Origin: Treponema vincentii
GTDB taxonomy: Bacteria > Spirochaetota > Spirochaetia > Treponematales > Treponemataceae
Assembly (NCBI RefSeq): GCF_010365865.1
Contig: NZ_CP048020.1
Coordinates: 2,790,001 to 2,854,000 of the forward strand
DNA length: 64,000 bases
Reading direction: 5' to 3'
The translations under genes were made by a program, and so were the position numbers. The number at the start of each line of letters is the position of its first letter. Position 1 is the stretch's first letter. Positions 1-64,000 of the stretch are shown in pieces. The notes under the pieces are model-generated. The model searched no databases. It had not been told where the DNA came from and was given only the letters and a program-made list of their open reading frames with translations.

Positions 1-179
1 ATCATTACATAATCTACCAACTCTTTCATCACATCTCTAAATGTTGCTTCAAGTTCAGCCCTTTCCCCTAAACAAGCATTATATAAGCTATTGATCAAAT
101 CTACTAAGTGGCGGTGTTGTTTATCGACACTCGGCACTCCCACATCATAGCTTACATCCCATGAAACGAATTTCTCCAT
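1..179 (-). CDS. Bacteriohemerythrin-family protein, N-terminal part (runs off the window)
   Basis: Only the first 59 codons are inside the window. The translation begins MEKFVSWDVSYDVG and continues with GVPSVDKQHRHLVDLINSLY. This matches the start of hemerythrin-like O2-binding proteins, where the His of the DxQHxxL motif is a di-iron ligand. In spirochaetes and other motile bacteria such domains act as oxygen sensors or carriers, sometimes fused to chemotaxis modules, so the missing C-terminus matters for the function. Start choice: two ATGs lie back to back (182-180 and 179-177). The AGGAG at about 187-191 is spaced better for the second, so 179 is preferred. The gene is transcribed away from the helicase gene, with a gap of about 100 bases. 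Confidence 0.8.
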   Translation of the reverse strand, partial: MEKFVSWDVSYDVGVPSVDKQHRHLVDLINSLYNACLGERAELEATFRDVMKELVDYVM

Positions 180-280
180 CATTAACTCCTCACACCCGCA
201 ACTATTACATATTTCAACGGCGGTGTAAAGCCCGCCTTCTACGGCTATCGTGTCAGGTTGATAAGCCAGATACCGATCGC

Positions 281-3028
281 CTATATCAGTTTTGCAATTT
301 TGCTGTAGAGACTGTTGACCGCTGCGGTTTGCGCTTCATCCAGTTCCGAACCTGCACTGTCGATGAGCTGTTGCAGGGAGGCAAGGTTTTCGTGCAGAGC
401 CGTGTGGAAACCACGCGAAGTTTTCAGCCAGAAAGTACCGTTGCCATCGTTGAACAGGGTGATAAAGCCAAGCTGTTTGCTCTTCTGCTTTGCCGCAACC
501 GTGCGGAAGATGAGCGGCAGCTGCTCCAGCAGGGCGGCTGTGTCATCAGGCAGCGTGAAGTTTTTAGTCCGCGGGAACGGGGTTTCCGAATCAAGGGGCT
601 GGAGCGGAAAGGCTTCAGCGATGCTTAACACCAAGCCGAACTTTTCTCCGGCTAACAGCTCATAGCTGCCGAAGGTGATTTTTGCCCGCAAGTTTTTCAG
701 CTGCTCCAGCCGTCCGTCATAGACAATACTGCCGTTTTCAAGAGGGGAGACCTCCTGACTGCTGCCGACCGTTTCGGCAGCAGTACCCTTTTGTGTATCC
801 CAATCGGCATCCGTTTTACCGGTTTGTTGCCGCTCCGCCCGCAGCTGCTCTATCGTACGGCTGAACTGCTCCCACGGCAACAACAGTTGTTTTTTACCTT
901 TCATTTTTTGTACGATATACGGTGTTCCACAAATGGAGACCGTCTGCGGCTGTTTTTCACCGATCGCACCTGCGCTGCTGATGCGGCTCCCCTGCCCTAC
1001 AGCCTTTCCGCTGCTGCCGGAGAGCTTACCGGACACACCGGCTCCTTGCGCGTTTTTACCTCCGGCTTTTCCGGTTCCGACGGCAGACCGATCAACCCTG
1101 CCTTCAGCAGTACCGGCCCTTGCCCGCACTTGCTGCGCCGCTTTTTTGTCGAGGAGCGCAGGGGCGACCAGCGCTACAATGTCTTTGGAAAGAGGCGAGA
1201 CCGACATGGCATACATCCGCGACGTTCGTACAATCTCCCCCGCTACGATAAAGGGTTGATGCTCCTTATACATGCAGGAACCCGGATGGATGGAAATCTT
1301 TTCGGTTGTCAGGCTGCGGTACACATCCCGCCCCTGTGCAGCGCACACAAATTGGATCATACCGCGGGCAACCGCCGTCAAATAATCTGCCGGTTTTCCG
1401 CCGGAGAGGATCGGCACGCCCATATCGGAGACAATCAGCTCCAGTTGCTCTTTGATGTTGGCAATTTCCGCCATAATCCGCTCGTCGAGGTAAAAGCGTT
1501 CACAAAACTTTTTTTGGTTTTCCGCTTGCATATACTGTCGGTAGACCTTGAGGAAGGACACAAAGTCTCCGAGCGGATCGCGGAATGCTGCGTGGGCTTT
1601 TCTCGCTTCAAGCTCATGCCCGTCGGGGAAGAGGAAGGGGCTGCGCGCCGATAAAAAGCCCGCGGCAATCAATACATCCTCAATCGATTCAGGATAATAG
1701 AGCACCGCTTCTACGATCATACGGGATTGACGCGGGCTAAGCGGGAAGAGGCACATCATCTGCCCGATTTTACTCAGGCTATTATCGCTCTCCAACGCGC
1801 CGAGCATATTGAGCGTATCCACCGCACCGATAATGCCCTTCTTGCCGGGCGGGGAAATAAAATCGAAGTTCGCAAAGTCGTAGATCCCCAGCTCCGCCAT
1901 CCGCATCACCACCTCCGAGAGGTCGGTGCGGTAAATTTCTTCCGTGGTGTACATAACGCGGGTTTCAAAATCCTTGCGGGTGTAGAGGCGGTAGCATACC
2001 CCTTCCTGCGTCCGCCCGGCGCGTCCCCGCCGTTGATTACACGAAGCCTTCGACACCGGCGCTTCGTCCAAGCTTGAGGTGTAGGTGAAGGGATTGTAAA
2101 AATTCAGCTTTGACAAGCCTGAGTCGATGACTGCCGCAATATCATTGATGGTGATGGAGGTTTCGGCAATATTTGTTGCGATAACAATCTTCTTTTTCCC
2201 GAACGGCGGGGACTTAAACACCCGCTCCTGCTCTTCCTTGCTCAAGCGCCCGTACAGCGGCAGCGGATAGAGCTTGCGGAACCACGACTCATGCGAGAGC
2301 CGCTCGATACAGTTCTTAATCGCTCGTTCACCGGGGAGGAACACAAGGATTGCTCCGGGGCGACCCTCGCTTAAAATCCGCCCGACAATCACCGCGATTT
2401 TATCGAGCAGTGCGGTTTCGGCGGCAAGCGTTTCCGTAGAGGCGGTGATGGCAGGAGGATCAAAGATGAGCGTAACCGGATAGGTCATCGCATCGATTTT
2501 AATAACCGGACACTCGTTAAAATACATCGAAAACATATCGGTGTTGATAGTTGCCGACGAGATAATCACCTTAAAATCATGCCGCTCCTGCAAAATCCGC
2601 TTGAGCAGCCCAAGGATAAAATCGATATTCAAACTGCGCTCATGCGCCTCATCTACCATAATAACGGAATACTTGCTAAGCCATGGGTCGAGCTTAAGCT
2701 CCTGCAAGAGAATCCCGTCGGTCATAATCTTTATCTTAGTGCTCGGCGAGGTATGATCTTCAAACCGCATCTTGTAGCCAACCGTATCGCCGAGCGGAAC
2801 CTTCAGCTGATGTGCAATAAATTCGCTGACGGAAAGAGCTGCAATCCGCCGCGGCTGGGTAACGCCGATCATACCGGTTTGCGTATAGCCCGCCTCGTGT
2901 AAAATCACCGGCAGCTGGGTCGTTTTCCCCGATCCGGTAGGGCTTTCAACGACAATAACCTGATGGCGTTCCAAGCTCTCTAAAATACGTGCCTTTTGTT
3001 CATAAACAGGCAGCTGTGTATACTTCAT
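281..3028 (-). CDS. DEAH-box ATP-dependent helicase (HrpA-like)
   Basis: Superfamily 2 RNA helicase of the DEAH/RHA type, about 915 residues, cytoplasmic. Visible in order: Walker A (SPTGSGKTT) near residue 30, TQPRR (motif Ia), DEAH in IMVDEAHERS (motif II), SSATI (motif III), TNIAETSIT (motif V) and QRRGRAGRT (motif VI), then a helicase-associated region. It is shorter than E. coli HrpA (about 1300 residues). A low-complexity Gly/Ser/Ala/Lys-rich linker lies around residues 640-710 and a divergent tail follows. Start: an upstream in-frame TTG at 3067 is in fact the -35 box of a promoter, so ATG 3028 (MKYTQLP) is chosen; it has no Shine-Dalgarno and may be nearly leaderless. The substrate is unknown; roles in rRNA or mRNA remodelling are typical of the family. 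Confidence 0.9.
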   Translation of the reverse strand: MKYTQLPVYEQKARILESLERHQVIVVESPTGSGKTTQLPVILHEAGYTQTGMIGVTQPRRIAALSVSEFIAHQLKVPLGDTVGYKMRFEDHTSPSTKIKIMTDGILLQELKLDPWLSKYSVIMVDEAHERSLNIDFILGLLKRILQERHDFKVIISSATINTDMFSMYFNECPVIKIDAMTYPVTLIFDPPAITASTETLAAETALLDKIAVIVGRILSEGRPGAILVFLPGERAIKNCIERLSHESWFRKLYPLPLYGRLSKEEQERVFKSPPFGKKKIVIATNIAETSITINDIAAVIDSGLSKLNFYNPFTYTSSLDEAPVSKASCNQRRGRAGRTQEGVCYRLYTRKDFETRVMYTTEEIYRTDLSEVVMRMAELGIYDFANFDFISPPGKKGIIGAVDTLNMLGALESDNSLSKIGQMMCLFPLSPRQSRMIVEAVLYYPESIEDVLIAAGFLSARSPFLFPDGHELEARKAHAAFRDPLGDFVSFLKVYRQYMQAENQKKFCERFYLDERIMAEIANIKEQLELIVSDMGVPILSGGKPADYLTAVARGMIQFVCAAQGRDVYRSLTTEKISIHPGSCMYKEHQPFIVAGEIVRTSRMYAMSVSPLSKDIVALVAPALLDKKAAQQVRARAGTAEGRVDRSAVGTGKAGGKNAQGAGVSGKLSGSSGKAVGQGSRISSAGAIGEKQPQTVSICGTPYIVQKMKGKKQLLLPWEQFSRTIEQLRAERQQTGKTDADWDTQKGTAAETVGSSQEVSPLENGSIVYDGRLEQLKNLRAKITFGSYELLAGEKFGLVLSIAEAFPLQPLDSETPFPRTKNFTLPDDTAALLEQLPLIFRTVAAKQKSKQLGFITLFNDGNGTFWLKTSRGFHTALHENLASLQQLIDSAGSELDEAQTAAVNSLYSKIAKLI

Positions 3029-3038
3029 AATCGGGGAA

Positions 3039-3067
3039 AGTATAGCAAAGGTACCATTTGTATGCAA
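3039..3067 (-). promoter_or_regulatory. Sigma-70-type promoter of the helicase gene
   Basis: On the minus strand TTGCAT (3067-3062) and TATACT (3044-3039) are separated by exactly 17 bases. The expected transcription start lies only a few bases before ATG 3028, so the mRNA would be nearly leaderless. The promoter overlaps the end of the murA-helicase spacer. Confidence 0.6.
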
Positions 3068-3070
3068 TTG

Positions 3071-4357
3071 TTATACGCAGACCGGCTTTCGCTCGATGTG
3101 TACGCCGAGCGCCCTGAACCGGTCAACGAGGTGTTCATAGCCGCGTTCGATTTGGTACACATTCCGGATGAGGCTTTCGCCGCGGGCACAGCAGGCAGCA
3201 ATGACGAGTGCCATTCCCGCACGCACATCGGGAGAAACCAGCTCCGAACCGTGCAAAGTGCTTGGGCCGGTAACAACAGCACGGTGCGGGTCGCAAAGCG
3301 TAATGCGGGCACCCATGCCGATAAGTTTGTCGACGAAAAACATACGAGATTCAAACATCTTTTCGTGGATAAGCACCGTGCCATCCACCTGCGTAGCGAT
3401 AACAGCCATTATGCTGGTAAGATCTGCAGGAAACCCCGGCCACGGTGCGTCATCGATTTTTGGAATCATGCCGCCGAGGTCACAGTTTACTTTTAAGCTC
3501 TGTTGTGCAGGAACGGTAAGACTTGTTCCGTCGATTTCCCAACGGATACCCAGCTTGTTAAATGCAAGCTTTATCGGCCGCATATCAGGCGGGTTGATAT
3601 CGGTGATGGTAAGCGAGCCGTGTGTTACCGCCGCAAGCCCGATAAACGAGCCGACTTCCATGTAATCGGCACCAATGCGATATTCAGCGCCGTGCAGCTG
3701 CCGCACACCATGTATGGTCAGAATATTTGAGCCGATACCACTAATCTTTGCCCCCATCGCGTTCAACAGCTTGCAGAGGTCTTGAATATGCGGCTCGCTT
3801 GCCGCGTTGGTGATAACGGTTTCGCCCTCGGCGGTTACTGCAGCCATCACCGCGTTTTCGGTCGCGGTTACGGATGCTTCATCCAAGAAGATATCCTGCC
3901 CGATAAGCTTATTTGCCGTAAATAAAAAGTGCCCGTTTATTTTTACCTGCGCGCCTAGTTCAGTTAGCGCTAAAAAGTGTGTATCCAACCGCCGCCGCCC
4001 GATAACGTCGCCGCCGGGCGGAGTCATCATAACTTTTCCATAGCGAGCCAGCAGCGGGCCGGCAAACAAAATGGAAGCTCGTATTTTTTGAGCCAGAGGC
4101 ACCGGGACTTCATAATCGGTTACGGTTTTTAATTGCAGCGTATATTCATTTTGAGTAAGTTTAACAATTGTCCCACCGAACGATTTAAAGATTTCGAACA
4201 TCACGGAAACATCCTCAATTTCGGGGATATTCTTTAACGTAACAGGCTGATCAGTAAGAACGGCGGCAGCGATACAGGGGAGCGCAGCATTTTTATTTCC
4301 GCTTGCTTTAACGGTGCCCTTTACGGGAAAACCGCCTTCGATATAATATTCATCCAT
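3071..4357 (-). CDS. murA: UDP-N-acetylglucosamine 1-carboxyvinyltransferase MurA, Asp-type active site
   Basis: First committed step of peptidoglycan synthesis: transfer of enolpyruvate from PEP to UDP-GlcNAc, in the cytoplasm. The 428-residue protein has the EPSP-synthase fold signatures, including SGNKNAALP (residues 19-27, with the substrate-binding Lys and Asn) and the active-site loop [10 protein letters not shown] (residues 113-122). Position 117, the counterpart of Cys115 in E. coli (GGC), is Asp here (codon 4009-4007). From the family, a Cys-to-Asp enzyme stays active but is not alkylated by fosfomycin. Start: the longer frame opens with TTG at 4378, but ATG 4357 (MDEYYIEGG) follows a GGAG seven bases upstream and matches the family start. 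It lies only a few bases upstream of the helicase promoter. Confidence 0.95.
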
Positions 4358-4385
4358 GGTCTGCTCCAAACCTAACAAGGCTTTA

Positions 4386-4403
4386 CTAAAAAAAGTCTTT
4401 TAG
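4386..4403. repeat. Small CTAAAA/TTTTAG hairpin upstream of murA
   Basis: CTAAAA (4386-4391) and TTTTAG (4398-4403) form a 6-bp inverted repeat in the 144-base spacer between murA and the next gene. It resembles larger hairpins of the same core sequence at 9763, 14167, 42918 and 56131. Nothing else convincing is seen between 4404 and 4501. Confidence 0.4.
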
Positions 4404-4501
4404 AAATACCCCGATATTACTCACATTCATCGTCCGACAGCAATACCGCTTCCAACAGTAGATCTTAGAAATATGTTGCACTTTCAGCGTTTCTTATCTT
4501 T

Positions 4502-4780
4502 CTAAAGCGGCAGAGCGGCAGAATCAATCAAATGCTGTATTTTTTCTTTTAATGCAAGACGAATAGGCAACACAGGGTAATCCGGTTTATCGATAAGCTG
4601 TACGAAGAGTTGTTTTTGACCGATAGGATTAACTTCAATTAAAAAGTCTATTTTCCCTTTTTGTTCTCTTTCCAGAATATTGTAAACAGCGGTAGCCTCA
4701 AATTCTTCCCGATAATAGATGAGAGAATTCTTTTTTTCAATATCGATAATATCTTCTACAAGCACTACTTTCCTCTCCAT
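4502..4780 (-). CDS. Small protein of unknown function at the end of the flagellar cluster
   Basis: 92 residues, starting MERKVVLVEDIIDIEKKNSL, with no signal peptide, membrane span or motif that I recognise. The ATG directly follows the TAG of the upstream gene (no gap), so translation is probably coupled and the two products may work together. The position, last in a flaB-flaB-fliD run, suggests a link to filament assembly, but that is inference from context only. Confidence 0.7.
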   Translation of the reverse strand: MERKVVLVEDIIDIEKKNSLIYYREEFEATAVYNILEREQKGKIDFLIEVNPIGQKQLFVQLIDKPDYPVLPIRLALKEKIQHLIDSAALPL

Positions 4781-5374
4781 CTAATTTAGGGTTAATGATA
4801 CCCCATTTATCAAAGTTTTGACAAGAGGAGCCAATTCATATTCTGCTAAATCACCAACTTGAATAATATCTTTTTCTTCAATACTCGATACGATATCGCG
4901 CAATAGCGCTGTTATTTCTTTCTGATACTCATGGACTGATTTCCCTTCAATTTGTATATCGAAAGGGAGTTCCGTTACATCAGATAAAAGTAATGACCGG
5001 TACAGTTCATTCAATTTTTCTGAAAACACTCCAAGCAATTTAAGTGCCTGCATATCTTTCCCTGTTTGCATATATACAGGAATCTGCTCAAAGTCATCTG
5101 CACATTTTGACAACTCTTGCGTCAAGCCTTTCATGTAATTACGAATTTCCACTCCGGAGAATGTTGAAAGTTCAATAGTGATATCTGCATCGACGGGCTG
5201 TTTAAATAGCAAATCAAGCTCATGGGAACTCAACTCTTTCCCATCAACCGCTACTTGTACGATTGTCTCATGTTCACGACAACAGGCCTCCTCAATACTG
5301 CCTAATACCTCGCCAACGGTCTTTTCGTTTTCCAGTGTGTATGAAAGTTCTTCGCCATTAATTTTTATTATCAT
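4781..5374 (-). CDS. Unknown protein encoded directly downstream of fliD
   Basis: 197 residues, starting MIIKINGEELSYTLENEKTVGEVL. It is largely helical and acidic, with no membrane segment or signal peptide. I recall a hypothetical gene in the matching position behind fliD in T. pallidum, but cannot confirm homology here. In many bacteria the gene after fliD encodes an export chaperone (FliS or FliT); the size and helical character would allow that, but no FliS motif is visible. It is 60 bases from fliD and abuts the next gene, so an operon is likely. Confidence 0.75.
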   Translation of the reverse strand: MIIKINGEELSYTLENEKTVGEVLGSIEEACCREHETIVQVAVDGKELSSHELDLLFKQPVDADITIELSTFSGVEIRNYMKGLTQELSKCADDFEQIPVYMQTGKDMQALKLLGVFSEKLNELYRSLLLSDVTELPFDIQIEGKSVHEYQKEITALLRDIVSSIEEKDIIQVGDLAEYELAPLVKTLINGVSLTLN

Positions 5375-5434
5375 TTATAGCCATACTCCTCGAATATCAT
5401 CTTCCCGGCAACCATATGAATAATTCACTGTATC

Positions 5435-7423
5435 CTAGTTGTCAGAACTGCCTTTATTTTGTCTACTGAAATTATTGATCATATCCGACTGTTTTTGCAA
5501 ATTCCGTAAAGCCCCATCCATATTCCCATATTTTTGCCGTAACTCCAGCTCTTTTTTTTCAAGCGCCTTGTCGTACCGTGCAATTTTATCCTTACTCGTT
5601 TTAATTTGAGCTGCCAGTCCATTTGTCCGGGTAGAAAAAATTCCACCCCGCTGAACGTATGGATCTATCTGTTTAAACACCTGAAACGCAACGCCATCAT
5701 CAATTAGCACATCATTATCGGTATCATATCCGAAAAGGTAACGGACATCTTCCATCGAATCTTTTAAGGCTTCATCAAGTTTCTTTTCATCGATTTCCAA
5801 ATATCCGCGAAGCCGCGCTTCGTTCAGGCCTGAGCTTGCGTCAGACTTTGTCGATATGCCGATCTGAGATAACGTCCTTATCGGGGTATCGGCGTTCTTT
5901 CGATAGACATTTGCAACAATCTGGCGTAGATTATTCTTTAAAGAAGACAGCGTCGTATCTCCGAAAAGAGCACCGAGGTTTTCTTTCGCCGTTTTGCGTT
6001 CGTCATCAGTAAAATATTCGATCTCGTCGATAACGTTCTGCTGATTACTCGTTACGATATTGATTTCCGCCAAAAGCCGATTGTACTTTGCAACAAATTC
6101 AATGATGGCGTTCTTTGCTGCTTCCGTGTCGGGTTTAATACTGATACTTTCTTTTTTATCCGTTTTATCCTCAAGCTTTAATGTTACGCCCGGAATAAGA
6201 TCGTCAATCTTATTTGTACTCCGTTTTACAGGAATACCTTCAAACGTAAGCACTGCTTCTTGCGCCTGTGAAACAGGATTAACCGGTATGTATTCACCGG
6301 TCGCTTTAGGGTCATATACTTTGATCTGAGCTATCGATACGGTCTTATCGGTGTTGTTATTGTGCACGGCGATGCCGGTAATATCGCCGTATTCGCTCAG
6401 GGGGATACTGAAGGTTTGAAGTTCGGTCGTATCAGCCAATGCAGGTAACGGAATAAGCGTTCCACGCGGTGAAACTAAAGACAGCACACCGTAGTCTTCC
6501 ACAGGTGCAGTAGGTTTTGTATTAAGTCCGAGCGTTTCAGACGCAATACCTGAATCACTCGGCGCATTGGTTACAGTTACCCCCTTATACGACACGGAAC
6601 CAACTTGCCCGTAAATAGCTTCTTCGCTTGAGAGAGGAGTAGCCCCGGATGCGGAAAGCGGAGCGGCCGCCTCAGCGTCGCTTTGCAAAGATACAGTGTA
6701 TTCCAACACATAGTGTTGCGAACTGCGTACCGGGTTTGAAAACGCAATACGTTCCGTTGTTTGGGCGGGGATTACCGCCTCCGTTTTTTCGGCGTCAACG
6801 GCAGGACGGTCATTTTTTTTTATCAGCCCGGTTTCAAGCGCAAAGGATAGTGCGTCATCGGAAAATTCCAGTTTATTAGCTTCCCCTGTCAGCTGTGATT
6901 CAAAAAGTAGCGAAATGGCACTGGGCGAAGTCTTTATTTCCGAAATCCTGATAATATCTTTCCCTTTTTTATTAACAGCATCGATAAAACTCCGGTATTT
7001 TCCACCTTGCCAATTTAGTGAAAATTTTTTTTCACCGACGGTAAAGGTGTATACACCTTTTGGAACTTGAAAGTCTTTCGATACCTCTTGTGATAAAAAA
7101 GAATCCGCTTGTGCAATTTGATTGATGGATATTTTAAAAGTTTGTTCGCGGGCATCTCGCGATGCGGTTGCCGTTATTGCCCGTTCATTAGAAGAAGTAA
7201 CAGTCTTTTCTATAAAAGGATTATTAAATGAATAGAGCTCCCGCGTTTTTTCACGAATTTCGGTAGAAAACTGGTTTATCTTTCGCCAAATAGCATTTTG
7301 CTGTTCGTATTTTTTTAAATCTTCAGCAGCTGAATCGCGCGGGGCACGCTCTTTTTTCATCAGCGTTTCAATGAGATTATCATATTTACCGGCTCCTATG
7401 CCGGGAATATTCATATCGGACAC
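5435..7423 (-). CDS. fliD: Flagellar filament cap / hook-associated protein 2 (FliD)
   Basis: Caps the growing filament and inserts flagellin subunits; in spirochaetes it acts in the periplasm. The 662-residue protein has the FliD N-terminal domain (IPGIGAGKYDNLIETLMKKE, residues 5-24), a long variable middle, and a C-terminal FliD domain. That domain includes LGALFGDTTLSSLKNNLRQI and ends in a coiled coil (about 605-662). The start used is GTG 7423, preceded by AAAGGGG five bases upstream; an in-frame ATG at 7414 is the alternative. It lies behind the second flaB, after a strong terminator and its own promoter (7477-7504), so it can be expressed apart from the flagellins. Confidence 0.93.
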   Translation of the reverse strand: MSDMNIPGIGAGKYDNLIETLMKKERAPRDSAAEDLKKYEQQNAIWRKINQFSTEIREKTRELYSFNNPFIEKTVTSSNERAITATASRDAREQTFKISINQIAQADSFLSQEVSKDFQVPKGVYTFTVGEKKFSLNWQGGKYRSFIDAVNKKGKDIIRISEIKTSPSAISLLFESQLTGEANKLEFSDDALSFALETGLIKKNDRPAVDAEKTEAVIPAQTTERIAFSNPVRSSQHYVLEYTVSLQSDAEAAAPLSASGATPLSSEEAIYGQVGSVSYKGVTVTNAPSDSGIASETLGLNTKPTAPVEDYGVLSLVSPRGTLIPLPALADTTELQTFSIPLSEYGDITGIAVHNNNTDKTVSIAQIKVYDPKATGEYIPVNPVSQAQEAVLTFEGIPVKRSTNKIDDLIPGVTLKLEDKTDKKESISIKPDTEAAKNAIIEFVAKYNRLLAEINIVTSNQQNVIDEIEYFTDDERKTAKENLGALFGDTTLSSLKNNLRQIVANVYRKNADTPIRTLSQIGISTKSDASSGLNEARLRGYLEIDEKKLDEALKDSMEDVRYLFGYDTDNDVLIDDGVAFQVFKQIDPYVQRGGIFSTRTNGLAAQIKTSKDKIARYDKALEKKELELRQKYGNMDGALRNLQKQSDMINNFSRQNKGSSDN

Positions 7424-7476
7424 TTCAACCCCTTTACCGTTAAGCCGGATAAACCCTTTCCATTACATTTTCGGCT

Positions 7477-7504
7477 GTAATAGCTATAATCTTTACGAAG
7501 TCAA
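7477..7504 (-). promoter_or_regulatory. Candidate sigma-70 promoter for fliD
   Basis: On the minus strand TTGACT (7504-7499) and TATTAC (7482-7477) are separated by 16 bases, about 55 bases upstream of the fliD start. The similarity is good but no start site has been mapped. Confidence 0.45.
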
Positions 7505-7564
7505 ATTAGTTACGTGATCTGCAAAATAAATTTACGGATTCCAACCGTTTGAAGATTTTTAGAT

Positions 7565-7604
7565 AAAAAAAAGGAAGAAGAAGGGCGCGGCTTCTTCTTC
7601 CTTT
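7565..7604 (-). terminator. Rho-independent terminator after the second flaB
   Basis: A 14-bp perfect inverted repeat (7570-7583 / 7591-7604) with loop GGCGCGG is followed on the minus strand by a run of T. It is the strongest terminator in the flagellar block and separates flaB from fliD. Confidence 0.85.
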
Positions 7605-7702
7605 TAAATCATGGGAAAAAGAGATAACATCCAGAAATCTCTTTTACTCAAACCTTCACTGTTGATTTAGGTTTGCGTATTCTCTCCCAATTCTCCTGAG
7701 CG

Positions 7703-8560
7703 CTATTGAAGGAGGCGGATAACCGATTGGGGTTGTGTGTTCGCCTGTGCAAGCATTGCCGTACCTGACTGCATCAAGATCTGATTCTTGGTGTACTCAA
7801 CGATCTGCTTTGCCATATCAGCATCGCGGATACGTGATTCAGCAGCCTGCAGGTTTTCAGCAGCAATTGCAACACCATTGTATGCAAGTTCAAAACGGTT
7901 CTGGTATGCACCGAGGTCTGCTCTCTGCTTGTTAATCTGCTTCAATGCATTGTCGATAGTACCGATTGCCATATTAGCACCTTCTACAGAGGAGATGGTG
8001 ATCATATCGCCTTCGCCGCCCTGCATACCGCCGGTAAGACCGAGAGCCAAAGCTGTCATCGTACCAACAAAGAGCTTTTCAGACTGATCCATGTTTGCAC
8101 CGACATGCAACTGCAACTGATTGTCAGCAGCCTCTCTCGCGAAGCGTCCGGTAAGCAGGTTCATACCATTAAACTGAGCATGGCTTGCAATGCGGTCTAC
8201 TTCATCCACAAGTTGAGAAACTTCAACCTGAATTTGCATGCGGTCTTCTGCGGAGTAAATACCGTTAGCAGCCTGAACTGCTAACTCGCGTAAGCGCTGC
8301 ATGATATCGGTGGTTTCAGCTAAATACCCTTCTGTTGCTTGGATAAAGGAAACACCGTTCTGTATGTTCTGGCCTGCTTGATTTAAACCGCGGATCTGGC
8401 TTCTCATTTTTTCGGAAACTGCAAGACCGGAAGCATCATCACCTGCGCGGTTAATGCGCATACCGCTGGAAAGCTTTTCTATGTCTTTTACGATTCTGGT
8501 TTCGACGATGCCTGTGTTGCGCTGTGAATACATAGCGCTCATGTTGTGGTTAATAATCAT
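7703..8560 (-). CDS. flaB: Periplasmic flagellar filament core protein FlaB (second copy, FlaB3-like by position)
   Basis: 285-residue flagellin of the spirochaete core type, without a signal peptide because it is exported through the flagellar apparatus. The N-terminus [15 protein letters not shown] and the region [33 protein letters not shown] are the conserved D0/D1 helices. The C-terminal helix ends in [18 protein letters not shown]. There is almost no D2/D3, as usual for FlaB. Start: ATG 8560 behind AGGAGG; an upstream in-frame start at 8590 would run through the leader hairpin. In T. pallidum the order is flaB1, flaB3, fliD; the same order and a 285-residue length suggest FlaB3. Confidence 0.95.
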
Positions 8561-8583
8561 ATAACCCTCCTTGAAGTCTACAT

Positions 8584-8599
8584 CCGGCATCCATGCCGG
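8584..8599 (-). promoter_or_regulatory. Leader hairpin with UGGA tetraloop upstream of the second flaB (candidate CsrA site)
   Basis: The minus strand reads CCGGCA-TGGA-TGCCGG, a perfect 6-bp stem with GGA in the tetraloop. It lies 23 bases upstream of ATG 8560 and about 19 bases before the GGA inside the AGGAGG ribosome binding site. CAUGGAUG matches the core of the CsrA consensus. A hairpin of the same design precedes the other flaB gene. Confidence 0.55.
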
Positions 8600-8661
8600 G
8601 AATGGTCACTGTATAAAAACGTCACGGAAATTGGTTGCGCCTTTCCTCTCTGTTTTTTACA

Positions 8662-8707
8662 CAGTATTATTGGCTTTCGATGTACCAACCGAAGACCAAT
8701 AATACTG
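8662..8707 (-). repeat. Long inverted repeat between the two flaB genes
   Basis: CAGTATTATTGG (8662-8673) and CCAATAATACTG (8696-8707) form a perfect 12-bp stem. It continues inward with five further pairs (one of them G-T) after one mismatch. No T-run follows on either strand, so it does not look like a terminator; it could be an mRNA processing or stability element in the flaB-flaB transcript. The rest of the 281-base spacer (8561-8841) holds the leader hairpin and a weak inverted repeat just behind the first flaB stop. Confidence 0.6.
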
Positions 8708-8841
8708 CTATACAGGGCTTCTTAAGGGTGTTTTTCAAAGATCATGTTAACGGGACACCGGAAGTATCCCGCCGGTTCTCGTTATTACGTTAGCTAGTAT
8801 ACTCCCTTGTCGAAAAAAAGACAAGAGAGTTACAGCCAAAA

Positions 8842-9702
8842 TTAACGCAATAATGAGAGTACAAGCTGGGTATTGGAATTCGCCTGCGCCAACATTGCCG
8901 TACCGGACTGGTTGAGTATTTGATTTCTCGTATACTCGACCATCTGCTTTGCCATATCGGCATCGCGGATGCGTGATTCGGATGCTTGCAAATTCTCTGC
9001 AGCAATGTCTATTCCGACAACGGCCATTTCCAGTCTGTTCTGGTATGCGCCGAGGTCTGCCCGCTGCTTGTTGATTTTCTTTAACGCCTCATCGATTGTA
9101 CCGATGCTGTGGTTCGCATCCTCCGCAGTTTCGATAGTCATCGTACGGTTATCGCTCAAATCGCGTACGCCGAGGGCATGCGCAGTCATGGTACCGATGT
9201 ACACGCGGATACGCTGATCCATGTTAGCCCCGATATGGAACCACATCGAGCCTGTTACGGCATTTTCTCCGCCCTCACGCGCAAAGCGTCCGGTCAGCAT
9301 ATTCATGCCGTTAAATTGAGCGGAACTCGCAATGCGATCGACTTCGGCAACAAGCTGAGAAACTTCGACCTGAATTTGCATACGGTCTTCCGCAGAATAG
9401 ATACCGTTTGATGCCTGTACCGCGAGTTCGCGGATACGCTGCATAATGTCGGTCGTTTCCTGTAGATACGCTTCGGCAACTTGAATAAAGCTGATTCCGT
9501 TCGATGCGTTTGCCGAAGCTTGGTTTAAACCTCGGATTTGAGCGCGCATTTTTTCGGAAACCGCGAGTCCGGAAGCATCATCGCCTGCGCGATTGATGCG
9601 CATACCGCTGGACAGCTTTTCGATGTCCTTACCGATACGTACATCGGTAACACCCAATGTACGCTGTGCAAACATTGCACTCATGTTGTGGTTGATAACC
9701 AT
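8842..9702 (-). CDS. flaB: Periplasmic flagellar filament core protein FlaB (first copy, FlaB1-like by position)
   Basis: 286 residues, closely similar over its length to the flaB at 7703-8560. The same [14 protein letters not shown] start, [30 protein letters not shown] helix and AMLAQANS-type C-terminus are present. The copies differ mostly in the middle (residues about 140-200), the part exposed on the filament core. Start: ATG 9702, with GGAGG seven bases upstream; the longer frame to 9738 would begin in the leader. It is the first gene behind a near-consensus sigma-28 promoter. Its 5' leader of about 110 bases contains two hairpins. Confidence 0.95.
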
Positions 9703-9728
9703 AGCATTTCCTCCATGAAATGTGGTGT

Positions 9729-9750
9729 TGAAAAGCATCCGTGCTTTTCA
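9729..9750 (-). promoter_or_regulatory. Leader hairpin with CGGA tetraloop upstream of the first flaB (candidate CsrA site)
   Basis: The minus strand has a perfect 9-bp stem (TGAAAAGCA / TGCTTTTCA) around the tetraloop CGGA, giving GCACGGAUGC, close to the CsrA consensus. It ends 26 bases before ATG 9702. The second GGA lies in the ribosome binding site GGAGG (9714-9710), about 23 bases downstream. Two GGA sites, one in a loop and one in the Shine-Dalgarno, is the layout known from CsrA-repressed flagellin leaders. Confidence 0.6.
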
Positions 9751-9762
9751 GGAAAAATAGAG

Positions 9763-9796
9763 AATCTCTAAAAACCTTACCCGGTTTTTAGGGATT
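9763..9796 (-). promoter_or_regulatory. Second hairpin in the flaB leader, CTAAAAACC/GGTTTTTAG type
   Basis: CTAAAAACC (9768-9776) pairs with GGTTTTTAG (9783-9791). After one mismatch AATC (9763-9766) pairs with GATT (9793-9796). It lies between the sigma-28 promoter and the CGGA hairpin, so it is at the 5' end of the flagellin mRNA and might stabilise it. The core sequence recurs elsewhere in the window. Confidence 0.55.
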
Positions 9797-9820
9797 CCGA
9801 ATAGAATATCTCCATATCTT

Positions 9821-9848
9821 TTATCGGCGGTATAAGCTGAAAACTTTA
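9821..9848 (-). promoter_or_regulatory. Sigma-28 (FliA) promoter of the flagellin operon
   Basis: On the minus strand TAAAGTTT (9848-9841) and GCCGATAA (9828-9821) are separated by 12 bases. Both boxes match the enterobacterial FliA consensus exactly; the usual spacing is 11. It predicts a leader of about 110 bases before ATG 9702 and shows that class-3-type control of flagellin is kept. Confidence 0.8.
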
Positions 9849-9999
9849 GTCTTTGTACAAATTTTTTTTAATTTAGTGAAATCAACAACCCCGACGCAGA
9901 GCGTTCGTGGGACAACCGCCATCCGTGGCAGAAAAGATACGTTGATCATTTATTCCAGCGTAGCGACAAGGCAAAGGCATCGCATATTTTCAAAAGTCC

Positions 10000-10028
10000 T
10001 TGTTTATCACCCTATTAGCATATATACT
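10000..10028 (+). promoter_or_regulatory. Candidate sigma-70 promoter for the phosphatase-like lipoprotein gene
   Basis: TTGTTT (10000-10005) and TATACT (10023-10028) are separated by 17 bases, about 65 bases before the transcription-relevant start at 10099. The rest of the divergent spacer 9849-9999 shows only an A/T-rich stretch and a CCCCGACGCAG sequence that recurs behind groEL (16016-16026). Confidence 0.5.
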
Positions 10029-10098
10029 ACTATCAAATATATTAAAGAAACGAAGCTTCTGTAGTTTTCTGCACGAGGCTTTAATGTTGGGAGGTTTT

Positions 10099-11205
10099 AT
10101 GATTCACAAACGTTTTATGCATCTATCAATTGCATTATTGTTCAGTCTTTCCGTGCTGATGTCATGCGCTACTACGGGCGGCGCACGTGCGCAAGAACCG
10201 GTCTATGAGCCGCTGCAAGGAACCGTTTCGTCGGTTGACAAGTACGGCAATCTTACAACGGACATTACCGAAGCTGCATTAAAAGAAAAAGGCTACGAGC
10301 TCGGCGATGTATTGCTCGCAAAACTTGGTGACAAGACCGTAACGGCTCCCTTTGTTGCAACTTACAGCGACGTTAACAGAGGAGATTACCTGATTAGGAT
10401 TTCACATGGATTCACTGCTATCGCAATGAGCTACGATAACTGCAGCGGCAAAACCGGCGCAGTCGAGGGAACTCCGGTAACGCTGGCACTTTCCCAAAAA
10501 GGTGCATATTTACAGGAATATGAGATGCGCCACTTGGTTAAATCCGAGAAACGTGAAGATTATGCTTCCGACGCAATATTCGCAAACTTCCGTGCCGTTC
10601 AAGCGGGTTCCATTGCAGCCAATCGGCTGTACAGAGGATGCAATCCGGTACTCGGCGATGCCCGCGCTCCGTATGCCGCTAAGCTCGTCGAAGAGGCAAA
10701 AATCGTAACCGTTATCAATCTTGCAGACAGTGCCGAAAGTATGGCGCCCCATCTTGCTGCAGCGCCTTACTATGAGCGGTTGGTAAAAAACGGACAGGTT
10801 ATCACTCTTAATATGGGAATTGACTTTAGCGACCCTGCATTTATCGCGAAGCTAAAGGATGGACTGATCTTTATGGGACAGCACAAGGGGTCGTTCTATG
10901 TCCATTGCAATGAAGGAAAAGACCGCGCAGGTATGGTTGCCGCTGTTCTGGAAGCCTTGATGGGCGCCACAGTGCAGCAGGTCGCCGACGACTATATGCT
11001 GTCATACATGAATTACTTTAACGTCAAGAAAACCGATGCGCGGTATCCGGTTATTGCGAAGATTATCACCGATATGTTCGTAAAGATGAACGGCGGCAAA
11101 GCTGTTACCGATGCTAATTTAAAAGCCGTTGCGGAAACCTATCTGACTAAGACCGTTGGGCTGACTGCCCAGCAAATCAGCGCACTCAAACAAAAACTAC
11201 AATAA
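10099..11205 (+). CDS. Lipoprotein with SAM-hydroxide-adenosyltransferase-like domain and tyrosine-phosphatase signature
   Basis: 368 residues. The N-terminus MIHKRFMHLSIALLFSLSVLMSC is a lipoprotein signal with lipid-attachment Cys23, so the protein is probably periplasm- or surface-anchored. Residues about 38-125 (GTVSSVDKYGNLTTDI ... TYSDVNRGDYLIRISHG) resemble the C-terminal beta-barrel of the DUF62/SAM hydroxide adenosyltransferase family. Residues about 170-340 contain HCNEGKDRAG at 269-278, the HC(X5)R P-loop of tyrosine/dual-specificity phosphatases, with Cys270 as nucleophile and Arg276. The activity is therefore probably phosphate-ester hydrolysis of an extracytoplasmic substrate; which one is unknown. 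Start: ATG with GGGAGG four bases upstream; earlier in-frame starts lack this. Confidence 0.8.
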   Translation: MIHKRFMHLSIALLFSLSVLMSCATTGGARAQEPVYEPLQGTVSSVDKYGNLTTDITEAALKEKGYELGDVLLAKLGDKTVTAPFVATYSDVNRGDYLIRISHGFTAIAMSYDNCSGKTGAVEGTPVTLALSQKGAYLQEYEMRHLVKSEKREDYASDAIFANFRAVQAGSIAANRLYRGCNPVLGDARAPYAAKLVEEAKIVTVINLADSAESMAPHLAAAPYYERLVKNGQVITLNMGIDFSDPAFIAKLKDGLIFMGQHKGSFYVHCNEGKDRAGMVAAVLEALMGATVQQVADDYMLSYMNYFNVKKTDARYPVIAKIITDMFVKMNGGKAVTDANLKAVAETYLTKTVGLTAQQISALKQKLQ

Positions 11206-11229
11206 TGAATTAAAGAATAAGGAATTCCT

Positions 11230-14124
11230 ATGGATACCGGCGATTTAAATACCAATGAACACATTCACCCAGCAGAAGGACACGATATGCCGCCCGCTCC
11301 GGACATCGATATGGAAACAAGTCCGGACGCTACGGTAAGCGGTACTGTCGAAATACCGCCTGATACGCAGACCATTGAAAACGCTGATATGGCAGAGCGG
11401 CAGACGGCGGCACAGGACACCGATACGATACATGCCCCTCCGCATCCGCCCACGAAAAAAAAGCGGAAGAAAAGCGGATTTTTCAAAAAAGCCGGTATCT
11501 TCCTCCTTGTCCTTATTTTGATTATTCTCATTCCGCTTGCAGGGTTAATCGGATATTCATTGATAAACCGGACGAATCCTGCGCGGCATATTGCCGACGG
11601 ATATTATGCTGCGGTTACTATTCGCTCTGCAAGCGATACGCTGCAAAAAGGACTGTACCTCAGCGCCGTCGATTCGCTTCTTTCTTCTCCCGAAACGGCA
11701 GCTTTACAGGGGAATCTCCGTGCATTGCGGTCTAACACAACGCTCCAATCCGACTGGTTTAAGCGGCTGTTGAACGTTCCTATTAATATCGCTGTTTATG
11801 AGGGCGATAATGCAGCGCTTGTTGCGGATATCGGCGTCCGTTCCGCTGCGGTTCAGCTGCTGCCTCTTATTACCGCCGTAAAACCGGAACTGCTTGACTC
11901 AGTGCCAAACCTTTCGAAAACTGAATTTAACATAAACGGCGATACGCAAAAAGGCTTTCTTTTTGAGCTAACTAAAGATCAGACACTATACGTCTGTCTT
12001 TATAAAAATCTTATTGTCGCCGCAACCTCGAAAGACTTGCTCTATTCCTGTTTAGCCGAAAACTCCGAAGCAAGCGGTAAACGACTGACTGCACTGCTGC
12101 GTGCCCCAAACCGCGGAGCAGTCAGCGTATATGCGGAACCGTCGTATTTTCTTTCCGGTATTGCTGCAAAGCGAGATATCGTCGGGAATATGGTACGCGA
12201 ACTTGCATTCCCCGAACCCGCGGCACTCGACGTCAACTTTGATGAAAACACGGTTTCTTTTCATAGCATCATCAATTGGATTTCGGAACAAAGCGAAGTA
12301 AGTACGATACTGCAACGTCGCTCGACACTACCGGCTATTCTATCCCGCCTGCCGGAGGGAACAGCCTATTTAACACTACTCAATCTCGGCGATCCTCAAT
12401 TCCTCTACGAAAATACCAAAGCTTTTTTTCCTCCGGAGCTTACAAAGACATTCAATTCAACGAATAAAAATAGTAAGTTCTTTTTTAACAAAGATTTGAA
12501 CCAGCTTGTTTTTGAATGGGTGGGCAGTGAAATCGGCGTATTCGGTCATCGGGATTCTCAAACACCTGTTTTCTTCCTTTCATTAAAAGATGAGGCAAAG
12601 TGCCGCCATCTGCTGGAAGATCTGTTTAATACGATATTCATCGATCGCAGTACTGCTGCAGTGGTTGATGACAACCGTATCCCGCGTATTGTATTCCCCT
12701 CGTGGCTATTGGGACTGCTGCGTGCTTTCCACATCGACTTGCCGGAACCATTTTATATGATACAAGATGGTTATTTATATCTCTCTAATAGTGCAGAAGC
12801 ACTCGGTATGTGCAAAAAGGAAACCGACACGGGTAAACTCTTGGTAAAAACCGATGAATGGAAGAAAATTGCAAAGGCCGTTTCCGCCGAAACGTCTTTT
12901 TTAGTATACTATTCTCTGGATCGGAGTATCCCGTTCTTCTTGGAACAAAATACACTGCTTAAAACCGCCTTTAAGAATTACGGTAAAGGCGTATTATCGC
13001 TCCGTTTTGCGGCCGGACGTCAAGTCCATTTGGATTTCTATACGCAAAAAACCGATGCGCGTAAATTGGAAGAAATTCCTTCCTTCCCGCGTTCTCTTTC
13101 ACAGCGACCGGAAACCGATATTATCTGTGCAAAAACTGCGGACAATATTCCCTACGTCTTTTGGACAAACAGCTCAAATGTGCAGAGTATGAATCTTTTA
13201 AATGGCAGCGAATCAACACTTTCACTTGATGGAAAGGCGGGAATTGCCGCCGAAATAAAACACTCAAAGCTTCAATCACTGTGGGCGGTTTCGGCTCGCG
13301 GTTCTATCTATCGGACAAACGAAAACTTGGAACCCTTTGCAGGCTATCCCGTATTGACGGCAGAAAAACTCCTTCCTAACCCGGTTGCTTTTAACGGCGG
13401 CATAGCGGTACCGCTTTCTTCCGACTCGGCACTACTCCTTGCCGGTACAACCGATAATTGGTCTACTTCCGACACAATGAATGCAAAACTGCGGGCTGCC
13501 CCTGTTATATTTAAAGACGGTATTGCAGCGCTTCCGCGCTCGTTTGAAAGCAGTTTGTACCTGTTCAATAAAGAAGGAAAAATCGTTGAAGGGTATCCCA
13601 TTGAACTTGAAGGGATCTTTGCTGCAGCGCCGGTATTCTTTGAAGAAACAAAAGGAAACTATGCCGCTGCTTTTGTAAGTGAAGACGGTCGGTTTTCTAT
13701 CCGCAGTTTGTCGAAGGATTATGCGGAGACCGCTTCGTGTGATCTTAATACCGTGTGTAAGGCGGATTTGGCGTATTCTGCATCGTTGCGAGCGTTCTTT
13801 GTCGTTTCGCAAGACGGACATCTGTTTAAATTCAACACTGAAGGCGCGATAACGGACTCGTTACCGTTAAAGACAGGTACTGCGGATGATTACCGTATCA
13901 CATTGCTTGATGTAACCGGTGACGGAAAAGATGAGATATTTATTTCGGGAGGAGGAAACGCTCTTTACGGATATACCTCCGGATTGGCTCCGCTGGACGG
14001 CTTTCCGCTCGCCGGTACGGGAACCCCATATTTACTCGACATTGATGGAGATTCGATTCCTGAACTGATTACGCATGGTATCGATTCAAAAGTCCATGCA
14101 TATCGAGGCGCGGCACTCAGGTAA
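11230..14124 (+). CDS. Large single-span membrane protein with C-terminal FG-GAP/propeller-like repeats
   Basis: 964 residues, function not known to me. An acidic Pro/Thr-rich N-terminal tail of about 75 residues is followed by a KKKRKK stretch and one transmembrane helix at about 89-111 (FLLVLILIILIPLAGLIGYS). The remaining about 850 residues would lie outside the cytoplasm. The last third has repeated units such as LDVTGDGKDEIFISGG and LDIDGDSIPELITHG, typical of FG-GAP/VCBS beta-propeller blades with Ca-binding DxDGD-like loops. It starts 25 bases after the lipoprotein gene and may be co-transcribed with it. It ends in a strong hairpin terminator. Confidence 0.8.
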   Translation: MDTGDLNTNEHIHPAEGHDMPPAPDIDMETSPDATVSGTVEIPPDTQTIENADMAERQTAAQDTDTIHAPPHPPTKKKRKKSGFFKKAGIFLLVLILIILIPLAGLIGYSLINRTNPARHIADGYYAAVTIRSASDTLQKGLYLSAVDSLLSSPETAALQGNLRALRSNTTLQSDWFKRLLNVPINIAVYEGDNAALVADIGVRSAAVQLLPLITAVKPELLDSVPNLSKTEFNINGDTQKGFLFELTKDQTLYVCLYKNLIVAATSKDLLYSCLAENSEASGKRLTALLRAPNRGAVSVYAEPSYFLSGIAAKRDIVGNMVRELAFPEPAALDVNFDENTVSFHSIINWISEQSEVSTILQRRSTLPAILSRLPEGTAYLTLLNLGDPQFLYENTKAFFPPELTKTFNSTNKNSKFFFNKDLNQLVFEWVGSEIGVFGHRDSQTPVFFLSLKDEAKCRHLLEDLFNTIFIDRSTAAVVDDNRIPRIVFPSWLLGLLRAFHIDLPEPFYMIQDGYLYLSNSAEALGMCKKETDTGKLLVKTDEWKKIAKAVSAETSFLVYYSLDRSIPFFLEQNTLLKTAFKNYGKGVLSLRFAAGRQVHLDFYTQKTDARKLEEIPSFPRSLSQRPETDIICAKTADNIPYVFWTNSSNVQSMNLLNGSESTLSLDGKAGIAAEIKHSKLQSLWAVSARGSIYRTNENLEPFAGYPVLTAEKLLPNPVAFNGGIAVPLSSDSALLLAGTTDNWSTSDTMNAKLRAAPVIFKDGIAALPRSFESSLYLFNKEGKIVEGYPIELEGIFAAAPVFFEETKGNYAAAFVSEDGRFSIRSLSKDYAETASCDLNTVCKADLAYSASLRAFFVVSQDGHLFKFNTEGAITDSLPLKTGTADDYRITLLDVTGDGKDEIFISGGGNALYGYTSGLAPLDGFPLAGTGTPYLLDIDGDSIPELITHGIDSKVHAYRGAALR

Positions 14125-14166
14125 AGCCAATTTGCATATAACAAGGCATTCCTAAAATTCAGCGGG

Positions 14167-14200
14167 CAGCTCTAAAAACTCGGGTAGATTTTTAGAACTG
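14167..14200 (+). terminator. Terminator hairpin after the propeller-protein gene
   Basis: TCTAAAAA (14171-14178) pairs with TTTTTAGA (14189-14196), extended by CAG/CTG outside and followed by a T-rich stretch. It has the same core as the hairpins at 9763, 42918 and 56131. Confidence 0.65.
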
Positions 14201-14295
14201 TCCGTTTATTTTATAACTGGTTTCTTAAATCACTTGCCGGTTTATCTTTTTTTTTGTATTTTACTATCATATCTTTTTGAACGTTTACGAGTTTT

Positions 14296-14324
14296 TTGAC
14301 ACAGTGAGCGTTCTATCGTTAAAA
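14296..14324 (+). promoter_or_regulatory. Candidate groEL promoter
   Basis: TTGACA (14296-14301) is followed after 17 bases by TTAAAA (14319-14324). No CIRCE operator (TTAGCACTC-N9-GAGTGCTAA) is visible in 14125-14374, so HrcA control is not supported here. A TATAAT at 14351 is too close to the start codon to be the main -10. Confidence 0.4.
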
Positions 14325-14338
14325 ACTACAGTACGTAG

Positions 14339-16009
<1,671 letters not shown>

Positions 16010-16015
16010 TCAGCA

Positions 16016-16064
16016 CCCCCGACGCAGCGTGTAGACGAAGAGCGTAGACGAACATCGTCGGGGG
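16016..16064 (+). repeat. Hairpin directly behind groEL
   Basis: CCCCCGACG (16016-16024) pairs with CGTCGGGGG (16056-16064). The loop holds two copies of GTAGACGAA. It is too long-looped for a classical terminator but will fold in the groEL 3' end. Confidence 0.5.
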
Positions 16065-16102
16065 ATTAAAATCTCCGCACACATCAATTCTGTGCATAAC
16101 AC

Positions 16103-16140
16103 AAAGGCTTACGCACTTTCGTACGTAAGCCTTTTTTTTT
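16103..16140 (+). terminator. Rho-independent terminator of groEL
   Basis: AAAGGCTTACG (16103-16113) pairs with CGTAAGCCTTT (16124-16134), followed by a T-run. The same 11-bp stem, with its 10-base loop in reverse-complement orientation, ends hcp at 55539-55574. Between 16141 and 16326 no gene is evident apart from a doubtful 22-codon frame (16192-16260). Confidence 0.85.
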
Positions 16141-16326
16141 ATTTCTATAAATTAAAATATCGGCCATCCGTAACCAATGTTACCGATCGGCATGACGCCT
16201 TACGATACAATGACTTCAGAGTATGGGATTAAAGTCGAGATTGTTGTAGACGGTCTGTAAAAAGCCGAAATTACAGAAGCTTACCTTTAATCCGTGTCAT
16301 TCAGAATTTCACACAAGGAGTTATGT

Positions 16327-16518
16327 ATGGATTCGATGTTTTGTTTTCAATGTCAGGAGACGTTTAAGAATACCGGCTGTATAAAAGTCGGTGTTTGCGG
16401 AAAGAATCCCGTTGTCGCAGGACTACAGGATTTCCTTATCTGGGCAACAAAGAAACTCTCCATTGTTACCACCTCTATGCGCGAGCATGGGATGAAGGTG
16501 ACAAAAGAGGTGAACCAC
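16327..16518 (+). pseudogene. hcp: Hybrid-cluster protein gene hcp, 5' fragment (64 codons) cut by the prophage
   Basis: Hcp (formerly hydroxylamine reductase) carries a hybrid Fe-S-O cluster and protects against nitrosative stress. This fragment starts MDSMFCFQCQE at ATG 16327 behind AAGGAG. It contains the N-terminal [Fe-S] ligands Cys6, Cys9, Cys18 and Cys24 (CX2CX8CX5C). The frame ends with Val-Asn-His exactly at the prophage border and resumes in phase at 54094 (Leu-Val-Thr-Thr-Asn). Translation running on into the phage would add 28 unrelated residues and stop at 16572. Confidence 0.93.
16514..16518. repeat. Left copy of the 5-bp target-site duplication (ACCAC)
   Basis: ACCAC here is repeated at 54089-54093 directly after the right end. 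A 5-bp duplication is the hallmark of Mu-type transposition. Removing the prophage and one copy restores the hcp reading frame. Confidence 0.9.
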
Positions 16519-16543
16519 TGTGGGCTATCCCCAAGACTAGGAA
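16519..16543. other. Left prophage terminus with transposase box L1
   Basis: The phage begins TGTGGGCTATCC at 16519. ACTAGGAA occupies bases 18-25 (16536-16543), the same distance as its partner at the right end. It is the likely core of the first transposase (MuA-like) binding site. A related box in the other orientation, TTCCTAAT, is at 16871-16878. Confidence 0.75.
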
Positions 16544-16571
16544 TTACAAAAAGCCCCAAAAACCCCAATTA

Positions 16572-16703
<132 letters not shown>

Positions 16704-16852
16704 TCAAAAGCCTTAAAACCCATTAAAACACCATTCAAGTGGTAATATTTCCCCATTTTAACCCCATTTTATGCGCTCTAGTGGAAAAACAGCCCAAAAA
16801 AACATCAAAATTCACGGAAAGAGCCTTATCCCAAAAAACCTGTGATTCCGCC

Positions 16853-17006
16853 AAAGGTGGGACATTAAAATTCCTAATTTGCTAAAGGTGGGACATCAGT
16901 CTGTAAGTATATATTGTATTATAAGTTATACAATAGTTTTAGTATGAAAATAATTAAAGGTGAGACGCAATTATATGTCCTACCTTTTTGCGTAAAGGTG
17001 GGACAT
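16853..17006. repeat. Iterons AAAGGTGGGACAT in the left end
   Basis: AAAGGTGGGACAT occurs exactly at 16853-16865, 16884-16896 and 16994-17006. A shortened copy (AAAGGTGAGAC) is at 16956-16966 and an inverted one-mismatch copy at 16975-16987. They lie between the phage end and the stop of the repressor gene. Candidate binding sites for the transposase (as Mu L1-L3), the repressor or another early protein. Confidence 0.75.
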
Positions 17007-17019
17007 ATAAAAGTAAAAT

Positions 17020-17718
17020 TTATGCCCTATGAAGACTATCATCATTGGGATGAATCCAATATAAAACCCTGCCGAATATTGTCAGTCGTTCCGCTGTATT
17101 CATATCCTGCGTATCAAGTGTTTTCATCAACTCTGCTTTATCTAAGTCCGTATAACGAACTGAAAATATGTTAATTTTATTCATATCAAATTCAAGCCGT
17201 TTACAATATACCTCTCCGTCCAATGCAAAAACATACAGACCGTCTTTTACCCTTTGATCTAGCCCGCCGTCAAAAAGAACATAATCGCCGCTATGAATTC
17301 CGGCACCTATCATAGATGAACCTTCGACTTGAAGAGCAAAAAGCCGGTTGAGTTTTACTCGAGAGATATTAAAAATATCGATATAATCAATAATATTATT
17401 TTCGCTTTCCCAGTCTTGTCCCGGGCCGCAAGAAACTTTTTGACTTAACAGCGGAATTTTTGCTGTTTCAACTTTGGCAGGTAGTGTTGGAATTTTGTCC
17501 GTTAAATATTTTGGCTCAATGCCGAAACACAGCCAGTTAAGACTAATATTATATTCTGCTGCCACCGTTAAAAGAAGGTTTTTTGACGGCCCTTTTTTTC
17601 CATTTTCTATCTCTACAATTACAGTGCTAGCAATTGCCAAACTATCGGCAAACTCTTTTTTTGTGAGCCCTAAATTAACTCTAATCTCTGTAAACCTCTT
17701 ACTTATATCTTCATACAT
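17020..17718 (-). CDS. Prophage CI-type repressor with LexA-like (S24) autopeptidase domain
   Basis: 232 residues. Residues 6-64 form an XRE/CI helix-turn-helix. The C-terminal half is an S24 peptidase domain with Ser135 (GSSM), Lys173 (YCKRLE, 38 residues later) and a possible Cys97-Gly98 cleavage bond. RecA-stimulated self-cleavage at this bond would induce the prophage after DNA damage. That differs from phage Mu itself, whose repressor is not LexA-like. Start: ATG 17718 with GAGG six bases upstream; the open frame to 17958 crosses the operator region and is not used. It is divergent from the early genes. Confidence 0.9.
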   Translation of the reverse strand: MYEDISKRFTEIRVNLGLTKKEFADSLAIASTVIVEIENGKKGPSKNLLLTVAAEYNISLNWLCFGIEPKYLTDKIPTLPAKVETAKIPLLSQKVSCGPGQDWESENNIIDYIDIFNISRVKLNRLFALQVEGSSMIGAGIHSGDYVLFDGGLDQRVKDGLYVFALDGEVYCKRLEFDMNKINIFSVRYTDLDKAELMKTLDTQDMNTAERLTIFGRVLYWIHPNDDSLHRA

Positions 17719-17864
17719 AAAAAACCTCGTAAAATAATTACTTTTTTGCAAAACTTCGTGAAACACGATTGACAAAACTCGTAAAATACTTATTATATAA
17801 CTATCGGTCGAAAAAAAGACCGATATAACCGAAAAAAAAGGAAATCCGATAGCAGCGGACTTCC
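17719..17864. promoter_or_regulatory. Divergent operator/promoter region of the prophage switch
   Basis: Rightward promoter: TTGACA (17769-17774) and TATTAT (17791-17796) with a spacer of 16. Repeated CTCGTAAAAT / TTCGTGAAAC elements, including the palindrome TCGTGaaaCACGA, flank or overlap it and are likely repressor and Ner operators. Two hairpins follow in the early leader: ATCGGTC/GACCGAT (17803-17824) and GGAAATCCG/CGGACTTCC (17840-17864). Confidence 0.65.
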
Positions 17865-17886
17865 TATAAAAGAAAGAGGCAAAACT

Positions 17887-18138
17887 GTGGCAAACAGAAT
17901 TACCAAACGGATGGGCTGCTGGATACAGTACCAGCTCAAGCTCAACGGCTACACCCACGAGACGGTAGCAGCAAAAGCAAACCGATCCGTAGACATTGTA
18001 TCACATTTTTTGAACGGCCGTAAGGGTTCCGCCCCTACGAAAAAAGCGCTCTGCGAAGTGCTTGGGTATGCCGATTTTAACGAGCTTCTGGCAGCAATGC
18101 CGGAAGATTGCAAAACTGAACCGCATAAAGGCGCGTAA
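17887..18138 (+). CDS. Ner/Cro-like DNA-binding protein
   Basis: 83 residues, GTG start with GAGG upstream. The sequence MGCWIQYQLKLNGYTHETVAAKANRSVDIVSHFLNGRKGS is a compact helix-turn-helix protein of the Ner/XRE type. In Mu, Ner turns down early and repressor transcription after the lytic switch; the first position of the early operon fits that job. The specific DNA target is not visible. Confidence 0.75.
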   Translation: MANRITKRMGCWIQYQLKLNGYTHETVAAKANRSVDIVSHFLNGRKGSAPTKKALCEVLGYADFNELLAAMPEDCKTEPHKGA

Positions 18139-18155
18139 AAAAAGCGAGGTACAAT

Positions 18156-18608
18156 ATGGAAATCAATATCTGCGTATATCACGACTACTACACAAAAGCT
18201 GAACAGCAAATACCCGAAATAGTTTCACTGCTGCGAACGCTGAATGAACGTGCTCCAAAAGGAGATCATTATAGCATTGGAGCCGCCCCCTTTTATTTTT
18301 CCACTCTCGAATACATTTTAACCCACGATGACTATGACTTCTGCATATTTTTCACGCTTAATCCTGACATCGTCGCCTTAATGCAGCAGGTTCCCTATAT
18401 GTCGCACATCGTTGTCCTTGAAGACTTTTCTACGTGTCCGGCTCTTTTTGCCGGCTGGGAGCAGCTGCCGAGTCCGGAAGGCTCGCAGCAATGGCGCCCT
18501 GCTGCTTGGGAGCACAGGGAGACAACCGTGCTGGTAACAACACCGGAGCGGTTAGTTGAAGATGCATTCGCCTTTTTCAAACAGGAAGGCTTGTCTTTCA
18601 ACCCCTAA
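18156..18608 (+). CDS. Early prophage protein of unknown function
   Basis: 150 residues between the Ner-like gene and the transposase gene. The first half (MEINICVYHDYYTKAEQQIPEIVSLL) is alpha/beta with no motif I know; no membrane span or signal peptide. Its GAGG ribosome site and tight spacing mark it as part of the early operon. Confidence 0.7.
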   Translation: MEINICVYHDYYTKAEQQIPEIVSLLRTLNERAPKGDHYSIGAAPFYFSTLEYILTHDDYDFCIFFTLNPDIVALMQQVPYMSHIVVLEDFSTCPALFAGWEQLPSPEGSQQWRPAAWEHRETTVLVTTPERLVEDAFAFFKQEGLSFNP

Positions 18609-18643
18609 AAGAGCGGGGCGTATGCGGTAAGCGAGGTAACGGT

Positions 18644-20584
18644 ATGGTCAAAAGATGGATTTCGGCAGTAGAAATAGCAAATGTCTTAGGAATAGCAAAA
18701 CGGAGCGTAAATAGGCGCGCTCGTAATGAGCAATGGCGGAACCGCTCTATTAAAGCAAACGGCGGTATGACCCAAGTATTTCAGCTTGAATTTCTCCCTG
18801 ACGATGTCCAGCGGGCTTATGCAGCCAGCCTTTCAATGGATTTACAGGCGCTTAAAACAGCATTAAAACCCACGTCTGAGGCAGAAAAAAAGGTACTTAT
18901 CATCTCGTATAACGGGCGTGGCGCGGTAACCAAAGCGATAAAACCGCTTGAAGCGTCAAGCGAAGCGGGCTTACGCATCGCAGCGATGCGCGTCAAACTT
19001 ATCGAAGCCTATTCACAATCGGGGCTTTCGGCAAAAGCCTTTATTGCAGCCTACGAGTCCGGGGCGGTTGCTGCCGATCTCCGCGAGCGGCTCGGACGCT
19101 GGGGCAACATCCATACCCAGTCTAACTTTTATAAAAATTGGCTTGCCGTCTATCAGGAACACGGCATTGCAGGGCTTATCCCGCAATATGCCCGCAGGCG
19201 CGGCGGAGCGGGCGCAAGTTTTGACGAAAAAGCAAAAGAGATTATCAACTCGCTCTACCTTGATTTACGCAAACCGAGCGCAGCATCCGTCACCCGCGAC
19301 TTAGCGCAGTTCGGCTACGATCTCAAATACGTTACCGTCAATCGGTACATCAAAGAAATTCCGAACTCGGTCAAGGTCTTTTATCGGGAAGGACAAAAAG
19401 CCTATCACGATAAATTCGATCCGTACATCGAGCGCGACTACACCCTGTTTAAGGCGATGGAATGGGGCTGCGGCGACCATCATATCTTCGATTTTGTCAT
19501 CATGCACGAAGGGCGCATCTTCCGGCCGTGGGTTACGCTTTTTATGGATATGAGGAGCCGCACCATTACCGGCTGGTGGATTGATGTGGTGCCGAACACC
19601 TTGACGATTATGCGGGCATTTTCGCAAAGCGTTGAGCAGTATGGACTTTTTGAAAATATGCTCGTTGATAACGGCAAGGACTTTAGAAGCGAATGGTTTG
19701 CCGGAAGCGAGTGGAAACAGCGGAGGACACGGCCTGAAACAGAAACGCTTGAGCTCATTGAAGGCGTACTGCAGGACTGCAAAACGAACGTCCATTTTGC
19801 TACTCCCTATCGGGGGCAATCAAAGCCGGTTGAACGCTTTTTTAGAAGCGTTTGCGAGCTTTTTTCAAAGACGCAAGATTTTTATGTCGGCTCCAATACG
19901 GTTGACGCTCCGGAAGATAAAAAACTGTTCTGGGGACGCATCAACGGACGGGACAAGATAGAAGTAACCTACACATTAGAGCAATTACGGCGCGATTTTG
20001 CGCAGTTTGTAACGTGGTTCAATTCGAGCTGGCAGCATTCAGGGCAAGGGATGGACGGTAAAACACCGAATGCAGTGTTTGCCGAAACCTTTGACCACAA
20101 GCGCGAGCTGCCGGAAGAATACCGCAAATACCTCTTTACGGTACGGGAAAAGCGGGTTGTCCAGCGCAACGGCGTATCGATAGACGGTATCAGCTTCTAC
20201 AATCCTGAAATGGTTCGTCTTATCGGCGAAAAGGTCGAAGTCAGGCGCGACATAAACGACATCGGTAAGGCTGCAATTTTCAGTCTGCCTGATTTAGTCT
20301 TTCAGTTCGAGGCGGAAAGCGACGTGTTCAAGGATCGCGGCATTACGGAAGAAAACCTGCGAGCGGTGCGCAAGGAGCAAAGACAAGCCCGTGAGCACTT
20401 GAAAGACTACCGCTGGGATAAGGACATCCGAAACGCGCGGAAAACACCGGCACAATTACTGGCAGAAAAGGTAGAAGAGCCGGAGCCGGTACCGAATGCA
20501 CTTGAAAGCAAAAAAGTTGTCGGCGGGGAGCCGTTAGCGCCGAGGCGTAAGCGCACCTTGCGGCTTCCGATCGATCCTGATTAA
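18644..20584 (+). CDS. Mu-type DDE transposase (protein A)
   Basis: 646 residues. It cuts the phage ends and joins them to target DNA; it drives both integration and replicative transposition. The N-terminus (KRWISAVEIANVLGIAKRS) is the Mu-type winged helix DNA-binding domain. A second HTH-rich region follows to about 240. The rve-like catalytic core has Asp278 (GCGDHH), Asp342 (LVDNGKD) and Glu397 (GQSKPVERFF). The spacings of 64 and 55 residues nearly equal those of MuA (67 and 56). The charged C-terminal part (about 560-646) would contact protein B. The gene looks intact. Confidence 0.96.
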   Translation: MVKRWISAVEIANVLGIAKRSVNRRARNEQWRNRSIKANGGMTQVFQLEFLPDDVQRAYAASLSMDLQALKTALKPTSEAEKKVLIISYNGRGAVTKAIKPLEASSEAGLRIAAMRVKLIEAYSQSGLSAKAFIAAYESGAVAADLRERLGRWGNIHTQSNFYKNWLAVYQEHGIAGLIPQYARRRGGAGASFDEKAKEIINSLYLDLRKPSAASVTRDLAQFGYDLKYVTVNRYIKEIPNSVKVFYREGQKAYHDKFDPYIERDYTLFKAMEWGCGDHHIFDFVIMHEGRIFRPWVTLFMDMRSRTITGWWIDVVPNTLTIMRAFSQSVEQYGLFENMLVDNGKDFRSEWFAGSEWKQRRTRPETETLELIEGVLQDCKTNVHFATPYRGQSKPVERFFRSVCELFSKTQDFYVGSNTVDAPEDKKLFWGRINGRDKIEVTYTLEQLRRDFAQFVTWFNSSWQHSGQGMDGKTPNAVFAETFDHKRELPEEYRKYLFTVREKRVVQRNGVSIDGISFYNPEMVRLIGEKVEVRRDINDIGKAAIFSLPDLVFQFEAESDVFKDRGITEENLRAVRKEQRQAREHLKDYRWDKDIRNARKTPAQLLAEKVEEPEPVPNALESKKVVGGEPLAPRRKRTLRLPIDPD

Positions 20585-20661
20585 AGCAGCACAATCAGCG
20601 CCGTAAAAATGGCGCTTACAACAGTATAACAAACGATATTCAAACGGGAAGGAGAAAGAAT

Positions 20662-21587
20662 ATGGATAAACAAGACGGAATAAACGAAGAACTGTATCAA
20701 AAGTTTTTCGCGCTTGTCGGAAACCCCGATGAGGGGAAGCGGATTAGCCAAGCAAAGGCGGCGCAAGCCTTAGGCTATTCTTCTGCCGTTGTGTCGGCAT
20801 ACAAAAACCGCACGTATAACGGCAATGTAAAGGCGTTTGAAGAGGCGGTGCAGGCGTGGTTAAAGCGGGAAGAACGCCGGATTGAACGGCTGCACATCCC
20901 TATTTCGGAAACTGCGGTGCTGAACTCGATCCGTAAAGCGTTAAGCATTGCGCAAGATGAAGCTGATATTGCTGTCATTGTCGGAGATGCGGGAACCGGT
21001 AAGACGACAGCGCTGCGCAATTATGCCGCGGAAAGCCATAGCGCGCTGTTAATTGAAGTAGACTCAAGTTTTACCAAAAGCGTACTGGTTAAAACCATTG
21101 CCCAGTCACTGGGGCTCGATACCAAAGGCGGCATGAGCGTCATTATCTCCCGCATCGTAGATGCCTTAAAGGGACGGGACACGGTTATCCTGATTGATGA
21201 GGCGGAGTACCTGTCAGACGGCTGCCTTGAACTCATCCGGCGGGTCATCAACGACAAAGCGCAAACCGGTGTCGTCCTTTGCGGATTACCGGACTTACGG
21301 TACAAGCTGGAAAACCGGCGGCTCGACCATCACCAGCTGACCAGCCGCGTCGGGGTCTTTCTGGAAGTCAAAAAAGATGAGCAAAGCCGATGCTGCAAAG
21401 ATCATCGGCGCAGTCTGGCCCCGTCTTTCAAAGGAAACCCTTGAACTTTTTTGTCAAAGCGTCAAAGGGATCGGTGCGGACGCTCACCAAACTGATGGGG
21501 CGGGTGCATCAGACAATGGCAATAAACCGGCTCGATGAGCCGGATGAGGAGGTTATTCAAGCAGCAGGCGAAATGCTGATGGAATAA
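20662..21587 (+). pseudogene. Mu-type transposition ATPase (protein B), frameshifted twice
   Basis: AAA+ target-selection ATPase that brings the transposase to target DNA and gives transposition immunity. The first 238 codons show an N-terminal HTH (AAQALGYSSAVVSAYKN), Walker A (VGDAGTGKTTAL) and Walker B (VILIDEAEYL). At an A6 run (21370-21375) the frame is lost. Translation in the +1 frame gives MSKADAAKIIGAVWPRL, then near 21461 (AAAGGGA) a second shift leads to SVRTLTKLMGRVHQTMA and the stop at 21587. Removing one base at each point gives 307 residues, the size of MuB (312). Either a broken gene or two base-calling errors. Confidence 0.85.
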
Positions 21588-21618
21588 AACAAATTGGAGC
21601 ACAGGAGGTGCAAAGCGT

Positions 21619-21759
21619 ATGTATGGGTGGCTATATCGCAGGGCATTAGCCCTAAAAGATGTAGGGGAGAACGTGCGGTGCCGCACGTTGATAATTGCTG
21701 GATTGTGCATAAAAGAATGGGTTTTATCGCACATGATGAACAAACACGCAAGACCATAA
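21619..21759 (+). CDS. Possible small early protein (46 aa)
   Basis: ATG at 21619, 46 codons (MYGWLYRRALALKDVGEN...), preceded by AGGAGG ten bases upstream. It lies between the B and Gam genes, where Mu carries small early genes such as kil. No recognisable motif; the length alone cannot prove coding. Confidence 0.45.
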   Translation: MYGWLYRRALALKDVGENVRCRTLIIAGLCIKEWVLSHMMNKHARP

Positions 21760-21772
21760 GTGGAGGTTATCT

Positions 21773-22285
21773 ATGGCAAGGTACAAGCCGAATATCGGCA
21801 AAATCAAAACGCTTGAGGATGCGGATTTAGCCCTCAAGGAAATCGGACTTCTTGAGCACGAACTGGAGACAATCGACGGGGAAGCGAACAAGAAAATTGC
21901 AGAAATTAAAGCAGACTGCGCAAAGCAAGGGGAAGGTCTTCGTAAACGCATTACCGACCTTTCCGCCCTGCTTGGCGCATTTGCCGAATACAACCGTGAG
22001 GAACTGTTTAAAGACCGCAAATCCCAAAAACTATCCTTCGGCGAATTTGGCTATCGTAAGTCTACCGCAATCAGCGTCAAAAAGACAACACTTGAGCTTC
22101 TGAAAAAACTGCATTTAACCAAGTATATCCGTATCAAAGAAGAAATTGATAAGGATTTAATGGCGGAGATGACTGATGAATCCTTAGCGCAAGTTGATGC
22201 GGTGCGCAAAGTCAAAGATGCTTTTTTCTGCCAAGCAAACCGCGAAGAAGTAAACAAAGAGCTGTTGAAAGAGCAGGTATCGTAA
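21773..22285 (+). CDS. Mu Gam-like host-nuclease inhibitor
   Basis: 170 residues of the Phage_Mu_Gam family, relatives of eukaryotic Ku, which bind double-strand DNA ends and shield them from exonucleases such as RecBCD. The long N-terminal coiled coil (EIGLLEHELETIDGEANKKIAEIKA), the ALLGAFAEYNREEL turn, and LSFGEFGYRKSTAISV followed by a helical tail are typical. It starts behind GGAGG and belongs to the early/replication block. Confidence 0.88.
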   Translation: MARYKPNIGKIKTLEDADLALKEIGLLEHELETIDGEANKKIAEIKADCAKQGEGLRKRITDLSALLGAFAEYNREELFKDRKSQKLSFGEFGYRKSTAISVKKTTLELLKKLHLTKYIRIKEEIDKDLMAEMTDESLAQVDAVRKVKDAFFCQANREEVNKELLKEQVS

Positions 22286-22337
22286 AAGCCGGTAAACGGC
22301 ACGGATTTTGTATTGAAAGAGGAGGAGAAATCGCGTT

Positions 22338-22853
22338 ATGGAAGCAAAAACAAACACACCGAAAGCAGGCGTCGCTGGGCGCAAGTGGATACAGATACTC
22401 CACGTAGCAAAACGTGAGTGCGGTCTTGATGACGCTTCCTATCGTGCCCTCCTTTTTGGTGCAGCGGGGGTTGACTCGGCACGTGATATTAAGACGTGGC
22501 AACAGTATAACGCGGTACTCAAAGCCTTTGCAACGCTCGGTTTCAGAGTAACAGCCGGTAAAGCGGCACAAAGCGGCTTAAAAAAGACCGCATCGCAAAA
22601 CGGTCGTAATGGCGATTGGATTAGCGCACGGCAAGAGTATTACATCCGGGGATTATGGGATTTGGCAAGCAGGGCAAAAGACGAGGCTTCTTTACAAGCG
22701 ATGCTCCAGCGCATTGCAGGGGTTACGCAGATCGAATGGATCAGCAAAGAAAAGGCTACCAAGGTGATCCTTGCCTTGCGGGATATTGCAAAAAAAGCGG
22801 GGGTCAATCCAGACCGTCCGCCTCATCCTCAAAGTGAAGGCGCAAAGCAGTGA
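22338..22853 (+). CDS. GemA/Gp16-like regulatory protein (DUF1018)
   Basis: 171 residues. The pattern IQILHVAKRECGLDDASYRALLFGAAGVDSARDIKTWQQ followed by ARQEYYIRGLWDLASRAKDE is that of the Mu GemA family. In Mu, GemA modulates host gene expression and DNA gyrase-related functions in the semi-essential early region. The stop overlaps the GTG of the next gene by four bases, so translation is coupled. Confidence 0.8.
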   Translation: MEAKTNTPKAGVAGRKWIQILHVAKRECGLDDASYRALLFGAAGVDSARDIKTWQQYNAVLKAFATLGFRVTAGKAAQSGLKKTASQNGRNGDWISARQEYYIRGLWDLASRAKDEASLQAMLQRIAGVTQIEWISKEKATKVILALRDIAKKAGVNPDRPPHPQSEGAKQ

Positions 22854-23233
22854 CCGACAGCATCTACGAAGCGAACGAAACGCTTGAACAGCTGGAATTA
22901 CTCATCGGCAAGGACAATGCCCGGAAAGTCTTTGAATTTTTTGAAGGCAGTAGCTTTTATTTCCCCAAAAGAATCGGACTTGCCGAACAGCACCGTCAAA
23001 TCTTTGCAGAGCTTCGTGCCGGAGCCACCTACGCCGACCTTGCGGAAAAATACCGCTATACCAAATCCTACATCCGCAAGATAGAACACAAACTAACAGC
23101 CGAGCGACGCGCCCTTTTGAAAGCCGGCATCACCCCGCCTGATGAAACCGCCAGTGCAAGCGCCGATCCTGTCAAACTGGACGTGCCACACTCAAGACCA
23201 TTTGAACCAGGAGAATTATTTTATGAACACTGA
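22850..23233 (+). CDS. Mor-type activator of middle/late prophage transcription
   Basis: 127 residues, GTG start overlapping the GemA stop. The central part FYFPKRIGLAEQHRQIFAELRAGATYADLAEKYRYTKSYIRKI matches the Mor/C fold: a beta-strand dimer region followed by helix-turn-helix. In Mu, Mor activates the promoter of C, which then turns on late genes. Only one such protein is seen here, so it may switch on the late operons directly, possibly through the paired repeats at 29463 and 36114. Confidence 0.8.
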   Translation: MTDSIYEANETLEQLELLIGKDNARKVFEFFEGSSFYFPKRIGLAEQHRQIFAELRAGATYADLAEKYRYTKSYIRKIEHKLTAERRALLKAGITPPDETASASADPVKLDVPHSRPFEPGELFYEH

Positions 23234-23867
23234 TGCAGAAACCATTAAAAAACGAATTAAAAAGCTTTTGGCACTGTCAAAAAGCCCGAATGAAAACGAG
23301 GCAATGGCAGCGTTACAAAAAGCGCAGGAACTGATGGAAGCATACCACGTAACGGAAGCCGAATGCGTGTATGCGTCGCAGACGGTCAAAGCGACAAAGC
23401 GTGAATCGGCATGGCGGTCAACGCTTGCGAACACCGTTGCATCGCTGTATGCCTGTGAGGCATTACGCGATGTTTCAAGCGGTCAAATGATTTTTTACGG
23501 AGAATCATTCGACGCATTTATGGCAAAAGAGATGTACGGCTATTTAAGTAAAACGATAGACCGGATGGTTAAGCAGAACGTGCGTAAGCGCAATACGCTG
23601 AAATACAAAAATCAATACCGCTTCGGGATCGTCTGTCGGTTAGCAATTCGGATATATGAATTGGGACAGAAAGTATCATGGGCGCCTGAGCGTGAACATA
23701 AATTGCTTGCGGTAAAAAAGGCAGCGGAAAACAAATTCGGCATTATAACGAGGAGTGAACTAAAAACAAACCAAAAAGGCAAAGCCTTTAATCGCGGCGT
23801 AGCTGACGGCGGCACCGTTTCATTACACCGGCAAGCAACCGCCCGCAATGGATATTTGGAGGGATAA
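23223..23867 (+). CDS. DUF2786-type phage protein
   Basis: 214 residues. The N-terminus (KRIKKLLALSKSPNENEAMAALQKAQELMEAYHV) is the DUF2786 helical motif found in many phages; the rest (VASLYACEALR ... AKEMYGYLSKTIDRMVKQ) fits the domain that follows it in those proteins. The function is unknown. Start: ATG 23223 with GGAG nine bases upstream; it overlaps the end of the Mor-like gene by 11 bases. Confidence 0.75.
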   Translation: MNTDAETIKKRIKKLLALSKSPNENEAMAALQKAQELMEAYHVTEAECVYASQTVKATKRESAWRSTLANTVASLYACEALRDVSSGQMIFYGESFDAFMAKEMYGYLSKTIDRMVKQNVRKRNTLKYKNQYRFGIVCRLAIRIYELGQKVSWAPEREHKLLAVKKAAENKFGIITRSELKTNQKGKAFNRGVADGGTVSLHRQATARNGYLEG

Positions 23868-24149
23868 ATGACAATCGAAGAAATGAAAGCAAAAGGCTAT
23901 AAGCATTATACCGCAATTATCGAAAAGAAGCTTGTTACCAAAGAAGTAGAGGTATGGGCAAAGGACAGATACGATGCAGAAACAATACTTGCGAATGCTT
24001 CCGAAGAATTATCAGATTGTGATTTTGAGGAGTGGGTTGAGTCGGAAATTCACGACCTGACTGAAAGTATATGTTCACCGATCGGTATTGCAGCTGCACA
24101 GTCAACGGTAACGGATTGCAACGAAGATTTTTACAGAGACGAGGAATAG
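23868..24149 (+). CDS. Unknown small phage protein (93 aa, acidic)
   Basis: Begins on the base after the stop of the previous gene, behind GGAGG. The N-terminal half is a beta-rich segment with charged residues (YTAIIEKKLVTKEVEVWAKDRYDA). The tail is strongly acidic (SEELSDCDFEEWVESE). No known motif; possibly a DNA-mimic-like early protein, but this is only an impression from charge. Confidence 0.65.
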   Translation: MTIEEMKAKGYKHYTAIIEKKLVTKEVEVWAKDRYDAETILANASEELSDCDFEEWVESEIHDLTESICSPIGIAAAQSTVTDCNEDFYRDEE

Positions 24150-24156
24150 GTAACGC

Positions 24157-24360
24157 ATGAAAACGATTTTTCTAAACGAAAAAAAGCCGCCGTACATGGA
24201 AGAAACCGAATACATAAAATTAAGTGCTGGGCAAATATCACAGGCGGTGAACAGTCTTAATTATGCCGGAAAAGAAGCCGCTGCGGTCGTTGCCATTATG
24301 ACGCTTAACGCGCTGGGACTTACCCCAGCGCAAATTACCGCACTGCTTGCAACCGAATAG
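24157..24360 (+). CDS. Unknown small phage protein (67 aa)
   Basis: 67 residues (MKTIFLNEKKPPYMEETEYIKLSAGQISQAVNSLN...), ending in a hydrophobic, Ala/Leu-rich helix. It lies in the same run of closely spaced early genes, seven bases after the preceding stop. No motif recognised. Confidence 0.6.
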   Translation: MKTIFLNEKKPPYMEETEYIKLSAGQISQAVNSLNYAGKEAAAVVAIMTLNALGLTPAQITALLATE

Positions 24361-24371
24361 GGAGGAATCAA

Positions 24372-24500
24372 ATGAAAGAGGTTGTATCTTGTATCCTAAA
24401 TATATTAGTGGCTTGTTTAGTAGCATTTTTACTGAATTTACATTTAGTTGAAAAAAGACAGTATCGGAAAAGCATTAGGGTTGTCGGAAAGCCGCATTAG
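24372..24500 (+). CDS. Small membrane protein (42 aa), possibly the first half of a frameshifted gene
   Basis: ATG 24372 behind GGAGG. The first 25 residues (MKEVVSCILNILVACLVAF) are one hydrophobic helix. At an A6 run (24451-24456) the frame continues for 15 codons, while the +1 frame reads a sigma-region-4-like HTH. With one A fewer the two would join into one protein of about 62 residues with a membrane anchor and a DNA-binding tail. Confidence 0.5.
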   Translation: MKEVVSCILNILVACLVAFLLNLHLVEKRQYRKSIRVVGKPH

Positions 24501-24561
24501 CCAACTGTTAAAGCGGCTACAGAACAAGCTCAAAACTGTGTATGCAAGGAGATTTGAATAA
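24448..24561 (+). CDS. Micro-ORF with sigma-70 region 4-like helix-turn-helix
   Basis: A 37-codon open frame (TTG 24448) reading KKDSIGKALGLSESRISQLL, then a basic helix. GxALGLSESRISQL is the recognition HTH of FliA/WhiG-type sigma factors. The frame opens directly after a TAG and shares the A6 run with the upstream membrane ORF. It may be expressed as a fusion by slippage, or be a remnant. Confidence 0.5.
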   Translation: MKKDSIGKALGLSESRISQLLKRLQNKLKTVYARRFE

Positions 24562-24999
24562 ATGCTTGAAGTTGATCTTGAAAACGACCAGATACGGGAG
24601 ATAGACCTTAATAAAGTAGACGAAATTCGCTGCCAAAAATGCGGCGAAAAAGTTAAAGGGCGCATGGGACGCGACGTATATACTACCGAATACGATGTGC
24701 ATCGGTATACCAAAATACTCTTATGTCCTTCTTGTAAAAAGGAACTTAATTCATGGGCTAGTCCAAAACTGGCAGAATATGAAAAAGCATTAGTTATGCA
24801 GTGGTTTAGCGGAAATTTGAGAAAAGAAAATACGACAGCCGATAAGCGAGCGATGCTGTTGAAACACATTATCGATACGCATGACTGCTTCTTATGTAAA
24901 TCGTTAGGATGGAAAGAAAAATGCGAGCAAGCAAAAAAGAGCTGTGATGATTTTTTTATTCCAGAACTTGAAAGGATTTTTGCCCAACAGAGCACATAA
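24562..24999 (+). CDS. Unknown phage protein with two CxxC pairs (zinc-ribbon-like)
   Basis: 145 residues. Cys24-X2-Cys27 (RCQKCGEK) and a second CPSC about 29 residues later could bind zinc. A later CFLC and another Cys follow in the helical C-terminal part. No annotated family is recognised. The ATG follows the stop of the micro-ORF directly, behind AAGGAG. Composition from here to about 27.9 kb is visibly AT-richer than the transposition genes. Confidence 0.65.
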   Translation: MLEVDLENDQIREIDLNKVDEIRCQKCGEKVKGRMGRDVYTTEYDVHRYTKILLCPSCKKELNSWASPKLAEYEKALVMQWFSGNLRKENTTADKRAMLLKHIIDTHDCFLCKSLGWKEKCEQAKKSCDDFFIPELERIFAQQST

Positions 25000-25028
25000 T
25001 AATTAAAATTCTAAGGAGGAAAAAACTT

Positions 25029-25304
25029 ATGAGAAATAAAATAATTGACTTACACAATGCACTATTTGCAGAACTTGAAGCGTTACAAGATGAGGATAGT
25101 TTCAAAGATGAAAATGGGAATATCGACAATACGAAAGTTGAGATTGCCATTAAACGCGCTGATGCAGTAAACAGCATTGCCGGGAGAATTACGGAATTGA
25201 CGCGGCTTCAACTTGATGCTGTTCGCGTTGCTGACAATATGGGAATGTCGATACAGTTGCCGGAGACTCTTGGGGCAAAAGAAATCGACTGGAGAAAAAA
25301 ATAG
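25029..25304 (+). CDS. Unknown phage protein (91 aa, helical)
   Basis: 91 residues behind AAGGAGG. It is mostly helical (IIDLHNALFAELEALQDEDSF ... AIKRADAVNSIAGRI), without membrane span or motif. The pattern recalls small phage proteins of unknown role that precede HNH genes, but there is nothing firm. Confidence 0.65.
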   Translation: MRNKIIDLHNALFAELEALQDEDSFKDENGNIDNTKVEIAIKRADAVNSIAGRITELTRLQLDAVRVADNMGMSIQLPETLGAKEIDWRKK

Positions 25305-25317
25305 GCAATGGTGTGAT

Positions 25318-26088
25318 ATGAGTACGGTTAAGTGGACGAGAGAAATTGATAACTGGATTAAAGAGCGCTGCCCCATTCGTGAACATGGATACACTCAGAT
25401 TCAGCACATGGTCGATGAGCTTAACAAAATGTTTCACACGGACTTTAGCATAACTGCATTCAAGGCAAACTGTTACAGCAAAGGATTTAACCTTGGGGTA
25501 ATGAAAAGCGCAAACCATCGTCGAGGTGTAAAACACCATCGACACAAACCGATCGGCAGCTTGCGAGAAAAAAAAGGCTATGTGCAGATAAAGATCGCAG
25601 AACCGAATAAATGGATGCAGTATCAGCGGTATGTGTGGGAACAACACCATCCAGGTGAGAGTGCGGAAGGAATGGTAGTTATTTTCATGGACGGTAATAG
25701 TCGTAACTTTGATCCTTCAAACCTTGAGCGCGTTTTACGAGGAGAATTAAACGTTATGGCTCGCATGGGACATACAGCAGCAATGTCACGCGAAGAGCGG
25801 GACATCTGTTTACTCAGGGCGCGAGTTGCCATAGCAAAGGTAAACCTTGCAGGACGTGAGAAAGCTTACGCACTCCACAATAAAGCAAACTACGAACGAA
25901 AAAAAAACGATCCTGCAGAAAAGGCAAAAAGAGCCGCGTATGCAAAACAACGGCTTGCAAACATTATGGCTGATCCGGTAAAGCACGAAGCGTATCTTTG
26001 TAAGCAGCGGGAATACAGAGCAAAGAACTGCGAGCGGTTGAATGCGCAAGCACGTGAATATTGGCGACAGAAAAGGAATAAGAAATGA
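25318..26088 (+). CDS. HNH endonuclease-like protein
   Basis: 256 residues. The segment YQRYVWEQHHPGESAEGMVVIFMDGNSRNFDPSNLERV matches the phage HNH_3 core (W..h.....eG..V.f.DGN..N....NL). The usual second His is replaced by Phe in VVIFMDGN, as in a subset of phage relatives, so catalytic competence is uncertain. The N-terminus is an HTH-like segment (TQIQHMVDELNKMFHTDFSITAFKANC). The C-terminal 80 residues are very basic and probably bind DNA. Start chosen at ATG 25318. The stop overlaps the recombinase start by four bases. Confidence 0.7.
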   Translation: MSTVKWTREIDNWIKERCPIREHGYTQIQHMVDELNKMFHTDFSITAFKANCYSKGFNLGVMKSANHRRGVKHHRHKPIGSLREKKGYVQIKIAEPNKWMQYQRYVWEQHHPGESAEGMVVIFMDGNSRNFDPSNLERVLRGELNVMARMGHTAAMSREERDICLLRARVAIAKVNLAGREKAYALHNKANYERKKNDPAEKAKRAAYAKQRLANIMADPVKHEAYLCKQREYRAKNCERLNAQAREYWRQKRNKK

Positions 26089-26693
26089 TTTATGCGTATA
26101 TCAGAGTAAGTACGGAAAAGCAAACTGTCGAAAATCAACGCTTTGAAATACATAACTGGGCAGAAAATAGACATATCAGGATCGATAGATATGTAGAAGA
26201 AATTATGTCTGGTACAGTAGCCATCGGGCACCGTAAACTTGGAGATTTAAGCAAGGAATTACAAAAAGATGATGTGCTAATTGTAAGCGAACTTTCACGG
26301 CTCGGCAGAAGTCTTTTGAATGTAATGAGCTTTCTAAATGTCTGCATTGAACGGAATATCAAAGTGTTTTCGATTAAAGAGAATTTTGAATTTGCAGACA
26401 ATATTAACTCAAAAGTTTTAGCATTTGCTTTTTCCTTAGCAGCAGAAATTGAGCGGCAACTGATTAGTCAAAGAACAAAAGAAGCGCTTGCTTTGCGGCG
26501 TGCTCAAGGTGTTGTGTTAGGTCGCCCACAAGGTAAAAAGAATGCTGCTGAACGATATAAGTTGTACGGCAAAGAAGCGGAGATACAAGACTATTTAAGT
26601 AAGAAGATACCAAAGGCAGCGATCGGCAGGTTATTGGGTGTGCACCGAATAACGGTTGATAAGTTCATAAAAGAAAATAATCTTTTGGAGTGA
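26085..26693 (+). CDS. Serine recombinase (resolvase/invertase family)
   Basis: 202 residues. The catalytic Ser9 lies in AYIRVSTEKQ; LSRLGRSLLNVM carries the conserved Arg residues; the E-helix and a C-terminal HTH (KAAIGRLLGVHRITVDKFI) follow. The size and domain order are those of Hin/Gin/PinR invertases and resolvases. In Mu, Gin inverts the tail-fibre segment, but there it sits at the right end. Here the gene sits in the early cargo, far from the fibre gene, so the target is open: prophage dimers, a cargo segment or a host site. Confidence 0.88.
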   Translation: MIYAYIRVSTEKQTVENQRFEIHNWAENRHIRIDRYVEEIMSGTVAIGHRKLGDLSKELQKDDVLIVSELSRLGRSLLNVMSFLNVCIERNIKVFSIKENFEFADNINSKVLAFAFSLAAEIERQLISQRTKEALALRRAQGVVLGRPQGKKNAAERYKLYGKEAEIQDYLSKKIPKAAIGRLLGVHRITVDKFIKENNLLE

Positions 26694-26699
26694 TTCACA

Positions 26700-27029
26700 A
26701 TGGGGAAAAATACTTTTTATCATGATTTATTACAAACGGCATTATCTTGTGATATTAAAATACTCAATGATGATTTTTGTTGTAAGCTCTTAGCGTGGTT
26801 ATATATCTTTGGTGGAGGACACGAAAAAGTTATTTACAATATAAAAATGAGAGCGGAAATTCAGTATGCACAAAAGCGGCTTAATCTGTATGCAGGAGAA
26901 ATCTGCAATCAAACATTACTACCATTACTTAAACAGCGAATACAAGAATGTGGTACACATTTTAATCCGATTCTCCCTGCATGGATAGCAGAAATTGATG
27001 ATCGATACGGAATAAAAACACGGTGCTAA
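26700..27029 (+). CDS. Unknown protein between two recombinase genes (109 aa)
   Basis: 109 residues (MGKNTFYHDLLQTALSCDIKIL...), mostly helical, five Cys, no recognised motif. It lies seven bases after the serine recombinase and 15 before the tyrosine recombinase, so all three are probably co-transcribed. Confidence 0.6.
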   Translation: MGKNTFYHDLLQTALSCDIKILNDDFCCKLLAWLYIFGGGHEKVIYNIKMRAEIQYAQKRLNLYAGEICNQTLLPLLKQRIQECGTHFNPILPAWIAEIDDRYGIKTRC

Positions 27030-27044
27030 TATAAGGAGGACGGT

Positions 27045-29345
<2,301 letters not shown>

Positions 29346-29375
29346 CCCGTTAGAGGGATTCGTAAACCTCCGCTA

Positions 29376-29422
29376 GCCGCAGGCGATCCGGCCGGGGGTA
29401 ATACCGGCAGCGGCATTTTTTA
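29376..29422 (+). terminator. Terminator at the end of the early/cargo operon
   Basis: GCCGC (29376-29380) pairs with GCGGC (29410-29414), with an inner CCGG/CCGG helix, followed by a T6 run. It closes the early transcription unit before the late genes. Confidence 0.65.
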
Positions 29423-29462
29423 TTTCAAAATACGTTTTTCACATCATGTATACCGAGCCTAT

Positions 29463-29484
29463 TTTTTTCAAATAGTTTCTTTGA
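29463..29484. repeat. 22-bp direct repeat, copy 1 (upstream of the lysis/head operon)
   Basis: This 22-base sequence (six T, then CAAATAGTTTCTTTGA) is repeated exactly at 36114-36135. Copy 1 lies about 125 bases before the first late gene. The other 29423-29607 sequence shows no gene. It may be an activator (Mor-like) site or part of a late promoter. Confidence 0.7.
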
Positions 29485-29607
29485 TTAGTCATAATAAAAC
29501 CGGCTACAGTATACCGTAAGCGTACATTGAGGATACGCCTTGTACGGATTTCCCTTCCCTTTACCTGAAAAGGTGTATCCTGATGGCGCTTATCTGGAGG
29601 TATTACT

Positions 29608-30045
29608 ATGACGACAAAAAAATCACAAATTGCATGGCTTTTATTCGCAGCGCTGTTTGTTGCAGCGATGGTATTTTTCGTAACGGATTCTCTGACGGTT
29701 ACGGCAATCGCCGGAACTTTTACCGGAGTGCTGGGGACATTTCTCGGTATCGATATTCTTACGATGCTGCATAAAACAAAAGAGCTTCCGGCAGGACGGT
29801 ATAAAAATATGAACCGGCATCGTTACATTATTGCCCTTATTATTTTTGCTTTGCTGCTTATCGAAGCGTTTATCATTTCAAGCATCTTTGAACGGGATAT
29901 GAACTCGCTTTATTTATCCTTTGGCGTCGGTTTTATCATCGTTATCGGCGGGCTTGTCTCGGGCGTTGAAGCAAATAAAATCGTAACCGGCGAGCAGCCG
30001 CCTGAGCTCAATGAGACAGGTGAACTATCCGGAGACGAGTCATGA
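29608..30045 (+). CDS. Multi-span membrane protein at the head of the late operon (holin candidate)
   Basis: 145 residues with four hydrophobic segments (about 8-26, 32-50, 71-90 and 97-118), GGAGG before the ATG, and an acidic C-terminal tail. First gene after the early terminator and directly upstream of the spanin genes; position and topology suggest holin or another lysis function. No family motif proves it. Confidence 0.65.
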   Translation: MTTKKSQIAWLLFAALFVAAMVFFVTDSLTVTAIAGTFTGVLGTFLGIDILTMLHKTKELPAGRYKNMNRHRYIIALIIFALLLIEAFIISSIFERDMNSLYLSFGVGFIIVIGGLVSGVEANKIVTGEQPPELNETGELSGDES

Positions 30046-30356
30046 TACCTCTTTATATCATATTAGCGTTGTTGGGCGTTATCGCGGTGCTTTCACTTTT
30101 GCTTACTATCATAGTGAAAAAATTAAAAAGAGCAAAAACGGAAGTACAGCGATTAAGCGGCGCTTTTGAAGCGGTTCGTAAAAGAGCAGAACGCTTACAA
30201 GAAGCGCAAGATAAGAATAAAAAAATTACGGAGGAATCGGATGAAAAAAGGCAGGCGCTTTCCGCTACTGCTGACGCTTCTCTTGTTACTCGTGCAAATA
30301 GTCTTTTTTCAGACCGGATGCACGACAACAAAAGCGCCGACGACTGCGGACATTGA
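30042..30356 (+). CDS. Inner-membrane spanin-like protein (Rz type)
   Basis: 104 residues. An N-terminal membrane anchor (IPLYIILALLGVIAVLSLLLTIIV) is followed by a charged coiled coil (KKLKRAKTEVQRLSGAFEAVRKRAERLQEAQDKNKK): the i-spanin layout. Its last 116 bases overlap, in another frame, the start of a lipoprotein gene, as in classical Rz/Rz1 pairs. It overlaps the preceding membrane-protein gene by four bases. Spanins fuse inner and outer membranes in the last step of lysis, which makes sense in a double-membrane spirochaete. Confidence 0.75.
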   Translation: MIPLYIILALLGVIAVLSLLLTIIVKKLKRAKTEVQRLSGAFEAVRKRAERLQEAQDKNKKITEESDEKRQALSATADASLVTRANSLFSDRMHDNKSADDCGH

Positions 30357-30552
30357 TGCGGTATTACAAAACATTGCGCCTGAAAAACCGCCTGCTCCTG
30401 TAATGGAGCCGGTGGTTTTTGAGGATAAAGACGACGGGCTTTGGCTTTCGTATGAAAATTACCGCACACTTGAACGCAATATTATTGCAATGAGAGAATA
30501 TACTGCGCGTCTTGAAGTCATTATTGCATTTTGGGAGACAAAAGAGAAATGA
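30241..30552 (+). CDS. Outer-membrane spanin-like lipoprotein (Rz1 type), embedded in the Rz-like gene
   Basis: 103 residues, ATG 30241 with GGAGG seven bases upstream. The signal peptide (MKKGRRFPLLLTLLLLLVQI) ends in a lipobox-like QTGC; the mature part starts Cys-Thr-Thr-Thr and is Pro-rich (APEKPPAPVMEP). Its 5' third lies inside the Rz-like gene in a different frame. The arrangement and lipoprotein nature support an o-spanin, although it is longer than lambda Rz1. Confidence 0.72.
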   Translation: MKKGRRFPLLLTLLLLLVQIVFFQTGCTTTKAPTTADIDAVLQNIAPEKPPAPVMEPVVFEDKDDGLWLSYENYRTLERNIIAMREYTARLEVIIAFWETKEK

Positions 30553-30977
30553 GTGGAACGGTTATTATATCCCTGATTGGCACTCTTGTCGGAATGCTTA
30601 TAACCGTCGGCGGGGTATTTATCGCAGTCGGCGGCTTAAAGCAAAAAATACACGACAGCGTCGAAACAAATAAAGCGCAAGAAGAACATATCAAAACGCT
30701 CGCTTCAAAAGATGAGTTAGCGAAAGCAATAAAACGTTCCGATGAATTACTGGTGCTGATGCAAAAGCGGGCTGATGAAGACCGTTTATCGGGTGAGCGA
30801 AAGTACACGGAATTGTATGGCTTACTGAATGTACACAGTGAACGTATCGGCAAACTTGAAGTGTCGCAAGCACAAGTGTTTAAAATGCTGGATAAGCTTG
30901 ATTCTAACATCAATAACGGTTTTAAAGACATGAAAGAAGACATCCGCGAATTGCGCAAAGCAATCAAAAAGGAATAG
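30549..30977 (+). CDS. Phage membrane protein with coiled-coil tail
   Basis: 142 residues. ATG 30549 overlaps the stop of the o-spanin gene (ATGA). One N-terminal hydrophobic segment (VIISLIGTLVGMLITVGGVFIAVGG) precedes a long charged helix rich in Lys/Glu. Similar small membrane proteins occur in lysis cassettes of Mu-like phages; whether it is a holin accessory is unknown. Confidence 0.65.
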   Translation: MSGTVIISLIGTLVGMLITVGGVFIAVGGLKQKIHDSVETNKAQEEHIKTLASKDELAKAIKRSDELLVLMQKRADEDRLSGERKYTELYGLLNVHSERIGKLEVSQAQVFKMLDKLDSNINNGFKDMKEDIRELRKAIKKE

Positions 30978-30984
30978 AAGCGGT

Positions 30985-31464
30985 ATGGCAAAAGATGAAA
31001 GACGCGCTGAGGCTGAGCGGCTTTATGTAAAGGAAGGAAAATCCTGCGCTCAAATTGCCACCGAACTTGCAGTAAGTGAAGGCACTATATACCGTTGGAA
31101 AGCAGACGCTGCAGCCTTAGGGGAGACAAGCGACTGGGACACGGCGCGGCGGGTGTATAACATGAGTCCGCGCGAATTAGTCACCATGTATGCAGAAGCC
31201 TTAAAGCAGTGGGTAGTAAAAATAAAACAAAGTCCCGATCTTCTTTCCGATGGAAAAATAGCTGATGCGATTGCGAAGCATGTGAGCGTTTTACAAAAGC
31301 TCGATAACCGCAGCCAGTATATGGGTGTCGCGCTTGACCTGATTAAAATTGCCGACCGGTGGCTCTATGAAAATGAACCTGCCTTAAAAACACAAATGGA
31401 GCCGCATTGGGAAAGTATCTATCAAGCACTTTCGGAGTATAGCACGAAAAAAGGCTTATTATAA
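30985..31464 (+). CDS. Terminase small subunit-like protein (DUF1804 type)
   Basis: 159 residues. The N-terminal HTH (RLYVKEGKSCAQIATELAVSEGTIYRWKADA) resembles the DNA-binding part of small terminases of Mu-like phages; a helical oligomerisation region follows. Direct position upstream of the large terminase supports the role of DNA recognition for packaging. Confidence 0.78.
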   Translation: MAKDERRAEAERLYVKEGKSCAQIATELAVSEGTIYRWKADAAALGETSDWDTARRVYNMSPRELVTMYAEALKQWVVKIKQSPDLLSDGKIADAIAKHVSVLQKLDNRSQYMGVALDLIKIADRWLYENEPALKTQMEPHWESIYQALSEYSTKKGLL

Positions 31465-31478
31465 AAGGACTATCAAAC

Positions 31479-33014
31479 GTGAAAGAAATTAGAACAGCGC
31501 GGGAACTTGAAAAAGAATGGAATAAGCTCAAAGAAGAAATCTTATCCCGTCCGCTGTTTGTTGATAATAGTGAAAAAGCAAAAGATGCGCGGAAACGTAA
31601 GTGTGCTGATTCGGTATGGGAATTTGCCCGTACCTACTTCCCCGAATACGTTGCAAGTGAAGGGGCAAAATTTCATAAAGAATGGGAAAAAATCCGGCTT
31701 ACCGAAAAAGAGCCAATTTTACTGCAAGCATTCCGCGGCTGTGGAAAGTCTACGTTTTTTACACTGCTTGATCCGATACACGAAATCGCTTACGGCAGAC
31801 GGAAGTTTATGCTTTTTTCTAGCTATACGGAAGAAAAGTCAGAACGCTTTACCGGCCGCATCTTATTGGAATTGATGTACAATCAGCGACTTAAAAATGA
31901 TTTTGGTGAGTTTATTCCGGAAGGAAAACGCCCGGCAATGGGCGACTTTTCGGTCAATATCCCCGGTAAAAAAGGGAGTACTATCGGCGTGGTTGCCGTT
32001 TCAATCGGACAAGACCCGCGCGGGTTCGTACACGGAGCCGCCCGCCCTGATTATGTCAGACTCGATGATATTCAAAACAGAAAGCGTGCAAAATCACGGA
32101 AGTTTGTAAAAGAATCGGTTGAATGGATTATGCAGGATTTAATTCCTGCCCTCGCTGCAAATTATTCATGTATCATTGTTGCAACCCCGCTTAACACACA
32201 ATGTGTAGCTGCAACGTTAGAGAAAGGCAGCGATGAAATAGAGGCGGTCAAAACGTATAAATTCCCTGCCGAAGTGAGAGGAAAACCGGCATGGCCTGAT
32301 TTCTTTCCTCTCGACCGGTTAAAGCGGCTCAAGCGCACCATTGGCTCTCTTGCATACGGGCAAGAGTTTTTATTAATTCCGATTGCCCTTGATGAGCGCA
32401 TTTTTAAGGAAGAGCATATCCGCGGCTACCAACCGGAAGAACTTACCGCGGTACGCTTTGCTTATGTTTTTTCATGGACAGACCCAAGTGTTAAACAGGA
32501 AGAAAAACATTGTTTTAAAGCAACTGTTTGTGCAGGTATTACGAATGAAGGGATTATCTATATTTTAAAAGCACGTATTCGTAAAGAAAGTATTCAGCGG
32601 ATGGTAGACGGCATGTATATGATTTATCAAACGTGGAATCCGTCGTATATGTTTTTTGAAGATAACGGCGGGCAAGCGATGCTTGCAACCGTGCTTGATA
32701 TGAAGGCGGAACAGGAAGGCTATTACATTCCGTACCGACCTGAGACGGCAACTATCAATAAAGATACCCGCATTGAAGCGACGCTTTCTGCACCGATCGA
32801 AAACGGTATCATCCGGTTTTATAAACAAGATAAAGATCAAAAAGAATTGATAGACGAGCTGTTGCAATATCCTGACGGGGAATATAAAGACGGCCCTGAT
32901 GCGCTTGAAGGAGTGGTGAGAAAACTCATTGAAGCGGCAAAAAAGAAAAGAGCAGGAATGCCGTATTCACGGAGCACGCGGGAAAGCAGCGCTGTGTTAC
33001 AGGGGTATGAATGA
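31479..33014 (+). CDS. Terminase large subunit (Mu gp28-like)
   Basis: 511 residues, GTG start. Packaging ATPase and nuclease. Walker A-like motif LLQAFRGCGKSTFF (about residues 84-97), ATPase core with YVRLDDIQNRKR, then the nuclease half with FSWTDPSVKQ (about 327-336). Mu-type headful packaging of host-flanked DNA is expected. The end overlaps the portal gene start by four bases. Confidence 0.9.
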   Translation: MKEIRTARELEKEWNKLKEEILSRPLFVDNSEKAKDARKRKCADSVWEFARTYFPEYVASEGAKFHKEWEKIRLTEKEPILLQAFRGCGKSTFFTLLDPIHEIAYGRRKFMLFSSYTEEKSERFTGRILLELMYNQRLKNDFGEFIPEGKRPAMGDFSVNIPGKKGSTIGVVAVSIGQDPRGFVHGAARPDYVRLDDIQNRKRAKSRKFVKESVEWIMQDLIPALAANYSCIIVATPLNTQCVAATLEKGSDEIEAVKTYKFPAEVRGKPAWPDFFPLDRLKRLKRTIGSLAYGQEFLLIPIALDERIFKEEHIRGYQPEELTAVRFAYVFSWTDPSVKQEEKHCFKATVCAGITNEGIIYILKARIRKESIQRMVDGMYMIYQTWNPSYMFFEDNGGQAMLATVLDMKAEQEGYYIPYRPETATINKDTRIEATLSAPIENGIIRFYKQDKDQKELIDELLQYPDGEYKDGPDALEGVVRKLIEAAKKKRAGMPYSRSTRESSAVLQGYE

Positions 33015-34660
33015 TGGGAAAGTATAAAAAGCAGACAGGCGGCGTACAGCGCTTTGATCGCTGGAGTCCGGACACGAAAGATACGGCAGATAAGCGTATA
33101 CAGACCGTTGAAGAAACGATTGAAAAAATGAGCGGTAATCATTTTGCAACCCGCGAGCGGGCAAATGACTTTGTCCGGCTGATGCGCTCCCTTCCTGATC
33201 CTGATCCTATTTTGCAGAAAATGGGACGCGGCATTACCGCCTTGCAGGAACTTTTAACAGACAGCCATTTAGAGAGTGTGTGGAGTATTCGCTGTTCTGC
33301 TGCAAGCGGCGCGGAATGGTTTTGTGCTGCAGGCGGAGATGGTAATGGTAAAAAAGAGCAAGAAGCGGCAGACCTTTTTGCAGAAGAATTGAGGCAGCTT
33401 GATATTCCGCGTGTCATCGAAGAGATGATGGATGCCATTGCATTCGGCTATGCCCCGCTTGAGGTTATCTGGCGCGCTCAAGGTGGACGGTGGGTAATCG
33501 GCGACATCGTTGGTAAGCCTCCGCAATGGTTTGAGTTTGACCAAGAAAATAATCTGGTGTTTCGTACCGGCGTTATCGGAACGGAACCGCTGCCGAAGAA
33601 TCGGTTTCTTATTGCCCGCCACCGGCCGAGTTATGCGAACCCGTACGGAGTCAAAGTATTTTCAAAATGCTATTGGCCGGTAACCTTTAAAAAGAACGGG
33701 TTCCGCTGGTGGACGGTATTTGTCGAAAAATACGGCGGTGCCTTTTTGTACGGAAAATATCCGAATAATGCCAGTGACATTTATAAAAATGAACTGCTTA
33801 CGTCGCTTGAGCGGATGGCATCTGATGCGGTGGCTATTGCACCTGAGGGAGCAGAAATCACCATTGAAAGCCTTGCTAATAAGGGGAGCGTTTCTAATGT
33901 CCACGCAGAGTATATAGAAGCAGCCAATAAAGAAATTTCAAAAGCGGTTTTAGGGCAAACGCTCACGACTGACATCGGCAGTAAAGGAAGCTATGCTGCA
34001 GCGCAGGCGCATAATCTTGTCAGGCAGGATTTAGCGGCTGCCGACCGTAGACGTATATCCGCCTGCTTTAATCGGCTCGCGGCAGTCTGGACGTATTACA
34101 ATTACGGTGCAGATGTACTGCCTCCCGTATTCGAGTTTGTCAAAGATGAGGATTTACAGCAAGAGCGGGCAGAGCGGGATGCCAAGTTATACGCTCTCGG
34201 CTGGCGACCGAAAAAGGCGTATATCGAACGTGAATACGATATTCCACAAGAAGATTTTGAGATAGCGCACGAAGGCGAACAAAAAGAACAAGGAGATTTT
34301 GCTTTTCATACCAGTCATACCGGCGGTCAAACAAGCTGCCCCTGCGGATGCGGAACACACACGGAAAAAACGCTCTTTCAAAAAGCCGCTTCTTTTTTTG
34401 CGGATAAACAAACAAAGCAGCAATTAAAAGACCGGCAGCTCATGGATTCATTTAATAAAGCGATGCAGGAAAAAGGACAAGATGCAATCGACAAAAGTAT
34501 TGAAAGCTATGTGAATGCACTCGGTATGGTAGACGATTATCAAGACGCTTCAAAGGCGCTTTTAGCTGCGTATAAAAACCGTTCACTGGATGATTTTGCT
34601 TCGTGTATCGACAATGTACGGTTTGCCGCTATCGGTGTTGCAGGGGTTAAAAAGAAATGA
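33011..34660 (+). CDS. Portal protein (DUF935, Mu gp29-like)
   Basis: 549 residues. FGYAPLEVIWRAQGGRWVIGDI, RFLIARHRPSYANPYGVKVFSKCYWPVTFKK and GGAFLYGKYP are characteristic of the DUF935 portal family, which forms the dodecameric DNA gate of the head. The C-terminal part contains a Cys-rich patch (SCPCGCGTH). It overlaps both neighbours by four bases, typical for this module. Confidence 0.9.
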   Translation: MMGKYKKQTGGVQRFDRWSPDTKDTADKRIQTVEETIEKMSGNHFATRERANDFVRLMRSLPDPDPILQKMGRGITALQELLTDSHLESVWSIRCSAASGAEWFCAAGGDGNGKKEQEAADLFAEELRQLDIPRVIEEMMDAIAFGYAPLEVIWRAQGGRWVIGDIVGKPPQWFEFDQENNLVFRTGVIGTEPLPKNRFLIARHRPSYANPYGVKVFSKCYWPVTFKKNGFRWWTVFVEKYGGAFLYGKYPNNASDIYKNELLTSLERMASDAVAIAPEGAEITIESLANKGSVSNVHAEYIEAANKEISKAVLGQTLTTDIGSKGSYAAAQAHNLVRQDLAAADRRRISACFNRLAAVWTYYNYGADVLPPVFEFVKDEDLQQERAERDAKLYALGWRPKKAYIEREYDIPQEDFEIAHEGEQKEQGDFAFHTSHTGGQTSCPCGCGTHTEKTLFQKAASFFADKQTKQQLKDRQLMDSFNKAMQEKGQDAIDKSIESYVNALGMVDDYQDASKALLAAYKNRSLDDFASCIDNVRFAAIGVAGVKKK

Positions 34661-35880
34661 GTGATACCATTCCGTATCCTGAAATAGCGCATAAGTTTCT
34701 TGAAAAGAAAATAAATGTGGCGACTGATAAATGGGATGAGCTTAAATGGGGAGAACATGCCCACGCCTTTACCGTTGCGCATTCAAATGAAGCGGCCGTA
34801 TTAGATACCATTCACGGCTTACTCAATCAGGCGATAAAAGACGGCATTCCTTTTAAAGACTTCCGGGACGGCCTTTTGGATATGATGAGTGCAAAAGGCT
34901 GGTATGGCGGAAATGGGCACACAAAAGATGATAAGCGGTATATTAACTGGCGTATCGGTCTTATCTACGATGTGAATATGAGATGCGCGTATGAAGCGGA
35001 GCATTACCGCAACCGGCTTATCGGCGCCGATTTACGTCCTATTTGGGTATACCGCCATGATCCAGCCGTTACGAATCCGCGGGCTGAACACCTCGCGCTT
35101 GATGGGAAAGCATTCCGGTATGATGATGCGTTTTGGAATACCTATAACCCGCCGAACGGCTGGGGCTGCCGGTGCTATGTAACAACGATGAGTGAGCACG
35201 AAGCGCAAAAAGAAGGGGTTACTATTGAGCATTCTGACGATTCCGGAAACCCTCCCGATATAGCCGGTGTCGATTGGAATACATTCGACAGTACGTGGAA
35301 ATATAATCCTGCACGGGAAGCGTTATCGCCGAATTTCAGTACCTATAAAAATCTTGCAAAAATAAAAGCGGAAGACGGGAAAAGTATCCTCTCTCACGTA
35401 ACGGAAAGCTACCGAAAAGCGATGGATGGTACAAAACTTACGAAAGGTGAATTTAATGTATTAGCAAAACGCATCAATAAAAAAGATTACACACCGCAAA
35501 ATATTTTATATCAGGTAGGAAATCTTGAAGCGGAACGTTTTGAAGCAATGCAAGAAATAGGTGTGGCCGATTGCAAAATTCTTGCCTCGGATAAAGATTT
35601 ATATCACGGTATCGGAGACAAAAATGCAAAGCAACGGATACCGGAATCTCTTTTTGAAGCGCTGTACGATAGTCTTAGTACTCCTGATGCAATCTATGAA
35701 AATACCGAACCGAATATACAAGAAGACGGTCGAGAGTTTCATTTTGTGAAAAATATGGATGGCGGGAAAATACTCAAAACCGTATTAAAGCAATTAGGAA
35801 AAGATTTTTCTTTACGGATTAAAACAACAGGATATATCGTGTATGATTATAACGATCCGGTGTATAAAAAAATATGGTAA
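34657..35880 (+). CDS. MuF head-morphogenesis protein with C-terminal nuclease-like (PBECR-type) domain
   Basis: 407 residues. The first about 215 residues are the Phage_Mu_F domain (FKDFRDGLLDMMSAKGWYGG, WVYRHDPAVTNPRAEHLALDGK and the Cys pair region GWGCRCYV). It is a minor head protein thought to be packaged with the DNA. The last about 150 residues (from about YRKAMDGTKLT) differ: ASDKDLYHGIGDKNAKQRIPESLF then DAIYENTEPN and the ending YDYNDPVYKKIW resemble phage Barnase-EndoU-ColicinE5/RelE-like nuclease domains attached to MuF in polymorphic toxins. MuF itself is certain; the toxin call rests on pattern only. Confidence 0.8.
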   Translation: MSDTIPYPEIAHKFLEKKINVATDKWDELKWGEHAHAFTVAHSNEAAVLDTIHGLLNQAIKDGIPFKDFRDGLLDMMSAKGWYGGNGHTKDDKRYINWRIGLIYDVNMRCAYEAEHYRNRLIGADLRPIWVYRHDPAVTNPRAEHLALDGKAFRYDDAFWNTYNPPNGWGCRCYVTTMSEHEAQKEGVTIEHSDDSGNPPDIAGVDWNTFDSTWKYNPAREALSPNFSTYKNLAKIKAEDGKSILSHVTESYRKAMDGTKLTKGEFNVLAKRINKKDYTPQNILYQVGNLEAERFEAMQEIGVADCKILASDKDLYHGIGDKNAKQRIPESLFEALYDSLSTPDAIYENTEPNIQEDGREFHFVKNMDGGKILKTVLKQLGKDFSLRIKTTGYIVYDYNDPVYKKIW

Positions 35881-36059
35881 GTGCCGGGCAGGATTTGCGC
35901 CTGCTGTACTTATCGCAGTCGGCGGTAACTCCGGCTGTTCAATGCACCTCTTAATACGCACTCTCAACACTTACCACTATAATGGTAACGGTCGGGCGGA
36001 ATTTGCGTCCGCTGGATTCATCTCTGATGTCCCTCTCAATATACTCCTCAACCGTTACC
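35875..36059 (+). ncRNA. Two related hairpins with compensatory changes, plus a flanking inverted repeat
   Basis: Copy 1 (from 35875, GGTAAGTGCCGGGC...) and copy 2 (from 35984, GGTAACGGTCGGGC...) align without gaps over about 40 bases. The stems differ but stay paired: GCAGG-ATTTGCG-CCTGC against GCGGA-ATTTGCG-TCCGC, two covarying pairs around an identical 7-base loop. GGTAACGGT (35984-35992) also pairs with ACCGTTACC (36051-36059). An overlapping frame (to 36151) is open but looks non-coding. An RNA or recognition element is more likely than a protein. Confidence 0.45.
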
Positions 36060-36113
36060 TTAATCTATACTTTACTACACCTTGCTTAAAAAATCAACCA
36101 TATAAAAGACTAA

Positions 36114-36135
36114 TTTTTTCAAATAGTTTCTTTGA
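36114..36135. repeat. 22-bp direct repeat, copy 2 (upstream of the peptidase/capsid operon)
   Basis: Exact copy of 29463-29484, here 48 bases before the C39-like peptidase gene. Both copies precede a block of late genes after a non-coding gap. Confidence 0.7.
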
Positions 36136-36182
36136 ATTGTCGCACCGGTAAAGCGTAAAATAATCGCATAAAGAGGTTCGTA

Positions 36183-36776
36183 ATGATTAAAGGCGTCAAG
36201 TTCTGGAATGCGAGAGAGTGCTATTTTGTGCAGACGAATAACCCAACAGAAGAAATATTGCGTAAGCGCTCTGACGGAGTATGGCTGGTTTCATGCGGGC
36301 CGTCGGCGGCGGTTACGTGCATAGCGGCGATGGGCTTTGATGTAGAGGTGAAAACGCCGGGAGGCTATAAACCGCAAAGCGAAGAGGTTTTGATGGACTT
36401 TTTCAATGATCCACGCAACTACCCTGCCTTGCAAAAGGTACGCCCTGAAACGCCTCCTGATGTGTGGCACGGTAATGAAGTGCCGCAATTTTATCCGGTT
36501 GCGGTTACCGCCGTTTTCGGCGTAAAGGCGCGCTTTGAATGGGGAGCCGTTTTTGAAACGGTTGCATCCGAACTACAAAACGGAAAAGCAGTGCAGCTCT
36601 GTCTTAAAAAGCCGGGGCATTACATTGCGGCCGTCGCATACGATGATGTGGCCGATGAGGTGATTTTTAATGATCCGTGGCCGCGCCGCTTTAAAGACGG
36701 GAACGGTTTTAACCGCCGTTTGAGCAAGGCGGATTTCAGCAATGTAAAACCGTTCCGGATTGTATACGACGCATAA
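36183..36776 (+). CDS. C39-like cysteine peptidase-fold protein (endolysin candidate)
   Basis: 197 residues. Papain-like triad pattern: Cys in VSCGPSAAVTCIAAMG (about residue 38), His in KPGHYIAAVAYDD (about 147) and Asp/Asn in VIFNDPWP. The peptidase_C39_2 fold is found in peptide-cleaving enzymes and in some phage lysins. No signal peptide. No other cell-wall hydrolase is seen in the prophage, so it is the best endolysin candidate, although it sits among head genes and not with the spanins. Confidence 0.65.
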   Translation: MIKGVKFWNARECYFVQTNNPTEEILRKRSDGVWLVSCGPSAAVTCIAAMGFDVEVKTPGGYKPQSEEVLMDFFNDPRNYPALQKVRPETPPDVWHGNEVPQFYPVAVTAVFGVKARFEWGAVFETVASELQNGKAVQLCLKKPGHYIAAVAYDDVADEVIFNDPWPRRFKDGNGFNRRLSKADFSNVKPFRIVYDA

Positions 36777-36846
36777 CCTGAATATGCGCAAAACAGCGGT
36801 TATGCGAGCGGCTTGGTTATTTAGCATTCTTTCCGTTTCAATCGAA

Positions 36847-36877
36847 TTTGAACGGGTTTTGAACGCTTTTGAACGGT
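36847..36877. repeat. Three TTTGAACG repeats phased at 10-11 bp
   Basis: GAACG begins at 36850, 36861 and 36871, each after a T-run, ending 20 bases before the protease gene. Helical phasing suggests a protein-binding site. Confidence 0.45.
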
Positions 36878-36896
36878 ATTTTAAGAGGAGCTAAAG

Positions 36897-37868
36897 ATGG
36901 CAGAATTAAAGGTTTTTAAGGCGGGAAAATACCCGCAAGGGGATTGGCCGAAAGAGCGGGTTCAAAGACTGGTCGATTCCTATAATCCTGAAAAATTATA
37001 TGAAGCCCCGCTTGTTATCGGACACCGCTCATTCGGTATGAGCGATGATTATCAAGATGCACACGGCTGGGTTCAATCTATACGCATGGATAAAAGCGGT
37101 TGGGTTTTTGCCGAAGTACCGGCATTTTCTACTGATGTAATAAAAAAGGTTGCAGAAGGAAAGCTCCGGTACATGTCGGTAGAAATTTTTGAAAACGACA
37201 TGGTGGATAAAAATGAGCCGCCATACTTGAAAGCAATAGCGCTGCTTGGGCGGGATACCCCTGCGGTTGCAGGAGCTAAGATACCGGCTCTCTTTTCGCT
37301 TTCATTCGGCGGATTTGTTGAATATGCAAACCAAGACGACCATGTATCAATCTTCACGCAGAAAATGGATGCAGGGACGATAAAACTCTTTTCCGCGAAT
37401 GAGGCGGAAAAAACGACACAATCTCGGGAGGAAACTATGGATGAGATGACGGAAAAAGTAAAAACGGAAATGGCTGCAAAAGATGAGCGGATTGCGGCTC
37501 TCGAACAAGAAAATAAGAGCCTGAAACAAAACGGCATGAAAACCGATGCGGAGGCCTTTTTTTCCAAACTGCGGGATGAGGGAAAAATCACGCCGGCATA
37601 TTTTGAAAAAGCCGTTGCCCTTGATGTCAAAATGACTGAGGAGGACAGAAAAGATTTCAGAGCGCTTTTTGCAAACAGCGAACCGATTGTCGATTTGTCC
37701 GGTGAGCATACGGCGACAAAAGAAAAGAGCAGCACTGATTTTGCCTGTAGCGCCGATGTGACGGCAAAAATAAAAGCCTTTCAAAAAGAGAAAGGTCTTG
37801 CGTCCTTTACCGAAGCGGCCGAAGCATTGTACTCGGCAAATCCTGAAATGTTCAGCGAGGAGGAATAA
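36897..37868 (+). CDS. Prohead protease/scaffold protein (Mu gpI-like)
   Basis: 323 residues. The N-terminal about 150 residues (YEAPLVIGHRSFGMSDDYQDAHGWVQSIRMDKSGWVFAEV) match the Mu I-type protease that matures the capsid. A linker and a coiled-coil scaffold (EKVKTEMAAKDERIAALEQENKSL) follow. The C-terminal half is also translated separately from an internal start (37437). Confidence 0.83.
   Translation: MAELKVFKAGKYPQGDWPKERVQRLVDSYNPEKLYEAPLVIGHRSFGMSDDYQDAHGWVQSIRMDKSGWVFAEVPAFSTDVIKKVAEGKLRYMSVEIFENDMVDKNEPPYLKAIALLGRDTPAVAGAKIPALFSLSFGGFVEYANQDDHVSIFTQKMDAGTIKLFSANEAEKTTQSREETMDEMTEKVKTEMAAKDERIAALEQENKSLKQNGMKTDAEAFFSKLRDEGKITPAYFEKAVALDVKMTEEDRKDFRALFANSEPIVDLSGEHTATKEKSSTDFACSADVTAKIKAFQKEKGLASFTEAAEALYSANPEMFSEEE
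37437..37868 (+). CDS. Scaffold protein from an internal in-frame start (Mu gpZ-like)
   Basis: Inside the protease gene, GGGAGG (37426-37431) lies five bases before ATG 37437, in frame, codon 181. Translation gives a 143-residue protein beginning MDEMTEKVKTEM, almost pure coiled coil. Phage Mu makes its scaffold (Z) in the same way from within I; here the strong Shine-Dalgarno is direct evidence. Confidence 0.7.
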   Translation: MDEMTEKVKTEMAAKDERIAALEQENKSLKQNGMKTDAEAFFSKLRDEGKITPAYFEKAVALDVKMTEEDRKDFRALFANSEPIVDLSGEHTATKEKSSTDFACSADVTAKIKAFQKEKGLASFTEAAEALYSANPEMFSEEE

Positions 37869-37871
37869 AAA

Positions 37872-38252
37872 ATGATGAATAGACGTCCATATATCGCACA
37901 AAGCGAAATCGCTCCCGGTAGTGCAGTAATACAGGGAACGGTAGATAATACCGTAACCGCTCCGGCCGACGAAAAGGCGGATATGCTCGGCGTGTATCCG
38001 TTTGATGCCAATGAAGCCGCCGCAGCGCAAGACCGCATCGGCATAGCGATCGGCGGAGTAGTGAAAGTTGTTGCAGGCGGGACTGCAAGTGCCGGAAAAA
38101 AAGCGGTGCTTTCAAAAGATAAGCTCGGTGCGTTTGAAGATGTTCCTGCAACCGCGGGTACCTATAAAACGTGCGGGATATTCCTTGAGTCCGGAGAGGC
38201 AGGTGAATATATCGATATGTACATTGAACGCGGTGTCATAACCGTCGCATAG
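37872..38252 (+). CDS. Head decoration-like protein
   Basis: 126 residues, beta-rich and Gly/Ala-rich (GSAVIQGTVDNTVTAPADEKADMLGVYPF, IAIGGVVKVVAGGTASAGKKAVL). This is the pattern of DUF2190-like capsid decoration or stabilisation proteins. Position between scaffold and capsid genes agrees. Confidence 0.65.
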   Translation: MMNRRPYIAQSEIAPGSAVIQGTVDNTVTAPADEKADMLGVYPFDANEAAAAQDRIGIAIGGVVKVVAGGTASAGKKAVLSKDKLGAFEDVPATAGTYKTCGIFLESGEAGEYIDMYIERGVITVA

Positions 38253-38283
38253 TCGGAAAAACGTATTTTAAGGAGGTTTTTTA

Positions 38284-39252
38284 ATGCCCAGAGAACAAGG
38301 ATATGTCAGTCCCCTGCTTTCCAATTTGGCAGTGGATTATTCAGCTAAGGTGCGGGAAGGAATGGTCGGCCCGCTGTTATTTCCGCGCGTTGAAGTCGGA
38401 AAACCGTCAGGCAAGTACGCCGTATTCAACGAGGAAAATATCTATAAAGTACCCGATGTAACGCTTGCAGGGGAACGCTCTCAAGCAAATGAATTTGCAA
38501 CAAGCGGTACCATGCAAAACTATGCAACCACCCCGTATGGGTTAAAAGCGTTTATCGACAAAGCAGACTTAGAGTTTGCCGACGGGCCGTTCAAATTGTG
38601 GGAGCGGCGCAAGGTTGAGCTTTTAATTACGAAGCTTGAACTTGCGCAAGAAAAGCGCATTGCCGATTTAGTTACCAATTTATCGGGACGCACTACCAGC
38701 CTTTCAGGAGCAGGGAAAACGGCAACGAATAAATGGTCAAGTGCCTCGGATACAAAAGGCGGTAATCCCGTTGAAGCGATCAATGCAGCAATCAAGGAAT
38801 GCTTTTTCCGCCCCAATACAATGGTACTCAGCGAGGCTGTCTATGATGCCCTTGAATACCATCCGGTACTTTTAAAGTATCTCGGTGAAGCTAATTTGAT
38901 AAAAAAAGTTGACGAGGCAAACCTTGCGAAGCTTTTCAGAATTAACAAGGTCATCATCGCAAAAGGCCGAGCGGATTTCGGCAAGCGAAGCGAAGATAAA
39001 AAGGTTAGCCCTGAAAGTATCTGGGGTGATTCAGTCGTTCTTTGTTACACCGACTCTCAATGGGATCAGCCGTGCGCGGGAAAAACCGTCGCAGTAAAAT
39101 ACCGCGAAGCCGATAACTCAGGCTATGTCGTTCGAACATGGGATGAAAAAGACGGCGGTATTCTCGGCGGAGAATATGTGCAGGTTGCCCATGATGTTGC
39201 GGAATTAATTGTCTGCAAAAATCTGATTTATACCATCAAGGAAGTCCTTTAA
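38284..39252 (+). CDS. Major capsid protein (Mu gpT-like)
   Basis: 322 residues behind AAGGAGG. PLLSNLAVDYSAKVREGMVGPLLFPRVEV is a common start of this family. A helical spine (WERRKVELLITKLELAQEKRIADLV) and a C-terminal beta region follow, as in HK97-fold capsids. The largest gene of the head module after the protease and the expected major virion protein. Confidence 0.87.
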   Translation: MPREQGYVSPLLSNLAVDYSAKVREGMVGPLLFPRVEVGKPSGKYAVFNEENIYKVPDVTLAGERSQANEFATSGTMQNYATTPYGLKAFIDKADLEFADGPFKLWERRKVELLITKLELAQEKRIADLVTNLSGRTTSLSGAGKTATNKWSSASDTKGGNPVEAINAAIKECFFRPNTMVLSEAVYDALEYHPVLLKYLGEANLIKKVDEANLAKLFRINKVIIAKGRADFGKRSEDKKVSPESIWGDSVVLCYTDSQWDQPCAGKTVAVKYREADNSGYVVRTWDEKDGGILGGEYVQVAHDVAELIVCKNLIYTIKEVL

Positions 39253-39282
39253 AGAATTTTCAAAATAACGAGAGGTTTTGTT

Positions 39283-39786
39283 ATGAAAAGATTTTTTGTT
39301 TTGATGTTAAGCCTTTTATACATCGGCTTAACGGTAGGCTTTGCTGAGCCGTGCAGCAGAAAGGAGGGATGTATGGCGTATTGTACCATCGAAGATATGC
39401 AGACTACCTACGGCAATGAGCGTATTGCTGCGTGGAGCGCAGTCGATGCAGAACGTGCAGAAAAGGCAATAGCCGATGCAAGTGCGGAAATTGACGGATA
39501 TCTTTTATCCGGCGGTTACACTGTACCGCTTGCCGGTACCCCAGCGACGATAAAAAAATACTGCGTTGATATTGCCTGCGCCTCTTTAATTATCAGTACC
39601 GGTATGCTTGAAAACGATCCCGGCGGAAAAGCGGTTGTTGAACAGGCGGATATAGCAAGACGGTATTTGGATAAGGTTGCACAAGGCAAATACAAAATAC
39701 CCGGCTACGATGAAAACAGCAGTAAGCCCCCTTCAGGAAACATACAGGCAGTATCGATGACTCGTATGGACTGGAAAGGATATTAA
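39283..39786 (+). CDS. Head-tail connector protein (DUF1320, Mu gp36-like) with unusual signal-like leader
   Basis: The family domain starts at ATG 39373 (MAYCTIEDMQTTYGNERIAAWS), which has its own AAGGAGGG. That gives 137 residues ending in TRMDWKGY. Upstream, in the same frame, a second start with GAGG (ATG 39283) adds 30 residues that look like a signal peptide (MKRFFVLMLSLLYIGLTVGFA). If both starts are used, a membrane-targeted form would exist. The internal start is probably the virion form. Confidence 0.78.
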   Translation: MKRFFVLMLSLLYIGLTVGFAEPCSRKEGCMAYCTIEDMQTTYGNERIAAWSAVDAERAEKAIADASAEIDGYLLSGGYTVPLAGTPATIKKYCVDIACASLIISTGMLENDPGGKAVVEQADIARRYLDKVAQGKYKIPGYDENSSKPPSGNIQAVSMTRMDWKGY

Positions 39787-39787
39787 C

Positions 39788-40309
39788 ATGAGCAAGGCGG
39801 CAATAGAAGTCCGGTTTGATGATGATGCGGAATATCGGAATATCATCGATGCATTACATCGCGCTTCACACTGCGACCTCAAACGGATAGCGCAGGCTGC
39901 AGGGCTTGCGCTTGAAGCGGTAACAGCAGAAGCGTTTAAAAAACAAGAAGACCCCGTAACCAAAGATAAGTGGGAAGCGCTGCGCAAAGCACGCGGCCCG
40001 CTTGCTGCAAAACCCGGCTCTAAAACGCCTATCCTCAATGATAGAGGAACGTTAAAAAAATCAATTACGTTTCATGCCTTTGATGACGGCTCTGTCATTA
40101 TCGGCTCAAACCTTGTGTATGCAGGAATACATCAGAGGGGCGGCAAGACAAAAGCGCATACGATAAAGCGGGGCAATGCAGTCATACAGCATCCCGGCTC
40201 GAAAATTCCGTCCCGTCCATTTCTTGGCGTGCCGAAAGATTTTCAAGAAAGTTTTTTCTCCGACCCTGCCATTAAAAAGCTACTCGGTATTGCAATAGGA
40301 GCGGAATAA
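39788..40309 (+). CDS. Phage virion morphogenesis protein (Mu gpG-like)
   Basis: 173 residues. PILNDRGTLKKSITFHAFDDGSVIIGSNLVYAGIHQRGG and PSRPFLGVPKD are family hallmarks. This protein joins tail or head completion in Mu-like phages. It starts eight bases from the connector gene. Confidence 0.85.
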   Translation: MSKAAIEVRFDDDAEYRNIIDALHRASHCDLKRIAQAAGLALEAVTAEAFKKQEDPVTKDKWEALRKARGPLAAKPGSKTPILNDRGTLKKSITFHAFDDGSVIIGSNLVYAGIHQRGGKTKAHTIKRGNAVIQHPGSKIPSRPFLGVPKDFQESFFSDPAIKKLLGIAIGAE

Positions 40310-40312
40310 ACG

Positions 40313-40831
40313 ATGGACGGGATGATAAAGGCTGCAAAAGATTTACTTGACATGTGTATCACCACCGAGATTCCTGATGCAACCGTGGTAAGGAATCGGG
40401 CAGATGAAACAAAACAGGTGATGACGCGCAAATGGCCGCTTGTTTCGCTCATTACTCAAGCAGGCAGACTTGATGACCGAACTGCGCGTCTTGCCCGTTA
40501 TCGGGATGATGTAACGGGAGAACTGAAACAGCGGAGGATTCGGGGTACGCGGATTATCCCGATTTTAATCGGCGTCTGGGCAAAGGGAGAAAATGAGGTT
40601 GATGAGGTATTCAGTAAAATCGTACCGCGTATTCCGCGCAGGTGGAGTTATGACAATTTTGTAGGGCGTATCCTCATTAACAGTGAAGAGCATTCGGATT
40701 TTGCGGATAACGTGTCAAACCTGTACTGCTCAATATTGGAAGTAGAGTTTCAAGTTGAAGTTGCAGGGGACGCGGAACTGGTTCCGACATTCGTGCAAGT
40801 TTCCGAAATCCCTGATATGCAAAATCCTTAA
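40313..40831 (+). CDS. Tail-completion-type protein (Mu gp37-like position)
   Basis: 172 residues without strong motifs. The middle (RRIRGTRIIPILIGVWAKGENEVDEVFSKIVPRIPRRW) is beta-rich and the order (gpG, this gene, small gene, sheath) is that of Mu, where gp37 follows. Assignment is by order more than by sequence. Confidence 0.65.
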   Translation: MDGMIKAAKDLLDMCITTEIPDATVVRNRADETKQVMTRKWPLVSLITQAGRLDDRTARLARYRDDVTGELKQRRIRGTRIIPILIGVWAKGENEVDEVFSKIVPRIPRRWSYDNFVGRILINSEEHSDFADNVSNLYCSILEVEFQVEVAGDAELVPTFVQVSEIPDMQNP

Positions 40832-40854
40832 AAGTGCAGGTAAGGAGTTTTTAT

Positions 40855-41046
40855 ATGGAGAAGAACATAAAAAAAGAATCGGCAACATTTCTTGCCGTTG
40901 AAGAACATGCGGCAAATTTGCAGGTTCCCGCTCCGGTTTTTCAAGCAGTGATGCAAGCGCAAAACTGGGCTGCAGGAAAAAAAGTTGAAAAAACTGAATT
41001 TGAAAAGGCGGTCAATGCCTTTTTAAACGCACCTATCGGAGGGTAA
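40855..41046 (+). CDS. Small phage protein upstream of the sheath gene (63 aa)
   Basis: 63 residues (MEKNIKKESATFLAVEEHAANLQV...), helical, TAAGGAG before the ATG. Mu has a small gene (gp38) in this place; similarity cannot be judged at this length. Confidence 0.65.
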   Translation: MEKNIKKESATFLAVEEHAANLQVPAPVFQAVMQAQNWAAGKKVEKTEFEKAVNAFLNAPIGG

Positions 41047-41049
41047 AAA

Positions 41050-42459
41050 ATGGCTTTACCGAATATTAACACGACCATTAAAGACGGCGCTATGGGAGTA
41101 GCTGGAGCGGATGCGACCGGTATTTTTGCAGCAGTCGGTGTTGCAACGCTTCCTTCAAACGGCATTATTACCTTTACGGATAAAGAAGATGTGGACGGAA
41201 AAATAGGAGATGGCTCCTTACGTGATCTTATCGTCAGTGCCTTATCGATTGCAAAAACGACCGTGTACGCAATCGCTGTTGAAGGAAGTACTGCAGGTAC
41301 TGTTTCAAACGTGAGCACAGTAAGCGGTAATCAAGGGGACGGAAAAATTACCGTAACGGGAAAGCCGCGCAATGAATACGGTATCCGTATTGATATTATG
41401 GCAAGCGGAAAACTCAACGACGGCACGTTCCGGGTAACCATCGACGGTCTTTCCGGAAAGACTATCACGCTTCCTGACGGGGAAGGTAAATACGAAATCC
41501 CCGGTACCGGTCTTACGCTGCAATTTAGTCATGCTGATAAAGGCTTTGAGTCCGGAGACGCTTTTACGTTTACGACGACGGCACCGCAAGCGACAAACGG
41601 CGAAATACTTGCTGCAATCAATACTATTCTTGACGCAAAAAAAGCCATCGAATGGATTGCCGTTGCAGGCGTTTCAAACGCTGCTCTTTGGGCAGCCCTT
41701 GCAACTCAGGCGAAGGGCGCTGAAAGCGTATATCAGTATCTCTTTTTTATTGCGCAAGCCCGCTATAAAAAAGAAGGTGAGACAGTAGACGAGTATGTCA
41801 ACGCGCTTACTGGAGCAGAGCGTGGGGTAACCTCCTCAACTCGCTTGCAGGTTGTTGCAGGCTGGATTGAAGAGGCGGATTCAAACGGACAGGTCGATAC
41901 ACGCGGAGCTATCGGAGTGTACTGCGGAATGCTTGCTGGGCGAAAAGTCCACGAGGGGCCGGATGCCGTTAAATTCGGCAGCATAACAGCCGCAACAGCG
42001 ATTAAACCTGACGGAATAAATGACGGACACATTGAAGCGTTGAAAAACGCAGGCTATGTAACGGTGAGACAAATCATCGGGCTGAAAGGTATTTACATCA
42101 CCTCTGGACAAATGATGAGTGAACAAGGAAGTGATTATGATTTGGTGGAACGCAGGCGCGTCATGGATAAAGCATGCCGTGAGATCAGAGTAGCGCAACT
42201 GCCGTTTTTGAACGACACGGTCAAAGTCGGTGCTGACGGTTCTCCCGAAGGTTTGGAGATGTTCGTTGCACAGGGAGAAGCGCCGTTACGGACGATGAAA
42301 ACGAACGAGCAAATATCCGATGGGTATATCATCATTCCTAAGGGGCAAAATATTTTATCGACAAACACCTTACGGACAAAAATCCGTATCGTTCCGCTTG
42401 GTAAATTATCCTATATCGAAAACGAAATCGCCTATCATAATCCTGCGCTTGCACAGTAA
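41050..42459 (+). CDS. Contractile tail sheath protein (Mu gpL-like)
   Basis: 469 residues. The N-terminal region (MALPNINTTIKDGAMGVAGADATGIFAAVGVA) and the C-terminal end (IRIVPLGKLSYIENEIAYHNPALA) match Mu-type sheaths. A proposed insertion domain (about 85-180) is beta-rich. A sheath shows that the phage has a myovirus tail. Confidence 0.87.
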   Translation: MALPNINTTIKDGAMGVAGADATGIFAAVGVATLPSNGIITFTDKEDVDGKIGDGSLRDLIVSALSIAKTTVYAIAVEGSTAGTVSNVSTVSGNQGDGKITVTGKPRNEYGIRIDIMASGKLNDGTFRVTIDGLSGKTITLPDGEGKYEIPGTGLTLQFSHADKGFESGDAFTFTTTAPQATNGEILAAINTILDAKKAIEWIAVAGVSNAALWAALATQAKGAESVYQYLFFIAQARYKKEGETVDEYVNALTGAERGVTSSTRLQVVAGWIEEADSNGQVDTRGAIGVYCGMLAGRKVHEGPDAVKFGSITAATAIKPDGINDGHIEALKNAGYVTVRQIIGLKGIYITSGQMMSEQGSDYDLVERRRVMDKACREIRVAQLPFLNDTVKVGADGSPEGLEMFVAQGEAPLRTMKTNEQISDGYIIIPKGQNILSTNTLRTKIRIVPLGKLSYIENEIAYHNPALAQ

Positions 42460-42471
42460 AAGGAGGGAAAA

Positions 42472-42909
42472 ATGGTAAACGGATTAATTTATGATTTTGA
42501 GTCAATCAAACTGATGCTGCCGACCGGCTTAATCTTAGGCTGTGAAAGCGTTGAGTACTCAGATGAAAAGAATGATGAGGTCATCTGCGGCACAAACAAT
42601 TTGCCGCTTGGTGTCGGACGCGGCGAATGGAAAGGAACGTGCAAGCTGGAACTGCAACGGTTTGAGTATGATAAGCTCAATGTTTTTTCTGCAGGCTCCG
42701 GCGGATTTTACAACATGCCGCCTATTCCGGTTGTTGCAAGTTACGGCAATCTGGGACAGCCGCCTGTGACAGATACGCTTTTGGTACACTTTACCAAGCG
42801 AGACTTCAAAGGCTCGAAAGGGGACACAAGCCTTAGCGTCACAATTGAAGGGCCGCAAACGATGCCCATGAATAGCGATGGCATCACCGCCTTTGTTCCG
42901 TTCATGTAA
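42472..42909 (+). CDS. Tail tube protein (Mu gpM-like)
   Basis: 145 residues, directly after the sheath with AGGAGG before the ATG. Beta-rich sequence with repeated tube-like strands (DFESIKLMLPTGLILGCESVEYSDEK). Followed by a hairpin that may lower read-through into the chaperone gene, as expected for an abundant virion protein. Confidence 0.8.
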   Translation: MVNGLIYDFESIKLMLPTGLILGCESVEYSDEKNDEVICGTNNLPLGVGRGEWKGTCKLELQRFEYDKLNVFSAGSGGFYNMPPIPVVASYGNLGQPPVTDTLLVHFTKRDFKGSKGDTSLSVTIEGPQTMPMNSDGITAFVPFM

Positions 42910-42917
42910 GAGTCGAA

Positions 42918-42949
42918 CTTCTAAAAACAATAAAAATCGTTTTTAGAAG
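42918..42949 (+). terminator. Terminator-like hairpin after the tail tube gene
   Basis: CTTCTAAAAAC (42918-42928) pairs perfectly with GTTTTTAGAAG (42939-42949), with GAG/CTC outside. It has the TCTAAAAA core also seen in host intergenic hairpins. Confidence 0.6.
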
Positions 42950-42983
42950 CGCTCAACATTATTTTATTTACAAGGAGTTTTTT

Positions 42984-43492
42984 ATGACACTGGAAAAAGC
43001 AAAAATCGAAGAATTGAAAACTAAATATCCGCAAGGGATATTTGAAGGGGCAATCGATTTTACCACAACGGAAAATACAACGGAACAAGTTGAATTTATT
43101 TACCGCAAGCCTGTCATAGCAGATATGGAGTCGTATTCAAAAGCAGCGCAAAAAAATCCGATAACGGCGAACTTAAATCTTATTCAGTCGCTGATTGTCC
43201 ACCCTGAACCGGCTCCAATCATTACACAGCTTCGGGATTATCCTGCGGCCTATAGCCGGTTTGTAGATGATGTTATCAGCCCTTTTTTTGGAGCGAACGT
43301 GGCAGTGCGAAGCCGGAAGCTGTAAACACCTTTACGAGAATCCGGCTTTTTATCAGGCGGTTTCTCGGTGAAGATGTGTCGCAAGCGGATTACCGGCTTT
43401 TGATGGAAAAATACGAAGAGGCTCGCATTATGCGGGATTTTGAAGTAGGTGTCTATCAGGAAGCGATTGTAAAAGCTCTTGGCGGAAAGTAA
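42984..43492 (+). CDS. Tail assembly chaperone, short form and -1 frameshift form
   Basis: The zero frame gives 113 residues (stop at 43325). At 43281-43290 the sequence CCTTTTTTTG contains the slippery heptamer T-TTT-TTT in the zero frame. A -1 slip continues with WSERGSAKPEAVNTFTRIRLFI and ends at 43492, giving about 169 residues. The extended stop overlaps the tape-measure ATG (TAATG). Paired products by -1 frameshifting just before the tape-measure gene are universal in long-tailed phages. Confidence 0.8.
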
Positions 43493-45789
43493 TGGCAAAT
43501 TTTGTAACATCGATAACACTCCAATTTAAAGATGCATTCTCAAGCGGATTTGCCAATGCACAGAACAGCATGGCAGGCATGAAAGATGCCATCGGAGAAA
43601 TTAACCGCAATAAAGATATGTTTGACCTTGCGGGCGATTTATCGCTTATGTCAGGCCGGTTCGATGAATTGTCAGGCAAAATTACTTCGATGATGGATGC
43701 CCCTTCTACGCTTGCCGGTAGTTTTCAATCGACAATGAAAAACATCCAAACTATAACGGGGATGTCTTCAGATGAAATTGAAAAACTCGGAGGCGAGCTA
43801 AACCGCATAGGCGGGCGCAATGCAGCAGGAACGCTTGCAGTTGCTGCTGCGTATAACGATGTTGCAGGAGGCATTACGAATGTTGAAGCGCAAATGCCGG
43901 TTATGATGAATGCCATTTCTCTTGCAGAAGCCGGTCAAGCTGACTTAGGAACGGCAACGAACGGCTTGGTAAAGATTATGAACTCCTACGGTTTTTCCGT
44001 GAGCAAAGCGGCGACTGAGGAGGAACGGAAAGCGGATATTTCGCAAAAAGCAGCATGGGCATCTGACGTAATGACACAGGCGGTCGGTATGGGGGTTGGC
44101 AGTATGGAAGAATTTATTTCCGCCATGTCTCCCATCTCAGGGCTCGCATCGTCGGTCGGTATCGGCTTTGACGAAATCGGCTCCACGATGGCATATATGA
44201 CTGCAACAACCGACACGGCTTCTACGGCCGGAACGAAATTACAATCGTTTATGATTGCCTTACAAAAACCGAGTAAAGAACTTTCCGCAGCCCTTGCATC
44301 AGTCGGTATTTCTTCCGGCTCTGCAATGCTTGAAGAATACGGACTTGCTGAATCGGCTCGTATTGTGCAATCGGCATTTGCCGGTAATCAGGATGCAATG
44401 GTCGCTGCGATGGGACGAGCTGAAGCGATGCAGGCAGTTATCGCATTGACAGGAGATGCATATTCTGATTTTGCAAAACAGTTTGGCTCCAGTATGAAAG
44501 GTATTACCGAAGTCTCTCAAGCAATTCAAACGGAATCGTATGAAAGTAAGACAGGAAGGCTACAGGCGATAAACGATTCACTTAAAATCAAAATAGGTGA
44601 TGACATTAATGCAATCAAAGGTTTTTTTGTTGATATGCAGACGAGTTTCCTGACGGATGTTGTCTCCCCAATGATGGATTCTCCAGTAGGAGAAGTATTT
44701 CAGCGGATTGCAGCCTTTGCAGGGATTGCTGCAGGCGGTGTCTTACGGCTTGGAAGCGGTGTGCTTAATACGGCGACACAACTTGTAACCCTTACCACGA
44801 CCATAAGCAATGCCGGAGGCATTACAAAACTTTTTAGTTCTACATTAGGGACGCTGAAAAATGCTGTAACGGGTATCGGATCTTCACTGATGAGCTTAAT
44901 AGCACCATTATGGGCTAAAATTACAGCAACCTTTACCGCAACTGCAGCGGAATCAGGCTTTGCTACTGCTCTTTGGGCAACAGCGGGGGCAATGTGGGCA
45001 GTCCTGTGGCCGGTACTTGCCATCGTTGCAGCAGGAGCCTTGATTGTTAAAATAATCTCGGAAGTGGTAAGCGGGTGGGATTCAGTTACGGCAGCCTTTC
45101 AAAACGGCGGCATACTTGCTGCTCTTTTACAGATAGGAAAGCTCATGCTTTCGGCGGTTATCGCACCGATACAATGGTTCATAGAACTGTTGGCAAAGAT
45201 ACCGGGAGTCGATTCTTATCTACAGCCAGCCGTTGATAAGCTTCAAGAATTTAGAAACAGCCTGAAAGGAAAGAGCGCCGAAGAAATGGGTTCTGAAGCA
45301 GCTGTTACGGTTAAAAGTGAAACGAGTACGGAATTTACCGGCATTGACACCGGAGAATTAAGCACAAGTATTCAAGGGTTACAAAAGCAAATCGGCAGTA
45401 AACCGATGGAAGGAGCAAAAGCGCTCGGCGTAAATGATGACGGCGGAGCAGCTCTTACTGCGGAGCACATGGCGGCCGCTGCCCGGAAAGGCGTGGCGGT
45501 TTCCTCTCTTACATCGAATGCTTCAGATGCCTTTATGGGAGCCGGAGCGGGCGGATATAGTGCATTAAGTGAAAATGCACATGAGGATATGCACGTACAG
45601 TTTAGCGAAGCGATGGTGCAAAAAAACGCGGCAACGATTCCGCTGTTTAGAGAGGAGAAAAAAGAAGCTGCGCCAACCAATCAGACGTTCAAAATAGAAA
45701 ATATCTATTTACAAGCGGATGATTGCAAAACGCTTTTTGACTTTATCAGGCAGCTTGAATTTGCCGTCGGTCAGGGAGTAGCGGTATGA
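43492..45789 (+). CDS. Tail tape-measure protein
   Basis: 765 residues. The N-terminal TP901-type core domain (MKNIQTITGMSSDEIEKLGGEL ... GYDE-like GIGFDEIGSTMAYMTATTDTASTAGTKLQSFMIAL), hydrophobic segments in the middle (about 400-540), and a Gly/Ala-rich C-terminus. It sets tail length and probably passes into the cell envelope during infection. Confidence 0.9.
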   Translation: MANFVTSITLQFKDAFSSGFANAQNSMAGMKDAIGEINRNKDMFDLAGDLSLMSGRFDELSGKITSMMDAPSTLAGSFQSTMKNIQTITGMSSDEIEKLGGELNRIGGRNAAGTLAVAAAYNDVAGGITNVEAQMPVMMNAISLAEAGQADLGTATNGLVKIMNSYGFSVSKAATEEERKADISQKAAWASDVMTQAVGMGVGSMEEFISAMSPISGLASSVGIGFDEIGSTMAYMTATTDTASTAGTKLQSFMIALQKPSKELSAALASVGISSGSAMLEEYGLAESARIVQSAFAGNQDAMVAAMGRAEAMQAVIALTGDAYSDFAKQFGSSMKGITEVSQAIQTESYESKTGRLQAINDSLKIKIGDDINAIKGFFVDMQTSFLTDVVSPMMDSPVGEVFQRIAAFAGIAAGGVLRLGSGVLNTATQLVTLTTTISNAGGITKLFSSTLGTLKNAVTGIGSSLMSLIAPLWAKITATFTATAAESGFATALWATAGAMWAVLWPVLAIVAAGALIVKIISEVVSGWDSVTAAFQNGGILAALLQIGKLMLSAVIAPIQWFIELLAKIPGVDSYLQPAVDKLQEFRNSLKGKSAEEMGSEAAVTVKSETSTEFTGIDTGELSTSIQGLQKQIGSKPMEGAKALGVNDDGGAALTAEHMAAAARKGVAVSSLTSNASDAFMGAGAGGYSALSENAHEDMHVQFSEAMVQKNAATIPLFREEKKEAAPTNQTFKIENIYLQADDCKTLFDFIRQLEFAVGQGVAV

Positions 45790-46466
45790 GGCTTCCCGAT
45801 TTTTCGTTTCCCAGTGACAGCCACCCTTCCATTCTCGCTCGCGCTGCGGAGTTTAACCGGTACATCGAAAAAGTCTCTGCGGAAAATTTTATCAAAGCGG
45901 GTATCGTAGGAGACGGACAGGCGGTGTGGCTTCCTGCCATTCTGGATAGCATCGAAGTAAGCGATGCGCTTTTAGTCGATAGCATTACGACGAAAGGCGT
46001 ATCAGGCAGTACGAAAATCATATCGGGCTGGGCTGACTGTGATCTTACCATCAAGCTCATCTTAATTGATATTCCAAAGTATACCGCCGATACCGTTACT
46101 CCCGATGTTACGCGCTTTGATTGCTTAAAAGAAATCAGGCAGCGGTTCAAGGCGCAAAAGAACGGGGTGCCGTGCGTGTATACCTTGCAGCATCCGCATC
46201 TTCAAGCATGGGGCTTAAAAGATTTTATTTTTAACGATTTAAAATCTATAGAAGAACGGGGAAAACGTATTATTCACTGTACGCTCGGCTTTGATGAATT
46301 TGACAGCGTCAGCCGCAAAAGTCAAGACCGGCAATTAGGCTTTCAAGGGCAAAAAGGAAGTTCTGGCAGCAGTAGTGGAGCAGCGGTAAAAGCAGTTAAT
46401 CCGCCGGTCTCGGATAAGACACGGACGGGTTTAGGAAAGTTGGAGGCGCAATATGCCAAGCAATAA
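45786..46466 (+). CDS. Baseplate/tail protein (Mu gpN position)
   Basis: 226 residues. Beta-rich, overlapping the tape-measure gene by four bases. In Mu the DNA circularisation protein N lies here. The sequence (MRLPDFSFPSDSHPSILARAAEFN) does not show N motifs clearly; I place it as a baseplate or tail-hub component. A Ser/Gly-rich linker occurs near the end (GQKGSSGSSSGAA). Confidence 0.65.
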   Translation: MRLPDFSFPSDSHPSILARAAEFNRYIEKVSAENFIKAGIVGDGQAVWLPAILDSIEVSDALLVDSITTKGVSGSTKIISGWADCDLTIKLILIDIPKYTADTVTPDVTRFDCLKEIRQRFKAQKNGVPCVYTLQHPHLQAWGLKDFIFNDLKSIEERGKRIIHCTLGFDEFDSVSRKSQDRQLGFQGQKGSSGSSSGAAVKAVNPPVSDKTRTGLGKLEAQYAKQ

Positions 46467-47211
46467 AATAATACACCGGCAGACCCTTGAAGTTGAACTG
46501 AACGGACAACTCACCGATACACGGGCATGTCGATTTAATCTTGTAACACAAAAAGGATTCTCTTCGGTATTTGCAACGCTTCATTTTCCGGCCGGTTCAA
46601 AGGATGGAAAGAAAGGCGACACGATAAAAGTATACATTGCAGATAAAGAGAGCAAAGATTTATATTTTACCGGAACCGTGTATAACGCAACGGAAATAGA
46701 CAATTATCGAAAACTTTTTTTGACGGACGGTTACTGGAAACTGTGCCACACCTCGTTTACTGCTTCTTACCGGAAAGAAAAAGCCTCAAGTATTGTCAGT
46801 GATGTTCTTGATGCGGCGGGGGTGAGTGAAAAATCGGTCACGGTTCCTGATGTTGAACTTGCCCGCTTTTCGACAAAAGAACTATCGGCACACCTCGTGC
46901 TGGATATACTTCTTGATGCATTAGAAGAACACGGTGCAAAAGATATTACCTATTTCTTTGATGAAAAGGATTGCTTTCATTTTGGGACGCCAAAAGACAC
47001 CGGAAAGAACACAGGGAAAACATTCTGCTTCAATACAAAAGAAACGATTTTTTCACATAGCGCCGATTGGATTGAAACGCTTCCGGCTCCCATACGGCAT
47101 AGCATGAAGGTAACTGTTGACGGTGTTTCAAAAGAAGTTATCAGAACGGACTTAACAGTATTGGAGGGGGTATCGCGCCTTATACTGCATATTGGGGGGA
47201 GCTGCACATGA
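46453..47211 (+). CDS. Baseplate hub protein (Mu gpP/late-control-D-like)
   Basis: 252 residues, overlapping the previous gene by 14 bases. KIIHRQTLEVELNGQLTDTRACRFNLVTQKGFSS followed by a mixed alpha/beta region with FTASYRKEKASSIVSDVLDAAGV is like hub proteins of the gpD/gpP family. It overlaps the next gene (spike candidate) by four bases, as hub-spike pairs do. Confidence 0.7.
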   Translation: MPSNKIIHRQTLEVELNGQLTDTRACRFNLVTQKGFSSVFATLHFPAGSKDGKKGDTIKVYIADKESKDLYFTGTVYNATEIDNYRKLFLTDGYWKLCHTSFTASYRKEKASSIVSDVLDAAGVSEKSVTVPDVELARFSTKELSAHLVLDILLDALEEHGAKDITYFFDEKDCFHFGTPKDTGKNTGKTFCFNTKETIFSHSADWIETLPAPIRHSMKVTVDGVSKEVIRTDLTVLEGVSRLILHIGGSCT

Positions 47212-47831
47212 AAAGCGGACAGGAATTTCTTGCATCTCTTTTAAATGCACTGTTGCCGAATAGAGCCGCTCCCGTGCTTGCAAAAGTGATAAAAGCATAC
47301 GAAGGGGCAGGCGCGAATAAATACGCCTGCGATGTGCAGGTGCTAACAGCAGGAACGCTTGAGGAGACGGATCAAATAATTGCAGAAGTGCCGATTTCTC
47401 CTATCTGGGCGGGAAAGAAAAAGCGGGGCGTGTATGCCATTCCCCCCGCAGGACAAATTGTTATCGTCTCGTTTATCGGATGGAATGTTGCTTTTCCCTT
47501 TATTGCAGGGGTTTGGGCAGATGAATACGAAGCGGATGATTTTAAGGCGGGGCAATTTGTTATCACCGACGGGGACGGCTTAAAAATCATCGCCGATAGC
47601 GAAGAAAAGAAAATAACAATCGATACCGGTAAGGCGCAAGTCATCGTAAACGGCGATAAAATAGCCATTAAAAACGGCTCAAAGAGTCTTTTTACTATCC
47701 TTGACACCCATATTCAAAACCTTATCGGTATGACGACAACCGGCGCACCGGTAAAACATGTGGTAGACCCTGCAAGTATTCAAAAATTCATGCAGGATAA
47801 ACAAGATTTAGCTCTTGTATTGGAGGCGTAA
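47208..47831 (+). CDS. Baseplate spike protein (Mu gp45/gpV-like)
   Basis: 207 residues. An OB-fold-like N-terminal half (EVPISPIWAGKKKRGVYAIPPAGQIVIVSFIGWNVAFPFIAGVWADE) is followed by a short beta-helix-like repeat (KIIADSEEKKITIDTGKAQVIVNGDKIAIKNG). This is typical of the membrane-piercing spike. Confidence 0.82.
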   Translation: MKSGQEFLASLLNALLPNRAAPVLAKVIKAYEGAGANKYACDVQVLTAGTLEETDQIIAEVPISPIWAGKKKRGVYAIPPAGQIVIVSFIGWNVAFPFIAGVWADEYEADDFKAGQFVITDGDGLKIIADSEEKKITIDTGKAQVIVNGDKIAIKNGSKSLFTILDTHIQNLIGMTTTGAPVKHVVDPASIQKFMQDKQDLALVLEA

Positions 47832-47835
47832 AAAA

Positions 47836-47955
47836 ATGATTGACAAGTTTATAAAAAGCGCACTGATTGCATTCGCATTAATACCGCTTGCTGTATGGAA
47901 GCTCGTTGACATCATTATATGGATTGCAACGCATATCACTATTCGTTTGCACTAA
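47836..47955 (+). CDS. Small membrane protein (39 aa) behind the spike gene
   Basis: ATG 47836 with GGAGG eight bases upstream; 39 residues with two short hydrophobic stretches (ALIAFALIPLAVW and DIIIWIATHITI). Too short for a general frame caller, but the ribosome site and tight spacing support it. Role unknown. Confidence 0.6.
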   Translation: MIDKFIKSALIAFALIPLAVWKLVDIIIWIATHITIRLH

Positions 47956-47969
47956 ATGCAGGTAAAACG

Positions 47970-48194
47970 ATGTTAAGTAAAAGCAAACTTAAAGCAGAAT
48001 TGCTTATTATTTTTACCGAGATGGAAGCGGCCGCATCGGGTACGCCTAAGACGAAAGAATGGTATGCGGAAAAAATAGCGGCGGCGATTACCGATCAGAT
48101 AAAATGTGCGGAAATACCGGCGGGAACGGTTGTTGTAGAGGTTGCAGGGACGGCAAAAGGAATTCCTAATCCTGTCGGTATTAAGGTGAGGTAA
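47970..48194 (+). CDS. Small baseplate-region protein (74 aa)
   Basis: ATG 47970 (MLSKSKLKAELLIIFTEMEAAASG). It ends one base before the next ATG. The helical start and GTVVVEVAGTAKGIPNPVGIKVR ending recur in Mu-like phages of Gram-negative bacteria near gp46, as far as I can recall; function unknown. Confidence 0.65.
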   Translation: MLSKSKLKAELLIIFTEMEAAASGTPKTKEWYAEKIAAAITDQIKCAEIPAGTVVVEVAGTAKGIPNPVGIKVR

Positions 48195-48566
48195 ATGGAC
48201 TGGGGCACGGATTTTTTATTGCAAGATGATGACATTGTCTTTACCGCTGACGGGGATGTGAAAGTTATATCGGGCGCTGCAATGGTAGCGCAAGATATAG
48301 CGCAATCACTGAAAGTGATAAAAGATTCACTATATTGGGATAAGGAGACGGGAAGCACAATGCCGCTTTTCTTAAACGACAATAATAGCGATGCTGCAAG
48401 TGTTATTGCTGAACTTGAGCGGGTGGCAATGGATGATGTACGGGTTGACCCCGATAGTGTTTCTGCATACCAAAAGGCAGACGGGGTATTTGCGCTTGTC
48501 TTTACTCCTATTGGGGAAGTACAGCCGGAAATGCTTGAATATGATTTACGAAAGACAAAGGAATGA
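48195..48566 (+). CDS. Baseplate wedge protein (Mu gp46/gpW-like)
   Basis: 123 residues. Pattern DWGTDFLLQDDDIVFTADGDVKVISGAAMVAQDIAQSLK and SLYWDKETGSTMPLFL fits the gp46/gp25-like lysozyme-fold wedge protein (without lysozyme activity). It precedes the gpJ-like gene with one short membrane-protein gene in between. Confidence 0.8.
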   Translation: MDWGTDFLLQDDDIVFTADGDVKVISGAAMVAQDIAQSLKVIKDSLYWDKETGSTMPLFLNDNNSDAASVIAELERVAMDDVRVDPDSVSAYQKADGVFALVFTPIGEVQPEMLEYDLRKTKE

Positions 48567-48582
48567 AAAGGGGAAGAATGAA

Positions 48583-48918
48583 ATGAAACTTATTGAGAGA
48601 ATACGCACCCACTCATTTTTCTTTTTAAAGAAGAAATTCAGCTATGCTGATTATCTCTTTTTAACAAAGGTTATAAATAGCCCGTATATTCGACGGGTGT
48701 GCTACACATACCGATATAGTTTTACACAAGTATGGGAATGCGCCGGTCATTTTTTATATTATGGTTTCTTTTTTTTATTTGCAATTGTGGCACTGCTGTT
48801 CTGTCCCATTCTACAGCTGTTTTATAGTTATTGGATATGGAAAGCACACAGACAAGAAGACCGTATTATACAAGAGCAATACAGTACAAAAAGCACACAA
48901 ACAGAATATAAGAGGTAA
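48583..48918 (+). CDS. Membrane protein inserted among baseplate genes (possible moron)
   Basis: 111 residues. A basic N-terminus, then two adjacent hydrophobic segments (about 55-85, rich in Phe/Leu/Tyr) and a charged tail. Mu has no gene here, and its AT-rich composition differs from its neighbours. It may be a moron that changes the host envelope, for example against superinfection, but no evidence beyond topology and position exists. Confidence 0.6.
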   Translation: MKLIERIRTHSFFFLKKKFSYADYLFLTKVINSPYIRRVCYTYRYSFTQVWECAGHFLYYGFFFLFAIVALLFCPILQLFYSYWIWKAHRQEDRIIQEQYSTKSTQTEYKR

Positions 48919-48923
48919 AATGA

Positions 48924-49976
48924 ATGCAGAATACTTGGATAGATAAAGCGGAACATGAGATACGAGATGATATTGTTGAGATTGCAAAACAAAATACCGG
49001 ACTTACCAACTTTAAATCGACCGGAGTCTTACGCGGGTTTATCGAAGTAATTGCAAGTGTTGTCTTTTTTATCTATAAGACGGCGATAAATCCGATTTAT
49101 GCGAATGCATCACTTGATAAAGCAACCGGTATCTTTCTTTCATTCTGGGGGCTTGCCCTTGGTGTTGTACGGAAAAGTGATAATAAAGCAAGTGGGAACT
49201 TTACCGGCAGAGCCTATGGTTCAGGTTCCATTGATTCGGGAACGTGGATAGTCGTAGAAGGAACAGCGCTTCGATACAAAGTAACCGAAAAAGTTACCTT
49301 TACCGCTGACAGCACTTTTGCCATTCCTGTGCAAGCAGAATTTGCAGGAAGCGATTACAATATCGGTGCAGGGCTTGCGGTGCGGGCAACACGGGTTATC
49401 CGCGGACTTGACGGAATAGAGGTCAAAGAGAATTGGCAAAAAGCGCTTGGCGAAAATAGTGAAAGCGATGACAGTTACCGTGAGCGAATTAAAAACCGCT
49501 GGAGAAGCCAGACTCTCGGAGATACAAAAGTAACGTATAAATATTATGCAGAAGAAGTAGCAGGGGTTCGTGAAGCGAAGATAATCCGCACTCCGCGCGG
49601 AGCAGGCAGCACGGATATTGTTATTGTTTCAGTAACAGGACTTCCAACGGCAGAGCTTATTGAAAAGGTAAAGATGAATCTTTACCTGCATGAACTGATG
49701 GCTTTTGATGTCCAGGTAAAAGCTCCCCTTGTTACCAACATTGAAATAGTTATTGAATATTCAGGCGATGCTGTAGAAGCGGATATCGAGCTTGTGGCGA
49801 AAAAATATGTTGATTCTCTCGGTATCGGCGGGCGCTTTGCTGTTAAAGATTTATACGAGTTGTATAAACCGTTTGCCGTCAAAACCCTTGAAATCATTTC
49901 TCCCGCACGGGACGTTCAAGCCCCTGATTCAAACGTTATTATTGCTTCCGACATTACAGTGAGAAAAATAGCATAA
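48924..49976 (+). CDS. Baseplate J-like protein (Mu gp47-like)
   Basis: 350 residues. N-terminal helical part, then GSIDSGTWIVVEGTALRYKVTEKVTF, GSDYNIGAG, and ENSESDDSYRERIKNRW, which are hallmarks of the baseplate J family. It forms the wedge with the gp46- and gp48-like proteins. Confidence 0.88.
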   Translation: MQNTWIDKAEHEIRDDIVEIAKQNTGLTNFKSTGVLRGFIEVIASVVFFIYKTAINPIYANASLDKATGIFLSFWGLALGVVRKSDNKASGNFTGRAYGSGSIDSGTWIVVEGTALRYKVTEKVTFTADSTFAIPVQAEFAGSDYNIGAGLAVRATRVIRGLDGIEVKENWQKALGENSESDDSYRERIKNRWRSQTLGDTKVTYKYYAEEVAGVREAKIIRTPRGAGSTDIVIVSVTGLPTAELIEKVKMNLYLHELMAFDVQVKAPLVTNIEIVIEYSGDAVEADIELVAKKYVDSLGIGGRFAVKDLYELYKPFAVKTLEIISPARDVQAPDSNVIIASDITVRKIA

Positions 49977-49988
49977 TGGTACAAGCCG

Positions 49989-50903
49989 ATGAGTGATACA
50001 AACGAGATACACGAGCTGATTGAGAAAACAATTGCCCCGCCGGGTATACAAAAAAAGAACCGCCGGAGCATATTCAAGACTATAGGAGATGTCGGTGTAA
50101 AAATAAAGAAAGATGCGCTGACTGCATTTAATGCACACTTCCCGTATGTGGCAGATGAAAAAAAACTTGAAGAACACGGGCAAGCGTTGCTTATTCCGCA
50201 TTTATTACATGACGGGCAGCAAGAGTTTAGAAACCGTGTTGCAACAGCTTCATTCTTTCTATCTAAAGCGGGGGAGCGCGGCTATATCATGTCGCAGCTT
50301 GAAGCGCACTTCGGTAATCGGTATGTACTCTCAGAATCGTTTTTGAATGTATACATCAAGGTTCTGGATATATCCGAAAGCGACCGGCAATGGGTACGGC
50401 AATTTCTTGACGAGCTTTTAAATCCGGTTATCAGGCTTACCTTTGGCGATTGGATGAAGTATATCGAACATCTTCCGTTTACGGATACAGACGAGAAGTG
50501 TGTAAAGCGTATCGAATCTGAGCATTTTGCTTCAAACCGTGTATTTCGGAACGGCCAGGTATTACGTGATGGGCATACGGTGTTATCGACACGCTATATT
50601 CGGCTTTTTCGTGATGGGGCTGCAAAACGGGATGGCGCTGTACAAACCCGTTCAAAGAAACGCCGTGTTGCTGCAATAGATCAGATATCGATACCGATAC
50701 AGCGTAGATCGGGATTGGTTGACCTACTGACAACAGTACGCGTAAAGACGGCAGCATCAGATATATGGCAAAACCAGACAACAAGCGGCACTTCAATAGT
50801 AGATATGTTAAAAGTCGGTCTACGGTACCATTATATACGCAATAAAATACGGATAAGAAACGGCAGTATAAAACGGATGGGCGGCAGTCTTATCGCTGTA
50901 TAA
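49989..50903 (+). CDS. Baseplate/tail protein (Mu gp48-like position)
   Basis: 304 residues. N-terminal half resembles tail protein I/gp48-type proteins (HGQALLIPHLLHDGQQEFRNRVATASFFLSKAGERGYI). The C-terminal half has repeated RxGxxxRDG motifs (FRNGQVLRDGHT, FRDGAAKRDGAV, IRNGSIKRMGGS), likely beta-turns of an adaptor. It lies between gpJ and the fibre genes. Confidence 0.75.
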   Translation: MSDTNEIHELIEKTIAPPGIQKKNRRSIFKTIGDVGVKIKKDALTAFNAHFPYVADEKKLEEHGQALLIPHLLHDGQQEFRNRVATASFFLSKAGERGYIMSQLEAHFGNRYVLSESFLNVYIKVLDISESDRQWVRQFLDELLNPVIRLTFGDWMKYIEHLPFTDTDEKCVKRIESEHFASNRVFRNGQVLRDGHTVLSTRYIRLFRDGAAKRDGAVQTRSKKRRVAAIDQISIPIQRRSGLVDLLTTVRVKTAASDIWQNQTTSGTSIVDMLKVGLRYHYIRNKIRIRNGSIKRMGGSLIAV

Positions 50904-50921
50904 ATAAAGGAGGCATATACT

Positions 50922-51365
50922 ATGCAGAAAATAAAAGATCCCTTCCCGATTCGAGGGATTTTTGAAATGACGGTAAAACGAAACGGTATAGTTATCGAAC
51001 GCTACCGGGACAAGAACCTCATTGTAAACGGTGCCCGCAATCAAGCAGCACGGCTTTTTGCCGGAGACAGCGTAAATCGAGCAATTGCAAAAATCGCATT
51101 CGGTACAAACGGTACCGATCCTGTCATCGGCGATACCGCTATCACAAACGCATTTGTAAAAGATGTTGTAGGCTTTGAATTTCCGGACATGGGACAGATA
51201 CAGACCAACTGGCTACTGAACACTGACGAAAACAACGGTATGGCAATTATTGAGTTTGGACTTTTGTCGGTTGATGGAACACTGTTATGCCGAAAGGTAC
51301 GGACAAAGCCCATCAATAAAGAAGCGGATATCAGCATCGAAGGCAGCTGGACTTGGATTTTTTAA
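50922..51365 (+). CDS. Tail-fibre-proximal protein (147 aa)
   Basis: 147 residues. The pattern TVKRNGIVIERYRDKNLIVNGARNQAARLFAGD ... IAFGTNGTDPVIGDTAITNAF is shared by small phage proteins upstream of fibre genes. A collar or fibre-attachment role is likely. AAGGAGG before the ATG of the next gene. Confidence 0.7.
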   Translation: MQKIKDPFPIRGIFEMTVKRNGIVIERYRDKNLIVNGARNQAARLFAGDSVNRAIAKIAFGTNGTDPVIGDTAITNAFVKDVVGFEFPDMGQIQTNWLLNTDENNGMAIIEFGLLSVDGTLLCRKVRTKPINKEADISIEGSWTWIF

Positions 51366-51377
51366 GGAGGTAAATAC

Positions 51378-52433
51378 ATGGCGAATTTGAAAGAAGAGGC
51401 AAAATGGGAAGAGGGCATCTACCAGTACGAACTTGACGACCCGCTCCAAGGCGGGGAAGACGGCATCGATAACGTACAGGGGAGACAACTTGCAAACCGT
51501 ACAAAGTATCTGAAAGAGACCTATGAACAGCATGCAGCAGTCGTCAATCCGCACAACGTAACAGCAGAGCAAACCGGTGCGTATACGAAACAAGAGATTG
51601 ACTCGAAGCTCACTAAACTGAAAGCTGATATATCTACAAATCAGAATGTGGACGCAATGTTTGCTAAATTGACATCTCACGGCGGCTGCACTGACGGCAG
51701 AAATCTTCTTGACGTTTTTGGGAAAACCACAGTAGCTGAAGTTATGGAAATCCTACATAACAAATGCAACGGCGAAGGAAAAGCAGACTTTTCAGGGCTG
51801 ATGATTGGTGATTATCTTGATTTGCCAAGTCTTACGGTTGACGGCACTACTTACACATGGAACGATACCTACCGGAACCTGCGCGTTGTTATTTCGGGAT
51901 TTAATCATTATATCTACTGTGGCAATCAAGATGGGAATAAAAAGAATCATATTCTTTGGACGTTCCGTAATGTCGTATTGCAAAAAAGAATGAATGCGAC
52001 AGATACAAATGCAGGCGGTTATGGGACGAGTGAGTTAAAAAATTATCTTGATGGAGTTTTTGCGGTCGGATTGGGTAATGCGCTTGGTTCAAGCGGTTAT
52101 TTATATACAATCAGTCGGGCTATTTCAATAAAAGGCAATAGTGCCTTTGTAACAGATACTGTTTTCTTGCCTACCGAGGTAGAGGTGTTTGGAGTTCCTA
52201 CTTATGGAGACGATCAAATTACATGGAATACTAACATTCAATATCCTATCTATCGCGACTCTTCATTCTACCGTGTCAAAACATATAACGGTCTCCGTGC
52301 TTGGTTGTGGGAAGGAACGCCGGTGGCCTCGGACTCCAAGTGGTTTTGCGGTATCAACTTCAGTGGTGGTAGCTACCGCATCATTGCGAGTGGTGACTAC
52401 GGTGGCGTTGCCCCGGCTTTCTGTACCTGTTAA
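51378..52433 (+). CDS. Tail fibre / receptor-binding protein with C-type-lectin-like end (DGR target candidate)
   Basis: 351 residues. The N-terminal half has fibre features (GIDNVQGRQLANRTKYLKETYEQH, VNPHNVTAEQTGAYTKQEID). The C-terminal about 180 residues are of the DUF6273/C-type-lectin-like kind with TYTWNDTYRNLRVVISGFNHYI. The end RAWLWEGTPVASDSKWFCG followed by S-Y-R-I-I-A-S-G-D-Y and GVAPAFC resembles variable regions of DGR-diversified receptor-binding proteins. In the last 40 codons many exposed positions use NNC/NNT codons (GAC, ATC, TTC, AGC, TAC, CGC, GAC, TAC). Two hairpins follow directly. No reverse transcriptase or template repeat lies in the window. Confidence 0.82.
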   Translation: MANLKEEAKWEEGIYQYELDDPLQGGEDGIDNVQGRQLANRTKYLKETYEQHAAVVNPHNVTAEQTGAYTKQEIDSKLTKLKADISTNQNVDAMFAKLTSHGGCTDGRNLLDVFGKTTVAEVMEILHNKCNGEGKADFSGLMIGDYLDLPSLTVDGTTYTWNDTYRNLRVVISGFNHYIYCGNQDGNKKNHILWTFRNVVLQKRMNATDTNAGGYGTSELKNYLDGVFAVGLGNALGSSGYLYTISRAISIKGNSAFVTDTVFLPTEVEVFGVPTYGDDQITWNTNIQYPIYRDSSFYRVKTYNGLRAWLWEGTPVASDSKWFCGINFSGGSYRIIASGDYGGVAPAFCTC

Positions 52434-52476
52434 GGTACAGAAATGTAGCTTTAATCCGGCGGCGTAATGCCGCCGG
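52418..52476 (+). promoter_or_regulatory. Two hairpins at the 3' end of the tail-fibre gene
   Basis: Hairpin 1: TTTCTGTACCT (52418-52428), loop GTTA, AGGTACAGAAA (52433-52443), a perfect 11-bp stem spanning the stop codon. Hairpin 2: CCGGCGGC (52456-52463), loop GTAAT, GCCGCCGG (52469-52476), a perfect 8-bp GC stem. Neither has a T-run. Short stems with 4-5-base loops right behind the variable region are required for target recognition in studied DGRs. Confidence 0.65.
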
Positions 52477-52505
52477 CAGAGGAAATAATATAAGGAGTAT
52501 TAAGT

Positions 52506-52883
52506 ATGGAAGACAGCACTACAAAAAAGGTCTACTTAGCGATAAAAGGAGATGCAGTCATTCATCATACTGATTTGTCGGCTATGGAGAGCATGGACGG
52601 CATCAGTCAACCTGATATGACAATTACGGAAGAAGAATTTTATGCAGCCGACGGCCTTGTGCGCCTTATCGACGGCAGAATCTTCTTAGGGAAGACTGAT
52701 GCCGAAAAGACCGGCGAGGAAGCAATTGAAAAAATCCGCGTTCTTAAAAAGAACCTTGCAGAAACGGACTATATCGCTGCTAAAATTGCCGAAGGTGGCG
52801 CAACAACAAAAGAGTATGCCGACAAAATCGCACAGCGCGCAGCATGGCGGAAAGAAATCAGCGAGCTGGAAAGTGCACTTTAA
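52506..52883 (+). CDS. Tail fibre assembly-type protein (125 aa)
   Basis: 125 residues behind TAAGGAG. A beta-rich first half (KKVYLAIKGDAVIHHTDLSAMESMDGISQPDMTITEEEF) and a coiled-coil second half (EAIEKIRVLKKNLAETDYIAAKIAEGGATTKEYADKIAQRAAWRKEI). Proteins of this form follow fibre genes in many phages as assembly chaperones. Confidence 0.65.
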   Translation: MEDSTTKKVYLAIKGDAVIHHTDLSAMESMDGISQPDMTITEEEFYAADGLVRLIDGRIFLGKTDAEKTGEEAIEKIRVLKKNLAETDYIAAKIAEGGATTKEYADKIAQRAAWRKEISELESAL

Positions 52884-52894
52884 TCGCAATAAAA

Positions 52895-53062
52895 ACGGTA
52901 TCTTTATTCGTTAAGGATACCGTAAAACACGGGCAAGAACCCGGTGTTAACGGCACCGGGCAGGCGTCTCATCCGCCTTCAGGGTTTCCCCTAATCTTAA
53001 CCCGTACCCTCGTACTCGGGTACTTTGATTATCGGGTCATCATGCCGTCAGGTTTAGCCTGA
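52895..53062 (+). ncRNA. Structured non-coding region with five tandem hairpins
   Basis: In 206 bases between genes lie: ACGGTATC/GATACCGT (52895-52923), CCCGGTG/CACCGGG with 7-base loop (52940-52960), AGGCG/CGCCT with 7-base loop (52962-52978), GTACCC/GGGTAC (53004-53023) and TCAGG/CCTGA (53048-53062). The first is probably a terminator. The rest may be the structured leader of the methyltransferase gene or a separate small RNA. Confidence 0.5.
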
Positions 53063-53089
53063 AACATATTATGTGGAGGCTATAGGCTT

Positions 53090-53929
53090 ATGAAGACACC
53101 TATTTCGTACTACGGCGGCAAGCAAACGCTTGCCCCCATTATTCTGGAACTTATTCCGGAACACAAAATATACTGCGAGCCGTTTTTAGGCGGAGCTGCA
53201 GTATACTTCGCAAAAAAGCCGTCTAAGGTTGAAGTCATTAACGACACCAATAGCGAGTTGATTAACTTCTACGAAGTTGTCAAAAATGACTTTTCGGCTT
53301 TGGAAAAAGAGATTGCCATAACGCTGCACAGCAGGGCGAAGCACCGGCAAGCGCAGGTTATCTATGACAACCCCGATATGTTTGACAGGATAAAACGGGC
53401 GTGGGCTGTATGGATGCTTGCAAACATTTCATACGGTTGTAAGCTGGACGGCGTATTTGGATATGACCGATCCGGTACGGCAAGCAAGAAACTTGCCAAT
53501 AAACGGAAAGGTTTTACCGAAGAATACGCGATAAGGCTGCAAAATACTCAGATTGAGTGTTGCGATGCCTTGAGAATTATCAGAAGCCGTGATACGGAAG
53601 AAACATTTTTCTATATCGACCCGCCGTATGTCGGTGCAGATCAAGGGCATTATGACGGCTATAGCCAAGAAGATTTTGACAATTTGCTTGCTTTATTGGA
53701 GGAAATTAAAGGTAAATTCTTGTTGAGTTCCTATCGGAACCCTGCATTAAAAGAATGCATTAAACGGAATAAATGGCATACGGTTGAAATAGAGATGGCT
53801 TGCTCTATGACTAACCGGGCACAAACACCCCGCCACAAGGTAGAGGTATTGACGGCCAATTATCCTATATCGGTAGACCTGAAAGGCTCACAAAAGCGGA
53901 TCGTAAACAGCGATACCGACAGCCTTTAA
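53090..53929 (+). CDS. D12-class N6-adenine DNA methyltransferase (Dam-like)
   Basis: 279 residues. ISYYGGKQTLAPIILELIP (SAM-binding FxGxK-type start), YCEPFLGGAAVYFAKKP (motif I), and FFYIDPPYVGADQGHYDGYSQEDF (catalytic DPPY) are the Dam/MT-D12 order. It is the last gene before the right end, where Mu carries its DNA modification genes (com/mom). Likely use: modification of phage DNA against restriction, or regulation by methylation. Recognition site not deducible. Confidence 0.92.
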   Translation: MKTPISYYGGKQTLAPIILELIPEHKIYCEPFLGGAAVYFAKKPSKVEVINDTNSELINFYEVVKNDFSALEKEIAITLHSRAKHRQAQVIYDNPDMFDRIKRAWAVWMLANISYGCKLDGVFGYDRSGTASKKLANKRKGFTEEYAIRLQNTQIECCDALRIIRSRDTEETFFYIDPPYVGADQGHYDGYSQEDFDNLLALLEEIKGKFLLSSYRNPALKECIKRNKWHTVEIEMACSMTNRAQTPRHKVEVLTANYPISVDLKGSQKRIVNSDTDSL

Positions 53930-53935
53930 AATCAA

Positions 53936-53972
53936 AAAAGCATCCTTAAAAATCCGTTTTAAGGGTGCTTTT
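53936..53972 (+). terminator. Terminator after the methyltransferase gene
   Basis: AAAAGCA-T-CCTTAAAA (53936-53951) pairs with TTTTAAGG-G-TGCTTTT (53957-53972), a 16-base arm with one mismatch, followed by a T-rich end. Confidence 0.8.
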
Positions 53973-54006
53973 CCGGTCATTTAAATCTGCTTTATAGGCG
54001 GTTCAA

Positions 54007-54088
54007 TTCCTAATATCGATGTAAAATACGGCCGTTGTTTTTCCTATTCTATGTGTAAAATTTTTCCTAGTTCGCCCGAGCGGTTACA
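54007..54088. other. Right prophage terminus with three transposase boxes
   Basis: TTCCTAGT (54064-54071), TTCCTATT (54041-54048) and TTCCTAAT (54007-54014) are repeats of one box at 18, 41 and 75 bases from the end. The first is the exact inverse of ACTAGGAA at the left end and lies at the same distance. The phage ends ...GGTTACA at 54088. These are probably the R1-R3 sites of the transposase. Confidence 0.75.
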
Positions 54089-54093
54089 ACCAC
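54089..54093. repeat. Right copy of the 5-bp target-site duplication (ACCAC)
   Basis: Matches 16514-16518; together they define the insertion in hcp between codons 64 and 65. Confidence 0.9.
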
Positions 54094-55535
54094 CTTGTAA
54101 CTACTAATCTCTTTGTTACAATTACCAATGCTAACTTTGATCCCGATGCGATTGAGAAAAAGAATACGCTTACCCTCGAAACAATTGCAGCTTTGCGAAA
54201 AGAAGCAAAACTTGAAGCGGACGCAGAAATCGATGCTCTTATCGGTGCCGATACCTCTGCACGGCTTGCAAAGGCGTTGACAATCGGCATTTTACAAACC
54301 AAGGATGAAGATAAGCGGGCTCTTAAAGAGTTGATTATCTACGGGCTGAAAGGGCTTTGTGCATATATGAAGCATGCCAATATCCTAAAGCATGAGAATG
54401 AAGAAGTAGATGCGTTTATCCAAAAAACGCTCTCCGTATTAATCGACGAAACGCTTTCCGTTGATGAGTTGGTTGCACTCACACTGAAAACGGGAGAATT
54501 CGGTGTAAAGGGAATGGCTTTACTGGACAGTGCCAATAGCGGAACCTACGGCAACCCCGAAATGACGGAGGTTTCTATCGGGGTACGGAAAAACCCCGGT
54601 ATCTTGGTTTCCGGTCATGATCTGCGCGATATTGAAATGCTCCTTGAGCAAACCGAAGGCCAAGGCGTAGACGTTTATACACATTCCGAAATGCTTCCTG
54701 CACATTATTATCCCAGGCTTAAAAAAGTACAAGCATCTGGCAGGAAACTACGGCGGTTCATGGGCACGCCAAACTTCTGACTTTGCGAGTTTTAACGGCC
54801 CCCATCCTAATGACAACCAACTGTATCATTCCAACGAAAGCCTCCTACGTAACAAGGATGTACACGACAAATGCGGCAGGACATCCCGGCTGTGTACATA
54901 TCGAAGCTGATAAAGACGGACACAAGGATTTCTCCGCTATTATTGCACAAGCGAAAACGTGTCCGCCGCCTCAAGAAATAGAAACAGGGAAAATCATTGG
55001 CGGTTTTGCCCATGCACAAGTGTTTGCCCTCGCCGATAAAGTTGTCGAAGCGGTAAAGAGCGGTGCTATTAAAAAATTTATCGTTATGGGCGGCTGCGAC
55101 GGACGGCAGGGAGCGCGGTCATATTATACCGACTTCGCGAAAGCCCTTCCGAAAGATACGGTTATTTTAACGGCAGGCTGCGCTAAGTACCGCTATAACA
55201 AGCTTAATCTCGGCGATATAAACGGTATACCACGCGTATTGGATGCAGGACAGTGTAACGACAGCTACTCACTCGCGCTCATTGCCTTAAAGCTTAAGGA
55301 GATTTTCGGATTGAGTGATATCAACGATTTACCGATTATCTTCAATATCGCATGGTATGAACAAAAGGCCGTTATTGTTCTTTTAGCGCTTTTATCCCTC
55401 GGGTTAAAAAATATCCACCTCAGTCCGACGCTCCCGGGCTTCCTATCAAAAAATGTAGCGGGAGTCTTGGTTAGCAAGTTTGGCCTTGCGGGAATTACTT
55501 CTGTGGACGAAGACCTCAAACGCTTTTTTGCATAA
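54094..55535 (+). pseudogene. hcp: Hybrid-cluster protein gene hcp, 3' fragment with two further frameshifts
   Basis: Continues hcp in phase from the left fragment (LVTTNLFVTITNANFDPDAIEKK). The frame holds to about 54720, where an A6 run (CTTAAAAAAGTAC) carries one A too many. The next frame reads [19 protein letters not shown] and ends at about 54801, where GGCCCCCATC carries one C too many. The last frame ([15 protein letters not shown] ... [17 protein letters not shown] ... FFA) runs to the stop at 55535. Corrected, both fragments give 543 residues, the full size of Hcp, with the cluster ligand regions kept. The frameshifts may be decay after insertion or sequencing errors. Confidence 0.92.
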
Positions 55536-55538
55536 CAC

Positions 55539-55574
55539 AAAGGCTTACGTACGAAAGTGCGTAAGCCTTTTTTT
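55539..55574 (+). terminator. Terminator of hcp, mirror copy of the groEL terminator
   Basis: AAAGGCTTACG (55539-55549) pairs with CGTAAGCCTTT (55560-55570), then T4. The 10-base loop is the exact reverse complement of that at 16114-16123, and GCATAACAC precedes both copies. Confidence 0.85.
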
Positions 55575-55756
55575 ATGTATGCATTGGTTAGTTGACCGTT
55601 TATCGTAACTGTGTTACAGTAGTTTATCTACGTGATCGTTGTTTCTGTTAATGATAGAGCCGAAAGTTCAGCTTACATAATCAAATAAAGGTCTCATAGA
55701 GATTGTTTCCGTATGGATTCAATATTTAGTACCGCAAAAGGTAAAAGGATTTGAGT

Positions 55757-56023
55757 ATGGCTCAAAAAATCTATGTAGGAAATTTAAACTACGCAACCAC
55801 GGAAGAAGGTTTGACCAACTTATTTGGAACTTACGGTGAAGTCGTTTCAGCAGTTGTAATTAAAGACAAGTTCAGCAACCGCTCAAAAGGTTTCGGATTT
55901 GTTGAAATGGCCGACGAAGGTGCCGCACAAAATGCTATTGCAGAATTAAACGAAAAAGAGTTCGAAGGACGCCGCCTTCGCGTTAATGTCGCGCAGGAAA
56001 AACCCCGCCGAACTTATCCCTAA
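55757..56023 (+). CDS. RRM-type RNA-binding protein
   Basis: 88 residues forming one RNA-recognition motif: RNP2 KIYVGNL (residues 4-10) and RNP1 KGFGFVEM (about 44-51), then a short Arg/Pro tail. Glycine-rich tails are missing. Small RRM proteins in bacteria bind RNA and often respond to cold; the target here is unknown. Start ATG 55757 with AAAGGA; ends in a strong terminator. Region 55575-55756 holds no gene. Confidence 0.92.
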   Translation: MAQKIYVGNLNYATTEEGLTNLFGTYGEVVSAVVIKDKFSNRSKGFGFVEMADEGAAQNAIAELNEKEFEGRRLRVNVAQEKPRRTYP

Positions 56024-56130
56024 TTACTTCTATAAAGGATAAGAATCCTCTAATCTTTAATATCCCGCTTATACCGTGACTACGGTGTAGAACACAGCAA
56101 TACGTTCTATATCGTTACCATTTATGATTT

Positions 56131-56166
56131 GAGCATCTCTAAAAATCTCAGCTTTTAGAGATGCTC
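56131..56166 (+). terminator. Terminator of the RNA-binding protein gene
   Basis: A perfect 14-bp stem, GAGCATCTCTAAAA (56131-56144) / TTTTAGAGATGCTC (56153-56166), with an 8-base loop. Same TCTAAAA core as other hairpins in the window. Confidence 0.75.
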
Positions 56167-56215
56167 ATTTATCACAAAAATATTTTATCGTTCCATACTT
56201 AAATAATACAATCTG

Positions 56216-56223
56216 CCCCCCCC
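56216..56223. repeat. C8 homopolymer upstream of the TPR lipoprotein gene
   Basis: Eight C in a row, 118 bases before the start at 56342. Poly-G/C tracts near promoters cause phase variation in treponemes; whether this one lies in a promoter is not clear. The rest of 56167-56341 shows no gene. Confidence 0.5.
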
Positions 56224-56341
56224 TGTGTGAAAGTTCATCATTGAATAATTTGACTTTCCTCTGTAAGATAAAGATCAATCAATATTCTCCCGGTACAGCG
56301 TCCAGGGATAAAATCTGCTATAAATTGATAGGAGCTGAGCT

Positions 56342-57493
56342 ATGATTAACCATAACGTTCAATTTTTCCGATACAAGATTGTTAAGCATACAGCTGATAC
56401 ACAGCCTTGGATACAATCGATATCGGTCATACCGCTGATTATGGCTGTGATAACCCTTTTCTGCGCCCTATGTAGCATTTCTTGCGCTTCGGTACAAACG
56501 GATATCCGCTATTCAGGTGGGGCGGGATCTGCCCGTGAAAAGGTGCTTGAAACACTTGAGGCCACTATTGTTTCGCAGCGTATCCAGTATAATCCCGAAC
56601 AACTTAAACGGACGCAGGCTGATATCGAAGCCACTCTGCGGGAACCGTCTACCGATTCGTCATATTTGGCGAGGTTGCATGCGCTCTCTGCAGACGTATA
56701 CTTATTACAACGGCAACCTAACGAAGCGCGTAAGCAGTTAGCTGCGGCCAAGCAACAAAATGAATATGATGAATATGTGCAATTGGTTTCAGCGCGTCTT
56801 ATTTCCGATCCGGAAAAACGGAGAGCATATTTGGAAGAGCGACTCGTACAAAATCCTACCTATTATCGGCTGAAGGCGGAGCTCGGAGGACTTTATTTCG
56901 CAGCACAGGATTATCGGAATGCACTCGCAGCCTTTGACGCTTCTCTTTCATTTTTACCCGAAGGGTACCGACAGCTTTACGGCAAACAGCGAGAGCAGAG
57001 TTTACAGCTCTATACAATAGACGGAGCTTCCATTCGGAAATCTTCTGAAAAGATATTACAAACTCCTCAACTTTCATTAGTAGAAATGGCAACGCTTACG
57101 CAAGATTCTACGAATGCACTGGATTTTATAACCGGTACGGCGGAATGGAAACCACCGCTGCTCGCCGAATATCTGCAAAAAGATGGGTGGTACCATCCGG
57201 AGCGTAATGTTTTGAAGGATCTTGCGTCGAAAAAAGATGCCGCACTGTTTTTATGGCATTTGATTGTCGGTAATGATGAAAGTCGGTTGAAGAGATACAC
57301 GCGCTATTATACCAGTAAACGGCGGCTCCCCATCCCCGATGTGATGATGGACGGGGTTTATTTTGACGCGATAGTCGGTACGGTAGAAGAAGACGTCGTG
57401 CCGCTTACAGACGGCAAAAACTTTGAACCCGACAAACCGGTTAGCGGCATGGAGTTTTATCGCTGGCTTTTAAAAGCTGATGCCCTCCGCTGA
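56342..57493 (+). CDS. TPR-containing lipoprotein of unknown function
   Basis: 383 residues. A long signal region with hydrophobic core at about 30-45 (VIPLIMAVITLFCALC) and a possible lipid-attachment Cys in SISCAS (about 48). The next about 150 residues are helical TPR-like repeats (LARLHALSADVYLLQRQPNEARKQLAAAKQQ; GLYFAAQDYRNALAAFDASLSFL). The C-terminal about 130 residues (LVEMATLTQDSTNALDFI ... SGMEFYRWLLKADALR) resemble S-layer-homology-like helices. Probably periplasmic, a protein-interaction scaffold. AGGAG before ATG. Confidence 0.75.
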   Translation: MINHNVQFFRYKIVKHTADTQPWIQSISVIPLIMAVITLFCALCSISCASVQTDIRYSGGAGSAREKVLETLEATIVSQRIQYNPEQLKRTQADIEATLREPSTDSSYLARLHALSADVYLLQRQPNEARKQLAAAKQQNEYDEYVQLVSARLISDPEKRRAYLEERLVQNPTYYRLKAELGGLYFAAQDYRNALAAFDASLSFLPEGYRQLYGKQREQSLQLYTIDGASIRKSSEKILQTPQLSLVEMATLTQDSTNALDFITGTAEWKPPLLAEYLQKDGWYHPERNVLKDLASKKDAALFLWHLIVGNDESRLKRYTRYYTSKRRLPIPDVMMDGVYFDAIVGTVEEDVVPLTDGKNFEPDKPVSGMEFYRWLLKADALR

Positions 57494-57592
57494 ATACCAG
57501 GGCGGTCGAATCAGAAACTTCTTATATCTTTTCTCTTAGAACCATCGCTTTCTGTGACAGTTCTAACTCGACTGCCCGTCTTTCCTAAAAAA

Positions 57593-57667
57593 GTACAAAA
57601 TTTCATTTAAAAAAATTGTACACAAAAAGAAGATAGACTGGTTTTTTATTATTTTTTCGGTTATACT
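57593..57667 (+). promoter_or_regulatory. Promoter region with GTACAA dyad and a -10 next to the start codon
   Basis: GTACAA (57593-57598) and TTGTAC (57616-57621) form a dyad. TATACT (57662-57667) is only seven bases before ATG 57675, with a weak -35 candidate (TGGTTT). The transcript would be leaderless or nearly so. Confidence 0.4.
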
Positions 57668-57674
57668 GAAAACC

Positions 57675-58199
57675 ATGGAAGCCATGGATATTTTAAAGCC
57701 GCTTTTAGAAAAAGGACTGTTAAAGGAAAGCCTTACTTTGGCAGAAAGCGAAGGTAAAGAACTAAGCAAAATTAGCCATGAAGGGCTTAATTTTGTAACA
57801 GCCTCTATATTAGCTGATGTCCCATCTGTTGAAAAGACCGAACTGATTAGAAAAACCGGCGCTTTTTTCTCTGCCGAGGATTATTGCAATTTATTAAATG
57901 AAAAGGTATTTACCATTCACCCCGTAACTCGCGACCGGTTAAAAGATCAGGGGGTATTATTAACTGATGAAAATATGAAGCAATACTATGCATGGTATAA
58001 TATTTTTGATATTGCCTTCCCGTGGCTTCCATTATCGGTATTTGAAGACCTGGTAGTTTATCTACGGGATGAAAAGAGGCTTGTTTTAGATAAAGAAACG
58101 CGAGAGCTAGTAAAAGAAAATTTTCTAAATTCCAAACGCTACTCCGAACGGGAGCTAGATCGTTTATTCGAATCACCTATCTTTGATAATGAATTTTAA
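57675..58199 (+). CDS. Unknown protein (174 aa), probably from a leaderless mRNA
   Basis: 174 residues, helical (EAMDILKPLLEKGLLKESLTLAES...), with a Trp/Tyr-rich middle (QYYAWYNIFDIAFPWLPLSVFEDLVVYL). No signal peptide or motif recognised. No Shine-Dalgarno; the -10 box lies seven bases before ATG. It may be a conserved treponemal protein, but I cannot name it. Confidence 0.7.
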   Translation: MEAMDILKPLLEKGLLKESLTLAESEGKELSKISHEGLNFVTASILADVPSVEKTELIRKTGAFFSAEDYCNLLNEKVFTIHPVTRDRLKDQGVLLTDENMKQYYAWYNIFDIAFPWLPLSVFEDLVVYLRDEKRLVLDKETRELVKENFLNSKRYSERELDRLFESPIFDNEF

Positions 58200-58218
58200 T
58201 CCGGGTAGCGGTATAAAC

Positions 58219-58265
58219 ACATCAGATGCTATTCTACGGTATTGATGTAGTAGCCATCTGATGTG
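58219..58265. terminator. Hairpin between convergent genes
   Basis: ACATCAGATG (58219-58228) pairs with CATCTGATGT (58255-58264). It lies between the plus-strand gene and pta and overlaps the last codons of the long pta reading, which argues that those codons are really intergenic. Confidence 0.6.
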
Positions 58266-59358
58266 GAAATCCTTCTCCTAAAATCGATATTTCCCGACTC
58301 AGAGCGTTGGGGGCGTAAACCATCTGCACGAGCGGGCAGCTCAGATTTATTTTTTTACCAGCCTGTACGAGTGTTACCACTGCCGTTACAATGATATCTT
58401 CGGTCGAACAGCCACGGGATAGATCCGATAAGGGTTTTGCGAATCCCTGCATAAAGGGGGGGCCATAAGCATCGGCTTTTGCAAAGCGCTGAACCAACTT
58501 ATATCCGATATTTCCGGAATTAAGCTCGGGGAATATCAATGTATTTACCTTATCGCGGATAGGGCTACCGGGTGCTTTTCTATCAGTGACTTCCGGTATG
58601 AGTGCGGCATCAAGTTGCAACTCACCGTCATAGCAGAAATTTACCTTTCGCTCATCCAACAACTTAACAGCTTCACGTACTTTAATGAGGCTCTCATCTT
58701 TATCGCCGCCTGAACCCTTCGTCGAATATGAAAGAAGCGCAACAACAGGCTCATGCCCGACAAAAGCACGATAACTTTCAGCAGCCGCAGTTGCGATATC
58801 CGCTAACTGTTCGGCGGTGGGGTTAGGAATAACTGCGGAATCCGAGAAAATCAATACCCCGTTCGTTCCCCATTCGGTACTTTTGGTATCCACGATAAAG
58901 CAAGAGGAGGCGGTCTTAACCCCTTTCTTTACTCCGACAATGGTAAGTCCTGCACGCAGTACATTTGCCGTTGTATTCTCTGCACCGGCAACCATTGCAT
59001 CGGCTTTATCCTGTGCCAGCATCATTGCCGCAAACCGTAAGGGATCGTGCATCTCCTTTTTTGCTTCTTCAGGGGTCATTCCCTTAGCCTTCCGCTTTTC
59101 GTATAACGCTGCAGCAAAATCTTCCGTCCATTCGGAATGCTCCGGATCGATAATAGTAAACCCATTGGTTAACACACCTAACTTTTTACAAGCCCCCTCG
59201 ACCTCAGCCTTCTTTCCAACTAAAAATAATTCCGCGGGAATTTGCATATCAACCAGCGCACGAGCCGCACGTAGGGTACGAGATTCCGTCGCTTCAGGCA
59301 AAACCAAGCGATTGTGATATTCTTTCGCTTTGTCTTTCATTATTTGAACAAACCGCAT
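58234..59358 (-). CDS. pta: Phosphate acetyltransferase (Pta), with doubtful C-terminal extension
   Basis: Converts acetyl-CoA and phosphate to acetyl phosphate and CoA; with acetate kinase it makes ATP in fermentation. KDKADAMVAGAENTTANVLRAGL, PVVALLSYSTKGS and KPLSDLSRGCSTEDI are family signatures. Start ATG 59358 with GGAGG six bases upstream. The open frame gives 374 residues, but the family usually ends about QAGKK (336 residues). A run of seven A on the coding strand (58356-58350) precedes the last 38 codons; with six A a stop follows at once. The extra 38 residues cross the intergenic hairpin, so they are probably a frameshift artefact or a recent mutation. Confidence 0.92.
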   Translation of the reverse strand: MRFVQIMKDKAKEYHNRLVLPEATESRTLRAARALVDMQIPAELFLVGKKAEVEGACKKLGVLTNGFTIIDPEHSEWTEDFAAALYEKRKAKGMTPEEAKKEMHDPLRFAAMMLAQDKADAMVAGAENTTANVLRAGLTIVGVKKGVKTASSCFIVDTKSTEWGTNGVLIFSDSAVIPNPTAEQLADIATAAAESYRAFVGHEPVVALLSYSTKGSGGDKDESLIKVREAVKLLDERKVNFCYDGELQLDAALIPEVTDRKAPGSPIRDKVNTLIFPELNSGNIGYKLVQRFAKADAYGPPFMQGFAKPLSDLSRGCSTEDIIVTAVVTLVQAGKKINLSCPLVQMVYAPNALSREISILGEGFPHQMATTSIP

Positions 59359-59431
59359 AATAAACCTCCAAGTCACAAATGTAGGCTCGAGTGTACTATT
59401 TTACCGCCTTTTCTGCAAGGCGCGCGTTCAA

Positions 59432-59460
59432 TTGACCAAGAGTTTCTTTTTTCGTACATT
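59432..59460 (+). promoter_or_regulatory. Promoter of trxB giving a leaderless transcript
   Basis: TTGACC (59432-59437) and TACATT (59455-59460), spacer 17. The GTG start lies at 59467, six bases after the -10, so transcription would begin at the start codon. Confidence 0.5.
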
Positions 59461-59466
59461 ATAACA

Positions 59467-60393
59467 GTGAATACAAATTATGACATTATCGTTATCGGTG
59501 CCGGCGCGGCGGGTATGGCTGCGGCGCAATATGCGTGCCGATCAAACTTAAAAGTATTGGTGCTGGAAGAAAAAGCGCCGGGCGGACAGGCTGTTTTAAT
59601 CGATTCGCTCGAAAATTATCCCGGATACGCGGAACCGGTTAACGGCTTCGACTTTGCTGAAAATATGCGTAAACAAGCGATAGGCTTCGGTGCAGAGTTT
59701 GCGTCCGATAAGGCGGAAGCCGTTACAAAAAACGGAGATAAAACTTTTACCGTGCGAACCGCCGGGACAACCTACACGGCGCTTGCCGTCATCCTTGCGA
59801 CGGGGGCGGAGCATCGCAGCCTCGGTGTAAAGGGAGAAAAAGAACTGCAAGGCAAAGGTGTTTCGTACTGCGCTACCTGCGACGGCCCCTTCTTTCGGAA
59901 CAAACATATCGTTGTAGTCGGCGGAGGGGATGCCGCTTGCGATGAAGCGCTCTTTCTTGCCAATCTGACGGATACCGTTACGATGGTGCACCGCCGTGAC
60001 ACCTTCCGTGCGCAAAAAGCGCTCGTTACCCGAACATTGAACAATCCTCATATAACCGCGGTATTTGATACGACCGTCACGGAGATTAAAGGAACCGATA
60101 AGGTAACGGCCGTTGTACTGCGGAACGTAAAAACGCAGGAGGAGCGGGAACTTGCCTGTGATGCAGTCTTCTTTTTTGTCGGTATGAATCCCAGAACGGA
60201 ATTATTCCCCGACGCAACAAAGGATGCAACAGGATATATCGTTACCGATGAGGATATGCGTACCTCTATCGAAGGGCTTTATGCGGCGGGCGATGTGCGC
60301 GCAAAGTCTTTCCGGCAAGTAGTTACCGCAGTTGCGGACGGCGCGATTGCCGCTCATACGGCTGCAGCTTACATCGACACCCTGCGCAGTTAA
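59467..60393 (+). CDS. trxB: Thioredoxin reductase (TrxB)
   Basis: 308 residues. NADPH-dependent flavoenzyme that reduces thioredoxin. FAD-binding GAGAAGMAAA (11-20), redox-active Cys135-Ala-Thr-Cys138 in SYCATCDGPFF, NADPH-binding VVGGGDAACDEA, and the C-terminal GLYAAGDVRAKSFRQVVTAVADGA. The start is GTG 59467 (VNTNYDIIVIGAG); the upstream 51 codons of open frame have no family match and include the promoter. No Shine-Dalgarno is seen, agreeing with a leaderless mRNA. Confidence 0.95.
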   Translation: MNTNYDIIVIGAGAAGMAAAQYACRSNLKVLVLEEKAPGGQAVLIDSLENYPGYAEPVNGFDFAENMRKQAIGFGAEFASDKAEAVTKNGDKTFTVRTAGTTYTALAVILATGAEHRSLGVKGEKELQGKGVSYCATCDGPFFRNKHIVVVGGGDAACDEALFLANLTDTVTMVHRRDTFRAQKALVTRTLNNPHITAVFDTTVTEIKGTDKVTAVVLRNVKTQEERELACDAVFFFVGMNPRTELFPDATKDATGYIVTDEDMRTSIEGLYAAGDVRAKSFRQVVTAVADGAIAAHTAAAYIDTLRS

Positions 60394-60398
60394 CCGCT

Positions 60399-62087
60399 TT
60401 GCACCGTAAACATCTTTTTGCCGCCGCCTTGTTCGGCGTCGCGCTGCCGGTTTTACTACAGCTCAATACTCAACTGAATGCTCAAACTCAAGTCGCCGGT
60501 CTTAAACCCCTGCCTAACTTTTACGACCCCGTACCCGCCGCGGAACTGGCCGACCGGATTACGGAGGCGATGACCGACGAAGAGCTACTGTCTCAAACGT
60601 TCATGTTCGGATGGGCGGGGCAGGCGCCGACCGACCTTTTAATGAGCTGGATTACCGAGCGGAGTCTCGGCAGCATTAAGATATTCGGCTGGAATACTGA
60701 GGACAGCGTTGAACTTGCGAAGGCAATCAGCCTTTTACAAAAAAAAGCCAATAGTACCCGCTTCCGTATTCCACTCTTTGTTGCAACCGATCAGGAAGGC
60801 GGCTGGATACGGCACGTTAAAGGACGCACGTCGGAAACTCCCGGCAATCTCGCTATCGGCGCCTCCGGTTATCCGATAGACGCCTACTACGAAGGTTTTT
60901 ATATTGCCCGCGAGCTCTCAGCGCTTGGCATCAATCTCAATTTTGCACCGACGGTAGACCTCTATACCAACCATGAATCTTCCATTATAGGGCCGCGCTC
61001 CTTCGGACAATCGCCGGAGGCGGCGGGAATTTTAGCACGCGCCTTTGTCCAGGGGAGTAAAAAAGCAGGCGTACTGACAACCGCCAAGCATTTTCCCGGA
61101 CATGGAGACACCGCGCTTGACAGCCACGGCAAGCTACCGAGTATTGCCATCTCCAAAGAGACCTTTTACAACCGCGAACTGGTTCCGTTTCAGTACCTTA
61201 TCGAAGCAGAGGTACCGGCAATTATGACCGGACATTTACACTTTCCCGCCGTATCCGAACACGGAGAGCCTGCCTCATTCTCTCAGTATTTACTGCAAAC
61301 CGTGCTGCGCGGCCAGCTCGGGTTTAAAGGTTTGGTTATCACTGACGACATGATGATGCACGGTGCCATCCGCTATGCCGGTACGGTTGCCAAAGCAGTA
61401 CAACTTGCGCTTGAGGCCGGAAACGATATTATCGAATCTTCTACCACGCCGCGCCTCTACGATGCATTTTGGACGGAAAATTTACAGCGGATGCAAACCA
61501 ACGAAGCATTCAGGCTGCGGGTTAAGGATGCGGCATACAGAATTATCGAAACAAAACTTCGGTATTTTAAAAGCGGCAATGCAGTACCGCTGTATCCCGA
61601 TGTATATGCGATTCCCGAAAAGCTGCCCGATGCCGAAGGACAGGCTTTCTTTCTTTCTCTTGCCGCACGGGCGGTTACCGTTGTTCGCGGCAAATACATT
61701 CCGTATACAATAAAACCGGGCGAAAAGATATTGCTTGCCGGTTCGTATTCCGCTTTTTTACAGGCAGGCTTAAAACGCTTTCCCGCCGCCAAAACGAGTA
61801 ATCTGTCGGACGGCATTTTTACCAAGGCGGCTGCAAGTGATACTGTCATCTTCTGCCTTGCAAACGATTCATCGCTCCAAGTATTACAGCAGCTCTATAA
61901 AGCCTATCCTAACAAACGATATATTATTTTCTCCTGCCTTTCGCCGGTGTTTCTATCCGGTATCCCGGAGATACCCACGGCGATTGCTCTTTACAGCTAC
62001 GCGCCGGTCTCGTTTACCGCGGGTTTCGGAGCATTGCTCGGCGATTTTAAACCGCAGGGACATCTCCCGCTTGACGGTATCAATTAA
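60399..62087 (+). CDS. GH3 beta-N-acetylhexosaminidase (NagZ-like), secreted
   Basis: 562 residues, TTG start five bases after trxB. The N-terminal hydrophobic segment (HLFAAALFGVALPVLLQL) is a signal peptide or anchor. The GH3 domain (about 50-390) has FVATDQEGG, the KHFPGHGDTALDSH loop with the general-acid His/Asp dyad of NagZ-type enzymes, and the nucleophile region VITDDMMM. A C-terminal alpha/beta domain follows. It would release N-acetylglucosamine from muropeptides or glycans outside the cytoplasm; classical NagZ is cytosolic and shorter, so this is the exported long type. Confidence 0.88.
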   Translation: MHRKHLFAAALFGVALPVLLQLNTQLNAQTQVAGLKPLPNFYDPVPAAELADRITEAMTDEELLSQTFMFGWAGQAPTDLLMSWITERSLGSIKIFGWNTEDSVELAKAISLLQKKANSTRFRIPLFVATDQEGGWIRHVKGRTSETPGNLAIGASGYPIDAYYEGFYIARELSALGINLNFAPTVDLYTNHESSIIGPRSFGQSPEAAGILARAFVQGSKKAGVLTTAKHFPGHGDTALDSHGKLPSIAISKETFYNRELVPFQYLIEAEVPAIMTGHLHFPAVSEHGEPASFSQYLLQTVLRGQLGFKGLVITDDMMMHGAIRYAGTVAKAVQLALEAGNDIIESSTTPRLYDAFWTENLQRMQTNEAFRLRVKDAAYRIIETKLRYFKSGNAVPLYPDVYAIPEKLPDAEGQAFFLSLAARAVTVVRGKYIPYTIKPGEKILLAGSYSAFLQAGLKRFPAAKTSNLSDGIFTKAAASDTVIFCLANDSSLQVLQQLYKAYPNKRYIIFSCLSPVFLSGIPEIPTAIALYSYAPVSFTAGFGALLGDFKPQGHLPLDGIN

Positions 62088-62119
62088 GTACGCAACAGAA
62101 AAATACCGATATATGAGAT

Positions 62120-62956
62120 ATGGCTCATTGTATTGTTCCCACAGCGGAAGAAATTCTTGATAAAGAATATAAGGTGTTGGACAAAGGCTTTGTCCGGTTG
62201 GTTGATTATCTCGGCGGAGATGCGCGTATTGTACAAGCGGCACGGGTGTCGTATGGAGATGGCACGAAAAGCGTTCGCGAAGATGCGGGGCTGATTGATT
62301 ACCTGTTACGGCATCAGCATACGTCCCCATTTGAGCAGGTTGTGCTGACCTTCCATATAAAAATGCCGATTTTTGTTGCGCGGCAATGGGTGCGACACCG
62401 TACGGCACGGCTCAACGAAATTTCCGGGCGGTATTCGATTATGCGGGATGAATGTTATCTGCCTGCGTCTGAGGATATCGCGTTCCAAAGTACGGATAAC
62501 CGACAAGGACGTATGAGCGAACCCGCTCCGCTTGAGGTGCGGACGCAGATACGGGATACCCTGCACGCACAGCAAGAGACCGCCTATCGTGAATACAGTG
62601 CCCTTATCGATACAAAACTGGCGCGGGAACTTGCCCGCATCAATTTACCCCTTTCAGCATACACGGAAATGTATTGGCAAATCGATTTACACAACCTCTT
62701 TCACTTCTTAAAGCTCCGTTGTGATAGCCATGCTCAAAAGGAAATCCGTGATTACGCCTTTGTGCTGCTGGAGATTTGCCGAAGCGTGGCTCCACTTGCA
62801 ACAAAATCTTTTGAAAAGCATATCTTAACCGGTGTGCATCTTTCCGGCTCCGAATTGGAAGCCGTGCGCAATCTGCTGCAAGGCAAAGAAAGCGGGCTTA
62901 AAGGCAAAGAGCTCGAGCGCTTTGAAGAAAAAATCCGTTCTGGAGAACAGTTATAA
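62120..62956 (+). CDS. thyX: Flavin-dependent thymidylate synthase ThyX
   Basis: 278 residues. Methylates dUMP to dTMP with folate and FADH2. The signature RHRTARLNEISGRYS (RHRX7S) is complete. QHTSPFEQVVLTFHIKMPIFVARQWVRHRT and LPLSAYTEMYWQIDLHNLFHFLKLR are typical. The C-terminal about 30 residues (LQGKESGLKGKELERFEEKI) form an added charged helix. Weak ribosome site. Confidence 0.95.
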   Translation: MAHCIVPTAEEILDKEYKVLDKGFVRLVDYLGGDARIVQAARVSYGDGTKSVREDAGLIDYLLRHQHTSPFEQVVLTFHIKMPIFVARQWVRHRTARLNEISGRYSIMRDECYLPASEDIAFQSTDNRQGRMSEPAPLEVRTQIRDTLHAQQETAYREYSALIDTKLARELARINLPLSAYTEMYWQIDLHNLFHFLKLRCDSHAQKEIRDYAFVLLEICRSVAPLATKSFEKHILTGVHLSGSELEAVRNLLQGKESGLKGKELERFEEKIRSGEQL

Positions 62957-63080
62957 GAGAAACAGGATAATCGCATTAGACTATTTTTTTAATCTTGTAG
63001 GATAAACGCCCCCTGCGCAGAGCGCTAGGGTATTAACTCCTCCACACACGAATAAAGAGGCGCTTTTGATATAAAAAGAA

Positions 63081-63118
63081 AAAGGGAGCCGGTTTTACTT
63101 ACCAACGCGGCTCCCTTT
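63081..63118. terminator. Bidirectional terminator between thyX and the SPOR-domain gene
   Basis: AAAGGGAGCCG (63081-63091) pairs with CGGCTCCCTTT (63108-63118), with A-rich sequence on the left and T/C on the right. It can serve both convergent genes. The spacer 62957-63080 has no gene. Confidence 0.8.
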
Positions 63119-63141
63119 CCTCACTTACCCTATAGTTGTAT

Positions 63142-63978
63142 TTAATTATTCTTCTTTACCTTCTCTTCCGTAACATAGCTTTTTTCGAAACCTTCAATTT
63201 TCTTGATACTATTCAGCCAATAATTTGCTTCGGTGTTATTGGTAAATGGGCCGACTCTTACACGGTGTGTTAATCCGGAAGGTGTCTCTTTAGTAAAGAT
63301 TTCGACCTTCATGTGCTGCGCAGCAAGTTTATCCCGTGCACGTTCAGCGTTAATCCTGCTTGCAAGTGAAGCGGTCTGAACCCAGTAGAGAGTCTGAACC
63401 TGCGGTGCAGCTGGCTTAACTGATGTTTTCGCCTTAGACTTAACGGTAACTGAAGCACCTGATTTTGTAGATTTTTTTTCTTCTACAGGTTTCGGCTGAT
63501 TTTGCACTGCTGCTGCTATCTGCGGCTGCGCGGAGGCATCTTCTTTTTTTGCAGGGGCAGGTCGCTCCTCCGACTGTTCCGGAGCGGTATCAATACCGAT
63601 CTGTTCCGCTAATTCTTTCGGCAAGCCGGAGACATCGGCATCACCCGCCTGTACGGTTAAATCGGAAACGTCAATCCCGTTTGTTTGGGCGCTCTGCCCA
63701 TCAGTCGAAATGATATTTAGATTATTCAGATTGATAATATTCCCGGCAGCAGCGGGTGCATTTCTATCCAATCCCGCGACCCTATCAGGCTCTCGCGCCC
63801 ATGCATCAGGATCTACATTAAGAGCATTCCCAGATGCTTCATACGGAATAGTTTCACCTCCGCCCTGCGCCGATGCGCTATTTCGAGACGGTGAATATAA
63901 AAACAGTGCAATACCGAAAATAATCAATACGAATAAGCTTACCGAAAGGATAACCCATAAGATTTTCTTTTGTTCCAT
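63142..63978 (-). CDS. SPOR-domain membrane protein
   Basis: 278 residues. A short cytoplasmic start (MEQKKIL), one membrane helix (about 8-28: WVILSVSLFVLIIFGIALFLY), a long low-complexity periplasmic linker rich in Ala/Asn/Pro/Lys (about 30-200), and a C-terminal SPOR domain (YWVQTASLASRINAERARDKLAAQ ... HRVRVGPFTNNTEANYWLNSIKK). SPOR domains bind denuded glycan strands at the division septum, so a cell-division or wall role is likely. Start ATG 63978 with GAGG six bases upstream; an in-frame TTG at 63990 is less likely. Confidence 0.9.
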   Translation of the reverse strand: MEQKKILWVILSVSLFVLIIFGIALFLYSPSRNSASAQGGGETIPYEASGNALNVDPDAWAREPDRVAGLDRNAPAAAGNIINLNNLNIISTDGQSAQTNGIDVSDLTVQAGDADVSGLPKELAEQIGIDTAPEQSEERPAPAKKEDASAQPQIAAAVQNQPKPVEEKKSTKSGASVTVKSKAKTSVKPAAPQVQTLYWVQTASLASRINAERARDKLAAQHMKVEIFTKETPSGLTHRVRVGPFTNNTEANYWLNSIKKIEGFEKSYVTEEKVKKNN

Positions 63979-64000
63979 AGCTGTCCTCAAAAACCCTTTT

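Follow-up and report, generated by a model that had tools for sequence, protein, structure and literature searches.

A tail fibre of a Mu-like prophage in Treponema vincentii very probably ends in a formerly active target of a diversity-generating retroelement (DGR), whose mutator cassette of Avd, template repeat (TR) and reverse transcriptase (RT) has been deleted in this prophage lineage. DGR surveys take the RT as their starting point, and targets that lack one are therefore missed. We compared the window, by which we mean the whole 64-kb stretch analysed, with the rest of its genome (a single 2.98-Mb contig) and with homologous fibre domains, 64–75% identical, from uncultured Treponema genomes and viral contigs. 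The fibre and the parts of it that matter here are:

51378–52433, forward strand: tail fibre gene, 351 aa, from an ORF call
51738–52430, forward strand: C-terminal DUF6273-type (C-lectin-like) receptor-binding domain of the fibre, assigned by homology and a model
52313–52420, forward strand: orphan variable repeat (VR), core 52317–52416, aligned over 108 bp to the TR of the relative L060
52401–52416, forward strand: conserved VR 3' end (IMH-like), 16 bases identical to the L060 TR

The fibre N-terminus is a phage-fibre module of Mu/P2-like phages (phrog_10372, phrog_3100 and phrog_4209, tail fibre, 1e-21 to 6e-17). The C-terminal domain, which shares its 64–75% identity with domains of DGR-bearing phages, could be named through its relatives only: Pfam and NCBIfam searches with the window fibre itself returned nothing relevant, searches by peptide patterns from the window protein alone gave nothing, so that alignments of relatives were required, and 10 of 14 relatives of the domain match Pfam DUF6273 (PF19789). 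An AlphaFold (AF2) model of the domain built on a 22-row alignment reached a pLDDT of 90.9 and a pTM of 0.90 (pLDDT 37 with 14 rows). Its viral neighbours in Foldseek are DUF6273 proteins (best TM 0.88), and solved PDB lectins come up at a non-significant E of about 1 only. The original prediction of a C-type-lectin-like variable region fits a DUF6273 receptor-binding domain, for which a lectin fold is likely. DUF6273 resembles C-type lectins by AlphaFold and DALI of gut phage targets (tentaclins, PMC10743442), and in Faecalibacterium prophages the VR maps to the C-terminal end of DUF6273 (PMC11792537); the window VR occupies the last ~108 bp of the domain. The fibre tip would bind a treponeme surface receptor.

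The closest relative, L060, has a fibre domain 74–75% identical to that of the window and retains a TR. Against this TR the window VR is changed at 20 of 32 template adenines versus 11 of 68 other bases (Fisher p=5.8e-6), an adenine specificity that is measured against a relative's template, with ~16% background divergence, because the lineage's own TR is gone. Third codon positions hold 7 of the 11 non-adenine differences. Two intact templates, those of L060 and L054, differ from each other at 1–2 of 33 adenines and at 12–13 of 67 other bases; given this similar background at non-adenine positions, the non-adenine differences of the VR are ordinary divergence, and its adenine changes are as in an active pair. 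As an internal control, the 572 aligned bases of this domain that precede the VR have 37 of 168 adenines versus 113 of 404 other bases changed, with no adenine excess. The codons had been proposed to be adenine-derived, and 12 of the 13 that read AAC or AAT in the L060 TR are indeed changed in the window, while 12 of 13 retain C or T at the third position; codons 52401–52415 are unchanged. The DGR-type variable module proposed for the fibre C-terminus, whose residues had been quoted correctly, is therefore borne out by an adenine bias against the L060 TR, and by this signature the fibre is a genuine, formerly active DGR target.

Adenine-only pairs are found in the homologous gene of relatives that carry their own template (L054–L058, L061 and L062). 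The VR/TR pairs of seven relatives differ at 10–20 of 28–33 adenines and at 0–2 other positions. In L034/L054 and L036/L055, whose fibre is followed directly by TR and RT, the changes affect 20 of 33 adenines (elsewhere 0/67) and 14 of 28 adenines (elsewhere 0/66), respectively, and in L058 they affect 8 of 21 adenines and 0 of 72 other bases.

Two hairpins had been described directly behind the VR, and both are present with perfect stems:

52418–52443, forward strand: hairpin 1, 11-bp stem (52418–52428/52433–52443), loop GTTA, spanning the stop codon
52456–52476, forward strand: hairpin 2, 8-bp GC stem (52456–52463/52469–52476), loop GTAAT

The stop codon, TAA at 52431–52433, lies within hairpin 1, and both hairpins are at most 60 bp downstream of the VR. 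Perfect stems with 3–5-nt loops are rare in the whole 64-kb window (n = 2 at a stem length of at least 10 bp; 10 sites at 8 bp or more). Apart from hairpin 1, a perfect stem of 11 bp or longer that encloses a short loop occurs once in the window, at 758–784 (loop of 5 nt), distant from the fibre. Pairing was counted by script on the stem arms, as MAFFT misaligned the hairpin loops, in a comparison that took in two further target families from other treponemes. For hairpin 1 it is kept, with compensatory changes, in 76 of 80 pairs from 8 target types (matched by 6 of 20,000 arm shuffles), and for hairpin 2 in 62 of 72 pairs from 9 target types (8 of 20,000). Both hairpins stand at the same position behind the VR in all intact targets examined, with stem sequences that differ yet pair; L053 has hairpin 1 only. 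Across targets, loop 1 is GTTA, GCTA or 3 nt long, and loop 2 has 5 nt. The VR end together with the hairpin had no exact DNA match among viral contigs. In Bordetella phage BPP-1 the target stem is required for homing, with structure rather than sequence being decisive (Guo 2011, PMC3240598), and the hairpins of the window's lineage would have acted in homing too.

That there was never a DGR, the NNC/NNT codons having arisen by ordinary selection and the hairpins being transcription terminators, is an explanation to which we give almost no credence. A hairpin that follows a stop codon may serve as a terminator, and the VR is short, but neither window hairpin is followed by a T run, their pairs covary at a fixed place behind the VR, the adenine-specific excess against a relative's TR contrasts with a flat internal control, and relatives have perfect adenine-only TR/VR pairs in the homologous gene.

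The surroundings of the fibre show where the cassette would have been:

50922–51365, forward strand: gene directly upstream of the fibre, kept in L058, L038 and Pseudomonas phage Bise at 47–72% identity
52477–52505, forward strand: putative scar of cassette loss, where relatives carry Avd-TR-RT (~2.1 kb)
52506–52883, forward strand: 125-aa ORF, which sits behind the RT in relatives and is 76% identical to L060 12826–13197
53090–53929, forward strand: D12-class adenine methyltransferase (Dam; PF02086, 6e-29), 72% identical to L058 13439–14245

The prophage is Mu-like: GemA, a Mu portal, a Mu F-like protein, a phage tail protein and baseplate J were recognized, and Mu transposase domains lie at 18644–20584 of the window. 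The fibre was found in no other genome of the genus set. The claim that the 64-kb window holds neither RT nor template was confirmed by search. In L060 the order is fibre, Avd (phrog_3206 'Avd protein of DGR', 5.5e-7), TR (11312–11419), RT (11682–12929) and a homologue of the 125-aa ORF. L058, from a Spirochaetia genome, shares the gene order of the window (baseplate J, tail gene, the gene at 50922, fibre, 125-aa ORF, Dam) and carries Avd, TR and RT between fibre and 125-aa ORF. Homologues of this ORF are also found in L058, L038 and L053, and Dam is the next gene after it both in the window and in L058. The distance from the fibre stop to the 125-aa ORF is 72 bp in the window versus 2135 in L060 and 2163 in L058. 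The left part of the homology between window and L060 ends at 52475 (L060 ~10735), at the end of hairpin 2, and homology resumes at 52480 (L060 ~12800), immediately upstream of the 125-aa ORF's ribosome-binding site. A short tblastn match to 'RT' at ~52520–52606 of the window was rejected as an independent RT remnant: it corresponds to the frame of the RT tail, which in L060 overlaps the 125-aa ORF.

Among the 17 loci with at least 2 kb of sequence behind the fibre, the RT lies directly downstream in 15, several of which are near-identical contigs and do not count as independent; the two that depart from this are the window and L053. At L053 6238–6544 the fibre is followed by hairpin 1, then AAGGCGG, then post-TR sequence, and a 79-aa RT stump is retained. 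On this arrangement L053 is a second, independent cassette loss. AAGGCGG, from the left arm of its hairpin 2, runs into post-TR sequence of the L060 type, and post-TR sequence of L060 also contains AAGGCGG, so this loss was probably mediated by a short direct repeat (7-base junction homology).

Our preferred reading, deletion from a DGR-bearing ancestor, has the following course. The ancestral order would have been fibre/VR, hairpins, Avd, TR, RT, 125-aa ORF and Dam, and we infer from the relatives that the cassette lay in cis in the ancestor of the window's lineage. TR RNA would have been reverse-transcribed with errors at adenines to give cDNA that took the place of the VR, at a target site marked by the two hairpins. 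Avd, TR and RT would then have been lost in a deletion that began immediately downstream of hairpin 2 and ended shortly ahead of the 125-aa ORF. The receptor-binding tip would now be fixed and change by ordinary mutation only, leaving the window VR static.

Alternatively, a fibre with a diversified tip could have been acquired ready-made from a DGR phage by recombination, in a lineage that never had the cassette. Fibres are mosaic, in that the N-terminal module of the window fibre is unlike that of the L060 fibre and the C-terminal domain is common to both. We nevertheless consider such an origin unlikely, since L058, which is the same phage type on both sides (upstream genes 43–61%, Dam 72%), has the cassette at exactly this site and since L060 homology resumes immediately behind the missing block. 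A cassette gained by the relatives instead of lost in the window lineage would leave a similar-looking pattern. Both cassette gain in the relatives and fibre acquisition by recombination would still need past diversification of the VR.

The original prediction had further proposed that a DGR acts on the fibre in trans, and a whole-genome check for an RT and for a near-copy of the VR returned an RT that is part of another, broken DGR, and no near-copy. Blastn of the genome with the window VR and with the TRs of two relatives found no second copy of the VR; the L060 TR has one significant match, the window VR itself (E 1.5e-7). Any template for the VR must at each position have the VR base or A, and a genome-wide pattern of this form, 61 bases long and allowing up to 3 mismatches, hits the VR only. 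Small blastn matches to the VR elsewhere in the genome were discarded, those read in context being chance short matches and one the hairpin itself. With the assembly estimated to be 96% complete, there is a small chance that TR and RT lie on a separate replicon.

The sole RT in the genome is at C1:1175.8 kb, 1.67 Mb from the window. It belongs to a DGR of the host on the reverse strand (L010, G000:C1:1171000–1182000, 4645–7858) made up of an FGE-sulfatase-type target, a TR, an HRDC protein ahead of the RT (Pfam E 3e-20) and the RT, and it matches the arrangement of the T. denticola TvpA DGR (PMC4891356), separate from the fibre. Its template/VR pair is changed at 10 of 25 adenines and 4 of 87 other positions. 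The host TR, at about L010:6560–6702, encodes the FGE motif and is unrelated to the window VR, and a search with it did not have the window fibre among its matches. Because its template is unrelated, the host RT cannot serve the fibre; in addition, its reading frame is broken by insertions with stops. The insertions look like dispersed palindromic repeats, and related ~100-bp repeats occur dozens of times genome-wide; loci related to the host DGR lie near 1.539 and 1.571 Mb.

Judged by this template, the window fibre is not a target of the host's TvpA-like DGR, and with neither a usable RT nor a matching TR in the genome it does not appear to be part of an active DGR. Diversification in trans by another DGR of the same genome is accordingly highly improbable. 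The genome does have another DGR, which is TvpA-like and whose FGE-type targets are scattered, and DGRs of relatives serve second targets ~19 kb away with 0 non-adenine changes (L033 versus the L034 TR), yet the host TR, which codes for an FGE-sulfatase motif, does not match the window VR, no sequence consistent with a template exists elsewhere in the genome (up to 3 mismatches in 61), the host RT is interrupted, and the relatives have their cassette in cis. The proposal of action in trans was thus not upheld.

RT and TR could also be supplied by a co-infecting or superinfecting DGR phage, the orphan VR being a latent acceptor that is rewritten at times. The 3' end of the window VR equals the L060 TR over 16 bases, both hairpins are intact, and closely related DGR phages exist (L060, and further L059+L074). 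Against these stand the absence of such an element from this genome and the 11 non-adenine differences from the nearest TR, by which the window VR is no recent copy of that TR, and we regard this scenario as very unlikely. Only marginally less so is the idea that the orphan VR, its hairpins and IMH-like end still intact, persists as a dormant docking site: the phage would live with a fixed tip that the DGR of a co-resident or superinfecting relative could diversify anew in trans, and cassette loss would be a reversible switch between searching for and keeping receptor specificity.

The fibre can be compared with several known systems. In the Bordetella phage BPP-1 DGR (mtd, Avd, TR, RT; PMC3240598), too, the VR forms the 3' end of a gene for a receptor-binding protein, C-lectin-like in its fold as is likely for the window domain; a short GC stem with a loop of 4 nt follows the VR immediately, spanning the stop codon or close to it, and the order Avd-TR-RT is that seen in the window's relatives. 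In contrast to BPP-1, the window is without Avd, TR and RT and has two hairpins instead of one, and its loop is GTTA (GCTA in relatives), not the GRNA given for the loops of phage DGR target hairpins (PMC3240598). With the T. denticola TvpA DGR the window shares a treponeme host and orphan targets: 8 of 17 strains keep 2–6 target genes without TR and RT (PMC4891356). The TvpA targets, lipoproteins of the FGE-sulfatase type, belong to a chromosomal DGR of the HRDC type, whereas the window has a prophage tail fibre with DUF6273 and, in relatives, an Avd-type cassette. Gut phage DGR targets have the same DUF6273 domain (PMC10743442, PMC11792537), in other phages and hosts and with intact cassettes. 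Pseudomonas phage Bise (OR683401) has a homologous upstream gene and a fibre 28% identical over residues 1–245, but its cassette is present: downstream, an RT is annotated and a bAvd-type protein is encoded.

Orphan DGR targets were thus already known from T. denticola chromosomes (PMC4891356), and the window adds a case from a phage, in which the empty site is precise and the matching intact state is at hand. Together with relatives that are intact and share the gene order, and with the second, independent loss in L053, the empty site offers a natural before/after pair, and these comparisons indicate that phages can drop the mutator yet keep its product. It can now be tested whether a good receptor fit becomes fixed by loss of the mutator and whether rewriting of orphan targets in trans can occur, and the two-hairpin target signature is usable to find orphan VRs without an RT.

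Some further observations concern the relatives and the prophage. A second, unrelated protein with the same kind of VR is found in relatives G124 (L033 3277–4098) and G224 (L037 8108–8911). With 0 non-adenine differences between the second target of L033 and the G124 template (L034 TR), one DGR in G124 is, by this comparison, diversifying two protein types ~19 kb apart on one contig. In the DGR phage of G224 the RT (L055 11566–12850) is in two frames and the VR/TR pair is still adenine-only, which suggests a DGR moving towards decay or, alternatively, a sequencing error. Two incomplete treponeme genomes hold DUF6273 targets with a VR and both hairpins (L041 9133–9786 and L042 9625–10278), in which a phage-type RT was not found; these are possible further orphan targets. 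Inside the Mu-like prophage, between the early genes and the terminase, a block at 25213–29280 of the window carries a resolvase and a tyrosine recombinase (Pfam) and a gene resembling a type I restriction methylase (HsdM), and looks like a separate insertion.
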